A stretch of DNA of 44,537 bases, taken from the NCBI RefSeq assembly GCF_030372105.1, contig NZ_JAUDBQ010000022.1, forward strand, positions 1 to 44,537, read 5' to 3'. The translations under genes and the position numbers were made by a program. The DNA is from Cellulomonas cellasea. Its GTDB lineage: Bacteria > Actinomycetota > Actinomycetes > Actinomycetales > Cellulomonadaceae. Shown piece after piece: positions 1 through 44,537 of the stretch; the first letter of the stretch is position 1, and each line of letters starts with the position of its first letter. The notes under the pieces were generated by a model. It saw nothing but the letters and a program-made list of their open reading frames with translations, had not been told where the DNA came from and did no database searches.

Positions 1-8
1 TTCACCCC

Positions 9-1115
9 GTGCCCCCGCCCTCCACCGGCGGCGCCTGGCACGTGACCTGGCACGGTGTGCGCACCGTCGCCGCCCTCGAACTGCGCCAGCGGGTGCGCTC
101 CACCCGGTGGATCGTGGCCCTCGTCGTCTGGTTCGTCGTGGTCGGCGGGCTCACCCTGCTCAACTCCGGGGCGATCAACGCGCTGTCCGGCAGCGCGGGC
201 GCCTCCGCATCCCGCGGGCCGCTGCTGTTCTCCTCCGTGCTGATGCTCGTGCTCGGCCTCGGGCTGCTGGTGACGCCCACGCTGAGCTCCACCTCGATCA
301 ACGGCGACCGCAACGCGGGCACCCTGGCCACCCTCCAGGTCACCCTGCTCAGCCCCGCGGAGATCGTGCTCGGCAAGCTGCTCGCCGCGTGGGCCGCCTC
401 GCTGGCCTTCCTCGTCGCAAGCCTGCCCTTCCTGCTGGTCGGCGTGCTGATGGGCGGCACCCCGGTGCTGTCCTTCGTCGTCGCCGTGCTGCTCACCGCG
501 GTGCTGCTCGCCTGCGTGTGCGCGATCGGCGTCGGCTGGTCCGCCGTCGTGGCGCGCACCGCCGGCTCCACCCTCCTGACGTTCCTCACGATCGCCGCGA
601 CCACGCTCATCGCGCCGCTCGTCTTCGTGCTGACGTTGGGCACGGGCATGGTGTCCCAGACCGCGGAAGTCCGAACGTGGTCCAACGTCCCCAGCGATGA
701 CATGACGTCCGGCGCCCCCGAGTGCGCCTGGGAGACCCGGACCACCACCCAGCTGCACACCGAGCGGACCTGGTGGCTGCTCGCCGCGAACCCGCTGGTC
801 ATCGTGGCCGACGGGGCCGGCAGCGGGCGGGACGCCGGGTGGTACACCTCGACCTTCGACCCGCTCAGTGGGATCCGGCTCGGAGTCCGCGAGCTGCGCG
901 CGGGCCCGGCCGCCGAGGAGAACCAGTGCCACAACTACGACGATTGGACGCTCGTCACCGACTCGCCAGTCGCCGAACGCGACCCCCAGAAGTCGCCCGT
1001 GTGGCCGTGGGGGCTCGGGGTGAACCTGCTGCTCGGCGCCGCTGGCGTGGTCATGGCGGTGCGTCGCCTGCGCGTCCCGCAGCAGACGCTGGCGCGCGGC
1101 ACCCGGGTCGCGTGA
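9..1115 (+). CDS. ABC-2 type transporter permease subunit, possibly 5'-truncated
   Basis: Integral membrane subunit of an ABC exporter; substrate unknown. The 368-residue protein has a hydrophobic helix near residues 35-52, four or more helices between about 75 and 210, a polar extracytoplasmic segment at about 215-330, and a last helix near 338-352 followed by a basic tail. Residues 95-115 (SSTSINGDRNAGTLATLQVT) match the cytoplasmic element found in ABC-2 permeases that follows the second helix and contacts the ATPase. The GTG at position 9 is the first start in the window, but the frame stays open to base 1, so the true start may lie upstream. The partner ATPase is expected just upstream and is not visible here. 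Family assignment is good; function beyond export is not determinable. Confidence 0.8.
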   Translation: MPPPSTGGAWHVTWHGVRTVAALELRQRVRSTRWIVALVVWFVVVGGLTLLNSGAINALSGSAGASASRGPLLFSSVLMLVLGLGLLVTPTLSSTSINGDRNAGTLATLQVTLLSPAEIVLGKLLAAWAASLAFLVASLPFLLVGVLMGGTPVLSFVVAVLLTAVLLACVCAIGVGWSAVVARTAGSTLLTFLTIAATTLIAPLVFVLTLGTGMVSQTAEVRTWSNVPSDDMTSGAPECAWETRTTTQLHTERTWWLLAANPLVIVADGAGSGRDAGWYTSTFDPLSGIRLGVRELRAGPAAEENQCHNYDDWTLVTDSPVAERDPQKSPVWPWGLGVNLLLGAAGVVMAVRRLRVPQQTLARGTRVA

Positions 1116-1168
1116 CCGCTGTGCCGTGACCGCTGGGCCGTGACCCCGCGGGGCCGGCCAGCAGGAGG

Positions 1169-1771
1169 TCAGGGCTGCAGCGCGTCGTACTCCGCCTCGG
1201 CGGCCACGTCGTCGTCCACGTCCAGGCGCAGATGGCCCAGCAGCACCTGCAGCACGCGCAGCACGCTCGACGCGCGCTCGCCCCAGCTCGACAGGTAGGA
1301 GAACTGCCACCACCACAGCGCCTCGAGCTCATGCCCGGACTCGTAGTGCCGCAGCCCTTGGAGCAGCGCCCCGGCGATGGCCACGAGGTCCCCGGACACC
1401 GTGGACGCCGTGACCTCGGCGCCCAGCAGCGGGTCCACGACCTCGGCGTACTCGTCGATGCCCTGCAGGATCTCCGCCAGCGCGGAGCGCAACGGGTCCA
1501 CATCCGGGTCGGGGCCCACATCCGGCTCGAACCGCTCCGGGGGCACCACGTCCACGATCGCGCCCGCACGGGCGCCCGCGGCCAGCAGGTCAGAGACGGC
1601 GAGCAGCAGCAATGGGATCGACGAGTCCGGGCCCGTCCCCGCGCCCACCTCCGTCACCGTGGTGAGGAAGCTGCGGGTCTCCTCCGCGATCGTGTGCGCG
1701 ACCTCGAGCAGGTCTGCGACCTCCGCGTCTCCCCCGTCACCCGGGAAATCGAGCTCTGCCATCGCCCTCAC
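1169..1771 (-). CDS. DUF5063 domain-containing protein
   Basis: Acidic 200-residue protein with no signal peptide or membrane segment, mostly helical. It matches the actinobacterial DUF5063 family, which is commonly found directly after recR; no function is established. It lies 42 bp downstream of recR on the same strand, so it is probably the last gene of the recR transcript. Two starts are possible: GTG at 1771, or ATG at 1762, which sits about 10 nt after a GGGAG; I give the longer form. The identification rests on both the acidic helical sequence and the recR neighbourhood, so it is family-level only. Confidence 0.75.
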   Translation of the reverse strand: MRAMAELDFPGDGGDAEVADLLEVAHTIAEETRSFLTTVTEVGAGTGPDSSIPLLLLAVSDLLAAGARAGAIVDVVPPERFEPDVGPDPDVDPLRSALAEILQGIDEYAEVVDPLLGAEVTASTVSGDLVAIAGALLQGLRHYESGHELEALWWWQFSYLSSWGERASSVLRVLQVLLGHLRLDVDDDVAAEAEYDALQP

Positions 1772-1813
1772 GCTCCCTACGTCTTCCCGTTGCGGTGTGC
1801 TGTGCTCTGCCTG

Positions 1814-2413
1814 CTACGCGCTGATCCGGCGACGGCCCTCGAACGCCCGGCCCAGCGTCACCTCGTCGGCGTACTCCAGGTCGCCGCCCACCGGGAGGCC
1901 CGAGGCCAAGCGGCTGACGGTGAGGCCCATCGGCACGAGCATCCGGGCCAGGTACGTCGCCGTCGCCTCGCCCTCGACGTTCGGGTCCATCGCCAAGATG
2001 ACCTCGGTGACGACGCCGTCCTGCAGGCGCATCAACAGCTCCTTGATGCGCAGGTCGTCCGGGCCCACCCCCGCGATCGGGTTGATGGCGCCGCCGAGCA
2101 CGTGGTACCTGCCGCGGAACTCCCGGGTGCGCTCCACCGCGACGACGTCCTTCGGCTCCTCGACGACGCACAGCACGGCCGTCGAGCGGCGCGGGTCGCG
2201 GCACACGCGGCACTGCGGCTCCTGCGACACGTTCCCGCAGACCTCGCAGAACTGCACGCGCGCCTTCACCTCGGTGAGCGCGTCGACGAGTCGCCGCACG
2301 TCAGAGGGGTCAGCGGCCAACACGTGGAACGCGATGCGCTGGGCACTCTTGGGACCGACGCCGGGCAACCGCCCGAGCTCGTCGATCAGGTCCTGGACCG
2401 CGCCTTCATACAC
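1814..2413 (-). CDS. recR: Recombination mediator protein RecR
   Basis: RecR acts with RecF and RecO to load RecA on gapped single-stranded DNA. The 199-residue length is standard. It begins with the helix-hairpin-helix region ([13 protein letters not shown], residues 16-28), followed by a four-cysteine zinc site (C56, C59, C68, C71), then the Toprim domain beginning near residue 78 (VVEEPKD at 83-89). The start is GTG at 2413, because TAGGCT lies exactly 6 nt upstream, which fits a leaderless transcript. dnaX lies 98 bp upstream on the same strand. In many bacteria ybaB/ebfC separates dnaX and recR; there is no room for it here. Confidence 0.97.
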
Positions 2414-2425
2414 CCGGCCAGCCTA
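2414..2425 (-). promoter_or_regulatory. Leaderless -10 element of recR
   Basis: On the minus strand TAGGCT (2420-2425) is followed by six bases and then the recR GTG. This is the TANNNT-N6-8-start arrangement seen at several other genes in this window. It implies that recR can be transcribed separately from dnaX and read without a ribosome binding site. No convincing -35 hexamer is visible. Confidence 0.5.
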
Positions 2426-2511
2426 CGGTGCCAGGCCTGGGAGCCGCGTCGGACGCCCCGGGCGACGCCCACGAACATCCGACGCCGGCTCCGCCTGCTC
2501 ACACCGAGGCG

Positions 2512-4935
2512 TCAGGCCATCCCGTTGTCGATCTGCTCGTCGATGACCACGCCGCCGAGCATCTGGGCGACCAGCGGGGCGCCGTTGAGCCCCGACGATG
2601 CCAGGTCCGGGTCGTCCGGCGAGGGCGAGTCCTCTTCCATCGGGGCCCTGCGTCCGCCGAGGCTGGCGGCATGCGCCCGCGCGCCGGCCTCCCGGGCGCT
2701 GAGCGCCTGTCCCTGCGGCGCGGAACGCTGCGGCGCCGACGACTGCGGGGACGCCCACGGGTCGTCGCTGTGGCCGCCACCCTGCCCGCCGCTCTGGCCG
2801 GCGCCGCGGCTGAGGCCGGGCTCGCGGGGAGCGCCAGGCTCCCCGGGGTCGTCGTCATGCGGCTCGGGCGCGCCCGGGTCGTCCTCGTCGATCCCGTGGG
2901 ACACCGCCGGGCCTGACGGGCTGGCGGCGGACGGGCCACCGGTGACGCCGTGGGCCGGCCGAGGCTCGGCCACCGGGGCGGGGATGGGCGCCGGGGTGTC
3001 CCAGGACGCCGCAGCCGCCGCGGCCACCGCCGCGCCACGCTCGCTCGCAGTCTCGGAGGGGGCTCGCCCCGCCTGCTCAGGGGTCGCTGTGGAGGCGGAC
3101 GACGCGGGCGCCTGCTCGGCGAGCACCGCCTCGACGCGGGCGTCGAAGCCCAACGTCTCACGCACGGCCCGCTGCACCATCTCGGCATGCGCGCCGGAAC
3201 GGAAGTACGTCGCCAGCCCGGGGGCGATGAACGAGATCTTCAGGGTCGTGGCGTCGAGCTCGGCCACCTGGGCGTTCTGGGAGACGAGCACCCAGGTCGT
3301 CTTCTTGAGCCGGCTCAGCGTGTCGAGCACCTCGGGCCAGCGGCGCCGCAGCATCTCGGTGTCCGGGCCGGTGGCCGGCGCCGCGGCAGCCGGCGCAGGA
3401 GCCGGAGCTGCCGGAGCGGGCTGGGGCGCGCTCGGACGCGGGTCCGTCACGGCAGCCGGGGAGGCTGCGGGCGGTTCAGCGACAGGCGCGGGCGCCGGCG
3501 CCGTCGGGCGCTCGGCAGGCGGGCCATCCGCGCGGATCTGGCCGTCGGCAGGGCGGTGCGCATCGACCGGCTGAGCGGTGACGGGCTGGGCCTCAGCAGC
3601 AGCCTCGGTCGGCGCAGCAGTGTCCGCGGCCTGCGCGTCGGCTGCCGGAGCGACGACCGGCGTGGGTGCGGGCGCTGCCGTCGGTGCCGGTGCGGTGACT
3701 GGCGGCGCGACCGGTGCGACCGGCGCAGGCGCCGCAGCCACGGGCGCAGCCGGAACGGAGGGAGCCCCCACACCGGCGGATCCCAGCCGTTCGAGCCGGT
3801 CGAGACGTGCCGCGACGCCCGTGGTCGTGTCGTCGGCGGCGGGCAGCAGCAGGCGGGCCATCAGCAGCTCGAGGTGCAGGCGCGGCGAGGTCGCGCCCAC
3901 CATCTCGGTGAGGGCCAGGTTGACCAGGTCGGCGGAGCGGGACAGCTCGGCGGCGCCCAGGTGGGCGGCTTGCGCTCGCATGCGGGTGAGCTGGTCGCCG
4001 GGGATGTCGCCCAGCGCGGCGGCAGCGGCGTCGCCGGAGGCGGCGATGACGATGAGGTCGCGCAGCCGCTCCAGCAGGTCCTCGACGAACCGGCGCGGCT
4101 CGTGGCCCGTGGAGATGACGCGCTCGACGACGCGGAACGCGCTGGCGCCGTCATTCGCGGCGATGGCGTCCACCAGGTCGTCGAGCAGCGAGGCGTGCGT
4201 GTAGCCGAGCAGGGACACGGCGCCCTCGTAGTCCAGGCCGCCCTCACCCGATCCGGCGATGAGCTGGTCGAGCACGGACAGCGCGTCGCGCACCGAGCCC
4301 GCGCCGGCGCGGACCACCAGTGGCAGCACGCCCTGGCCGACCTGCACGCCCTCGGCGGCGCACAGCTGCGCGAGGTAGTCGGAGAGCACGTCCGGCGGCA
4401 CGAGCCGGAACGGGTAGTGGTGGGTGCGGGAGCGGATCGTGCCGATGACCTTGTCGGGCTCGGTCGTCGCGAAGATGAACTTGATATGCGGCGGCGGCTC
4501 TTCAACGATCTTCAGCAGCGCGTTGAAGCCCTGCGGGGAGACCATGTGGGCCTCGTCGAGGATGAAGATCTTGTACCTGTCGCGCGCGGGGGCGAAGGTG
4601 GCGCGCTCGCGCAGCTCGCGCGCGTCGTCCACGCCACCGTGGCTGGCGGCGTCGATCTCCACCACGTCGAGGCTGCCGGGGCCGCCGCGGGCGAGCTCGA
4701 CGCAGGACTCGCACACCCCGCACGGGGTGTCCGTCGGGCCCTGGGCGCAGTTGAGGCAGCGCGCCAGGATCCGCGCGGACGTCGTCTTGCCGCAGCCGCG
4801 CGGGCCGGAGAACAGGTAGGCGTGGTTGGCCTGGCCGCTGCGCAGTGCCTGCCGAAGCGGTGCGGTGACGTGGTCCTGACCGATCACCTCGGCGAAGGAG
4901 TCCGGCCGGTAACGGCGGTACAGGGCTGTGGTCAC
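2512..4935 (-). CDS. dnaX: DNA polymerase III subunits gamma and tau
   Basis: Clamp-loader ATPase of the replicative polymerase. The 807-residue protein has Walker A GPRGCGKT (44-51), the zinc-binding cysteines C63, C72, C75 and C78, Walker B DEAH (127-130), and the arginine-finger region with SRT at 169-171 in place of the usual SRC. Domain III ends near residue 365, followed by a long Ala/Pro-rich linker (about 390-520), a second folded block (about 530-600, RRRWPEVLDTLSRLKKTTW) and a disordered acidic/Gly-rich tail. This is the long actinobacterial tau form. I see no A- or G-rich slippery site for a short gamma product. The GTG start at 4935 is supported by a well-placed -10 element. It sits downstream of ffs on the same strand, with an ABC exporter pair in between. 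Confidence 0.96.
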   Translation of the reverse strand: MTTALYRRYRPDSFAEVIGQDHVTAPLRQALRSGQANHAYLFSGPRGCGKTTSARILARCLNCAQGPTDTPCGVCESCVELARGGPGSLDVVEIDAASHGGVDDARELRERATFAPARDRYKIFILDEAHMVSPQGFNALLKIVEEPPPHIKFIFATTEPDKVIGTIRSRTHHYPFRLVPPDVLSDYLAQLCAAEGVQVGQGVLPLVVRAGAGSVRDALSVLDQLIAGSGEGGLDYEGAVSLLGYTHASLLDDLVDAIAANDGASAFRVVERVISTGHEPRRFVEDLLERLRDLIVIAASGDAAAAALGDIPGDQLTRMRAQAAHLGAAELSRSADLVNLALTEMVGATSPRLHLELLMARLLLPAADDTTTGVAARLDRLERLGSAGVGAPSVPAAPVAAAPAPVAPVAPPVTAPAPTAAPAPTPVVAPAADAQAADTAAPTEAAAEAQPVTAQPVDAHRPADGQIRADGPPAERPTAPAPAPVAEPPAASPAAVTDPRPSAPQPAPAAPAPAPAAAAPATGPDTEMLRRRWPEVLDTLSRLKKTTWVLVSQNAQVAELDATTLKISFIAPGLATYFRSGAHAEMVQRAVRETLGFDARVEAVLAEQAPASSASTATPEQAGRAPSETASERGAAVAAAAAASWDTPAPIPAPVAEPRPAHGVTGGPSAASPSGPAVSHGIDEDDPGAPEPHDDDPGEPGAPREPGLSRGAGQSGGQGGGHSDDPWASPQSSAPQRSAPQGQALSAREAGARAHAASLGGRRAPMEEDSPSPDDPDLASSGLNGAPLVAQMLGGVVIDEQIDNGMA

Positions 4936-4941
4936 GGGAAG

Positions 4942-4970
4942 ACCCTATGCGCCCCGCCTGACAGGGTCAT
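4942..4970 (-). promoter_or_regulatory. dnaX promoter, leaderless type
   Basis: On the minus strand, ATGACC (4965-4970) is separated by 17 bp from TAGGGT (4942-4947), which lies 6 nt before the dnaX GTG. The -35 hexamer matches four of six consensus bases. Spacing to the start codon predicts transcription starting at or next to the GTG. Confidence 0.55.
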
Positions 4971-5000
4971 CCGCCGTCCTAGCGGCGGCGTGGCGCGCCG

Positions 5001-6362
5001 TCAGTCTGGCCGCACGCTCGTCTCCCGGAGCACCGTCCGCAGCAGCGGGCGGCTGGCCTCGCTGGCCGCGAGCACCAGCAGGCATCCCGCCACCAGGCAT
5101 CCGCCCAGCATCAGCAGCCCAGGCGTCCCGATCTGCACCCCTGGCCCGAGGAACGGCATGATGACGAGCAGTCCCATCCCGGCGGACGTGACGGACACGA
5201 AGATCAGCGGCACGAGCACCTCGCGCCGGCGCACGCCGTCCAGCAGCGAGGCCGGAGCCCCGGCGAGGGCTTGCAGCGCATAGTCGCGCCGCCGATCGAG
5301 CACTGACGCGGCCTGGATGATCCCCGCCGAGCACGCCGCGACGACGAAGGTGATGGCCAGCGTGAGCATGGCGCCCATGACCAGGTCGTCGAGGAAGAGC
5401 CGCTCGCCGGGGGCCATGCCCTGCACTTCCGAGATCATCGGGAGGACGGACAGCACTGCGGCGACGAAACTCGCCAGTCCCAGCCCGCCGACGACGCGCC
5501 ACGCGGCCTTCGGGTCGTCGGCCAGGCGCCGGGCGGCGAGCAGGCCCGCGGCGGATCGGGCCGTCCCGCCGGCGATCTTCCCGAGCAGCCAGATCAACCA
5601 CGGCCCCACCAGGTTGATGCTGCCGAAGACGGCCGCGAGCATCCCGAGGATGAGCACCGTGAGCGCGGCGCTGTCGAGCCCGGAGAGCGTCGTCACCACG
5701 AGGAACCCGATCACGGCCACCACCGCGACGATCAGCCGGATGACCTTGAGCCCCGCGGGCGTGGTGCGCTGGGCGACGCCGAGTGGGGACACGACGACGC
5801 GTCGGAGCGTGAATGCGGCGCTGACGGCCGCGAGCGCGGGCGCCACGAGCAGTGCCACGAGCATCAGTGGGCCCACCCACAGCTCGCCGATGGCTAGGTG
5901 GCCGCCCTGGAACGGCACGAGCGTCCACACCGGGAGCAGCAGCACGTAGCCGACCATGCCGAACGCGGCGCCGATCAGGCCTTGCCAGGCGGTCTCGGTG
6001 ACGGTCAGCGCCACCACCTCCCGGGGGGTCGCGCCAAGCAGCCGCAGGGTGGCGAGGCGCGCGTCCCGTCGGGCCACCCCCAGCCGCGCCGCGGCGCCGC
6101 CCAGCGACAGCAGGGGCACCATCAGCAGGATCACCGCGACCCACGCGAGCACGATGTACAGGTCGCCCCACTCCTTCTGGAAGGGGTCGCCATTGGCGGC
6201 GCGCACCGTGAACGCGCGCTGGCCTCCGAGCACGCTCAAGGCGAGGGCTGTGGTGATGGCGAATGCCAGGACTGCCAGCGCGGTGCTGCGAGCCTGCTGG
6301 CGCACCCCACTCGCGCCACCAGCGCGCAGCAGCACCGGGGCGAGGGCCATCACCGTCCTCAT
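5001..6362 (-). CDS. FtsX-like permease of an ABC transporter
   Basis: Membrane subunit of a MacB/LolCE-type ABC system; substrate unknown, with antimicrobial peptides, lipids or lipoproteins being typical for the family. The 453-residue protein has an N-terminal helix (about 25-45), a helix bundle near residues 70-200 with the FtsX motif LGVARRDARLATLRLLGATP, and a second FtsX-like half at about 280-440. It thus resembles the two-module actinobacterial permeases. The start is ATG at 6362, because it overlaps the stop of the ATPase gene in an ATGA arrangement, which implies translational coupling. The frame continues upstream for 100 codons, but that stretch is antisense-like, low-complexity sequence lying inside the ATPase gene and is rejected. 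Confidence 0.85.
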   Translation of the reverse strand: MRTVMALAPVLLRAGGASGVRQQARSTALAVLAFAITTALALSVLGGQRAFTVRAANGDPFQKEWGDLYIVLAWVAVILLMVPLLSLGGAAARLGVARRDARLATLRLLGATPREVVALTVTETAWQGLIGAAFGMVGYVLLLPVWTLVPFQGGHLAIGELWVGPLMLVALLVAPALAAVSAAFTLRRVVVSPLGVAQRTTPAGLKVIRLIVAVVAVIGFLVVTTLSGLDSAALTVLILGMLAAVFGSINLVGPWLIWLLGKIAGGTARSAAGLLAARRLADDPKAAWRVVGGLGLASFVAAVLSVLPMISEVQGMAPGERLFLDDLVMGAMLTLAITFVVAACSAGIIQAASVLDRRRDYALQALAGAPASLLDGVRRREVLVPLIFVSVTSAGMGLLVIMPFLGPGVQIGTPGLLMLGGCLVAGCLLVLAASEASRPLLRTVLRETSVRPD

Positions 6363-7105
6363 CGGGCGGCGCCGACCACACGACCGTCGCGGACCTCGAT
6401 GCGCCGGCCGCACCACGCGGCGACGTTCTCGTCGTGGGTGACGACGACGAGGGACGCCCCGGCGGCGCGCGTCGCCTCGACGAGGACCTTCATGACCTCG
6501 GCGCCGGTGGCCTGGTCGAGGGCGCCGGTCGGCTCGTCGGCGAACACCACGTCGGGCCGGGTGATGAGCGCGCGCGCCACCGCGACCCGCTGCGCCTGGC
6601 CGCCCGAGAGCTCGCCGGGGCGGCGCGTCTCCATCCCCGCCAGGCCCAACGATCCGAGCCACTGCCGGGCCTGCCGGGTCGCGTCCTTGCGGGAGGCGCC
6701 GAGCAGCATCGCGGGCAGGGCCACGTTCTCCTGGGCTGGGAGCTCGGCGAGGAGCTGGCCGAACTGGAAGACGAAGCCGAAGTGCTTGCGGCGCAGCAGC
6801 GATCGGCCCCGCTCGCTCAGACGGCTCACGTCCTCGCCGCGCAGCAGCACGGCGCCCTCGTCGGCGGAGGTGATGCCCGCCAGGCAGTGCAACAGAGTCG
6901 ACTTGCCCGATCCGGAGGGCCCGGTGACCGCGAGCGCCTCACCGTCGGCGAGGTCGACGTCGACGCCCGCGAGCGCTGTCGTCGCGCCGAAGCGCTTGAC
7001 CAGCCCGTGCCCGGCGAGTCGGATGCCCGGGCGCGGCTCCGGGGCCGCTGCGGCACGAGCGGCCGTGTGCTGGGTGGGGACTGCCGGAAACGATGGGGTC
7101 GTCAT
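6359..7105 (-). CDS. ABC transporter ATP-binding protein, MacB/LolD-like
   Basis: Cytoplasmic ATPase partner of the FtsX-like permease that follows it. The 248-residue protein contains Walker A GPSGSGKST near residues 53-61, the ABC signature LSGGQ, Walker B VVFADEPTGALD and the H-loop VVVTHD, which are the hallmarks of the LolD/MacB group. The ATG at 7105 is preferred because the predicted domain begins about 30 residues later and the 47-codon extension upstream overlaps the ffs promoter side. Its stop overlaps the permease start by 4 bp. The pair is inserted between ffs and dnaX, which are often close in actinobacteria. Confidence 0.87.
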   Translation of the reverse strand: MTTPSFPAVPTQHTAARAAAAPEPRPGIRLAGHGLVKRFGATTALAGVDVDLADGEALAVTGPSGSGKSTLLHCLAGITSADEGAVLLRGEDVSRLSERGRSLLRRKHFGFVFQFGQLLAELPAQENVALPAMLLGASRKDATRQARQWLGSLGLAGMETRRPGELSGGQAQRVAVARALITRPDVVFADEPTGALDQATGAEVMKVLVEATRAAGASLVVVTHDENVAAWCGRRIEVRDGRVVGAAR

Positions 7106-7231
7106 GTGATCCAGGGTCGGCGTCGTGGCGCCTGCCGCGCGTCCGCCCTCGGTCGCCTTCTCGGGCGCGGTTGTGCGCCGAAGGTCGCGCGGTGCGTCCC
7201 CCTCCGGGTGGAGGCCAGCCCGGGGCAAAAT

Positions 7232-7325
7232 AAGGACCCCTCGCACACCCGCCAGAGCTCGCCTGCCCTTGCTGCCTTCCGGCCCTGGGGGAGTTCAGCG
7301 AGATGACGCCGCACGAGGGGTCTGA
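7232..7325 (-). ncRNA. ffs: Signal recognition particle RNA, small bacterial type
   Basis: On the minus strand the apical loop region GGGCCGGAAGGCAGCAAGGG is present, carrying the GGAA tetraloop and the asymmetric internal loop that Ffh binds. The ends pair perfectly over 9 bp (7235-7243 with 7314-7322), giving a single extended hairpin of about 90-97 nt, the 4.5S type. It guides ribosome-nascent-chain complexes to the membrane together with Ffh and FtsY. Exact ends are uncertain by a few bases. Confidence 0.93.
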
Positions 7326-7402
7326 GTCAAGCCTAGCCCAGTCCGTGCGATGCCCGCCGCGCCTCATGGCGAAAACCCAGGCGGAACGGGCACTGTTACC
7401 GC

Positions 7403-8815
7403 ATGAGCCCGCCGACGGAGAGCCCGCGCGTCGACATACCCCCGCGCCTGCGCGATCCCGTCTGGCGCACGCCGGGCGCCGGGGTGGGCGTGGCGGCCGG
7501 GATCAGCGTGCTCGTCGTGGTGGCGCTGTGGGCGTCGAACGGCAATGCAGCCGAGCTGGCGCAGGGGCCGGGCGCCGCGTTGACGTCCCTCGGGCGGCTG
7601 CTCGGCCTGGTCGCCTCCGACCTGCTGCTGCTCCAGGTGCTGGCCATGGCACGCATCCCATGGGTCGAGCGCGCACTGGGCCAGGACACCGTCGCCCGAT
7701 GGCACCGGCTGCTCGGCTTCACCTCCATCACGCTCATGGGCGCGCATGCCCTGGCGGTGGCGCTCGGGTACTCGCTGATGGACGGCATCGGGTTCTGGGC
7801 CGAGGTGTGGACGCTGGTCGCCACGTTCCCAGGGGTGCTGCTCGCGACGGCCGCCACGGCGCTGTTCGTGATGATCGCGGCCACCTCGGTGCGGGCCGCG
7901 CGCCGGCGGATGCGCTACGAGTCGTGGCATCTGCTGCACCTGTACGCCTACCTGGGCGCCGGGCTCGCGTTGCCACACCAGTTGTGGACCGGCGCGGACT
8001 TCCTCGCCTCGCCGGTGGCCACGGCCTACTGGTGGACGCTGTACGGCGTGGCGCTGGCGAGCGTGCTGGTGTTCCGCGTCGGGCGGCCGCTGCTGCGCTC
8101 CCGGCGGCATCGGCTGACGGTCAGCGACGTCGTGCCCGAGGCCCCCGGGGTCGTGTCGGTGCTGCTCACCGGCCCCCGCCTGCGCGAGCTGCCGGTGGCG
8201 GCCGGGCAGTTCTTCGTCCTGAGGTTCCGCACCGGGCCCGGCTGGACGCGCGGCCACCCGTTCTCACTGTCGGCGGCGCCGCAGCCCGACGCGCTGCGGT
8301 TCACGTTCAGCGTGCGGGGCGACGACGGGGCGCGCCTCGCCGGTGTGGCGCCCGGCACTGCCGTGCTGATCGAGGGGCCGTTCGGGCGGCTCGTCCCCGC
8401 TGCGCGGACCCGCCCCGGCATCGTGGCGCTGGCGGGCGGGATGGGCATCACTCCGCTGTTGTCCGTGCTGCAGGACGCTGTGCGGGGCGACGCCACCGGG
8501 CCGCTGACGCTCGTGCGGCGCACCAGCGCGGAGGGCCCGCTGCCGCTCGACGCGGATGTCGACGCCCTGGTGCGCGACGGCGGCCTGCGGGTCGTCGACC
8601 TGGTGGGGCGGCGCAGCGTCACCGGCACCCCCTGGCTGCCCGTGCAGCTCGGGCACCTGAGCGGGTCGGACGCACTGCGCTCGATCGTGCCCGACCTCGA
8701 CGCATGCGACGTGTACGTGGCCGGCCCGGCGCCCTGGGTGGACGCTGTGGTCGCGGACGCCCGGGCCGCCGGGGTCCCCCGGTCGTCGCTGCACGTCGAG
8801 CGCTTCGCCTGGTGA
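7403..8815 (+). CDS. Ferric-reductase-like transmembrane flavocytochrome
   Basis: 470 residues. The N-terminal half has about six membrane helices with paired histidines in helices (WHRLLG, GAHAL, WHLLHLYAY, LPHQLW) that fit heme b ligation in the ferric reductase/NOX/YedZ fold. The C-terminal half is a ferredoxin-NADP reductase-type module: a FAD-binding barrel with HPFSLS (near residue 290) and a NAD(P)-binding domain with GGMGITPLL (near 347) and a conserved C-terminal ERFAW. The family moves electrons from cytosolic NAD(P)H across the membrane to an extracytoplasmic acceptor. It is first in an operon with an FMN-binding protein and ApbE, which suggests the acceptor is the covalently bound flavin. 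The native substrate is unknown. ATG at 7403 is the first good start after ffs. Confidence 0.85.
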   Translation: MSPPTESPRVDIPPRLRDPVWRTPGAGVGVAAGISVLVVVALWASNGNAAELAQGPGAALTSLGRLLGLVASDLLLLQVLAMARIPWVERALGQDTVARWHRLLGFTSITLMGAHALAVALGYSLMDGIGFWAEVWTLVATFPGVLLATAATALFVMIAATSVRAARRRMRYESWHLLHLYAYLGAGLALPHQLWTGADFLASPVATAYWWTLYGVALASVLVFRVGRPLLRSRRHRLTVSDVVPEAPGVVSVLLTGPRLRELPVAAGQFFVLRFRTGPGWTRGHPFSLSAAPQPDALRFTFSVRGDDGARLAGVAPGTAVLIEGPFGRLVPAARTRPGIVALAGGMGITPLLSVLQDAVRGDATGPLTLVRRTSAEGPLPLDADVDALVRDGGLRVVDLVGRRSVTGTPWLPVQLGHLSGSDALRSIVPDLDACDVYVAGPAPWVDAVVADARAAGVPRSSLHVERFAW

Positions 8816-8846
8816 GACCGCTGACAACGACGAGAGGGGACTGACT

Positions 8847-9299
8847 GTGCGCCGCATCCTGTTCGCCGCCTGCGGCACCGCGGTGGGCCTCATCCTGCTC
8901 TTCTCCTGGCCCACGAGCTGGAACCGGCCCGTCGACGGCGCGGAAGGCCGACCCCTCGCGGACCCGTCGCCCGAGGCCGTCGACCCGGGCGGGCCCGCCG
9001 ATCCGTCGGACGACGAGGGGGCGGGCGGCGTCTACACCGGCGTCGCGGTGCCCAACGGCCACGGCGACGTGCAGGTGCAGATCACCGTCGCCGACGGCGC
9101 AGTCGTCGAGGCGCAGGCCGTCCAGTACCCGACGAGCGACCCGCGCGCCCGGCAGGTGAACACGCGCGCGATCCCGATCCTCGACGAGGAAGCAGTGGGC
9201 GCGACCAGCGGCGACATCGACATGGTCTCCGGGGCGACGCTGACCAGCAACGCCTACCGGGAGTCGCTGCAGGACGCGCTGGACCAGGCAGGGCTGTGA
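8847..9299 (+). CDS. Membrane-anchored FMN-binding domain protein
   Basis: 150 residues: an uncleaved-looking signal anchor (5-20), a Pro/Asp-rich linker (28-60) and an FMN_bind domain (62-150). The flavinylation motif D-x2-S-G-A-T-x-T is at 125-133, so Thr133 is the expected phosphoester attachment site for FMN. The domain would lie outside the cytoplasmic membrane. Starts at GTG 8847 behind a GAGGGG ribosome site. It lies 31 bp after the flavocytochrome gene and overlaps apbE by 4 bp. It is best read as a one-electron relay between the flavocytochrome and a soluble or surface acceptor; that role is inferred. Confidence 0.88.
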   Translation: MRRILFAACGTAVGLILLFSWPTSWNRPVDGAEGRPLADPSPEAVDPGGPADPSDDEGAGGVYTGVAVPNGHGDVQVQITVADGAVVEAQAVQYPTSDPRARQVNTRAIPILDEEAVGATSGDIDMVSGATLTSNAYRESLQDALDQAGL

Positions 9300-10105
9300 G
9301 CGGTGGGCCGGGGCGTCGCGCCTGGGTCGAGCAGATCATGGGGATGCCGATCAGCGTCCACGTCCGCGGCGCCGTCGCAGGCGGCACTGTCGCGCACAGC
9401 ACCGGCGCTGAGCACAGCGCCGCCATTGAGCACCGCGCCGACGCCGAGCACGCCGTCGCCGCGCTGTTCGCGAGCCTGCGCGACGCCGACGCGATGTTCA
9501 GCACCTACCGGCCCGACTCACAGGTGAGCCGCCTGCGGCGCGGCGAGCTCGACCTCGACGGATGCGACCCGGCCGTCCGCGAGGTGCACGACCTGTGCGT
9601 GCGGGCGCGGGAGGCCACCGACGGCTACTTCGACGCCTGGGCGCCCACGCGGGGCTTCGACCCGACGGGCCTGGTCAAGACGTGGGCCCTCGAGCGGGCG
9701 GCCCGTCCGCTCAGCGCGCTGCCCGGCCTGGGCGCCGCGGTGGGCGCCGGCGGGGACATCCTGGTGCTGCCCGACGACGACCCGAAGCCGTGGATCGTCG
9801 GCATCGAGGACCCGCGCGATCGCAGCCGCACGCTCGCCTCCCTGCCGGTGCACGACGGCGGAGTCGCGACCTCCGGCATCGCCGCCCGCGGCGCTCACAT
9901 CGTCGACCCGCACACCGGCCGGGCCGTCACCGAGGTGCTGTCGGCCACCGTGAGCGGGCCCTCGCTGATGTGGGCGGACGTGTGGGCCACAGCCGCCGTG
10001 GCCCGTGGCGCCGGCGCCATCGAGTGGGTGGGCGGGCTGGCCGGCACGAGCGGGCTGCTCGTCCTGGCCGATGGGACGACGCACCGCTGGGCGAACCCCG
10101 TCTGA
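9296..10105 (+). CDS. apbE: FAD:protein FMN transferase (ApbE family)
   Basis: Transfers FMN from FAD to a threonine of exported FMN_bind domains. The 269-residue protein shows the family landmarks: MGMPISVHV near residue 14, MFSTYRPDSQVSRL near 66, DPTGLVKTWAL near 120, GAGGDILV near 147, the nucleotide and metal region TSGIAARGAHIVDPHTGR near 193, and WADVWATAAVARG near 222. No clear signal peptide is visible, whereas many ApbE proteins are exported lipoproteins, so an unusual or missed export signal is possible. The GTG start overlaps the upstream stop (GTGA), which couples it to its likely substrate protein. Confidence 0.9.
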   Translation: MSGGPGRRAWVEQIMGMPISVHVRGAVAGGTVAHSTGAEHSAAIEHRADAEHAVAALFASLRDADAMFSTYRPDSQVSRLRRGELDLDGCDPAVREVHDLCVRAREATDGYFDAWAPTRGFDPTGLVKTWALERAARPLSALPGLGAAVGAGGDILVLPDDDPKPWIVGIEDPRDRSRTLASLPVHDGGVATSGIAARGAHIVDPHTGRAVTEVLSATVSGPSLMWADVWATAAVARGAGAIEWVGGLAGTSGLLVLADGTTHRWANPV

Positions 10106-10442
10106 GGAGCCCGCGTGTGCTCGCCCACGAATGGATGACATCTCCAGGAATGGGCGGAGTTTCACCCGGTCGCATTCACTCGCGCGGCCGAACATCGCCC
10201 CCGCGGTTCGGATGAATCGGATATACAAGGGCACACGCCGCTAAATCCCCCAGGCTGTTCTTCGTCGCTGCAGACCGGAGAGCGCCAGGCCAGCGGCACA
10301 GAGCACCCGTCCTCGACGACCGTCCGGCATTCATTCCGCACCCCTGCGCCGCACGGCTCCTCGGCATGCCCACACCCACCGAGAACGCATCCAGAAATGC
10401 CCTGCCGACTGCGCGCGGGGCACGCCTCGAAGGAGCACGCAC
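10106..10442. other. 337-bp intergenic region before the surface protein gene
   Basis: No gene is supported here. It contains a TATACA box at 10222-10227 that could be the -10 element for the following gene, which would give a long (about 210-nt) leader, and an AAGGAG ribosome site just before 10443. Base composition is slightly less GC-rich than the neighbours around 10130-10270. I could not assign a riboswitch. Confidence 0.35.
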
Positions 10443-11795
10443 ATGATTCGCCGCCTCTCCACGACGTTCGGCATCGGCGCCCTCGGCGTCACCGCCGCGC
10501 TGCTGCTCGCGCCCGCCGCCCAGGCCGCCGGCTGCCTGCCCTCCCCCGGCTCGCCCCTGATCCCCGCCACGTACGAGGACGCCCTCGTCTCGCCCGCTGT
10601 GGAGGCCACGCCGGCCGTCCCGGCCATCGACGAGGTCAGCCACACCGAGCACAAGCACTCCCGGACGGTCATCGACCAGGCCTACGTGCCGGGCGAGGAC
10701 GCGGTCATCCGGGAGAAGTGGTCGATCTCCACCTTCATCAAGGGCTGGACCAAGACCGACCAGGTGCGGACGAAGGTCATCACCCCGGCGTGGGATGAGT
10801 ACAAGACGCTCTACTGGCACGAGCGCCAGGTGCAGACCAGCCCCGGCCAGGAGTACATCGCCCCCACCTACAAGACGGTCGTGGACCAGCCCGCATGGAC
10901 CGAGGAGATCCCCCACGAGGCCGAGTACACGACGGTGCACCACGAGGCGGTCACCGAGGTCCAGTACGAGTGGATCAACGCGTTCGCCCACTGGAAGAAG
11001 CAGTGGGCCGCGACGGACCCCGGTTTCGGGTGGGTCAAGACCGGTGAGTGCAAGACCGTCGTCCTCAAGGAGGCCTACGACGAGCAGGTGCTGGTGAAGG
11101 CCGCCTGGGTGGAGAAGGTCGAGCACCCCGCGACGTACAAGGAGGTCGTGGACAACCCCGGCCAGGAGTACATCGCGCCCACCTTCACCACCGAGCGCCG
11201 CGTCTCCGGCCACGAGGACCTCAACGGCAAGGGCGACGCCGGCCACGGCTGGACCCCCACCGGCGAGACGGTGCAGAAGTTCATCAAGCACCACCCGGCG
11301 GTGACCAAGCCCGAGTACCTGCACACGCAGGTCGTCAAGGAGGCCGTCGCCCCGATCGAGGAGGTCTCCCACGAGGAGACGACCGACTGGGTCACCGAGG
11401 CGCCGGAGGGTGAGGGCTGGGAGCTCGTCGACGAGCGCACCGTCATCGACCAGGCGTTCGTGCCCGCCGTCCCGGCCGTCGACGCCGTGGACGCCGTCTG
11501 GGAGAAGCGCCAGCTCACGGCTGAGGTCCCCGCTGTCGCGCCTGTGGTCTGCGCCGCCGACCCGGCTGCTGTGCCGGACCCGACGGTCACCTACCTCAGC
11601 GAGGTGCTGGCCGCGCCGCTGCCCGCCGCCGCCCCGGCCGCACCCGCCGCGGTGAAGAAGGCCCCCGCGGTGAAGAGCGAGGTCCTGGCCGCGACGGGCG
11701 CCCCGGCCGGCCTGTACGGCGCGGGCGCCGTGGCGCTCCTGGCGCTGGGCGGCACGCTCGTGGCCGCTCGCCGTCGGGCCGCCGAGCAGCACTGA
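10443..11795 (+). CDS. Secreted repeat-containing surface protein with LAATG sortase signal
   Basis: 450 residues. Signal peptide 1-29 (MIRRLSTTFG, then a hydrophobic core ending AQAAG). The mature part is built of irregular repeats rich in Val, Glu, Tyr, His and Trp: PGQEYIAPT occurs near 135 and 240, and VIDQA(Y/F)VP appears near both ends, flanked by EVSH segments. The C terminus has a Pro/Ala linker, LAATG at 415-419, a hydrophobic helix and the basic tail ARRR, the sorting signal expected for class E sortases of high-GC actinobacteria. It should be cell-wall attached. No catalytic domain is recognised; adhesion or a structural role is possible. AAGGAG lies 7 nt before the ATG. A perfect 14-bp hairpin terminates it. 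Confidence 0.85.
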   Translation: MIRRLSTTFGIGALGVTAALLLAPAAQAAGCLPSPGSPLIPATYEDALVSPAVEATPAVPAIDEVSHTEHKHSRTVIDQAYVPGEDAVIREKWSISTFIKGWTKTDQVRTKVITPAWDEYKTLYWHERQVQTSPGQEYIAPTYKTVVDQPAWTEEIPHEAEYTTVHHEAVTEVQYEWINAFAHWKKQWAATDPGFGWVKTGECKTVVLKEAYDEQVLVKAAWVEKVEHPATYKEVVDNPGQEYIAPTFTTERRVSGHEDLNGKGDAGHGWTPTGETVQKFIKHHPAVTKPEYLHTQVVKEAVAPIEEVSHEETTDWVTEAPEGEGWELVDERTVIDQAFVPAVPAVDAVDAVWEKRQLTAEVPAVAPVVCAADPAAVPDPTVTYLSEVLAAPLPAAAPAAPAAVKKAPAVKSEVLAATGAPAGLYGAGAVALLALGGTLVAARRRAAEQH

Positions 11796-11800
11796 CCGTC

Positions 11801-11839
11801 CGCGTCGGTCCCGGCTCCCAGCGCGCCGGGACCGACGCG
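11801..11839. terminator. Bidirectional hairpin terminator
   Basis: Perfect 14-bp inverted repeat (arms 11801-11814 and 11826-11839, CGCGTCGG/CCGACGCG at the ends), located between the convergent surface protein gene and mmsA. There is no T-tract, as is usual in GC-rich actinobacteria. Confidence 0.75.
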
Positions 11840-11847
11840 CGACCCGC

Positions 11848-13377
11848 TCAACCCGCCGTCGTGCGCCCGAAGTGGAACGACGTGGCCGCCGATCGCGGCC
11901 AGCGGCTCGTGACGACCTTGCCCCGCGTGTAGAACCGCACGGCCTCGGGGCCGTAGACGTGGCTCTCACCGAACAGCGAGTCCTTCCACCCGCCGAACGA
12001 GTGCCAGCCGACCGGCACCGGGATCGGGACGTTGATGCCGATCATGCCGACGCTCACCGACCGTTGGAACGTGCGCGCCGCGTCGCCGGAGGCGGTGAAC
12101 AGCGCCGTGCCGTTGCCGTAGGGGTTCGCGTTGACGATCTCGATGGCCTCCTTGAGCCCGGCGACCCGGAGCACGACGAGCACCGGCCCGAAGACCTCCT
12201 CGGCGTAGGCCCGCATGTCGGTGGACACCCCGTCGAGCACCGTCGGCCCCACGAAGAAGCCGCCCTCATGGCCGGGCACTGTGTGCCCGCGGCCGTCGAC
12301 CAGCACCCGCGCCCCGCCGTCCACGGCCTCCGTGACGATCTGCTCGATGCGCTGCTGTGCGGCGCGCGTGATGACCGGGCCCATGTCGGACGCCGGGTCG
12401 GACCCCGGCGCCACCCGCACCGCCAGGGCCGCGGCGCGCAGCCGCTCGAGCAGCGCGTCAGCCACCTCGTCGGCCACCAGGGCCACCGACACCGCCATGC
12501 ACCGCTCCCCCGCCGCGCCGAACGCCGCAGCCGTCAGGTGGGTGGCCGCCAGGTCGAGGTCGGCGTCGGCCAGCACCACCGCATGGTTCTTGGCGCCGCC
12601 TAACGCCTGCACCCGCTTGCCGTGCGCGGTCGCCGTGGCGTGCACGTGCTTCGCGACGGCCGTGGAGCCGACGAAGGACACCGCCGCGACATCCGGATGT
12701 GTGAGCAGCCCGTCCACCGCCACCCGGTCGCCCTGCAGCACCGAGAAGACGCCCTCGGGCAGGCCCGCGTCCGCCCACATCTGCGCGAGCAGCAGCGACG
12801 CCGACGGGTCGCGCTCCGACGGCTTGAGGATGAACGCGTTGCCCGTGGCGATCGCCATCGGCGCCATCCACAACGGCACCATCGCCGGGAAGTTGAACGG
12901 CGTGATCCCCGCGACCACCCCCAGCGGCTCCCGGAACGAGAACACGTCCACATCCGTGGCGACCTGGTCGGAGTACTCGCCCTTGAGCAGCTGCGGGATG
13001 CCGCACGCGAACTCCACGACCTCCAGCCCCCGGCCGATCTCCCCCATGGCGTCCGAGAGCACCTTGCCGTGCTCCGCTGTGATCACCGCCGCCAACTCGG
13101 CCGTCCGGGCGATGAGCTGCTCCCGGAACGCGAACATCACCGCCGCGCGCTTGCCCAGCGGCGTCTGCGCCCACCCCTCGGCGGCGATGAGGGCCGCCGC
13201 GACCACCGCGTCGACATCCACCTGATCGGCCAACGCCACCTGTGCGGACACCTGCCCGGTCGCCGGATCGAACACGTCCTGCCGGCGCTCCCCCGAGCCC
13301 GGTGTCGGCGCGCCGCCGATGACGTGGCCGACGAGTGTGGTGACACCGGTGCTGTCGATCGAGGGCTGCGCGCTCAC
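11848..13377 (-). CDS. mmsA: Methylmalonate-semialdehyde dehydrogenase (CoA-acylating)
   Basis: Oxidises methylmalonate (and malonate) semialdehyde to propionyl-CoA (acetyl-CoA) with NAD and CoA, in valine and inositol catabolism. 509 residues with the aldehyde dehydrogenase fold: NFPAMVPLWM near residue 160, the nucleotide-binding FVGSTAVAKHV near 235, catalytic Cys293 in GERCMA, and the C-terminal PVPVGWHSFGGWKDS typical of MmsA. The general-base Glu of ordinary ALDHs is replaced in the GGAKNHAVV segment, again as in the MmsA subfamily. The GTG start has GGAGGAG just upstream. There is no valine or inositol gene next to it, so the pathway cannot be decided from context. Confidence 0.92.
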   Translation of the reverse strand: MSAQPSIDSTGVTTLVGHVIGGAPTPGSGERRQDVFDPATGQVSAQVALADQVDVDAVVAAALIAAEGWAQTPLGKRAAVMFAFREQLIARTAELAAVITAEHGKVLSDAMGEIGRGLEVVEFACGIPQLLKGEYSDQVATDVDVFSFREPLGVVAGITPFNFPAMVPLWMAPMAIATGNAFILKPSERDPSASLLLAQMWADAGLPEGVFSVLQGDRVAVDGLLTHPDVAAVSFVGSTAVAKHVHATATAHGKRVQALGGAKNHAVVLADADLDLAATHLTAAAFGAAGERCMAVSVALVADEVADALLERLRAAALAVRVAPGSDPASDMGPVITRAAQQRIEQIVTEAVDGGARVLVDGRGHTVPGHEGGFFVGPTVLDGVSTDMRAYAEEVFGPVLVVLRVAGLKEAIEIVNANPYGNGTALFTASGDAARTFQRSVSVGMIGINVPIPVPVGWHSFGGWKDSLFGESHVYGPEAVRFYTRGKVVTSRWPRSAATSFHFGRTTAG

Positions 13378-13492
13378 GGTTCTCCTCCAGGTGAGGCCGT
13401 CGGCTATGACGGATTCGCGTCACGCTAGCGCCCGGCGTCCCGGCTGAGTAGAGGGTCTGATCTGCTGAGAGAACCCATGCCAGACTCGCCGG

Positions 13493-13984
13493 ATGCCTGA
13501 GCACTACGCGCCCGACGACCACGCCGCCGATCGGGCCCTGCTCGTCGCCGCGTCCTACGTGCTGCTGCGCCGCGACGACCAGGTGCTGCTGCAACTGCGC
13601 CGCGGCACCGGCTACATGGACGAGCACTGGGCCACGATGGCCGGGCACGTCGAGCCCGGCGAGTCCGTGCACGAGGCCGCCGTCCGCGAGCTGTGGGAGG
13701 AGGCCGGTGTGCGCGTGCGCGTCGAGGACCTCGTGCCGGTCACGATGCTGCACCGCTACGAGGTGGGCGGTCCGCAGGTCGAGCAGCGCTGCGACGTGTT
13801 CTTCGAGACCCTGGTGTGGACAGGCGAGCCGCGCATCATGGAACCCGCCAAGTGCGCCGCCATGGAGTGGTTCGCGCTCGACGCGCTGCCATCGCCTGTC
13901 GTGCCGCATGAGCTGCTCGTCCTCGAAGGGCTGCGACCGGGGGCGTCGCTGCCCGCCGTCGTGTCGTACCGCACGGGCGGCTGA
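13493..13984 (+). CDS. NUDIX hydrolase
   Basis: 163-residue cytoplasmic pyrophosphohydrolase acting on a nucleoside diphosphate linked to another moiety; substrate unknown. The Nudix box runs from G51 to V73 with all consensus residues: G51, E57, R65-E66-L67, E69-E70, G72. The strand before it (ASYVLLRRDDQVLLQLR) is typical of the MutT-like fold. The 13493 ATG gives the usual N terminus. It is divergent from mmsA and ends 56 bp before tRNA-Ser. Confidence 0.9.
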   Translation: MPEHYAPDDHAADRALLVAASYVLLRRDDQVLLQLRRGTGYMDEHWATMAGHVEPGESVHEAAVRELWEEAGVRVRVEDLVPVTMLHRYEVGGPQVEQRCDVFFETLVWTGEPRIMEPAKCAAMEWFALDALPSPVVPHELLVLEGLRPGASLPAVVSYRTGG

Positions 13985-14040
13985 CCCCGATGCGGCCGTG
14001 TACCGAGGTCGCAGCGACGTCGGGTATCCTCATCCGGCCG

Positions 14041-14125
14041 GGAGGATTCGCCTAGTGGCCTATGGCGCACGCTTGGAAAGCGTGTTGGGTGAAAGCCCTC
14101 GGGGGTTCGAATCCCCCATCCTCCG
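14041..14125 (+). tRNA. tRNA-Ser (anticodon GGA)
   Basis: 85-nt class II tRNA. The acceptor GGAGGAT (14041-14047) pairs with ATCCTCC (14118-14124), with discriminator G at 14125. The anticodon stem CACGC/GCGTG encloses loop TTGGAAA, with anticodon GGA at 14075-14077, which reads TCC and TCT. There is a long variable arm, then the T arm GGGGG-TTCGAAT-CCCCC. CCA is not encoded. The long variable arm and the anticodon together fix serine. Confidence 0.97.
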
Positions 14126-14130
14126 CGCAC

Positions 14131-14172
14131 CGAAGGGCCCGTCACCGCAGCGATGTGGTGACGGGCCCTTCG
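14131..14172. terminator. Strong hairpin terminator after tRNA-Ser
   Basis: 16-bp perfect inverted repeat, arms 14131-14146 and 14157-14172 (CGAAGGGCCCGTCACC at the left), with a 10-nt loop. It starts 5 bp after the tRNA and can also serve the opposite-strand flavoprotein gene that ends at 14267. Confidence 0.85.
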
Positions 14173-14266
14173 CCATGCCACGGGCTCACCTCAGGCGAGG
14201 CGAGTTCGGGCTCGCCGATCCGCTTCGTCGGCCCCGGCCATCAGCCCTTCACGTCCCGACGGACGC

Positions 14267-15502
14267 TCAGCCTGAGCGCGGCGCCGCGTCGCCCCGGAGC
14301 CACGACAGCGCGCCCTGGGCCGCGACCACGCCGGTGCTGAAGGAGGCCTGCAGCAGGTAGCCGCCGGTCGGAGCCTCCCAGTCGAGCATCTCGCCTGCGA
14401 CGAATGTGCCGGGCAGCCGCCGCATCATCAGCGAGTCGTCGACCTCCGACCAGGCGAGGCCGCCCGCGGTGGAGATGGCCCGGTCGATCGGCATCGTCGC
14501 GGTCACCGCGACGGGGACGGCCTTGACCAGGCTCGCCATCTCGGTGGCGTCACTCGGCAGCGCGCCGCCGCTCGACTCCCGCAGCAGGGCGATGGCGACG
14601 GGGTCGAGGCCGAGGCGGCGCAGCCAGGTCGAGGCTGAGTCCTTGGGCCGGCGGTGGCGTAGCCGCTCTGCCAACTGGTCGACGCCGAGGTCGGGGCGGA
14701 GGTCGACCTGGAGGACGCACTCCCCGTCCACGTCGAGGGCGTCGCGGATCGCGGCGCCGATCGCGTAGACGGGGCCGCCTTCGACGCCGGTCTTCGTCAC
14801 CATGGCGTCGCCGCGGGCCTGCTGACTGCTCCCCGGCACAGTGAGGCCGACGTTCTTCAGCGGGCTCCCCGCGAACCGGTCCGCGAACGTGTCAGTCCAC
14901 GAGACCTGCACCCCGACGTTCGCGGCCCGCAGGGGTGTCACCTCGGCGCCGCGCTCGGTGAACAGCTCGACCCAACCGCCGTCGGCGCCGAGCCGTGGCC
15001 ACGACGCGCCGCCGAGCGCGAAGACGGTCACATCCGGGGCGACCTCGACAGCCTCGCCGTCGGTCCGGGTGAAGCGCAGCCCATCGGTGTCGCCGGCCCA
15101 TCCCATCCACCGATGGCGCGTCTCGATCCGCACCCCCAGCTCGGCCAGCCGCGCCAGCCATGCGCGCATCAAGGGGGTGGCCCGGAACGCCTGCGGGAAG
15201 ACTCGCCCGCTCGACCCGACGAACGTCGGCTCGCCCAGGCTCGCGCACCAGTCGCGGAGGTCCTGCGGGCTGAACACGTCGAGCATCGGCGCCAACCGGT
15301 CGGCTGACCGGCCGTATCGGGCCAGCATCCGGTCGCGGGCCTCGGAGTGGGTGATGTTCAGCCCGCCGTGGCCTGCGAGGAGGAACCTGCGGCCAACCGA
15401 GGGCATCCGGTCGTACACGGTGACGGCCACGCCGGCCCGGGCCAGCGTCTCGGCGGCGATCAGGCCCGCGGGGCCGCCGCCGATCACACTCGCTGTGCTC
15501 AT
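14267..15502 (-). CDS. HI0933/BaiN-type FAD flavoprotein (TIGR03862-like)
   Basis: 411 residues. An N-terminal Rossmann motif [17 protein letters not shown] (about 8-24) binds FAD. It is followed by [15 protein letters not shown], the HI0933-family signature, [16 protein letters not shown] in the middle, and a C-terminal [26 protein letters not shown]-like FAD contact. The family is annotated as NAD(P)/FAD-dependent oxidoreductase; physiological substrates are mostly unknown. I chose the ATG at 15502, which begins right at the FAD-binding strand; the longer open frame to 15904 covers the divergent neighbour's promoter and is not supported. Confidence 0.85.
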   Translation of the reverse strand: [411 protein letters not shown]

Positions 15503-15676
15503 CGGCTGGATCGGCCGGGCTCGAACGTCGGTGTGACCATCAGCATCGTGTGAACGTAACCCACAGCCGACGACCTGCACGAACGCCCGCTGTCTGACGC
15601 CTGCCGTCCCGTGGGGCGTCGCGCGGGCACAGATCGCGGACCGGGCGGCGCCTGCCAAGTCGTAGGCTCTTTCACC

Positions 15677-16114
15677 GTGGCCACGTTTTCCTCCGTGTCG
15701 AGACAGCACATCCTGCAAGCGATCGCCGAGTACGACTCCCGCGGCGGGGAGGCCTTCCTCCAGGTCTACGGCTTCGGCCCATCGCGCGACTACACGCTCA
15801 TCCACGAGGGCCGCACCTACGACTCGAAGGCGATCCTCGGGGTCGCGCACCGGTTCGCCACCGGGCGGCTCGCCACGTCGGACGAGTTCCATGGCGGTGT
15901 GCACGGCGCCGTCGCGATCCTGCGCAAGCGCGGCTTCGACGTGACCGAGCCGGCGTCGGCGTCACGCGAGGCCCCGGCCCGCCCCACGCGTGCGCCTCGT
16001 GCCGCCCGGACGCCTGTCGCGCGCCCGGCCCCCGTGCGTGAGGCCCCGACAGCGATCTGCCCGACGTGCTCGATGACCCTCCCGGCGACCGGCGTCTGCG
16101 ACGACTGCGGCTGA
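15677..16114 (+). CDS. Small protein with ScoMcrA-like head domain and C-terminal zinc ribbon
   Basis: 145 residues in three parts. Residues 5-92 (HILQAIAEYDSRGGEAFL, YGFGPSRDYTLIHEGRTYDSK, ATGRLATSDEFHGG, ILRKRGFDV) resemble the N-terminal head domain of ScoMcrA-type restriction endonucleases. Residues 93-126 are a basic Pro/Ala/Arg linker. Residues 128-144 hold two CxxC pairs (C128, C131, C141, C144), a minimal zinc ribbon. The sulfur-recognition, SRA-like and HNH domains of full McrA enzymes are absent, so it is not a nuclease by itself. DNA binding is plausible because of the basic linker. The GTG start at 15677 has TAGGCT 8 nt upstream, suggesting leaderless expression. Domain match is from memory. 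Confidence 0.6.
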   Translation: MATFSSVSRQHILQAIAEYDSRGGEAFLQVYGFGPSRDYTLIHEGRTYDSKAILGVAHRFATGRLATSDEFHGGVHGAVAILRKRGFDVTEPASASREAPARPTRAPRAARTPVARPAPVREAPTAICPTCSMTLPATGVCDDCG

Positions 16115-16144
16115 GCCTCCGCCAGGCGCCGCGACGACCAGCAG

Positions 16145-16168
16145 CCCCTCGCTCACCCGAGCGGGGGG
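16145..16168 (+). terminator. Hairpin terminator
   Basis: 10-bp stem with one G-T pair (arms 16145-16154 and 16159-16168, loop ACCC), 30 bp after the stop of the head-domain gene and ahead of the ABC operon. Confidence 0.6.
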
Positions 16169-16250
16169 TTCGTCATGTCAGCACGCAGGGTCCCGGGTGC
16201 GGGCGGATTTCCGTCCGTAGAGTCGCCCTCGACAGCGTCGGAGGAGCGAA

Positions 16251-17060
16251 GTGGCTGGTCAGACGATCCATGGGCCGGGTAGGCGTCCTGGAGGCGAGCG
16301 CGCCCCGACGTCCCCGCTCGACACGGCAGGGCCCGCGATCGAGCTCGATCACCTGACGAAGTCGTACGGCAAGCGAGTCGCTGTCGACGACCTGTCGCTG
16401 ACCGTGGGGCGCGGCGAGTTCTTCGGGCTGCTGGGGTCCAACGGCGCGGGCAAGAGCACCCTCGTGCGGATGCTGTGCGGCCTGACGGCGCCGGCCAGCG
16501 GCGACGCGCGCGTGCTGGGCATGTCGCTGCGGACGGACGCCACCGCGATCAGCCGTCGCGTCAACCTGTCGCCGCAGGAGACTGCCGTGGCCGCGAACCT
16601 GTCGGTCGCCGAGAACCTCGAGCTCGTCGCCCGCCTGTATGGGGCGTCGCGCGCCGAGGCGCGATCCCGGGCGCTCGACGTCATGGAGTCGTTGCGGCTC
16701 GGCGATCGGGCCCGAGATCGGGCCAAGTCGTTGTCCGGTGGCCTCGAACGGCGGCTGAGCCTGGGCATGGCGCTCATCACCAAGCCGGACGTGGTGTTCC
16801 TCGACGAGCCGACGCTCGGCCTGGACGTGCGCTCCCGTCGTGACCTGTGGGCGCTGCTCGCCGGCCTGAAGGGCACGACGACTGTGGTGCTCACAACCCA
16901 CCAGCTCGAGGAGGCCGAGTCCTTGTGCGACCGGATCGCGATCATGCGCGACGGTCGCCTGCGCGGGGTCGGCGCCGTCGCGGATCATCTGGCGAGCACC
17001 GGCGCAGCCACCTTCGAGGACGCGTTCCTCGCCCTGACCGACGAGGAGGCCGGCGCATGA
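16251..17060 (+). CDS. ABC transporter ATP-binding protein (ABC-2 export type)
   Basis: 269-residue ATPase. About 28 disordered N-terminal residues precede the domain. Walker A is at 62-70 (GSNGAGKST), the Q-loop is in the SPQET segment, the signature is degenerate (LSGGLERRLSLG), Walker B is VVFLDEPTLGLD, and the H-loop is LTTHQ. The order and the degenerate LSGGL fit DrrA/NatA-like exporters of drugs or polyketides. The GTG start follows GGAGG. It overlaps the permease gene by 4 bp (ATGA). The exported compound is unknown. Confidence 0.88.
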   Translation: MAGQTIHGPGRRPGGERAPTSPLDTAGPAIELDHLTKSYGKRVAVDDLSLTVGRGEFFGLLGSNGAGKSTLVRMLCGLTAPASGDARVLGMSLRTDATAISRRVNLSPQETAVAANLSVAENLELVARLYGASRAEARSRALDVMESLRLGDRARDRAKSLSGGLERRLSLGMALITKPDVVFLDEPTLGLDVRSRRDLWALLAGLKGTTTVVLTTHQLEEAESLCDRIAIMRDGRLRGVGAVADHLASTGAATFEDAFLALTDEEAGA

Positions 17061-17785
17061 GCGTGCTCGCCTTCGCCGGCCGCAATCTCAAGGAGATCGC
17101 CCGGGACCCCTCGGCGCTCCTGATCCTGATGGCCCTGCCGGTGGGCCTGCTGCTGATGCTCGGCACGATCGGCCGCAACACCGGGCTCTCCGACTTCGAG
17201 ATCGAGGCGCTCGCCCCCGGGCTGGCCGTCTTCAGCCTCGCGTTCGTCGCGTTGTTCGGCGGGACGCTGCTCGCGGGCGACCGGGCGTCGTCGTTCCTCA
17301 GCCGCGTGCTGGCCGCGCCGCTGAGCGCCACGGGCCTGCTCGTGGCGTACGCGCTGCCGCTCGTGGCGCTGGGGCTGGCCCAGGGCGTGGTGTGCTTCGT
17401 CGCGGCGATGTTCATGGGACTCGAGCTCACAGCGAACCTGCTGCTCGCGCTCGTCGTGCTGGCGCCGTCCGCGGTGATGTTCGTGGGCATCGGCCTGTTG
17501 CTGGGCTCGGCGCTCAGCTCGTCACAGGTGGGCGCGGCGGCCTCCGGGCTGATCACCTTCGCGACGTTCGTCGGCGGGTACTGGATGGACCTGGCAGTGC
17601 TCGGCGACGGGTTCGCAGCCGTCGCCCGCATGCTGCCCTTCGTGCATGCCGCCGACGCCGCCCGCGCGGCGGTGACCGGCGACTTCGGCAGCATCGGCGG
17701 GTCCCTGCTGTGGTGTGCGGGGTACGCGATCGCCGTCTTCGCGCTTGCCGTGGTCGCCTTCCGCCGCCGCTCGCGCGCGGGCTGA
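17057..17785 (+). CDS. ABC-2 type permease
   Basis: 242 residues with six predicted helices (about 18-37, 52-72, 92-120, 125-150, 155-178 and 215-236), the standard topology of ABC-2 permeases. FLSRVLAAPLSATGLLVAY, after the second helix, is the cytoplasmic coupling region. It starts at the ATG overlapping the ATPase stop. It ends 18 bp before the convergent MFS gene. Functions with the ATPase as an exporter; there is no substrate clue nearby. Confidence 0.87.
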   Translation: MSVLAFAGRNLKEIARDPSALLILMALPVGLLLMLGTIGRNTGLSDFEIEALAPGLAVFSLAFVALFGGTLLAGDRASSFLSRVLAAPLSATGLLVAYALPLVALGLAQGVVCFVAAMFMGLELTANLLLALVVLAPSAVMFVGIGLLLGSALSSSQVGAAASGLITFATFVGGYWMDLAVLGDGFAAVARMLPFVHAADAARAAVTGDFGSIGGSLLWCAGYAIAVFALAVVAFRRRSRAG

Positions 17786-17802
17786 GCGGCGGCGGGTCGC
17801 CG

Positions 17803-19098
17803 CTAGAGCTCCAGCGCCTCCGCGACGTCTAGCCGCGTGGACGAGCCACCGCTTCGACGAGCCACCGCGAAGCAGCCCAGCGCGATGACGGCGAGGCCGG
17901 TCATGATGCCCGCGAGCGGCACTGCGGTGTCCTCCCCTCCGAGGCTGACGAGCGGCGAGACGAGCCCGGCGAGGGCGAACTGCAGCGCGCCGAGCACCGC
18001 CGACGCGAAGCCCGCGGCGTGGCGGGCGGCGGCGAGGGCCAGGGCCGTCGCGTTGCCGAACACCAGGCCGAGGCTGGCGACGGCGACGAACAGCGGCAGG
18101 GCGAGCCAGCCGGCGGGCACGGGCGCCAGCGCGATGATGAGGACCGCGACAGCCGAGAGCAGCACGAGCGTGAGACCGAGGCCGAGCAGGCCGCGCACGG
18201 AGCGGGTCGCGGCGAGCCGCGCGGAGATGCCGCTGACCACCGCGAGCGCGAGGGCGTTGGCGCCGAAGGCCACGCCGTACTGCACCTCGCTCAGCCCCAT
18301 CTGGACCTGGTAGACGAACGGCGACGCCGAGATGTAAGCCATCATCACGGCGAACGCGAAGCCGAACGCGAGGGTGTTGCCGAGGTAGGCGCGGGAGCGG
18401 AGCTCGCCCTTCCCGGCGGACGTCCGAGCGCGCAGCTCCCGCATCTCGGCGCGGCGCGCGGCGGGGTGCGTCTCGCGGACCACGACGATCACGCCGATGA
18501 GCATCGCGACGGCGAGGGCCACCACGATCCACAGCAGGCCGCGCCATCCGAGGGTGCCGACGAGCAGGCTGCCGAGCAGCGGGGCGATGACCGGGGCGAT
18601 GCCGCCGACGAGCATCATGAGGCTGAACGCGCGGGCGGCTGCCTTGCCGGAGGACAGGTCGCTGATGATCGCCCGGCCGATGACCATCCCGGCGGCGCCG
18701 GCGAGCCCCTGCACGAGACGCGCCGCGACGAGGATCTCGACCGTGGGGGCGGTCGCTGCGACGACGCTCGCCGCGACGCACAGCACGGCGCCGGCCAGGA
18801 GCGGCCGGACGCGGCCGACCCGGTCGGAGAGCGGCCCGAAGACGAGCTGGCCGGCTGAGATGCCGACGAGGAACGCGGTGAGGGTGAGCTGCACGCTGGT
18901 GGCGTCGGTGGCGAGCTCGGCGGCCATCGTCGGGAAGGCCGGCAGGTAGAGGTCGGTCGCGAACGGGGCGACGGCGGACAGCAGCGCCAGGACGAGCAGC
19001 AGCCCTGAGGTGATCCCCCCGCGGCTGGCTGCGGGGGTGGTGGGGATGGCGGTGTCCGCGGCTGCGGGGGTGTTCATGGGGCTGACGACTCCTGGCAT
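17803..19098 (-). CDS. MFS multidrug efflux transporter, Bcr/CflA family
   Basis: 431 residues with 12 membrane helices. Family landmarks are ATDLYLPAFPTMAAELATDATSVQ-type helix 1-2 sequence, the motif A loop FGPLSDRVGRVRPLL, and RLVQGLAGAAGMVIGRAI in the fourth helix region. Proton-driven efflux of drugs such as chloramphenicol or bicyclomycin is typical; the true substrate is unknown. The start could be ATG 19098 (close to a TATGTT box) or ATG 19077, which has AGGAG 11 nt upstream. It is divergent from a MarR gene, its probable repressor. Confidence 0.87.
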   Translation of the reverse strand: MPGVVSPMNTPAAADTAIPTTPAASRGGITSGLLLVLALLSAVAPFATDLYLPAFPTMAAELATDATSVQLTLTAFLVGISAGQLVFGPLSDRVGRVRPLLAGAVLCVAASVVAATAPTVEILVAARLVQGLAGAAGMVIGRAIISDLSSGKAAARAFSLMMLVGGIAPVIAPLLGSLLVGTLGWRGLLWIVVALAVAMLIGVIVVVRETHPAARRAEMRELRARTSAGKGELRSRAYLGNTLAFGFAFAVMMAYISASPFVYQVQMGLSEVQYGVAFGANALALAVVSGISARLAATRSVRGLLGLGLTLVLLSAVAVLIIALAPVPAGWLALPLFVAVASLGLVFGNATALALAAARHAAGFASAVLGALQFALAGLVSPLVSLGGEDTAVPLAGIMTGLAVIALGCFAVARRSGGSSTRLDVAEALEL

Positions 19099-19150
19099 AG
19101 TGATGAAAACATAACTATAGATCAGTAAGGGCCTTGGCTAGGCTGAGCCG
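19099..19150. promoter_or_regulatory. Divergent MFS/marR promoter region
   Basis: 52 bp, distinctly AT-rich at 19103-19128 (ACATAACTATAGATCAG lies within it). On the plus strand TAGGCT (19139-19144) lies 6 nt before the marR ATG. On the minus strand TATGTT lies about 9 nt before the MFS ATG 19098. CTATAG at the centre is the best dyad. It is the logical MarR operator, but no long palindrome is present. Confidence 0.5.
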
Positions 19151-19663
19151 ATGCCCGCCGACGACGTCCGAGCCCCAGCCGCCGCCTCAGCCGACCGCGC
19201 GCAAGCGGCGATGGCCGAGCTGGCGGACCTCGTGCTGGTGCTGGCCCGGGACCTCGCTCAGGTCGCCTGCGACGACGTCGTCGAGCTCACGCCCACCGAG
19301 GCCGCCGTGATCCGCTGCATCGACAGGCACCCCGCCGCGACCCCCAGCGCCGTCGCCCAGGCGACCGGGCTGCATCGGAGCAACCTCAGCGTCACGCTCC
19401 GCTCGCTCGAGGCCAAGGGCATGGTGGACCGCAGCCACGACAGCCAGGACCGGCGCAGCGTGCTGCTGCGCCCCACCGCGCTGGCCCATGAGCAGGTGGC
19501 CCGCCTCCGCGCCGCGTGGGCCGCGCGCGTCGCCGAGGGGCTCGGGGACGCCTCGGGCGACAACGACACACGGCAGGCCGTCGAGGCGGCGGTGGCACTG
19601 CTGACCCGCCTCGAGGCAGGGCTCGGCCCCAGCAGCCCGGGCCGCCCTGGGCCTAGCCGCTGA
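19151..19663 (+). CDS. MarR family transcriptional regulator
   Basis: 170 residues, winged helix-turn-helix: LTPTEAAVIRCIDRHPAATPSAVAQATG then LHRSNLSVTLRSLEAKGMVDRS (recognition helix) then the wing DSQDRRSVLLRPT. The DxRS wing signature is intact. Probably represses the divergent MFS gene and itself, with release by an effector. The ATG is preceded at 6 nt by TAGGCT. Its 3' end overlaps the convergent tetR gene by 11 bp. Confidence 0.88.
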   Translation: MPADDVRAPAAASADRAQAAMAELADLVLVLARDLAQVACDDVVELTPTEAAVIRCIDRHPAATPSAVAQATGLHRSNLSVTLRSLEAKGMVDRSHDSQDRRSVLLRPTALAHEQVARLRAAWAARVAEGLGDASGDNDTRQAVEAAVALLTRLEAGLGPSSPGRPGPSR

Positions 19664-20279
19664 TCGGGACGGGCCCCCGCCCCCACCCGGCGTCGACGGA
19701 CTGACGGCACCTGTCGGGCTCGTCGCCCACGCCAATGAAGACGGCTGTGAGCAGTGGGACCGCATGCCGGAGGGTGTCGGCGGGCAGCGGCCCGTTGGTG
19801 ACGAGCGAGACCAGCCCGTGCCCGATGGCCCAGCACTGGGTGGCCAGGTCGAGCGGCACGATGTCGGGCTCGAACCGGCGGGCGTCACGGGCGCGCCGCG
19901 CGGCGTCGACCATGCACTCGAGGGTCGCGTCCGCGGCGGCGAGGTCCTCGAGCTCGAAGTTCGCGTCGAACATGACGCGGTAGAGATCGGGGTGCGCGAG
20001 GGCGAGCCGCACATACGACGCGACGTAGGCCGTCAGGTCGGCGACCGCGTCGGGCGTGGCGGCCACGGAGGCGAATGACGCCGCGAGCCGGGTGAACCCC
20101 TCCTGGCGCAGCGCCTTCCACATGCCGTCCATGCCACCGAAGTACGTGTAGACGGCCATGGTCGAGACGCCGGTCCCCGCCACCAGCGAGCGCAGGGTGA
20201 TGGGCTCCCGGACGCGGAGCATGTGCGCCGCCCGCTCGAGGATCTGCGTCCTGATCGCCGGGTCTTTCGCGCGCGCCAT
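19653..20279 (-). CDS. TetR family transcriptional regulator
   Basis: 208 residues. N-terminal TetR helix-turn-helix: AIRTQILERAAHMLRV, ITLRSLVAGTGVSTMAVYTYFGGMDGMWKAL (HTH about 28-55). The C-terminal ligand domain resembles the TetR_C_33/WHG type (SYVRLALAHPDLYRVMFD). I start at ATG 20279, after a GGTGGGGA ribosome site; the longer open frame crosses the operator. It is divergent from ridA with a 20-of-24-symmetric palindrome between them, so autorepression and control of ridA are likely. Confidence 0.88.
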   Translation of the reverse strand: MARAKDPAIRTQILERAAHMLRVREPITLRSLVAGTGVSTMAVYTYFGGMDGMWKALRQEGFTRLAASFASVAATPDAVADLTAYVASYVRLALAHPDLYRVMFDANFELEDLAAADATLECMVDAARRARDARRFEPDIVPLDLATQCWAIGHGLVSLVTNGPLPADTLRHAVPLLTAVFIGVGDEPDRCRQSVDAGWGRGPVPISG

Positions 20280-20290
20280 GTCCCCACCGT

Positions 20291-20314
20291 AACATTGCAT
20301 AGCGATGCTATGTT
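20291..20314. promoter_or_regulatory. TetR operator palindrome
   Basis: A 24-bp imperfect palindrome: AACATTGCATAG and its partner CGATGCTATGTT, symmetric at 20 of 24 positions. It starts 12 bp upstream of the tetR ATG and overlaps the likely promoter of the divergent RidA-family gene. Size and position are typical of a TetR self-operator. Confidence 0.75.
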
Positions 20315-20374
20315 GTTTTGACGGCGCCGCCACGGGCCATCCGATCCACCCCTGCCCCATCACCAAGGAGTGCC

Positions 20375-20785
20375 ATGCCCGTCTCGCTGATCAACCCCGC
20401 AGGGCTGCCCGAGGTCCCGCTGTACCGCCATGTCTCCGTCGCCACCGGCTCACGGCTGGTCCACCTGGCCGGCCAGGTGGCGGTCGACGCCGATGGCCAG
20501 CTCGTCGGCGACGGCGACTTCGCGGCCCAGGTCAAGCAGTGCTACCGCAACATCGCCACAGCGCTGGCCTCGGCGGGCGCCGGCTTCGACGACGTCGTCA
20601 AGCTCACCTGCTACCTCGTCGACTGGACGCCGGAGAAGCTCCCGGTGTTCATGGAGGCGATCGAGCAGGTCGCCGCGGAGCTCGGGATCGACGTGCCGAA
20701 GCCGCCGTTCACCGGGATCGGCGTGACGACGCTCGCAGGGCCCGGCCTGCTCGTCGAGATCGAGGCCGTCGCCGTCCTCGACTAG
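20375..20785 (+). CDS. RidA/YjgF family protein
   Basis: 136 residues, Rid (YER057c/UK114) fold: LYRHVSVATGSRLVHLAGQVAVDADGQLVG, the helix QVKQCYRNIATALASAGAGFDDVVKLTCYLVD and the terminal VEIEAVAVL. Canonical RidA deaminates reactive enamine/imine intermediates using an arginine in the PAR(S/T) motif. Here that region reads PPFTGIGVTTL, so the arginine is missing. This places the protein in an arginine-less Rid group with uncertain function. AAGGAG lies 4 nt before the chosen ATG. A hairpin follows the stop. It is likely controlled by the divergent TetR. Confidence 0.85.
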   Translation: MPVSLINPAGLPEVPLYRHVSVATGSRLVHLAGQVAVDADGQLVGDGDFAAQVKQCYRNIATALASAGAGFDDVVKLTCYLVDWTPEKLPVFMEAIEQVAAELGIDVPKPPFTGIGVTTLAGPGLLVEIEAVAVLD

Positions 20786-20792
20786 GAGTCCT

Positions 20793-20835
20793 CGCGGCGG
20801 CCCGGCTCCCGGCGACGCGGACCCGGGCCGCCGCG
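20793..20835 (+). terminator. Hairpin terminator after ridA-like gene
   Basis: 13-bp perfect stem, arms 20793-20805 (CGCGGCGGCCCGG) and 20823-20835, starting 7 bp after the stop codon. It separates the RidA-family gene from the FMN reductase. Confidence 0.75.
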
Positions 20836-20927
20836 ACAACACCCCATGCGCGGGGCGACGCTGGAAGGAAGTGCTCCACCGTCGGCGCGCCGGTCGCCGC
20901 GGCGCCGGCGAGGAATGAGGACTCCTC

Positions 20928-21518
20928 ATGGCCCAGCACCAGATCGGCTACCTCGTGGGCAGCCTGTCGAGCCGTTCCATCAACCGGATCCTGTCGAAGG
21001 CGCTGGTCAGGCTCGCGCCCGACGACCTGGCCTTCACCGAGATCCCGATCAAGGACCTGCCGCTCTACAACTACGACCTCGACGCGGACTTCCCGCCCGA
21101 GGCGCGCGACTTCAAGGCGGCGATCACCGCCTCCGACGGCATCCTGTTCGTGTCACCCGAGTACAACCGGTCCATCCCCGGCGGCCTGAAGAACGCGATC
21201 GACTGGGGCTCGCGCCCCTGGGGCCAGAACGCCTTCGCGCGCAAGCCCACGGGGATCATCGGGGCCTCGGTCGGCGGGATCGGCACCGCGGTGATGCAGG
21301 CGTCGATGCGCAGCGTCCTGAGCTTCCTCGACGCCCCGCAGATGAACGCGCCCGAGGCGTACATCACCTTCCGGCCCGAGGTCTTCGCGGAGGACGGCGA
21401 GGTCAAGGACGAGTCCACGGCGACGTTCCTGCGGCACTTCGTCGAGGAGTACGCGGCGTTCGTCCAGCGCGTGCTCGCGGCCAACGCGCCCGGGCACATC
21501 GGCGACCCCGAGGGCTAG
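20928..21518 (+). CDS. NADPH-dependent FMN reductase
   Basis: 196-residue flavodoxin-like reductase. The phosphate-binding loop GSLSSRSINR is at 11-20, the FMN contact region SPEYNRSIPGGLKNAIDW lies near 76-93, and GASVGGIGTAVMQASMR near 111-127 closes the flavin site. These match the YieF/ChrR/SsuE-like NADPH:FMN or quinone reductase family; acceptor unknown (quinone, chromate or azo dyes in relatives). The terminator upstream suggests its own promoter. It ends in a CTAG that also holds the stop codon of the convergent HelR gene. Confidence 0.9.
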   Translation: MAQHQIGYLVGSLSSRSINRILSKALVRLAPDDLAFTEIPIKDLPLYNYDLDADFPPEARDFKAAITASDGILFVSPEYNRSIPGGLKNAIDWGSRPWGQNAFARKPTGIIGASVGGIGTAVMQASMRSVLSFLDAPQMNAPEAYITFRPEVFAEDGEVKDESTATFLRHFVEEYAAFVQRVLAANAPGHIGDPEG

Positions 21519-23803
21519 GCGTCCGACGTGAGGATGACGAGCTGCTGCGTCGCGCGGGTCATCGCGACGTAGCGGTCGACCGACCCCTCGACCCCCTCGC
21601 CGAACGCCTCAGGGTCGACGAGGACGACGAGGTCGAACTCGAGCCCCTTCGACAGCTCCGGGGTCAGCGACCGCACCCGGGGAGACCCCGCGAACGCCGG
21701 GTCGCCGATGACGCAGGCGACCCCCTCGGCGTGTGCGGCGAGCCACCCGTCGAGCACCGCGTCCAGGTCGCGCGTCGATCCATGCCTGACGGGGACCCCG
21801 GTGCGGCGGATGGAGGCCGGCACGTTGGCGTCGGGCAGCACAGACCGGATGACCGGCTCGGCCTCCGCCATCACCTCCTGCGGCGTCCGGTAGTTGACGC
21901 CCAGGGACGCGAGGCCCACCCGGTCGAGCCCGATCCGCGCGAGCCGCTCATGCCAGGACTCCGTGAAGCCGTGCCGTGCCTGGGCCCGGTCGCCGACGAT
22001 GGTGAGGCTCCGCGACGGGCAGCGCTGCAGCAGCATCTGCCACTCGGCGTCGGTCAGCTCCTGCGCCTCGTCCACGACGATGTGCGCGAACGGCCCGGCG
22101 AGCGCGTCGCGGGCGGCGGCGGGCGCATCGGACGGATCGACCAGGGCGTGCTGCAGGTCGTCGCCGCGCAGCATGTGCATCACGCCCAGCGTGGAGTCGT
22201 CCGCCTCGATGAGGTCGCCGATGACGTCTGCCATCCGCGCGCGCTCGGCGGCGACGGCTGCCTCGTGGCGCTGTGCGCGCCGGGACGCGCCGGGGTCGCC
22301 GAGCCGCCGTCGGGCCGCGTCGAGGAGCGGCAAGTCCGACACCGTCCACGCCTGGGCGTCCGCACGCTGCAGCGTCCGCACCTCGTCGGCGCTCAGCCAC
22401 GGAGCGCATAACCGCAGGTAGGCGGGCACCGACCACAGGTCGCCGACGAGCTCGCCCGGCTCGAGCAGCGGCCATGCGCGGTGCAGCGCCGCCCGCAGCC
22501 CGGGGTCCCGCCGCAGCGACGCTCGCACCTGGTCGGGTGTGGCCTCGGCGTCGTGCGGGCCGCCCGGGTCCCCGACGCGCAGGCCCGGGTCCCGCGCGCC
22601 ATCCAGCCCGTAGGCGTCCTGGTCCCCGGCGTCCAGGCCATCCCCCACGTCGTCATACCCGTCGAGGTCGCCGGACCCCGGGTCGTGCTTGTCCATCAGG
22701 ATCGCGATCAGCGCGTCCCACACCTGCTCGCGCGCCTCGTTGTGCGGGATGCCGGACTCGGGAGCCTCGAATGCCTCGGCCCAGTCGTCGGCGCTCACCC
22801 AGACGTCGGCCCAGGGCGTCGTGACGGCCATCCCCTCCGTGGGCGGCCGCTCGGAGAACCGGACCGCCGCCTCGATCGCGTCGACCATCTGGGCGGAGGA
22901 CTTCAGGCGCGCCACCTCCGGATCGGCCTCGACGACCGCGGCGGCCCCCTCCGCGACGAGGTCCCGCAGCGTGCAGGTCGCCACCCCCTCCTCCCCGAGG
23001 CTGGGGAGCACATCGGCGACATAGGCCAGATACGGCTCATGGGGGCCGACGAACAGCAGGCCGCCGCGACGGTGGCCGAGCCGCGGGTCGGAGTAGAGCA
23101 GGTAGGCGGCGCGATGCAGCGCGACCACCGTCTTCCCGGTGCCCGGGCCGCCGTCGACGACGAGGGCGCCGCGTGACCCGGCGCGGATGATCGCGTCCTG
23201 GTCGGCCTGGAGGGTGCCGAGCACGTCGCGCATCCTGGCCGAGCGGTGGGCGCCGAGGCTGGCGATGAACGCGGACTGGTCGTCGAGGGCCGGGTGGTGG
23301 TCGATCCCGGCGTCGTCGGCGGCGAACACCTCGTCCCAGTAGTCGCTGACCCGCCCACCGGTCCAGCGGTACCTGCGGCGGCTCGTCAGGCCCATCGGGT
23401 GGGCGTGCGTCGCGGCGAAGAACGGCTCGGCGGCGGGTGAGCGCCAGTCGATCAGCAGCCGCCGGCCCGAGTCGTCCGCGAGGCCGAGCCGCCCGACGTA
23501 CACGGGCTCGGGATCGTCCGCGCCCACCATGCGCCCCAGGCACAGGTCCGCGCCGAAGCGGCGCAGCGCGCGCAGCCGGGCGGTCAGCCGGTGGACCTCC
23601 TGGTCCCTGGCCAGCGCCTCCTGGCCACTGCCGCCCGGCGCCCTGCGCTCGACGTCGAGGCGGTGCGACAGGTCCTGGATCGACAGATCGAGGCTCTCCA
23701 CGACCGCCGCGAGATGCCGCGCGTCGGCGGCGACCAGCGCGGGGTCCGCCTTGGCGGCGAGACGGTCGGGCAGGTCGAACACGCTCACAGTCACCGGGTT
23801 CAC
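21515..23803 (-). CDS. helR: HelR-type RNA polymerase recycling motor ATPase
   Basis: 762 residues, superfamily 1 helicase-like ATPase related to HelD. Walker A GGPGTGKT is at 218-225, Walker B DEAQ at 578-581, with GVNYRTPQEVM, GLEFDLVVLVDPE and YVAMTRATQQLVIL as later helicase motifs. The N-terminal region (DLSHRLDVERR...GGSGQEALARDQEVHRLTARLRALRR, in part) is the coiled arm that probes RNA polymerase. HelR displaces stalled polymerase and rifamycins and gives tolerance to them in actinobacteria. I chose GTG 23803 because GGAG lies 8 nt upstream; the open frame to 23932 would cover the regulatory repeat at 23877. The repeat supports HelR over a DNA helicase. An acidic Gly/Asp insert lies near residues 395-440. 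Confidence 0.85.
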   Translation of the reverse strand: MNPVTVSVFDLPDRLAAKADPALVAADARHLAAVVESLDLSIQDLSHRLDVERRAPGGSGQEALARDQEVHRLTARLRALRRFGADLCLGRMVGADDPEPVYVGRLGLADDSGRRLLIDWRSPAAEPFFAATHAHPMGLTSRRRYRWTGGRVSDYWDEVFAADDAGIDHHPALDDQSAFIASLGAHRSARMRDVLGTLQADQDAIIRAGSRGALVVDGGPGTGKTVVALHRAAYLLYSDPRLGHRRGGLLFVGPHEPYLAYVADVLPSLGEEGVATCTLRDLVAEGAAAVVEADPEVARLKSSAQMVDAIEAAVRFSERPPTEGMAVTTPWADVWVSADDWAEAFEAPESGIPHNEAREQVWDALIAILMDKHDPGSGDLDGYDDVGDGLDAGDQDAYGLDGARDPGLRVGDPGGPHDAEATPDQVRASLRRDPGLRAALHRAWPLLEPGELVGDLWSVPAYLRLCAPWLSADEVRTLQRADAQAWTVSDLPLLDAARRRLGDPGASRRAQRHEAAVAAERARMADVIGDLIEADDSTLGVMHMLRGDDLQHALVDPSDAPAAARDALAGPFAHIVVDEAQELTDAEWQMLLQRCPSRSLTIVGDRAQARHGFTESWHERLARIGLDRVGLASLGVNYRTPQEVMAEAEPVIRSVLPDANVPASIRRTGVPVRHGSTRDLDAVLDGWLAAHAEGVACVIGDPAFAGSPRVRSLTPELSKGLEFDLVVLVDPEAFGEGVEGSVDRYVAMTRATQQLVILTSDA

Positions 23804-23876
23804 GTCATCAGCTCCACGTCTCGCCACCCGCCCCCCGCGGGCCCTGGCGTCGGGCGACGAGTCTGCGCGCCGATCC

Positions 23877-23909
23877 GGGGCTTGCCGCAAGCCCCCCGGC
23901 GCGCTATAC
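23877..23909 (-). promoter_or_regulatory. Rifamycin-associated element-like inverted repeat with candidate -10
   Basis: GGGGCTTGCCGCAAGCCCC at 23877-23895 is an almost perfect 19-bp inverted repeat (9-bp arms, single central base). On the gene's strand it reads with TTGCGGCAA in the centre, as I remember the rifamycin-associated element of actinobacteria. It lies 74 bp before the helR GTG. GTATAG at 23904-23909 just upstream may be the -10 box, so the repeat would sit near the transcription start. Confidence 0.75.
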
Positions 23910-23962
23910 GTTGGATACGGCAGGGAGGACATCCCGCTCAGTGCCGGATGCGCGTCGGCGCC

Positions 23963-24817
23963 TCATCGGCAACCCCGCACCCCGCCCTTCACCGCCACCG
24001 CCAGCACCGCCTCCACGAGCGCCGCGCCCTCGACGAGGACGTCGTCGTTGTGGCCCGCGCCCGGCACCTCGACCTCCACGACCTCGGCGCCCGCCGCCCG
24101 CGCGGTCTGTGCGACGTCCCGGCTCTGAGCGGCGGGCACGATCGCGTCGTCCGTGCCGTAGACCACGGCGGTGGGCACGCCGAGCCGCCCGACGTTCTCG
24201 CGCACCAGGTACCGGTCGCGCAGCAGCCAACCGACCGGCACGCGGTACAGGGAGTGGCCCACCTCGTCGAGGGACGTCAGCGGGGAACGCAGCACGAGCG
24301 CGGCCGGTGGGTGCTCGACGGCGAGCTCGGAGACCACCCCTGTGCCCAGGCTCTCGCCCAGGTAGACCAGGTCCTGCTCCTCGATGCCCGCCTCGTCGAG
24401 CAGGTAGGCGCGGGCCGCGCGGACGTCGCGCGCGAGCCCGGCCTCCGTGGGCCTCCCCGGGTTCCCCCCGTAGCCGCGGTAGTCGAACATCAGCACCCCG
24501 AACCCGTGCTCGTTGAGCGCCTGCGCCAGCCGCACCCGGCCCGCGCGGTTGCCGCCGTTGCCGTGGGCCAGGAGCACCGCGGCCCGGCACGTCCCCGAGC
24601 GCGGCAGCCACCAGGCGCCCAGCGCCAGGCCGTCCGTGGTGCGCAGCGTCACCTCCCGCGCCCCGGGGAGCCGGTCGGCCACCGGCGGCACGGGCGTCCG
24701 GTCCGGGTGGTACACGAAGGACTGCTGGCCGACCCACACCGCGCCCACGAGCATGAGCACGACAACGGGGAGCGCCACCAGCGGCGCCTTCCACCTCGCC
24801 CCCGCAGGTGTGGCCAC
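23963..24817 (-). CDS. Membrane-anchored alpha/beta hydrolase (Bem46-like)
   Basis: 284 residues: an N-terminal helix (about 12-29) as signal anchor, then an alpha/beta hydrolase domain. The oxyanion region is HGNGG (85-89), the nucleophile is Ser156 in GESLGTG, the acid is Asp224 in GTDDAIVP, and the base is His256 in GAGHND. The sequence FVYHPDRTP before the domain is typical of the BEM46/YfhR group. The active site would be on the outer face of the membrane. Substrate unknown. The GTG at 24817 puts the anchor at the N terminus; earlier starts are possible. It is upstream of helR on the same strand but has its own spacing of 160 bp. Confidence 0.82.
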   Translation of the reverse strand: MATPAGARWKAPLVALPVVVLMLVGAVWVGQQSFVYHPDRTPVPPVADRLPGAREVTLRTTDGLALGAWWLPRSGTCRAAVLLAHGNGGNRAGRVRLAQALNEHGFGVLMFDYRGYGGNPGRPTEAGLARDVRAARAYLLDEAGIEEQDLVYLGESLGTGVVSELAVEHPPAALVLRSPLTSLDEVGHSLYRVPVGWLLRDRYLVRENVGRLGVPTAVVYGTDDAIVPAAQSRDVAQTARAAGAEVVEVEVPGAGHNDDVLVEGAALVEAVLAVAVKGGVRGCR

Positions 24818-24979
24818 GGTTCCAGGGTGAGGCTGAACCGGCCGGCCCGCGACCCACGCGCGATGTCGCAGGTGGCGGGCTCCCCGGATCCCGACACCCG
24901 TGCGCGCCGCATGTCCAGGCCCAATCGTCCCGGCCATCGCGCCCGCGCGGCGCCTAACGTCAGGGCAGACCCCCTCGTC

Positions 24980-25071
24980 GTGGCGCCTGCCCTGCGCCAG
25001 CCCTGCCTGGGCGCCACTCGCAGCCCGTGCCACGATGACGAGGACCAGTCGAGCGGCAGGCGGCGCCTGCC
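24980..25071. promoter_or_regulatory. Two inverted repeats upstream of the AhpD-like operon
   Basis: GTGGCGCC (24980-24987) pairs with GGCGCCAC (25010-25017) over a 22-nt loop. GGCAGGCGGCGCCTGCC (25055-25071) is a near-perfect palindrome just before the AAGGAG ribosome site. They could form RNA hairpins or bind a regulator of the operon that starts at 25087. The region 24818-25086 holds no gene. Confidence 0.4.
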
Positions 25072-25086
25072 AGAAGGAGTGTCACC

Positions 25087-25422
25087 ATGCCGGATCACCT
25101 CCCTGACGTGTACGTCGGATTCCGCAGCCGGTTCCCCGACGTCGCCCAGAGCCAGGACGCCCTCGCGCAGGCCGTCGACGCAGCCGGCCCCCTCGACGAG
25201 AAGACGACGCGCCTGGTGAAGCTCGGCATCGCCCTGGGCTCCCAGGCCGACGGCGCCGTGCGGTCGAACGTGCGCAAGGCGCTGGCCGCCGGCGCGACGG
25301 TGGCGGAGGTCGAGCAGGTGGTCCTGCTGGGCATCACGACCCGGGGCTTCCCCGCGACGGTCGCCGCCTGGCAGTGGATGTCCGAGGTCGTCGAGGGAAG
25401 CCAGGAGACGGATCAGGCATGA
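25087..25422 (+). CDS. Carboxymuconolactone decarboxylase-like (AhpD fold) protein
   Basis: 111-residue all-helical AhpD-fold protein: KTTRLVKLGIALGSQADGAVRSNVRKALAAGATVAEVEQVVLLGITTRGFPATV. This fold is used by carboxymuconolactone decarboxylase and the AhpD peroxidase. The redox CxxC of AhpD is absent; the equivalent stretch reads GSQADGAVRSN, and the protein has no cysteine at all. Thus peroxidase activity is unlikely. AAGGAG precedes the ATG. It overlaps the DUF6457 gene by 4 bp. Function unknown. Confidence 0.85.
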   Translation: MPDHLPDVYVGFRSRFPDVAQSQDALAQAVDAAGPLDEKTTRLVKLGIALGSQADGAVRSNVRKALAAGATVAEVEQVVLLGITTRGFPATVAAWQWMSEVVEGSQETDQA

Positions 25423-25754
25423 GCGGCGCGAGCACGAGTGGCGCACAGCGCGACCGGGGCGACGAGACCCAGAAGATGGCCGTGATGAACGCCTGGCTGG
25501 ACCAGGTGTGCGCCGAGTTGGACGTGGACCGCGCCGTGCTCGACGCGAACACCATGCCGCTGCTGCAGCTCATCAACCATGTGGCCCACGGCCCCAGCCG
25601 CCCGGGGGCTCCGGTGACGGCGTTTCTCGTCGGGCTCGCTGGCGCGGGCGCCTCCACCGACCCGGCCGAGCAGGCCCGCGCGGTCGGCGAGCGCATCGCC
25701 GCCGTGGAGCGGCTCGTGGCGGCCTGGGACCCGAGCAGCGTCGCCGCCGAATGA
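25419..25754 (+). CDS. DUF6457 domain-containing protein
   Basis: 111 residues, cytoplasmic and helical. [20 protein letters not shown], then [30 protein letters not shown] matches the short actinobacterial DUF6457 family, which I have seen beside molybdenum-cofactor genes elsewhere; no such genes occur here. Its ATG overlaps the AhpD-like stop and its stop overlaps the next gene's ATG, so all three genes are translationally coupled. No function is known. Confidence 0.7.
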
Positions 25755-26383
25755 CCAGCCGTTCGAGGCGATGGGCCCTCGCGGGCCTGGGCGTGGCCGG
25801 AGTTGTGCTGGCCCGCCGGGCGTCGCTGCGCTGGGGCGCCACCGACAGCGAGCTGGCCACCGGCCTTCCCGGCGACGACCTGGTGCCCGACGCGCGGCTG
25901 GTGGCGACCCGCGCGATCACCGTGCGCGCCACCCCGGCGGACGTGTGGCCGTGGGTGGTGCAACTCGGCCAGGGCCGGGCGGGCTTCTACAGCTATGACG
26001 CGCTGGAGAACCTGGTGGGCTGCGACATCCACAGCTCGGACCGCATCGTGCCCGCATGGCAGGGCCTGGCCGTCGGCGACGAGGTGCGGCTGCACCCCGA
26101 CGGCGGGCTGCGCGTCGAGGTCGTGGAGCCCGGGCGCGCGCTCGTGCTGCGGGCCGACGACCCCACCGGGAAGTCGCCCGTCGAGTTCAGCTGGGCCTTC
26201 GTGCTGTGCGAGGGCCCCGGCGGCACGACGCGCCTGGTGGTCCGCGAGCGCTACGGGTACGCGGCGCCGTGGTCGGCGCTGCTCGTCGAGCCCATCGAGT
26301 GGGTCAGCCTCCTGATGACGCAGCGGATGCTGCGCGGCATCAAGCAGCGCGCCGAGCGCGAGGCGGGCAGCGCCACGGCCTGA
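25751..26383 (+). CDS. SRPBCC-like (START-fold) protein with N-terminal anchor
   Basis: 210 residues. An N-terminal stretch (8-22, [15 protein letters not shown]) may be a short membrane anchor. The rest resembles a SRPBCC ligand-binding domain: [40 protein letters not shown], then a strand-rich part, closing with a long helix carrying [20 protein letters not shown]. The family binds hydrophobic ligands. It is the last gene of the three-gene coupled operon (ATGA overlap). Substrate unknown. Confidence 0.75.
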
Positions 26384-26454
26384 GCCCGGCGCGCGCCACC
26401 CCGACGCGGACTGCGCGCGTCGGGCGTCGAGGTCGCTGGCGTAGCGTCGGGCGC

Positions 26455-27204
26455 GTGGCAGACGCGCAGACACCCCTCGACCCGGCGCCCTCGGTCACGG
26501 TGCTGACCGGCGCCGGCATCTCCACCGGATCAGGCATCCCCGACTTCCGGGGCCCGAACGGCGTGTGGACCCGCGACCCGCAGGCCTCGCGCCTCCTGGA
26601 GCTCGACTGGTACCTGGCGGAGCCCGACATCCGCCGCCGGGCCTGGCAGATGTGGCGGGACCACCCGCTGTGGACGGCGCAGCCGACCCCGGGCCACCTC
26701 GCGCTGGCGGACCTGGACCGGGCGGGGGCGCTGCGGGCCGTCGCCACGCAGAACTTCGACGGCCTGCACCAGCGGGCCGGCCTGCCCGCGTCGAAGGTGC
26801 TCGAGCTGCACGGCAGCCTGACGGGGTCGCGCTGCCTGCGATGCTCGGCGCCGGAGCCGACGGCCGAGGTGATGGCGCGGCTCGACGTCGACCCGGATCC
26901 GCACTGCGCGCGCTGCGGTGGCCCGCTGGCCACCGACGTGGTGATGTTCGGCGAGCCACTGCCCTCCGACGTGCTGGACGCCGCCGTCGAGGCCGCCGCG
27001 TCCTGCGACGTGTTCGTCGCCGTCGGCTCGACGCTCACCGTGCAACCGGCCGCGAGCCTCACCTCCGTCGCGGCGGAGGCGGGCGCCCGCATCGTGATCG
27101 TGAACGCGGAGCCCACGCCGTACGATCGGCTCGCCGAGACCGTCGACCGGCGGCCCATCGAGGTGGCCCTGCCGGCGCTCGTGCGGGACCTGCTCACCAC
27201 CTGA
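26455..27204 (+). CDS. Sir2 family NAD-dependent protein deacetylase
   Basis: 249-residue sirtuin that removes acyl groups from lysine using NAD. GAGIS is at 19-23, PDFRG at 29-33, QNFDGLH at 99-105, catalytic His119 in LHGS, and zinc cysteines at 127, 130, 151 and 154; VGSTLTVQPA and IVNAEPTPYD close the NAD site. All key residues are intact. The GTG at 26455 is preceded at exactly 7 nt by TAGCGT (26442-26447), a leaderless arrangement. It lies 71 bp after the SRPBCC gene and is probably independent of it. Confidence 0.92.
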   Translation: MADAQTPLDPAPSVTVLTGAGISTGSGIPDFRGPNGVWTRDPQASRLLELDWYLAEPDIRRRAWQMWRDHPLWTAQPTPGHLALADLDRAGALRAVATQNFDGLHQRAGLPASKVLELHGSLTGSRCLRCSAPEPTAEVMARLDVDPDPHCARCGGPLATDVVMFGEPLPSDVLDAAVEAAASCDVFVAVGSTLTVQPAASLTSVAAEAGARIVIVNAEPTPYDRLAETVDRRPIEVALPALVRDLLTT

Positions 27205-27289
27205 GCGGATCCCGCCCCGGACGGCGCCCACGACGACCTGACGCGCACCTCCACGGCTGCGCCTGCTTGAGGGATGGACACCGCGCCCG

Positions 27290-28855
27290 ATGGACGCCCC
27301 ACACACGGACACCGCGCTCCCCGACGCCCCGCCGACGGGCGACGCCCGGCGTGATCGCGTGTCGACCCCTGCCGTGCCCGAGGCCGATCAGGCGCACTCG
27401 GTGCTGGGCGCGCTGCGCTCCGGCAAGCGGCTGCGCACCGAGGTGCTGGGCGGCCTGGTGGTGGCGCTGGCCCTGATCCCCGAGGCGTTGTCCTTCTCGA
27501 TCATCGCCGGGGTCGACCCGCGGCTCGGCATCTTCGCGTCGTTCACGATGGCCGTCTCGATCGCGTTCCTGGGCGGCCGCCCGGCGATGATCTCGGCGGC
27601 GACGGGCGCCGTGGCGCTGGTCGTGGCCCCGGTGGTGCGCGATCACGGGGTGGACTACCTGATCGCCACGGTGATCCTCGCGGGAGTGGTGCAGGTCGCG
27701 ATGGGCGTGCTGGGGGTGGCCCGCCTGCTGCGGTTCATCCCGCGCTCGGTGATGATCGGGTTCGTCAACGCGCTGGCCATCCTGGTGGTGCTGTCCCAGC
27801 TCCCGTACCTCACGGGCGTCCCGTGGGCGGTGTACGCGCTGGTCGCCGCGGGGATCGCGATCACCGCGCTGCTCCCCCGCCTGACCACTGCCGTGCCGGC
27901 GGCGCTGGTGGCGATCGTGCTGCTGACGGTGGTCACCGTCGCGGCGGGGCTGGCCGTGCCGAACGTCGGCGACCAGGGCGAGCTGCCGAACGCGCTGCCC
28001 ACGCTGCTGCTCCCCCAGGTCCCGCTCACCCTGGAGACGCTGGGCATCATCGCGCCGTACGCGCTGGCCATGGCGCTGGTGGGCCTGCTGGAGTCGCTGA
28101 TGACCGCCAAGCTGGTCGACGACGTCACCGACACCCACTCGAACAAGAGCCGTGAGGCGTGGGGGCAGGGCGCGGCGAACATCATCACCGGGTTCTTCGG
28201 CGGCATGGGCGGCTGCGCGATGATCGGCCAGACGATGATCAACGTGAAGGTGTCCGGCGCCCGCACCCGGATCTCCACGTTTCTCGCCGGGGTGTTCCTG
28301 CTCGCCCTGGTGGTCGGCCTGGGCGACGTGGTGGGCCTGATCCCGATGGCGGCGCTCGTCGCCGTGATGGTCATGGTCTCCGTGGCGACGTTCGACTGGC
28401 ACTCGATCCGCCCGTCCACGCTGCGCCGCATGCCGCTCAGCGAGACGGCCGTGATGGTGACGACCGTGGCCGTCGTGGTGGCCACCCACAACCTGGCGAT
28501 CGGCGTCATCGCGGGGGTGCTGGTGGCCACGGTGCTGTTCGCGCGCCGCGTCGCGCACCTCACCCAGGTCACCCGTCGCGCCACCGACGAGGGCTGCGAG
28601 TACGTCGTCACCGGGGCGCTGTTCTTCGCATCGTCGAACGACCTCGTCTACCAGTTCGACTACGCGGGCGACCCGGAGCACGTGGTCATCGACCTGTCCG
28701 GCGCGCAGGTCTGGGACGCGTCGACCGTCGCGACGCTCGACGCCATCACCACCAAGTACGCGGCGCGCGGCAAGCAGGTGGTCATCACCGGGCTCGACGG
28801 GGCCTCCGCCGATCGGCACCGGCGCCTCACGGGGAACCTCGGCGCCGCAGGCTGA
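27290..28855 (+). CDS. SulP family anion transporter with STAS domain
   Basis: 521 residues. A disordered N terminus (1-45) precedes the SLC26/SulP membrane domain: LVVALALIPEALSFSIIAGVDPRLGIF, SAATGAVALVV, LLESLMTAKLVDD, and NIITGFFGGMGGCAMIGQTMINVKVSGARTR-type sequence (QTxxN signature). The cytoplasmic STAS domain is at about 435-521 (VVIDLSGAQVWDASTVATLDAI, with the DxS site). It imports an inorganic or dicarboxylic anion such as sulfate or bicarbonate; the substrate cannot be told. There is no cysteine or CA gene nearby. RBS GAGGGATGGA lies about 10 nt before ATG. Confidence 0.9.
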   Translation: MDAPHTDTALPDAPPTGDARRDRVSTPAVPEADQAHSVLGALRSGKRLRTEVLGGLVVALALIPEALSFSIIAGVDPRLGIFASFTMAVSIAFLGGRPAMISAATGAVALVVAPVVRDHGVDYLIATVILAGVVQVAMGVLGVARLLRFIPRSVMIGFVNALAILVVLSQLPYLTGVPWAVYALVAAGIAITALLPRLTTAVPAALVAIVLLTVVTVAAGLAVPNVGDQGELPNALPTLLLPQVPLTLETLGIIAPYALAMALVGLLESLMTAKLVDDVTDTHSNKSREAWGQGAANIITGFFGGMGGCAMIGQTMINVKVSGARTRISTFLAGVFLLALVVGLGDVVGLIPMAALVAVMVMVSVATFDWHSIRPSTLRRMPLSETAVMVTTVAVVVATHNLAIGVIAGVLVATVLFARRVAHLTQVTRRATDEGCEYVVTGALFFASSNDLVYQFDYAGDPEHVVIDLSGAQVWDASTVATLDAITTKYAARGKQVVITGLDGASADRHRRLTGNLGAAG

Positions 28856-28877
28856 CCTGGAGCCCCGAGGGCTACGC

Positions 28878-28909
28878 TTGACGGGCGCGTCAACAGTGAC
28901 GGAAGTCAC
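28878..28909. promoter_or_regulatory. Two tandem palindromes upstream of the adenine deaminase gene
   Basis: TTGACGGGCGCGTCAA (28878-28893) and GTGACGGAAGTCAC (28896-28909) are each perfect inverted repeats with 4-nt spacers, separated by 2 bp. GATAAC at 28923-28928 may be the -10 element. The half-sites TTGAC and GTGAC suggest one regulator binding twice, about 60-90 bp before the start codon. Confidence 0.5.
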
Positions 28910-28967
28910 CACCGGGCGTCCTGATAACGTCCCTCACGAGTCATCCCTGAGTGAACGGACCACACGC

Positions 28968-29999
28968 ATGCCCACCGCCCTCGCGCCCACTCCGGCCTTC
29001 ATCGCCGGCCTCCCCAAGGCCGAGTTGCACCTGCACCTCGAGGGGACCCTCGAGCCCGACCTCAAGCTCGCGCTGGCCCAGCGCAACGGCATCGAGCTGG
29101 ACCAGAAGACCGTCGCCGAGGTCCAGGCCACCTACGAGTTCAACGACCTGTCCAGCTTCCTCGCCGTGTACTACCCGGCGATGGAGGTGCTGCGCACCGA
29201 GCAGGACTTCTACGACCTGGCCCTCGCGTACCTGCGCCGCGCCACCGACCAGGGCGTGCGCCACGTCGAGATGTTCTTCGACCCGCAGGCCCACACCACC
29301 CGTGGCGTGCCGTTCGCCGACGTGGTCACCGGCTACCACCGGGCCACCGTCGACGCCCGCGCGGAGCTGGGCATCTCCTCGGCGCTCATCATGTGCTTCC
29401 TGCGGGACCACAGCGCCGAGTCGGCCGCGCAGACCCTCGAGGCCGCCACCCCGTACCTGGACCTCATCGTGGGCGTGGGCCTGGACTCCGACGAGCGGGA
29501 CAACCCGCCGCGCAAGTTCGCCGACACGTTCGCGCGCGCCCGCGAGCTGGGCCTCAAGCTCACGATGCACTGCGACATCGACCAGGTCGGCAGCATCGAG
29601 AACATCCGCCAGGTCATCGAGGAGATCGGCGTCGACCGCATCGACCACGGCACCAACATCGTCGAGGACCCGTCCCTCGTCGCCGTGGTCCGCGAGCGCG
29701 GCATCGGCCTGACGTCCTGTCCGGTGTCGAACAGCTTCGTCACCGACGACATGAAGGCCGCTGAGATCGTCCAGCTGCTGCACGACGACGTGAAGATCAT
29801 GATCAACTCCGACGACCCGGCGTACTTCGGCGCCTACGTCGCCGGCAACTACGACGCCCTCGTCGCGAAGGCCGGGCTCAGCCTGGACGACGTGGTGCGG
29901 CTCGCGAAGAACTCCTTCGAGGCGTCGTGGCTCGACGACGACGCGAAGGCCGGCTACCTCGCCGAGATCGACGCGTACGTGGCCCGCGCCACCGCCTGA
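28968..29999 (+). CDS. Adenine/adenosine deaminase family protein
   Basis: 343-residue amidohydrolase of the adenosine deaminase superfamily, converting an aminopurine to its 6-oxo form and ammonia. Zinc ligands H21 and H23 sit in HLHLEGT (21-27); the metal and substrate sites further on are MHCDIDQ, IDHGTNIVED, TSCPVSNSF and SDDPAYF (D282, D283). SDDPAYFGAYV is the motif that typifies adenine deaminase of the type 2/Aah1 group rather than E. coli Add, so adenine may be the substrate; this is inferred. ATG 28968 chosen since HLHLEGT should lie near residue 20. A strong terminator follows. Confidence 0.85.
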   Translation: MPTALAPTPAFIAGLPKAELHLHLEGTLEPDLKLALAQRNGIELDQKTVAEVQATYEFNDLSSFLAVYYPAMEVLRTEQDFYDLALAYLRRATDQGVRHVEMFFDPQAHTTRGVPFADVVTGYHRATVDARAELGISSALIMCFLRDHSAESAAQTLEAATPYLDLIVGVGLDSDERDNPPRKFADTFARARELGLKLTMHCDIDQVGSIENIRQVIEEIGVDRIDHGTNIVEDPSLVAVVRERGIGLTSCPVSNSFVTDDMKAAEIVQLLHDDVKIMINSDDPAYFGAYVAGNYDALVAKAGLSLDDVVRLAKNSFEASWLDDDAKAGYLAEIDAYVARATA

Positions 30000-30013
30000 C
30001 ACCAGGGCAGAAC

Positions 30014-30053
30014 ACAGAGCGGCCGTGCCCCGTCCGGGGCGCGGCCGCTCTGT
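30014..30053 (+). terminator. Hairpin terminator with T-rich tail
   Basis: Arms ACAGAGCGGCC (30014-30024) and GGCCGCTCTGT (30043-30053) plus an inner GCCCC/GGGGC stem, followed by TGTTGT. It begins 15 bp after the deaminase stop; the kinase gene converges from the other side. Confidence 0.8.
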
Positions 30054-30101
30054 TGTCTCACGCGGTCGTCTCGCGCGCCACACGCCCGTCGGGCGTCCTG
30101 C

Positions 30102-30734
30102 TCAGTCGAGCGCCACCAGCACGTCCGCCCGATCCCGCCCGAGCGCCACCAGCGCGGTGTTCCGCTCGTCCACCTGCTCGACCCACGCCCGCGCCGCAGG
30201 CTCGGACCGTCCGTGCCGGATGTGCCGGTCCACGAGCCGCGCCACGCGCACCGCGTCGTCCACGTCGAGGTACCAGCACTCGTCGAGCAGCGGGCACACC
30301 TGCTCCCAGCCGCCCGCGTCATGCAGCAGGTAGTTCCCCTCGGTGAGCACGACGCGCACGTCGGGCCCGAATGGCAGCGCGCACGCGATGGGCTCCTCGA
30401 GCGTCCGGTCGAAGGCCGGGACGTACACGGTGGCCACGGTGTCGGCACGCACCCGCGTCAGGGCGTTCACGTAGCCGTCGACGTCGAAGGTGTCCGGGGC
30501 GCCCTTGCGGTCGGCCCGGCCCAGCCGCTCCAGCTCCCGCTGCGCGAGGTGGAAGCCGTCCATCGGCAGCACCCGCGCCTCGGCGCCCAGCAGCGCGGCG
30601 AGCCGCTCGGACACAGTCGACTTGCCCGCCCCCGGCGGGCCCACGATGCCGATGACGACGCGCTGGCCAGGGCGCCCCTGGGCCAGGCGCCTCACACGGT
30701 CGGGCAGCTCGGCGACGGTCAGTCGAGGGGTCAC
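30102..30734 (-). CDS. Nucleoside/nucleotide kinase family protein (uridine kinase-like P-loop)
   Basis: 210 residues. The P-loop GPPGAGKST is near 28-36, then PMDGFHLAQRELERLGRADRKGAPDTFDVDGYV gives the substrate-binding loop seen in uridine kinase/phosphoribulokinase relatives such as the YggC/FrcK group. The later part has LTEGNYLLHDAGGWEQV and a lid arginine segment, VARLVDRHIRHGRSE. It phosphorylates a small metabolite (nucleoside, pantothenate or sugar type); the actual substrate is unknown. The GTG start overlaps the BTAD regulator's stop (GTGA), so both are one transcription unit. Confidence 0.82.
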   Translation of the reverse strand: MTPRLTVAELPDRVRRLAQGRPGQRVVIGIVGPPGAGKSTVSERLAALLGAEARVLPMDGFHLAQRELERLGRADRKGAPDTFDVDGYVNALTRVRADTVATVYVPAFDRTLEEPIACALPFGPDVRVVLTEGNYLLHDAGGWEQVCPLLDECWYLDVDDAVRVARLVDRHIRHGRSEPAARAWVEQVDERNTALVALGRDRADVLVALD

Positions 30735-31540
30735 GCCCCCATGGTGACGGATGCGCCGCGGGCCGAGCGCGCGGCGCCCGCCCGCGCGGCCACCAGGCGG
30801 CTCGTCTCCGCGGACGGCGCGACGCCGAGCCGGCGGCGGAGCACCGCCGCGCACTGCGCGTAGGCGTGCAGCGCCTCGGCCAGGTTGCCCTCCGCGAGGT
30901 GGATGCGGATGACTGTGCGGTGCGCGCTCTCCCGCAGCGGGTCGCTGCGCAGCGCGATCAGCGCCGCCTCGAGCGCCAGGCCGAACTGCCCGCACCGCGC
31001 GAGTTGCTGGGCGCGGGCCTCCAGCACGTGCAGCCGGAGCTGGCGCAGCCGCTCGCGGTCGGCCGCGAGCCACTCGTCGTCCCAGCCGGGCAGCAGGTCC
31101 CCGTCGCCGAACCGCGCGGGATCGAGGTCGCCGTCGCGCGCCTGAGCGGCACGGCGCGTGGGATCGGCGGAGGCGCGCCCGGGATCGTCGCCCTCGGGCG
31201 CCCGGCCACGCGCCGCCATGACCGCATGCGCCCCCTGGACCAGGTCGGTGATGTCCACGTCCACGTCGGGGCCGAGCACCACCGAGTCGTGGGCCGTGCC
31301 GATCAGCCCGTGCGCGAGCTGGTTGGCCCGCCAGATCGCCGTGCGCAGGCTCGCGAGCGCCCGCGCCTCCGAGGCGTCGGGCCACAAGACCGCCGCGAGC
31401 CTCCCCCGACGGCAGCGACCGCGCAGCGCGAGCACGGAGACGATCCGCTGGGTGGCGGCCGGAGCCTCCACGTCCTGCCCGTCGACCACGAGCCGGAACC
31501 CGCCCAGCAGCCTGACTTGGTGGCGCGCCACCTGTTCCAC
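30731..31540 (-). CDS. BTAD-domain transcriptional regulator (SARP/AfsR-like)
   Basis: 269 residues. The N terminus is an OmpR-type winged helix (VRLLGGFRLVVDGQDVEAPAATQRIVSVLAL, then GRLAAVLWPDASEARALASLRTAIWR, about 5-85). The C-terminal half is a bacterial transcriptional activator domain of TPR-like helices: LLPGWDDEWLAADRERLRQLRLHVLEARA, then HRTVIRIHLAEGNLAEALHAYAQCAAVLRRRLGVAPS. There is no ATPase domain, so it is a short activator. GTG 31540 is preferred for its GGGAGGG ribosome site; the open frame continues upstream. It overlaps the kinase gene by 4 bp. The target genes are unknown. Confidence 0.8.
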   Translation of the reverse strand: MEQVARHQVRLLGGFRLVVDGQDVEAPAATQRIVSVLALRGRCRRGRLAAVLWPDASEARALASLRTAIWRANQLAHGLIGTAHDSVVLGPDVDVDITDLVQGAHAVMAARGRAPEGDDPGRASADPTRRAAQARDGDLDPARFGDGDLLPGWDDEWLAADRERLRQLRLHVLEARAQQLARCGQFGLALEAALIALRSDPLRESAHRTVIRIHLAEGNLAEALHAYAQCAAVLRRRLGVAPSAETSRLVAARAGAARSARGASVTMGA

Positions 31541-31802
31541 GGCACCCTCCCCCTTGGCGCCCCGCCACCCCGCGTCGCGTGGCAGGTCGAGCAGATCACA
31601 GGTCGCCCGTTGGCGCGCGCCGACCCCGCCGCAGTGGCCGACGGACTGCGGGCCCGGGACGACGGGACCGCTGGTGACGAGGCCGTGACGCGCCGGTGAC
31701 GGGCCCCGCCGGCATGTGGCTTCTGCATCCTCGCGGTGTGCGCCCCGCATGGATCTGCGTGGCAGCACCGCCCCGGCAGGCCCTACGCCTAGACTCGCGC
31801 CC

Positions 31803-32138
31803 GTGATCTTCAAGGCGGTGGGCGAGGGCAGACCCTATCCGGACCACGGGCTCGTGACGCCCAAGCAGTGGGCCGAGGTCGCCCCGCGGCAGGTGCGGCT
31901 CGACGAGTTGGTGACCACCAAGGGCACCCTGAACCTCGACAACCTGCTGTCCGAGGACTCCACCTTCTACGGCGACCTGTTCGCGCATGTGGTGCAGTGG
32001 AGGGGTGTGATGTACCTGGAGGACGGCCTGCACCGCGCGGTGCGGGCGGCCCTGCACCAGCGTCCGATCCTGCACGCCCGTGTGCTCGTGATCGAGACCG
32101 CCGGACGAGAAGACCGCACAGGCGAGACCACCGAGTGA
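31803..32138 (+). CDS. Conserved actinobacterial protein, ParB/sulfiredoxin-like fold
   Basis: 111 residues, cytoplasmic. VIFKAVGEGRPYPDHGL, PRQVRLDELVTTKGTLNLDNLL, DSTFYGDLFAHVVQWRGVMYLEDGLHRAVRAAL. The last block (a DG-HR motif ahead of an Ala-rich helix) looks like the ParB N-domain/Srx core, but the usual downstream DNA-binding helices are absent. Databases commonly label this widespread family VapB-like antitoxin; there is no toxin gene beside it, so I do not accept that role here. The GTG start follows TAGACT by 7 nt, leaderless style. A LytR_C protein gene follows 33 bp later. Confidence 0.7.
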   Translation: MIFKAVGEGRPYPDHGLVTPKQWAEVAPRQVRLDELVTTKGTLNLDNLLSEDSTFYGDLFAHVVQWRGVMYLEDGLHRAVRAALHQRPILHARVLVIETAGREDRTGETTE

Positions 32139-32155
32139 GCGAGACGACCGAGTGA
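32122..32155 (+). repeat. 17-bp tandem duplication across a stop codon
   Basis: GCGAGACCACCGAGTGA (32122-32138) is repeated at 32139-32155 with one mismatch (C to G). The first copy contains the end and stop codon of the ParB-like gene; the second copy carries a TGA in another frame. It looks like a recent local slippage event. Confidence 0.8.
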
Positions 32156-32171
32156 ACGAAGCAACGAGGCC

Positions 32172-32867
32172 ATGACCACCGATCCGGATCGCGCCCGAGA
32201 CCTGCGCCGACGACGCATGCACGAACGCCAGGCGGGGATCTTCGGCCTCCTCCTCGCCGGCCTCGCGGTGGCCGGCATCGGCTCCGCCGCCGTGTTCACG
32301 GGGGCCGTGGACCTGCCGTTCCTGGCACGCGACTTCAGCACCGCGACTCCCACGCCGGGTGTCGGCTCGGTCGTCCCGTGCCCCCCGGCCGGCGCGCTGC
32401 CCGTGGCGGTCGGCGAGGTCGCGGTGAACGTCTACAACGGCTCCAACGCGAGCGGCCTGGCCTCCTCGACGGGGACCTTGCTGACCGAGCGGGGTTTCGC
32501 GGTCGTCACGGTCGCGAACGCGACGCTCCGGCTCGGCGACGCCGCGCGGCTGTCCTTCGGCGCGTCTGGCGTCGCGGCGGCGTACACGCTCGCCGCGCAC
32601 CTCGACGACCCGGTGATGGTGCTCGACGAGCGGCAGGACGCCACCGTCGACCTGATCGTCGGCGAGCGCTTCAACGACCTGCGCCCCGTGGAGGAGGTCG
32701 TCCTCGACCCGGCGCAGGAGCTGGTCGGCGCGGTGGGCTGCCGGCCCGTCGAGGAGGTCGTCCCCGCTCCAGCCCCGTCCGTCGCCACCTCGTCGGAGCC
32801 GGGCGCCGAGGACGTCCCCGCGGATGAGGAGCCTGTCGAGGGCGAAGTGGTGGTCGAGGGCGAGTAG
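32172..32867 (+). CDS. LytR C-terminal domain (LytR_C) membrane protein
   Basis: 231 residues. A basic cytoplasmic N terminus (DRARDLRRRRMHERQ), one helix (about 23-44), then an extracytoplasmic LytR_C domain starting at VAVNVYNGSNASGLASSTGTLLTERGFAVV (about 82-115) and an acidic Pro/Glu tail from about 190. LytR_C domains occur at the end of LytR-CpsA-Psr enzymes and as stand-alone membrane proteins; they probably bind envelope glycans or wall enzymes. It is often found beside the preceding ParB-like gene in related bacteria, which I recall but cannot test here. A strong terminator follows. Confidence 0.85.
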   Translation: MTTDPDRARDLRRRRMHERQAGIFGLLLAGLAVAGIGSAAVFTGAVDLPFLARDFSTATPTPGVGSVVPCPPAGALPVAVGEVAVNVYNGSNASGLASSTGTLLTERGFAVVTVANATLRLGDAARLSFGASGVAAAYTLAAHLDDPVMVLDERQDATVDLIVGERFNDLRPVEEVVLDPAQELVGAVGCRPVEEVVPAPAPSVATSSEPGAEDVPADEEPVEGEVVVEGE

Positions 32868-32895
32868 CCCGCAGCCGCCATCCCCACGAGACGAC

Positions 32896-32934
32896 AACGA
32901 GGCCGGGCCACCCGTCGGGTGGCCCGGCCTCGTT
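32896..32934 (+). terminator. Intrinsic terminator with T tract
   Basis: Perfect inverted repeat, left arm AACGAGGCCGGGCCACCC (32896-32913), right arm ending CGTT at 32934, then TTGTGT. It ends the LytR_C transcript and also closes the convergent permease gene. Confidence 0.88.
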
Positions 32935-32954
32935 TTGTGTCGGCTGGTGCGGCG

Positions 32955-34337
32955 TCAGGCCTGCGGCGCCCGGCCAGCGCCCTCGAGCTCGGTGCCGTTC
33001 GGCACGGACGCCGGGCTCGCGGCCTCCTGGGAGGTGCCACGCCAGCGGGCCAGCGCGTTCATCAGGTGGTAGACGCCGATGGCCGCGGCGGAGCCGAGCG
33101 CGATGCCCTCGAAGGTGATGTCGCCCGCCACCCACGTGTAGTTGGCGATGCCCACGATGAGCGCGACGGCCGCCGTGGTCAGGTTCACCGGGTTGGAGAA
33201 GTCGACCTTGTTCTGCACCCAGATCCGGGCGCCGAGGATGCCGATCATCCCGTAGAGCACCGTCGTGGCGCCGCCGAGCACCCCCGCGGGGATCGTGGCG
33301 ATGAGCGCGCCGAACTTGGGCGACAGGCTCAGCACGAGCGCAGTGGCCGCGGCCACCCAGTAGGCGGCCGTCGAGTAGATGCGGGTGGCGGCCATGACGC
33401 CGATGTTCTCGGCGTACGTGGTGGTGCCGGAGCCGCCGCCCACGCCGGCCAGGGTGGTGGCGATGCCGTCGGCGACCAGGGCGCGCCCGGTGAGCGGGTC
33501 CAGGTCCTTGCCGGTCATCGCGGACACCGACTTCACGTGGCCGACGTTCTCCGCGATGAGCACGAGCACCACGGGCACGAACAGCCCGAGCACGGCCAGG
33601 TCGAACGTGGGCGTGATGAAGGTGGGCAGGCCGAACCAGGACGCCTTCTCCACGGAGGTGAAGTCGACCTCGCCGCGGATCGCCGCGACGACGTAGCCGA
33701 TGAGCACGCCCACCAGGATCGCGAGCCGACCGAGGATGCCGCGGAACAGCACGGTGGTGAGGATGATCGCGAACAGCGTCACCAGGGCGGTGATGGGCGC
33801 CGCGCGGAAGCCCGAGGTGCACGACTCGACGATCTCGCCGCCGACCACGGACTCGCTGCAGGTGCCCCAGGCGACGGGCGCGAGGTTGAGCCCGATGAGA
33901 GCGACGATCGAGCCGGTGACCACCGGCGGCATGACCTTCTCGATCCAGTGCGCCCCCGCGACGTGCACCACCAGGCCGATGGCGGTGAGCAGCAGGCCGG
34001 TGACGACCACGCCGCCCAGGGCCACGGACTCGCCGCCGGAGGCGGTGGCCGCCGTGATGGGCGCGATGAACGCGAAGCTCGACCCGAGGTAGCTGGGGAG
34101 CTTGTTCCCGGTGATGACCAGGAACAGGACGGTGCCGACAGCCGAGAAGAACAGGGTCGTCGCGGGCGACAGGCCGGTGATGATGGGCACCAGGAACGTC
34201 GAGCCGAACATGGCCACGACGTGCTGCATGCCGATGCCGATGGTGCGCGGCCAGCTCAGCCGCTCATCGGGGGCGACCACTGCGCCCGTCCGGACCGTGC
34301 GCCCGTCTCCGTGCACGCGCCATCCGATACTGCTCAC
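32955..34337 (-). CDS. NCS2 family uracil/xanthine permease
   Basis: 460 residues, 14-helix NCS2 nucleobase:proton symporter of the UraA/PbuX type. Family markers are GIGMQHVVAMFGSTFLVPIITGLSPATTLFFSAVGT at the start, LGSSFAFIAP near helix 3, GLNLAPVAW, VLIAENVGHVKSVSAMTGKDLDP with the substrate Glu, and GGSGTTTYAENIGVMAAT in helix 10. Uracil is the most likely substrate from the ENVGHV pattern, but xanthine is not excluded. GTG 34337 has AGGAG 8 nt upstream. The frame runs open another 372 codons upstream, but that is antisense to the neighbour gene. Confidence 0.9.
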   Translation of the reverse strand: MSSIGWRVHGDGRTVRTGAVVAPDERLSWPRTIGIGMQHVVAMFGSTFLVPIITGLSPATTLFFSAVGTVLFLVITGNKLPSYLGSSFAFIAPITAATASGGESVALGGVVVTGLLLTAIGLVVHVAGAHWIEKVMPPVVTGSIVALIGLNLAPVAWGTCSESVVGGEIVESCTSGFRAAPITALVTLFAIILTTVLFRGILGRLAILVGVLIGYVVAAIRGEVDFTSVEKASWFGLPTFITPTFDLAVLGLFVPVVLVLIAENVGHVKSVSAMTGKDLDPLTGRALVADGIATTLAGVGGGSGTTTYAENIGVMAATRIYSTAAYWVAAATALVLSLSPKFGALIATIPAGVLGGATTVLYGMIGILGARIWVQNKVDFSNPVNLTTAAVALIVGIANYTWVAGDITFEGIALGSAAAIGVYHLMNALARWRGTSQEAASPASVPNGTELEGAGRAPQA

Positions 34338-34476
34338 GTAGGGGACTCCTTCAATGTGGTGAGTGGCCGGGTCCGCCCCGTCGGCCTCTGGCCGCGACCC
34401 GTGCAGAGAGTAGCGACCTGAGGTGGGCGTGCCCGACGCCCGTCCATTCGCTGCCCCGCCGGGAATGGCCGCCGGA

Positions 34477-34545
34477 TAGCATGGGCGGACGCCTGCCGGG
34501 CGCGACGACTTCTCGTCGCGCCCCTCCTGTTGAGCCGTCCGGAGG
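34477..34545 (+). promoter_or_regulatory. Leader of the GT87-like gene: promoter, hairpin and ribosome site
   Basis: TAGCAT (34477-34482) could be the -10 box. Then comes a perfect 11-bp hairpin (arms GGGCGCGACGA 34498-34508 and 34513-34523, loop CTTC), and GGAGG at 34541-34545. The hairpin ends 17 nt before the ribosome site and could modulate transcription or initiation. Confidence 0.45.
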
Positions 34546-34550
34546 TTCCC

Positions 34551-35852
34551 CTGAGCACCGGCCGCCTGCTGCGCTCGCGCGCGGCCCTGTGGACGGCGTT
34601 CGTGGTGGCCCACCTGTGGGTCGCGTTCGCCGGGACGGTGCTCCAGGGCCGGTCCTTCTTCAACGACGTCGAGCTGTACCGGGAGTGGATGCGGCTCGGC
34701 GTCCAGCAGGGCGCCTGGCCCGTGCTGTCCGGCGAGTGGGTGTACCCCGCCGGCGCCATCGTGCCCATGGCGCTCGCCGGGCTGATCACCACCACGAGCA
34801 CGTGGGGCTACCAGGTCGCCTGGGTGATGTTGGTGGCGACGCTCAACGGGCTCGCCATCGTCGCGCTGCTGCGGGCCCGCACCGCCGACGGCGCCGCGCC
34901 CTCGGTGGAGCCGGCGCGCGGCGCCTGGTGGTGGCTGGCGTTCATCGCCGGGCTGGGCCCCGTCGCGGTGGGGCGGCTCGACGCGATCGTGGCGCCGGTG
35001 GTGATCGTGGCGCTGCTGGTCGCCGCCCGCAGGCCCTGGGTCGCGTCGGCCCTGCTGACCGCCGGGGCGTGGATCAAGGTGGCGCCGGGGGCGATCCTGC
35101 TGCCGCTGGTGCTCGCGGTGCGGCGGCCGTGGCGTGACGTGGTGCTGCCCGCGGCGCTGGTGTGCGCGGCGGTGGCGGGCGCCGTGGCGGCGGGCGGCGG
35201 GCTGCCGAACCTCACGAGCTTCCTCACCCAGCAGGGCTCCCGGGGCCTGCAGATCGAGTCGGTGGGCGCCACCGGGTGGGTGCTGTTCGGGATGTTCTCC
35301 CCCGTCGTGGACCGCTACCTCAACGTCGAGCTGATCACCTGGGAGGTCGGCGCGCCGGGCACGGCGGTCGCCGCCGACGCGCTCGGCGCGCTGCTGCCGC
35401 TCGGGCTGGCCGCCGCTGCGGCGCTGCTGTGGTGGGCCCGCCACCGCGGCCACCCGGAGCGCCGCTGGGCGACGTCCGAGGAGTTCGTGGTGCGCGGCGC
35501 CCTCCTCGTCGCCACCGTGCTGATCGTGTTCAACAAGGTGGGCTCACCCCAGTTCATCGGGTGGCTGGCGCCGCCCGTGGCGGTGGCCCTGGCCTTGGGC
35601 CTGCCGCGCTGGCGGCGGACGGCGTGGTGGGTGCTGGGGCTGGCGGTGCTGACGCAGGTCGTCTACCCGCTGCGCTACAACGACGTGCTGTTGGGCGACG
35701 CCCCGGGCACGCTCGCGCTGGTGCTGCGCAACGCGCTGCTGGTGGTGCTCCTCGTCGGCACCGCCCACGGCATCTGGCGGGCGGCGCGTCAGCCTCCCGA
35801 CGATCCGGGACCGCTCCCCGACGCCACCGACGCGACGAACGCGAGCAGGTAG
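34551..35852 (+). CDS. GT87-like (DUF2029) polyprenyl-linked mannosyl/glycosyltransferase, membrane
   Basis: About 433 residues with 9-11 membrane helices. The N-terminal FNDVELYREWMRLGVQQG (Asp after helix 1) and WVYPAGAIVPMALAGL resemble the first extracytoplasmic loop of GT-C fold enzymes of the GT87/PimE group, which use polyprenyl-phosphate sugars. TAGAWIKVAPGAILLPLVLAVRR is the conserved later block with KVAP. Start choice is difficult: TTG 34530 has no ribosome site, while CTG 34551 has GGAGG 5 nt upstream, so I give CTG. Its last 64 bp overlap the convergent GH81 gene. The sugar acceptor is unknown. Confidence 0.78.
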   Translation: MSTGRLLRSRAALWTAFVVAHLWVAFAGTVLQGRSFFNDVELYREWMRLGVQQGAWPVLSGEWVYPAGAIVPMALAGLITTTSTWGYQVAWVMLVATLNGLAIVALLRARTADGAAPSVEPARGAWWWLAFIAGLGPVAVGRLDAIVAPVVIVALLVAARRPWVASALLTAGAWIKVAPGAILLPLVLAVRRPWRDVVLPAALVCAAVAGAVAAGGGLPNLTSFLTQQGSRGLQIESVGATGWVLFGMFSPVVDRYLNVELITWEVGAPGTAVAADALGALLPLGLAAAAALLWWARHRGHPERRWATSEEFVVRGALLVATVLIVFNKVGSPQFIGWLAPPVAVALALGLPRWRRTAWWVLGLAVLTQVVYPLRYNDVLLGDAPGTLALVLRNALLVVLLVGTAHGIWRAARQPPDDPGPLPDATDATNASR

Positions 35853-37930
35853 GCGCGCGAGCTGCCGTCGTCGATCGAGGTGTCCGACAGCCCTGGCGCC
35901 GCCTCCCACGCCCGCCCGGCCTCATCCGGGCCGGCCATCGCGAGGTACATCAGCAGGTAGTCGCCGAACTTCACGTCGAAGCCGCCCGGCGTCGCCTCCT
36001 CGACCTGCGCGATGATCCGGGCCGCCCGGGCGTCCTCGTCGGCGTCGCCCTGCACCAGGTACCCCGCGACAGGGCTCATCGGGATGAGCTGGATCGCGAG
36101 CATGGCGGCCGGGTCCGGGCTGAACCAGGTGGCGTAGTCCCGCTTGCCGCCCCAGTTGAGCGCCATGACGTGGTGCCCGAACCCGTCGTACACCGGATCG
36201 GCCAGATCAGGCGACGTCCAGTAGGCGCGGGTCGAGGCCGCCTCGGTGGAGGCCAGCCACGCGGCCTGCACCCCGAGCGCGTCCTGCCCCGACGCGGCCG
36301 CCCACAGCCCCAGCCCGTTCCAGGCGGTCACCGCCTCCGAGCTGGACTCCTGGTTGTTGCCATCCGCGAACGGCGCGGGGCCCGACGCCCACGCGTGGCC
36401 GGCGTACACGTCGAAGGCCCGCAACTGCGGGAACCACTCGGAGCCCTCGGCGGCCGCGACGTCCTGCGCCAGCAGGTCCAGCACGGGCGCCAGCTCGGCG
36501 GCGAGGGCCGGATCGTCGGCGGCCAGCAGGCCCGCCGTGGCCAGGAAGTAGCCGTAGTGGAAGTGGTGGTCGTTGAACTCCTCGGAGCCGAAGGAGGGGG
36601 TGAGCCCCACGACGCCCCGCGCGTTCTCGTCGTACACGAAGCACCGGGCGTCGCGACGCGCGCAGCCGTCCGGCTCGGTCCACTCGCGGAGTGCCGCCAG
36701 GGTCTGCGCGCGCAGCGGCGCCACCACGTCGTCGGCGCCGAGCTGGCGGCCCAGGGTCACCAGCGTCGCGGCGCGGTACAACGACTTCCCGCCGAAGTAC
36801 GTGTCCGACGGGAACGGCGGCGTCGCGGCGACGTCGGCCGCGAGCTGCGCGACGATCGCGGCACGGCGGTCGTCGGGCACGGAGGCCAAGTCGAGCTCCC
36901 CTGCCGCCTCCACCACGGGCGCCCAGGACGTGAGCTGCGAGCCCAGGCACAGCTCGAGGGAGCCGTAGACGCTCGGGTAGGAGCCCAGGTTGCAGCGCTC
37001 CCGGCTCGGCTGCTCGCCCTGGCGGTGATGCGGCATGGTCGCGTGCACCGTCTGCGAGCCTGCCGCGGTGCGGTAGGCGATCGTGGTGCGCGCGATCCCG
37101 TCGCCCACGCCGTAGGCCACCTCGGAGCCGACCACGGGGTCCACGGCCGCGAGCGCCAGCGCCTCCAGCCCGCCGGAGGGCAGATCGGCGGGAACAGGGA
37201 ACCAGGTCGTGCTCTGCCCCGCGAGGAGCCGCACGCTCGTGTCCGCGAGGGCGCCACGCGGCGCGCTGAGCATCCACTCGACGCCCCGCACGGTGCTCGA
37301 GGCCAGGCCGTCGGTGGCCGGCGCGAACGCCGCGCCGAGCGTCAGCGTGGTGTCGACGGCGGCGGTGAAGCTGACGTATGGGGAGCCCTGTGCGAGGACC
37401 ACCCGGCCCAGGGGCTGGCCTGCCGCGTCGAGCAGCTCGACGGTGACGGTGGCGGCGTCGTAGGCGCTGACCTGCGCGCGCGCGGCGGCCGCGTCGACGG
37501 TCACGGCCGGCACGTGCCCGCCGATGATGAGCTTCTCGCTGGTCTCGGGCTGCGGCAGGCCGATCTCGAAGCCCGAGCCGGTGAGCGCGAACGACGTGGG
37601 CAGGGCGAAGACGGGTTGCGGCTGCTCGCCGAACACGAGGCCGCTGAACCAGCGGTTGGTGGGCGGCGTCAGCCCGTCTGCGAGCCGGACCGGGTCGAGC
37701 TTCGCGGCGTCCGCGTGCTCGACGCCAGCCACCAGTGCAGCCGGGTCCGCCTGCGGCAGCTCCGCGTCAGGCGGCCCTGCGGGGTTGTCGCCGCCGTCCA
37801 CGTGCACGGCGCCGTCGAGGGCGTCGACGTCCCGTGGCCCCGCGCCGCCCAGCACCATGGCGGTGGCGACCACCAGGACGCCGGCCACGAGCACGCCGAG
37901 CGCGATCAGCACGCTGCGCCGCCCCGTCAC
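35789..37930 (-). CDS. GH81 family endo-beta-1,3-glucanase, membrane-anchored
   Basis: 713 residues. N-terminal helix 6-27 anchors it or is a signal; then a linker and the GH81 N domain beginning PTNRWFSGLVFGEQPQPVFALP (about 90). The catalytic part shows GSEEFNDHHFHYGYF with Asp454, GHAWASG, and NNQESSSEAV with Glu528 and Glu532, the GH81 active-site pattern. The enzyme cuts internal beta-1,3-glucan bonds. There is no LPxTG or carbohydrate-binding module. The GTG start overlaps the adaptor gene's stop (GTGA). Being co-transcribed with a glycan synthase, it probably trims or releases the product instead of scavenging food. Confidence 0.9.
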   Translation of the reverse strand: MTGRRSVLIALGVLVAGVLVVATAMVLGGAGPRDVDALDGAVHVDGGDNPAGPPDAELPQADPAALVAGVEHADAAKLDPVRLADGLTPPTNRWFSGLVFGEQPQPVFALPTSFALTGSGFEIGLPQPETSEKLIIGGHVPAVTVDAAAARAQVSAYDAATVTVELLDAAGQPLGRVVLAQGSPYVSFTAAVDTTLTLGAAFAPATDGLASSTVRGVEWMLSAPRGALADTSVRLLAGQSTTWFPVPADLPSGGLEALALAAVDPVVGSEVAYGVGDGIARTTIAYRTAAGSQTVHATMPHHRQGEQPSRERCNLGSYPSVYGSLELCLGSQLTSWAPVVEAAGELDLASVPDDRRAAIVAQLAADVAATPPFPSDTYFGGKSLYRAATLVTLGRQLGADDVVAPLRAQTLAALREWTEPDGCARRDARCFVYDENARGVVGLTPSFGSEEFNDHHFHYGYFLATAGLLAADDPALAAELAPVLDLLAQDVAAAEGSEWFPQLRAFDVYAGHAWASGPAPFADGNNQESSSEAVTAWNGLGLWAAASGQDALGVQAAWLASTEAASTRAYWTSPDLADPVYDGFGHHVMALNWGGKRDYATWFSPDPAAMLAIQLIPMSPVAGYLVQGDADEDARAARIIAQVEEATPGGFDVKFGDYLLMYLAMAGPDEAGRAWEAAPGLSDTSIDDGSSRAYLLAFVASVASGSGPGSSGG

Positions 37931-38658
37931 AGGCCTGCCTCGCGCAAGTAGCCCCGGACGGCTTCCACGGCCCGGGTCACGACCCCGTCGTTGCGCAACG
38001 CCAGCTCGGCGGTCACGGGCGTGCCCGCGGCGACCAGCCCGTTGGCGTCGCCCTTGACCAGGTCGTCGGAGCGCACCTTCACCACGGCCTGCGCGGCGCT
38101 GGCCACCGTCTGCACGGAGACCTCCTCGACATGCCCGGCCAGGCGCTGCTGGTTGGGCAGCACGATGGTCACGTGCGCCGCGTCCTCGACCCGCGCGTAG
38201 TCCTTGGCGCTGAGCGTGTACTCGGCCTGCACGTACAGGCTGTCGGCCTTCTCCACGACGGCCAGGTCGCCGACCGCCTCGACGAACGTGCCGCGCTCCG
38301 CCTTGAGGGTGACGATCGTGCCGGGGCCGGTGGCCTTGACCACGAGCCGTCCCTCGGCGTCGACGGCGCTCGCGGCGGTCTCCACCGGGGCGAAGCCGAT
38401 CTCGCGGTCGTGGCGGAGCGCCGCGCTGTCGATGACGAACAGCGCGTCGCCCTCCTCGACGACGTCGCCGGGCTCCACGAGCTGGTCGACGACCAGCCCC
38501 GCGTATGGGGATCCCACGTGGTACGTCAGCGCGGCGATCTGCGCGGAGGAGCTGCCGGCGCGGCCCTCCCGCTCGTTCAGGTGGTAGGTGAGCAGGAGGG
38601 TCACGGCGAGCACGGTCAGCAGCCCGAACGTCAGGCGAAGGCGGTTGCTCCAGGTCAT
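37927..38658 (-). CDS. HlyD-like membrane fusion/adaptor protein
   Basis: 243 residues. Single N-terminal helix (about 8-25), then a lipoyl-like hairpin region (VGSPYAGLVVDQLVEPGDVVEEGDALFVID, about 48-77), a second half-motif (VKATGPGTIVTLKAERGTFVEAVGDLAVVEK, about 107-137) and beta-barrel-like strands to residue 235. The two half lipoyl motifs with an inserted segment are the hallmark of HlyD/MFP proteins and of the Alg44-like partners of glycan synthases. The domain lies outside the membrane. It overlaps the synthase by 4 bp upstream and the GH81 gene by 4 bp downstream. Its role is probably to guide or export the growing chain; that is inferred. Confidence 0.82.
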   Translation of the reverse strand: MTWSNRLRLTFGLLTVLAVTLLLTYHLNEREGRAGSSSAQIAALTYHVGSPYAGLVVDQLVEPGDVVEEGDALFVIDSAALRHDREIGFAPVETAASAVDAEGRLVVKATGPGTIVTLKAERGTFVEAVGDLAVVEKADSLYVQAEYTLSAKDYARVEDAAHVTIVLPNQQRLAGHVEEVSVQTVASAAQAVVKVRSDDLVKGDANGLVAAGTPVTAELALRNDGVVTRAVEAVRGYLREAGL

Positions 38659-40313
38659 GCGGCACCTCCGGAGGTCAGGGCGGCGGCCCGCCGCGATGTG
38701 CGCGCCTCACGCGCGGCGGTCACGACGAAGGCGCCGAGGATCAGGGTGTTGGTGGTGTTCCAGGCCAGGGCCAGCGAGAGGGACCCGTTGCCCAGGTCCT
38801 TCCAGGCGCCCACCACCGAGGTCAGCAGCAGGAAGACGAAGAACAGCACCTGCGGCATCATGAAGTTGAACGGGGAGGCGGCGCGGCCCAGGCTGCCGGT
38901 CACGTGCCACTGCTGCTCGCGGCGGAAGAACGCGTTGACGAGCGCGCGGGTGTAGATCGGGAACGACACGGTGGCGAGCATCAACGTCTCCCACCGGAAC
39001 GACCCGAGGGTGTAGAACGCCACGACGATCTGCATCACGTAGAAGCCCGCGTAGGCCAGCGCCCAGGTGAGCGGCGACATATGGAGCTGCATGGGCGTCA
39101 GGCCGAAGTACACCTGCAGCGGCGGCACGAGGAGCAGCAGCAGGGGCGCGATGCCCGTGAGGTAGTGCGTGGACGTGACCCAGTACTGCAGCCGCTGGTC
39201 GAGCGTCAGGTTGCGCTTCTTGGACAGCGGGTTGTGGGTGAACATGATCTCGAAGCCGCCGGTCGCCCAGCGGAGCTGCTGCTTGGTGTACGCCTCGACC
39301 GTCTCGGGGGTGTCCCCCACGGCGAGCGACATCGGTATGTAGATGGAGCGCCAGCCCGCCTCGTGCAGCCGCAGCGACGTCCACACGTCCTCGGACTTCG
39401 AGTCGGCGTACATGCCGCCGACGTCCTGGATCGCCCGCCGCCGGAAGATCACGTTGGTGCCGACGCAGAACGCCGAGTTGAACTTGTTCCGGCCCGGCTG
39501 GATGTACCGGTAGAACACGGCCTGCATGTACCCCGCGCCCCGCGAGATGAGGTTGTGCAGGTTGCCGTAGGTCTGCGGAGTCTGCACGAACGCCACATCC
39601 GACGTCGCGAAGAACGGCACCGTCTCGTGCAGGAACTCGGGCTCGGGCACGAAGTCGGCGTCGAAGATGACGAACAGCTCGCCCCGCGTGATGGTCAGCG
39701 CGTGGTTGATGTTCCCGGCCTTGGCGCCGTTCTTGCTGAGCCGGCGCACGTACCGGGCGCCGAGCTCGGCGGCGAGGTCGCGCACCTCGTCCGAGCGGCC
39801 GTCGTCGAGCACCCACGTCATGTGCTCGCCCTGCATCGCGAGGGCGGCGGTGACGGTGCGGCGGATGGTGGCGAGGTCCTCGCCGTAGGTCGTGATGAAC
39901 ACGTCGATGCCCACCGGGCTGCCGTGCAGGCGCATCGGCCAGTGGCGCGGGTTGTCCGCCGTGCCGTCGCGCAGGATCTCGTCCATGTCGTACAGGGCGT
40001 CCTGGGCGTGGTGGAACGCGAAGCCGCGCGGGTTGTGCCCGCTGGAGAGCATCGTCCACAACGACAGCAGCGCGTGGACGATGAGCACGGCCTCGGCGGT
40101 GATGACCATGGACCAGGGCAGCCAGTCGCCGCGGTTGCCGGGGTTCAGCAGGAAGACCGCGTACAGCAGCACCCCGGCGCAGGCCAGCGCGACGAGCAGC
40201 ATGAACGACGGCGAGTGCGCCGCCTCGTTCTCCGGGGTGCGGGTGGGGCGGCCGTGCGGGACGTCGGTGGTGCGCGGCTCGGAGACGAGCCGGTCGAACG
40301 CGGTTGCTGTCAT
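38655..40313 (-). CDS. Processive GT2 glycan synthase (cellulose/curdlan synthase-like)
   Basis: 552 residues. Helices at about 37-55 and 68-90, a cytoplasmic GT2 domain (130-360), then about 5 helices (383-400, 415-435, 445-462, 487-505, 515-533). All processive GT2 residues are present: D170-D171-G, D218-A-D220, QTP near 245, E308-D309, and Q345-Q-L-R-W349. There is no PilZ domain. Cellulose, hyaluronan or beta-1,3-glucan (CrdS-type) synthases all share this pattern; co-transcription with a GH81 beta-1,3-glucanase favours beta-1,3-glucan from UDP-glucose. The ATG at 40313 has GGAGA 5 nt upstream. It is the first gene of a fully overlapping operon with a structured leader. Confidence 0.9.
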   Translation of the reverse strand: MTATAFDRLVSEPRTTDVPHGRPTRTPENEAAHSPSFMLLVALACAGVLLYAVFLLNPGNRGDWLPWSMVITAEAVLIVHALLSLWTMLSSGHNPRGFAFHHAQDALYDMDEILRDGTADNPRHWPMRLHGSPVGIDVFITTYGEDLATIRRTVTAALAMQGEHMTWVLDDGRSDEVRDLAAELGARYVRRLSKNGAKAGNINHALTITRGELFVIFDADFVPEPEFLHETVPFFATSDVAFVQTPQTYGNLHNLISRGAGYMQAVFYRYIQPGRNKFNSAFCVGTNVIFRRRAIQDVGGMYADSKSEDVWTSLRLHEAGWRSIYIPMSLAVGDTPETVEAYTKQQLRWATGGFEIMFTHNPLSKKRNLTLDQRLQYWVTSTHYLTGIAPLLLLLVPPLQVYFGLTPMQLHMSPLTWALAYAGFYVMQIVVAFYTLGSFRWETLMLATVSFPIYTRALVNAFFRREQQWHVTGSLGRAASPFNFMMPQVLFFVFLLLTSVVGAWKDLGNGSLSLALAWNTTNTLILGAFVVTAAREARTSRRAAALTSGGAA

Positions 40314-40494
40314 CTGGTTCTCCAACGTCGGGCCGGTGCGGAGGCGGCGGGTCAGCTGACCCGTCACCTAGGGCGGCGGCGGCGTTGGCGTCTAGTGCAC
40401 CGGGGCCTGCGATGCGGCATCGGAGATGTGGAGAAAAGCCGCATCTCCCCCGGTGGGTACGCACAGAACGTAACAGCGATGGGCGACTTGTCTA
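40314..40494 (-). promoter_or_regulatory. Promoter and structured leader of the glycan-synthase operon
   Basis: Minus-strand TAGACA (40489-40494) and TACGTT (40467-40472) are 16 bp apart, a good promoter pair. The ~147-nt leader can fold as an outer CACCGGGG/CCCCGGTG stem enclosing GATGCGG/CCGCATC, with GGAGATG/CATCTCC as a competing pair. The perfect palindrome CGGGTCAGCTGACCCG is at 40348-40363. No known riboswitch was recognised. Confidence 0.6.
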
Positions 40495-40696
40495 GGCCTG
40501 TCCGCTCTGCATGGGGCCGTCGGCGGCGGCCTGACGACGCCCCGGCGCGGGTGAACCTGCGGGCGTTCCCGCAGGTCAGCGGGCTGCCGTGTGCCGCACA
40601 AGAGGCCCGATCGGGTCATCCCATGAGAATCTCGACATACGAGACCTACCACCTGGTCGCTGTCTGCCGCGGGCACGGCCGGCAGCACAGACGACA
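40495..40696. other. Gene-free upstream region with short dyads
   Basis: No gene supported. It holds ACCTGCGGG/CCCGCAGGT (40555-40563 with 40568-40576, loop CGTT), CCCGATCGGG (40606-40615), and TCTCG/CGAGA near 40628-40642. These may be regulator sites for the glycan-synthase promoter; none can be assigned. Confidence 0.35.
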
Positions 40697-40726
40697 GCAG
40701 CCCCTCCCGGGACCCGGGAGGGGCTG
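40697..40726 (-). terminator. Hairpin terminator of the LLM oxidoreductase gene
   Basis: GCAGCCCCTCCC (40697-40708) pairs with GGGAGGGGCTGC (40715-40726) around a GGGACC-type loop, directly downstream of the stop of the minus-strand oxidoreductase gene. Confidence 0.75.
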
Positions 40727-40740
40727 CGACACACGTCAGA

Positions 40741-41688
40741 TCAGCCGAGCTGCGGCAGGACCTCCTGCGCGACCAGCTCGAGGTGGTCCAGGTCATGCAG
40801 GTCCAGGACCTGCAGGTACACCCGCGAGACGCCCAGCTCGGCCAGGGCCCCGATCCGGTCCACCACAGCCGACGGCGTGCCCGCGAAGCCCACCGAGCGC
40901 ACCTCGATCGGGTCCCGGCCGATCGCCGCCGCGCGGCGGTCCACCTCGGCGTCGTCCCGCCCGACGCACGCCACCAGCGCCACCGACATCACCAGCGACT
41001 CCGGGTCGCGCCCGATGTCGCGGCACGCCGCGCGCACCCGCTCGAGCTTGGGCGCGACGTCCGCCAGCTCGGGGAAGCCCAGGTTGAACTCGGACGCGTA
41101 CTTGGCGGCCAGCGCCGGGGTCCGCTTGGGGCCGTGACCGCCGACGATGATCGGCACCCCCGCCCGGGACGGGTCCAGCGGCGAGGCCTGCACCGGCTTC
41201 GGCAGCGCCGGGGAGTCCGTGAGCGTGTAGTGCTCGCCGGCGTGCGAGTAGCGCTCCCCCACGGGCGTGCTCCACAACCCGGTGACGACCTCGAGCTGCT
41301 CCTCGAGCCGCCCGATCCGCTTGTCCGGGTACGGGATGCCGTACGCGGTGTGCTCGGCCTCGAACCAGCCGGCGCCGAGGCCCAGCTCGACCCGCCCGCC
41401 GGACATCTCGTCGACCTGGGCGACCTGGATCGCGAGGATCCCCGGCGGCCGGAACGTGATCGGCGAGACGAGCGTGCCGAGGCGCACCCGCTGGGTGTCA
41501 CGCGCCAACCCCGCCAGCGTGGTCCACGCGTCGGACGGGCCGGGCAGGCCGTCGCCCTCGCCCATCCGCAGGTAGTGGTCGGAGCGGAAGAAGCCGTCGA
41601 AGCCGAGCTCCTCGGTGGCGGTGGCGACGGCGAGCAGGTCCGCGTACGAGGCGCCCTGCTGGGGTTCGGTGAAAATCCTGACGTCCAT
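40741..41688 (-). CDS. LLM class F420-dependent oxidoreductase
   Basis: 315 residues, luciferase-like (beta/alpha)8 barrel. EELGFDGFFRSDHYLRMGEGDGLPGPSDAW, RVRLGTLVSPITFRPPGILAIQVAQVDEMSGGRVELGLGAGW and the C-terminal VGGHGPKRTPALAAKYASEFN are the markers of the actinobacterial LLM subfamily annotated as F420-dependent. These enzymes reduce diverse substrates using coenzyme F420; FMN cannot be excluded. ATG 41688 begins the barrel's first strand, DVRIFTEPQ; the longer frame is antisense sequence. It is monocistronic with a terminator. Confidence 0.87.
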   Translation of the reverse strand: MDVRIFTEPQQGASYADLLAVATATEELGFDGFFRSDHYLRMGEGDGLPGPSDAWTTLAGLARDTQRVRLGTLVSPITFRPPGILAIQVAQVDEMSGGRVELGLGAGWFEAEHTAYGIPYPDKRIGRLEEQLEVVTGLWSTPVGERYSHAGEHYTLTDSPALPKPVQASPLDPSRAGVPIIVGGHGPKRTPALAAKYASEFNLGFPELADVAPKLERVRAACRDIGRDPESLVMSVALVACVGRDDAEVDRRAAAIGRDPIEVRSVGFAGTPSAVVDRIGALAELGVSRVYLQVLDLHDLDHLELVAQEVLPQLG

Positions 41689-41769
41689 CCTCGTACCCTG
41701 CCATCTCCCCGCGGCCAAACCCGACCAGGCACATGGCTTTGGCGATCCGCGGCGGGTAGCGTGCGACCC

Positions 41770-41940
41770 GTGAGGTCGATCCGATGGGCGAGCGTGGCGA
41801 CGGTGGGCGGCTGTGCGCTCGTGCTGCTGATCTGCGCGATCGCGGCCCTGCGCGGTCGCCCCTGGGCCTGGGCGCCCGGGCTCGTCGCCGCCGCCGTGGG
41901 CCTGCGCGAGCTGCGCGCCCTGCAACGCGGCCTGCGCTGA
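41770..41940 (+). CDS. Small two-helix membrane protein, hypothetical
   Basis: 56 residues: VRSIRW, helix 7-24 (ASVATVGGCALVLLICAI), a short RGRPWAW turn, a second helix of about 15 residues and a basic end. I do not recognise a family; tiny proteins like this are common and divergent in actinobacteria. GTG 41770 is supported because TAGCGT (41757-41762) sits exactly 7 nt upstream, the same spacing as at the sirtuin gene. The open frame extends far upstream as the antisense of the LLM gene. Confidence 0.6.
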   Translation: MRSIRWASVATVGGCALVLLICAIAALRGRPWAWAPGLVAAAVGLRELRALQRGLR

Positions 41941-41975
41941 ACAGCGCCCACCTTGCAGTGGGCGCCCGCCGACCG

Positions 41976-43238
41976 TCAGGGAAAGCGGAGCCGGTCGACC
42001 ATCAGATCGGCCTCGTCCAGGACCTCGCCGGCGGCCCAGGCCATGTCGCGCCTGGACTGGGTGATCGGGCGCAGCACATCTGCCTCGACCAGCCGCTCGA
42101 CCGTCGCGTAGGCCCGGGCCTGCGACGCACCTGTCAGGCGGGCCACGTCACCGGCATCGACGATCGGGTGGCGGGGCAGCAGCGGCAGCAGCGCAGCCGC
42201 CGCCGACCCCGCCCGGGGCCGGATGCGCTCGGCCCACTGGTGCGGCAGCGCGATCAGCCGCTCAGCCGAGACCGTGGCCTCCGCCGTCGCCCGAGAGGCC
42301 GCGTCCGCCAGGAAGCCCGCGAACGGCTCGACCTCGCCCTGACGGTAGTCGTTGACCAGCTGGAAGTAGAAGTCGCGGTCGGCCACGATGGCAGAGGCAA
42401 CCGGCACCGCCATCTCCCGGGTCACGCCGCGGTAGCGCCACAGGGCGTTGATGAGCGACCGGCCGACGCGGCCGTTGCCGTCGGTGAACGGGTGGATGGA
42501 CTCGAACTGGGCGTGCGCGACAGCTGCCTGCACCACCGGGTCGATGTCCGTGCGCCGCATGAACGCGATCAGGTCGGCCATGAGCTCGGGCACGCGCTCG
42601 GGGGCCGGGGGGACGTGAACGGCGCCCCGGGGCGAGCGGTTGGACCCTCCAATCCAGTTCTGCACCGAGCGCAGTTTGCCCGCGTCCCACCGCTCTTCTG
42701 GGTCGTCGGCCATGAGCGGGACGTGGGCGGCGAGGATGTCCTGGAGGTCCACGCCGTCGGCGGCGCGGTGCACGAGCAGGTTGAGCCCGTCTATCGCGCC
42801 CTTGACGGTTCGAGCGGTCTTCGGAGCTCGGATGCCGTACTGGGCACGGGCCAACTGGTCGACGGTGGTCAGCTCCTCCTCGATGCGCGAGGAGGCGATC
42901 GCCTCGGTGCGCAGCAAGAAGGGCTCCAAGGTGGCGACCTGGCCGGCGTAGGTGCGCTCGAGCACGCCGATCTCGACCTCTGCCTGGCGGGCGAGTTCGA
43001 GGGTCTCGGCCGACGAGGGCAGGCGCAGGTCGGCGATCAGCGGGGGGATCGAGGCGCTGTACTCGCCGATCTCTGCGCGGCGCCCGCTGCTGGACACCCA
43101 CGGCAGGGACTCACTGCCATGGGCGGGGATGCCTGCCGGAGTGGCGACTCCCCGGTCCACGCCGGACTCGCCGCGCGCGTGGGAGCGGGACTCACCACCT
43201 GTGTGGACGCCAGCGGGCTGGCGAGGCTGAGCGGACAT
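41976..43238 (-). CDS. Fic family protein (adenylyltransferase-like)
   Basis: 420 residues. N-terminal 45 residues are disordered; the Fic_N region follows (EYSASIPPLIADLRLP), then the Fic core with the loop HPFTDGNGRVGR (H249), a complete active site for AMP transfer. The C terminus is a winged-helix domain (VDAGDVARLTGASQARAYATVERLVEADVL). The inhibitory-helix motif is present as SSRIEE (116-121), where the usual G/N after Glu is E. The target is unknown; there is no antitoxin gene beside it, in line with class II Fic proteins that carry their own inhibitor. ATG 43238 has GGAGG 6 nt upstream. Confidence 0.87.
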   Translation of the reverse strand: MSAQPRQPAGVHTGGESRSHARGESGVDRGVATPAGIPAHGSESLPWVSSSGRRAEIGEYSASIPPLIADLRLPSSAETLELARQAEVEIGVLERTYAGQVATLEPFLLRTEAIASSRIEEELTTVDQLARAQYGIRAPKTARTVKGAIDGLNLLVHRAADGVDLQDILAAHVPLMADDPEERWDAGKLRSVQNWIGGSNRSPRGAVHVPPAPERVPELMADLIAFMRRTDIDPVVQAAVAHAQFESIHPFTDGNGRVGRSLINALWRYRGVTREMAVPVASAIVADRDFYFQLVNDYRQGEVEPFAGFLADAASRATAEATVSAERLIALPHQWAERIRPRAGSAAAALLPLLPRHPIVDAGDVARLTGASQARAYATVERLVEADVLRPITQSRRDMAWAAGEVLDEADLMVDRLRFP

Positions 43239-43274
43239 GCGGGGCCTCCAGTAACCGAGAAGATCGCTTCCACT

Positions 43275-43304
43275 ATTCTCGCTTAAAGACATATCCGAGA
43301 ACAA
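43275..43304 (-). promoter_or_regulatory. Fic gene promoter with internal dyad
   Basis: Minus-strand TTGTTC (43299-43304) and GAGAAT (43275-43280) are 18 bp apart; the AT-rich spacer is unusual for this DNA. TTCTCG (43276-43281) and CGAGAA (43296-43301) form an inverted repeat covering both hexamers, a possible autoregulatory site. Confidence 0.45.
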
Positions 43305-43459
43305 GGTCCGGGCCGCTCTCGCTTCCAGCAGCCGTGGCCGACAGGCCGGAGAAGTCCGACCTGTGAGGCTGCGTGAGCGCTAGTCGACGGCGTGCCGGAA
43401 CCACCCGTTGCGAACCGGGTCCCAGACCCCTCCCAGCCTCCCCGACTACGATCGAGCCC

Positions 43460-44227
43460 ATGCCAGAGCATCGCCGGGACATGACCTCGATCTTGCAACT
43501 CAGGGATGATTTCACCAGGTTCATGCTCGCGTACCGGTTCGGTCTTGATGAAGTCATGACCAAACTGACGATCCTGCGCGATGAGTTCAACTACGCGCAC
43601 AGCTACAACCCCATCGAGCACGTCGGCTCGCGGCTCAAGTCCCCGGACAGCATCCTGCAGAAGGCGCACCGCAAGGGGATCCCGTTCACCCTCGAGGACA
43701 TCAAGTCCCAGATGTTCGACATCGCCGGCGTCCGGGTGACCTGCGCGTTCCAGTCGGACATCTACCGCGTCCGCGACCTGCTCATCGGCCAGCAGGACCT
43801 CACGCTGCTCGCCGAGCGCGACTACATCGCCGAGCCCAAGCCCAACGGCTACAAGAGCCTGCACCTGATCGTCCAGGTGCCGGTGTTCATGTCGGACCGG
43901 GTCGAGCCGGTGACCGTGGAGATCCAGATCCGGACCATCGCGATGGACTTCTGGGCGAGCCTCGAGCACAAGATCTACTACAAGTACGACAAGGAGATCC
44001 CGGCCGAGCTGCTCGCCGAGCTCAAGGACGCCGCCGACGTCGCGAACGCCCTCGACATCAAGATGGAGCACCTGCACAACACAGTGCTCACCATCAAGGG
44101 CGCCACCACCGGCGATTCCTCGGCGGACATGCAGGGGCTCGTCCCCTCGCAGCAACTCCTGGAGGCGTTCCTGCGCGAGTCCACCCCCGCGCCGCAGGCG
44201 ACCGACGACGAGCCCGACACGCACTGA
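43460..44227 (+). CDS. Small alarmone synthetase (RelQ/SAS-like GTP pyrophosphokinase)
   Basis: 255 residues containing only the synthetase domain; no HD hydrolase and no TGS/ACT regulatory part. DIKSQMFDIAGVRVTCAF, the G-loop AEPKPNGYKSLHLIVQV, and VEIQIRTIAMDFWASLEHKI with the catalytic Glu identify it. It makes (p)ppGpp or pGpp from ATP and GTP/GDP/GMP in the cytoplasm. ATG 43460 is chosen because TACGAT lies exactly 7 nt upstream (leaderless); the longer frame begins inside the Fic promoter side. Expected regulation is mostly transcriptional, as in other SAS proteins. Confidence 0.9.
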   Translation: MPEHRRDMTSILQLRDDFTRFMLAYRFGLDEVMTKLTILRDEFNYAHSYNPIEHVGSRLKSPDSILQKAHRKGIPFTLEDIKSQMFDIAGVRVTCAFQSDIYRVRDLLIGQQDLTLLAERDYIAEPKPNGYKSLHLIVQVPVFMSDRVEPVTVEIQIRTIAMDFWASLEHKIYYKYDKEIPAELLAELKDAADVANALDIKMEHLHNTVLTIKGATTGDSSADMQGLVPSQQLLEAFLRESTPAPQATDDEPDTH

Positions 44228-44394
44228 CCCGGCCGCTGACCTGGCCGCGGAGCGGGTGCGCCGCCGGCCCCGCAGCGAGTTGTCCACATCCCTCCCGGTC
44301 GGTCCCCGAACGTCACCGCGAACTCCTCAGCAGGTCCCCTGACACGCCCAGCCGCCCCCCAGCCGAACCCCTGGGCGCATGGCATGGTGGCCAG

Positions 44395-44537
44395 ATGCCG
44401 GACGCCCGAGGCTCAGCCGCCGACGTGCTCGCGGTCAACGACTGGCGTCGCCGCATCGCCGAGCTCTACGCCGATGTCCGCCGCGTCGCCGCTGGTGCCC
44501 AGGTCGGCGCCCTTGATGGTGTCGAGGACGTACCGCC
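44395..44537 (+). CDS. DUF1684 family protein, N-terminal fragment cut at the window end
   Basis: Begins MPDARGSAADVLAVNDWRRRIAELYADVRRV, which resembles the start of the actinobacterial DUF1684 family (DWRRRVAELYAEVR). From about 44485 on, the frame stops resembling the family. The reverse complement of the last bases instead encodes RYVLDTIKGADLG, a typical C-terminal DUF1684 segment. Thus only about the first 30 codons are trustworthy. Role of the family is unknown. Both motif assignments are from memory. Confidence 0.55.
   Translation, partial: MPDARGSAADVLAVNDWRRRIAELYADVRRVAAGAQVGALDGVEDVP

Follow-up and report, generated by a model that had tools for sequence, protein, structure and literature searches.

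A conserved synthase–HlyD–GH81 gene set in Cellulomonas as a candidate β-1,3-glucan operon

Three consecutive genes on the minus strand of the window (the whole stretch of DNA analysed, 44,537 nucleotides) encode a GT2 glycan synthase, a HlyD-type adaptor and a GH81 hydrolase, in this order (Table 1). Which glycan would such a set produce, and what has it to do with the curdlan of Cellulomonas? An earlier note had predicted a β-1,3-glucan system, possibly of a separate Gram-positive design.

Layout and conservation of the gene set

Both 4-bp overlaps proposed for this locus were located, as an ATGA and a GTGA junction. The three genes do lie within the proposed span, 35789–40494, but coding stops before its upper limit. 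As the synthase starts either at GTG 40367 (570 aa) or at ATG 40313 (552 aa), the coding end falls at 40313–40367 and not at 40494. We prefer the ATG because a GGAG sequence lies 6 bases upstream of it. The orthologues leave the start undecided: among 35 other matches, 12 begin at residue 18–20, nine before residue 18 and 14 after residue 20.

Table 1. Coordinates of the gene set and its junctions in the window
Feature	Position	Strand	Remarks
GT2 processive glycan synthase	38655..40367	(-)	CesA/BcsA-like core; preferred start ATG 40313
HlyD/membrane-fusion-type adaptor, 243 aa	37927..38658	(-)	Pfam HlyD_3, AlphaFold2, PDB fold matches
GH81 endo-β-1,3-glucanase (predicted), 713 aa	35789..37930	(-)	Pfam Glyco_hydro81C, catalytic residues, N-terminal anchor
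ATGA overlap, 4 bp, synthase stop / adaptor start	38655..38658	(-)	
GTGA overlap, 4 bp, adaptor stop / GH81 start	37927..37930	(-)	
Upstream region with short conserved blocks	40365..40480	(-)	possible promoter or leader

A gene-order comparison across Cellulomonadaceae, suggested beforehand as a check, revealed a conserved synthase–HlyD–GH81 set. Among 221 genomes of the family, 92 carry the synthase together with the operon-type GH81 and 123 carry neither; GH81 occurs without the synthase in four, and the two genomes with the synthase only are cases of contig ends. In a set of 36 family genomes, HlyD is present in all and GH81 in 35, the single miss lying at a contig end. The 77 named orthologous loci keep HlyD in 76 cases and GH81 in 74, the losses again being contig ends; wherever a named locus does not run into a contig edge (74 cases), GH81 is present, once broken and once cut. 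Of the named loci, 67 of 76 show a 4-bp ATGA/GTGA overlap between the synthase and adaptor genes, and 54 of 74 show one between the adaptor and GH81 genes; given this recurrence, the overlaps exceed chance. At class level, GH81 stands beside the synthase in seven of seven other orthologues, visible there just as the start of the gene. The linkage between synthase and GH81 holds across several families, and besides several families of actinobacteria the trio was found in MAGs of Saccharibacteria. Within the genus, C. flavigena, C. fimi and C. gilvus possess the operon. From this gene layout, the trio is a putative operon whose genes are probably co-transcribed.

The conserved blocks upstream of the synthase include a GACGCCAACG..GCCG element near 40392. 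A riboswitch in this region was considered and dropped, since no Rfam model matched it near its gathering score; the six weak matches fell far below the gathering scores, and three of these lie on the hairpin that follows the LLM gene upstream. One promoter-like and one terminator-like site came out of a promoter scan; they lie on the plus strand and are uninformative. Genes for GT87 and LytR_C proteins adjoin the operon on the opposite strand, and LLM and UraA genes on the same strand. All four are missing beside many operons and were therefore excluded as operon parts.

The three encoded proteins

The synthase scores above the Pfam cut-offs for GT2 families and Cellulose_synt, and no PilZ domain was found in the same profile search. 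Its catalytic motifs had been described as intact, and indeed an alignment of 31 sequences, that of the window among them, shows no variation in DDG, DAD, ED, QxxRW and KAG. Two helices precede the catalytic domain, several follow it, and the C-terminal tail is short. The AlphaFold2 model (pLDDT 82.5) finds its best PDB matches in BcsA. CelA is the best NCBIfam model, and with 242.1 bits against a cut-off of 699.1 the synthase fails the curated threshold. QTPQ replaces QTPH, and at two positions 35 of 35 operon synthases carry the residue of CrdS and BgsA, not that of BcsA. Seven channel residues of CrdS have been published (PMC6821405). With an uncertain alignment of the transmembrane segments, two of them, both Q, are matched in all 35 operon synthases, a K is mostly R (32/35) and four are unmatched. 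The synthase also matches 705 plasmid records, all with less than 60% identity; the best 60 of the 705 reach 37.9%.

The second gene had been taken for a membrane adaptor. Its assignment to the HlyD type stands on HlyD_3, found at 40.8 bits (cut-off 22.2), and on fold matches to membrane-fusion proteins in the PDB (ZneB, BesA, EmrA and MacA); Biotin_lipoyl_2 stays below its cut-off (20.4 vs 29.8). One N-terminal helix is followed by a lipoyl barrel-sandwich and β domains. In the AlphaFold2 model (pLDDT 86.8), the long α-helical hairpin that contacts outer-membrane channels is absent, and just an 8-residue helix lies between the lipoyl halves.

The prediction of a GH81 endo-β-1,3-glucanase is borne out at the level of sequence. 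Glyco_hydro81C reaches 165.7 bits (cut-off 25.6), the N-terminal GH81 model scores 19.9 against its cut-off of 25.6, and no further Pfam domain was found in the protein. D454, E528 and E532, which we take to be the catalytic residues, are invariant in 26 sequences, window included. A hydrophobic anchor was recognised by eye at about residues 7–28. Among 74 operon GH81 N-termini, 32 show a lipobox-like motif, and 71 are either lipobox-like or strongly hydrophobic. By this N-terminal pattern the enzyme looks tethered to the membrane, which makes editing of the product likelier than foraging, and the operon GH81 is thus probably an editor of the glucan. A second GH81 is encoded in the same genome, in a 1280-residue frame; together with the three other longer-frame GH81 proteins of the set it falls outside the operon clade. 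The operon-type GH81 persists without synthase and adaptor in all four GH81-only genomes, so another role is possible.

Relation to known synthase systems

The trees compared the operon synthases with BcsA, BgsA and CrdS. In a careful tree, which retained 48 of 90 sequences after removal of distant and redundant rows and in which one long-branch join is still flagged, the operon synthases form a clade of their own, apart from all three, with a support of 100/100. A quick tree placed them on a long separate branch away from CrdS and BgsA, and long branches meet in this tree. Grouping with cellulose synthases, named beforehand as an outcome that would speak against the prediction, is therefore not what these trees show. 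As the operon synthases also lie outside the CrdS clade, the tree is silent on linkage, and the linkage claim depends on the specificity of GH81.

The pairing of a synthase with a HlyD protein is already known from bgsBA and crdASC. The curdlan operon crdASC of Agrobacterium likewise joins a CesA-type GT2 and a HlyD_3 protein, at the CrdA position, in one cluster, and the synthase shares 37% local identity with CrdS over 286 columns. Our CrdS references were identified not by annotation but by layout and by the presence of all seven published residues of CrdS, each at the position given for it. The operon differs in carrying GH81 in the place of the third gene, CrdC, in an adaptor half the size of the CrdA-position protein (243 vs 484 aa) and in the separate synthase clade. 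Thus, the remark that HlyD plus GH81 departs from the crdASC layout is right for GH81, which replaces CrdC, but not for HlyD, since the CrdA-position protein exceeds the HlyD_3 cut-off.

In the mixed-linkage glucan system bgsBA of Sinorhizobium, overlapping genes also encode a HlyD-type protein and a CesA-type GT2. The gene order is reversed, however, no hydrolase adjoins in the stretch shown, and the envelope is Gram-negative. Our bgsBA reference was chosen by layout, and its HlyD protein shares 66% identity with that of R. phaseoli; 67% is the value given for the R. etli counterpart in PMC9495663, where a role in expelling the glucan is proposed for the HlyD-like protein. BgsA has a C-terminal tail that binds c-di-GMP (PMC5567048), whereas that of the operon synthase is short, and their clades are separate. 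The idea that c-di-GMP controls the synthase directly, by way of PilZ or a tail like that of BgsA, was dropped, as the protein has neither. A product with mixed (1,3;1,4)-β-linkages, as made by BgsA or the Romboutsia enzyme, would agree with the synthase–HlyD pairing and with the two residues common to the operon synthase and CrdS, which occur in BgsA too; the position outside the BgsA group and the missing tail make it unlikely, as does the hydrolase, because GH81 is described for β-1,3-glucan and most classified endo-β-1,3(4)-glucanases are GH16 (PMC8949617).

Cellulose operons of the bcs type (BcsA, BcsB and BcsZ) resemble the trio in synthase fold and in combining a synthase with a hydrolase specific for its product, which in their case is BcsZ. 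They differ by PilZ, BcsB, QTPH and a hydrolase of another family, and a search that found BcsB in two of 14 control genomes gave no match in the genome of the window; with the CelA score below its cut-off, a cellulose operon was rejected. A synthase of cellulose or of a non-glucan polymer, accompanied by a GH81 that forages on fungi or algae and is co-transcribed by accident, could be argued from the CelA and BcsA matches and from the four genomes with GH81 alone, but this reading is very unlikely in view of these differences, the linkage kept across several families, the apparent tether and the second GH81 in the genome.

Product of the operon and Cellulomonas curdlan

As GH81 enzymes act on β-1,3-glucan, the product likely contains runs of β-1,3-linked glucose, and we consider a β-1,3-glucan rather probable. 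In a GH81 from Bacillus halodurans, three intertwined β-1,3-glucan chains were described at the catalytic site (PMC8949617). We favour, with moderate confidence, a synthase-dependent exopolysaccharide operon with export and GH81 trimming. The GT2 enzyme would polymerise glucose on the cytoplasmic side, with UDP-glucose as the presumed donor, and, judging from fold and motifs, would extrude the growing chain through a membrane channel of its own. The hairpin-less HlyD protein, anchored by one helix, may guide or stabilise the emerging chain on the external side of the membrane. The apparently tethered GH81 would cut near the exit, thereby controlling chain length, removing stalled polymer, recycling it or several of these at once. 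The product is most likely curdlan-like and not necessarily an accumulating curdlan capsule.

C. flavigena is reported as a curdlan maker, small amounts are reported for C. fimi and other species, and Cellulomonas curdlan genes have been nominated by similarity (PMC3544764). In its native state, the curdlan of Cellulomonas reportedly takes no stain until it has been treated with alkali (PMC10819609). For C. flavigena, two curdlan-synthase candidates were printed there in 2013, one of them Cfla_3154. Cfla_3154, Celf_3456 and Celgi_1506 are very probably orthologues of the operon synthase, as positions and gene spacing fit. Judged by position, the synthase had been named as a putative curdlan synthase before, and what is added are its partners. 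In the sections of PMC3544764 drawn on here, GH81 is mentioned just as a β-glucan degrader, no HlyD or GH81 partner is named for the synthase, and how C. flavigena reuses curdlan is called unclear. Among the matches listed from the open PMC subset, none describes the trio, and no paper combined a GH81 with a glycosyltransferase and HlyD. Growth on curdlan was not seen for C. fimi and C. gilvus (PMC3544764), which fits a non-foraging GH81 yet reveals no curdlan turnover.

C. gelida possesses the full operon and lacks the second curdlan-synthase candidate. A passage in PMC3035266 reports this species to be without curdlan, which counts against a simple curdlan reading. Bulk curdlan could instead come from the second GT2 (Cfla_2615 type), with the operon making a minor, short, soluble or wall-bound β-1,3-glucan or being normally silent. 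Of 16 genomes tested, four have a strong match to this GT2, with at least 947 bits: those of C. flavigena, C. fimi, C. gilvus and C. cellasea. In the remaining 12, C. gelida and the genome of the window among them, the matches are all weak and fall almost entirely on the operon synthase. The curdlan reports for C. gelida and C. fimi lend this alternative some weight, and we regard it as a real possibility while leaning against it. The second GT2 is also carried by C. fimi and C. gilvus, and the phenotype comparison covers very few strains, second-hand. Moreover, neither the operon HlyD nor the operon GH81 has a relative in the 18-kb stretch around the C. flavigena gene, and none of the adjacent frames recognised by Pfam encodes a glycoside hydrolase. 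A β-1,3 product of the operon is compatible with a second GT2 as the curdlan source.

The predicted β-1,3-glucan system thus draws support from the conserved operon, its cognate, apparently tethered GH81 and its presence in C. flavigena, and is weakened by the silent tree and by C. gelida. Tentatively, and at close to even chances, we propose a separate β-1,3-glucan lineage of the Gram-positive envelope that joins synthase, hairpin-less HlyD and tethered GH81 editor in one translationally coupled unit and is a partial basis of the curdlan-type glucan of Cellulomonas and its turnover. The operon predicts a surface β-1,3-glucan in many genera, and for many of those bearing it we know of no report of such a glucan. 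Whether β-1,3 specificity has several origins can be tested on this synthase lineage, which stands apart from BcsA, BgsA and CrdS and has a dedicated GH81. For Cellulomonas, the operon supplies one curdlan-synthase candidate with an adaptor and a cognate hydrolase.

Genes and predicted proteins of the operon

The three genes overlap by 4 bp each, as the earlier note had claimed: the synthase and HlyD genes share ATGA, and the HlyD and GH81 genes share GTGA. For the synthase, we prefer the ATG as the probable start over the GTG because a GGAG lies six bases ahead of it; matches of orthologs do not decide between the two, beginning at residue 18-20 in 12 of 35 cases, earlier in 9 and later in 14.

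Coordinates of the operon genes in the window and of the second GT2 gene of C. flavigena (locus L193)
Feature	Position	Strand	Basis or remark
GT2 synthase	start GTG 40367 or ATG 40313, end 38655	minus	reading frame and Pfam
HlyD-type protein	38658-37927	minus	reading frame and Pfam
GH81 protein	37930-35789	minus	reading frame and Pfam
Second CesA-type GT2, C. flavigena	L193:8177-10102		extra sequence between catalytic motifs

The profile searches that the note had proposed placed all three proteins above Pfam cut-offs, the synthase with GT2 families and Cellulose_synt, the adaptor with HlyD_3 and HlyD_D23 and the hydrolase with Glyco_hydro81C; the first lipoyl half of the adaptor and the GH81 N-terminal model stayed below. 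The nearest NCBIfam model for the synthase was CelA with 242 bits, far below its cut-off of 699. The D, DxD, ED and QxxRW motifs, described beforehand as intact, are indeed so: DDG, DAD, ED, QxxRW and also KAG do not vary across an alignment of 31 sequences. Likewise, D454, E528 and E532 of the GH81 protein, which we take to be the catalytic residues, are invariant among 26 aligned sequences, and the segments around them can be aligned with GH81 proteins of known structure.

The synthase model (pLDDT 82.5) places two helices ahead of the catalytic domain, and its C-terminal part is helical with a short tail. Its best PDB matches were BcsA chains, followed by plant CesA; CslF6 and hyaluronan synthases scored lower, and neither the Pfam scan nor the model revealed a PilZ domain. 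The HlyD model (pLDDT 86.8) shows a lipoyl barrel-sandwich together with beta domains and a single helix at the N-terminus; its PDB matches are ZneB, BesA, EmrA and MacA. A helix of 8 residues is all that lies between the two lipoyl halves, so the protein lacks the long hairpin known from Gram-negative adaptors; such a hairpin-less adaptor would suit a cell without an outer membrane.

Conservation of the three-gene unit

Gene order was compared across Cellulomonadaceae, as suggested in the earlier note. Among 101 sampled genomes of the family, 36 contained the synthase (E threshold 1e-60); all were inspected, and HlyD was present in 36/36 and GH81 in 35/36, the one miss being a contig end. A scan of named genomes returned 78 loci, from which a distant Bradyrhizobium locus (186 bits) was set aside; the remaining 77, with at least 593 bits, contain HlyD in 76 and GH81 in 74 cases. 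The misses (L116, L135 and L159) are contig ends; in L116, from C. septica, HlyD is present and the contig stops inside the place of the next gene. The GH81 gene is broken in L170, cut by a contig end in L149 and located upstream in the cluster in L169, while in three Demequina loci (L154, L172, L187) and in L203 (genome G568) the cluster comprises two synthase-HlyD pairs plus an operon-type GH81. ATGA or GTGA overlaps were found at 67/76 first and 54/74 second junctions. By name, the loci include Cellulomonadaceae, Microbacteriaceae, Demequinaceae, Propionibacteriaceae and Nocardioidaceae as well as two MAGs named Saccharibacteria. Of 394 genomes sampled at the class level, 8, the window's included, have an orthologous synthase (at least 691 bits); in each of the other seven, the short stretches examined contain HlyD together with GH81 or at least its start.

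In 221 family genomes, which are related to one another, we found the synthase (threshold 579 bits) in 94 and the operon-type GH81 (400 bits) in 96: both in 92, the synthase alone in 2, GH81 alone in 4 and neither in 123. Because of this relatedness, a Fisher value for the association cannot be read as a fair probability. Both synthase-only genomes (G070, the source of L049, and G537, with a contig of 4,714 bases) run into a contig edge. In the GH81-only genomes (L214-L217), GH81 retains the same synteny: it lies beside UraA and LytR_C in 4/4 and beside an LLM gene in 3/4, and none of the four 17-kb stretches contains a synthase or HlyD relative. Thus, synthase and HlyD are missing jointly and GH81 is able to stay.

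Several further observations concern individual loci. A short element, G.CGCCA[AG]CG..GC[CA]G.CG, lies upstream of the synthase in the window (40374-40392); it recurs at a similar distance in 11/77 named loci, all Cellulomonas, with 32 matches over all loci when both strands and duplicates are counted. Beyond the LLM gene of the window, divergent genes at 41976-44227 encode a Fic-domain protein (minus) and a RelA/SpoT-type synthetase (plus). The operon synthase of L205 (G551) reads in two pieces, reflecting a frameshift or an assembly error. The MAGs named Candidatus Saccharibacteria (L174 and L181; 1.2-1.3 Mb) contain the whole unit on stretches with a GC content of 0.49-0.50, compared with about 0.73 in the window; in L181, two 715-aa proteins, whose Kelch matches lie below the cut-off, come after it. 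The unit may have been transferred between these epibionts and actinobacteria, or the MAGs may have been misbinned.

Relation to known glucan systems

The combination of HlyD and GH81 had been regarded as unlike crdASC, which proved true only of the GH81 part. In two crdASC-type clusters, the protein in the CrdA position is of the HlyD type as in the operon: one (L072) reaches 24.3 bits with HlyD_3 (Pfam cut-off 22.2) and the annotation of the other names the HlyD family. A HlyD protein is likewise paired with a synthase in the cluster that we take to be S. meliloti bgsBA, and PMC9495663 proposes the HlyD-like protein as a helper in glucan expulsion. In a profile comparison, the operon adaptor was linked to these HlyD proteins across its second lipoyl and beta region (hhalign probability 95, E 1.9e-8). 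New in the operon are GH81 as the third gene and the spread of the unit in monoderm bacteria; we found no description of the trio in the open PMC literature as far as it was covered.

The operon synthases form a clade of their own, with a support of 99 in a quick tree, in which PgaC and NodC served as outgroup, and 100/100 in a careful tree. BcsA, BgsA and CrdS references group with one another, apart from them. Clustering with cellulose synthases, which the earlier note had named as speaking against its reading, was thus not seen in these trees, whose references were BcsA, BgsA and CrdS. The CrdS references, from Agrobacterium plasmids, were chosen by layout and checked against the seven CrdS residues reported in PMC6821405; both have all seven at the published positions. 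At Q237 and Q259, 35/35 operon synthases match CrdS and BgsA against BcsA, position 270 is R in 32/35, and the other four CrdS columns differ. Since the transmembrane columns align poorly, this pattern is a hint, not proof, of a beta-1,3-containing product. Local identity to a CrdS reference is 32-38% for the window's synthase and those of C. flavigena, C. fimi and C. gilvus.

Among the 74 operon GH81 proteins of the named loci, 32 contain a lipobox-like motif and 71 either this motif or a strongly hydrophobic N-terminus, as judged by a simple pattern and a hydropathy window rather than a trained predictor and from inferred starts. The N-terminus of the window's protein is hydrophobic and lacks a lipobox. 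From these signals the operon GH81 looks tethered. The window's genome encodes a second GH81 elsewhere (1280-residue frame), and the operon GH81 clade is separate from the four longer-frame GH81 proteins of the set (support 100, quick tree). Taken together, tether signals, separate second enzyme and own clade argue that the enzyme is a cognate editor and not a forager. In seven Cellulomonas loci (L115, L117, L120, L121, L137, L168, L182), a longer-frame GH81 on the strand of the operon lies directly downstream; it belongs to the other clade, three of the seven having been placed in the tree.

The operon product and curdlan in Cellulomonas

The genomes of C. flavigena, C. fimi and C. gilvus each contain one operon synthase, adjoined by HlyD and GH81 in 3/3, and one second GT2. 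The operon synthases are very probably Cfla_3154, Celf_3456 and Celgi_1506, putative curdlan synthases of PMC3544764, an assignment based on position, not annotation, because the positions of the two GT2 genes fit the locus-tag numbers (578 kb/539 genes, 148 kb/129 and 625 kb/567, respectively). The 18-kb stretch that surrounds the C. flavigena second GT2 contains neither an HlyD nor a GH81 related to those of the operon. Among the neighbors of this GT2, Pfam recognized housekeeping genes, an ABC transporter ATPase, a HATPase_c_2 protein and a MASE1/PAS/SpoIIE protein, while 9 of 15 scanned frames, perhaps wrong ones, match no family. The HATPase_c_2 and MASE1/PAS/SpoIIE proteins suggest phosphatase-type regulation.

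A strong second-GT2 match occurs in C. flavigena, C. fimi, C. gilvus and C. cellasea (4 of the 16 genomes tested) and is absent from the other 12, among them C. gelida and the genome of the window. C. gelida produces no curdlan EPS according to Kenyon 2005, as cited in the C. flavigena genome paper (PMC3035266), but strain NBRC 3748 carries the full operon (L122) without a strong match to the second GT2. The reported curdlan phenotype agrees at least as closely with the second GT2 as with the operon. The second enzyme may thus make the bulk polymer; alternatively, the operon may yield a product that is minor, rapidly turned over or conditional. We still lean towards a beta-1,3-glucan as the operon product, and for these same reasons regard an accumulating curdlan as less probable than a beta-1,3-glucan as such. 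How C. flavigena reuses its own curdlan is unexplained according to PMC3544764. If the operon GH81 acts on curdlan, this question would be answered.
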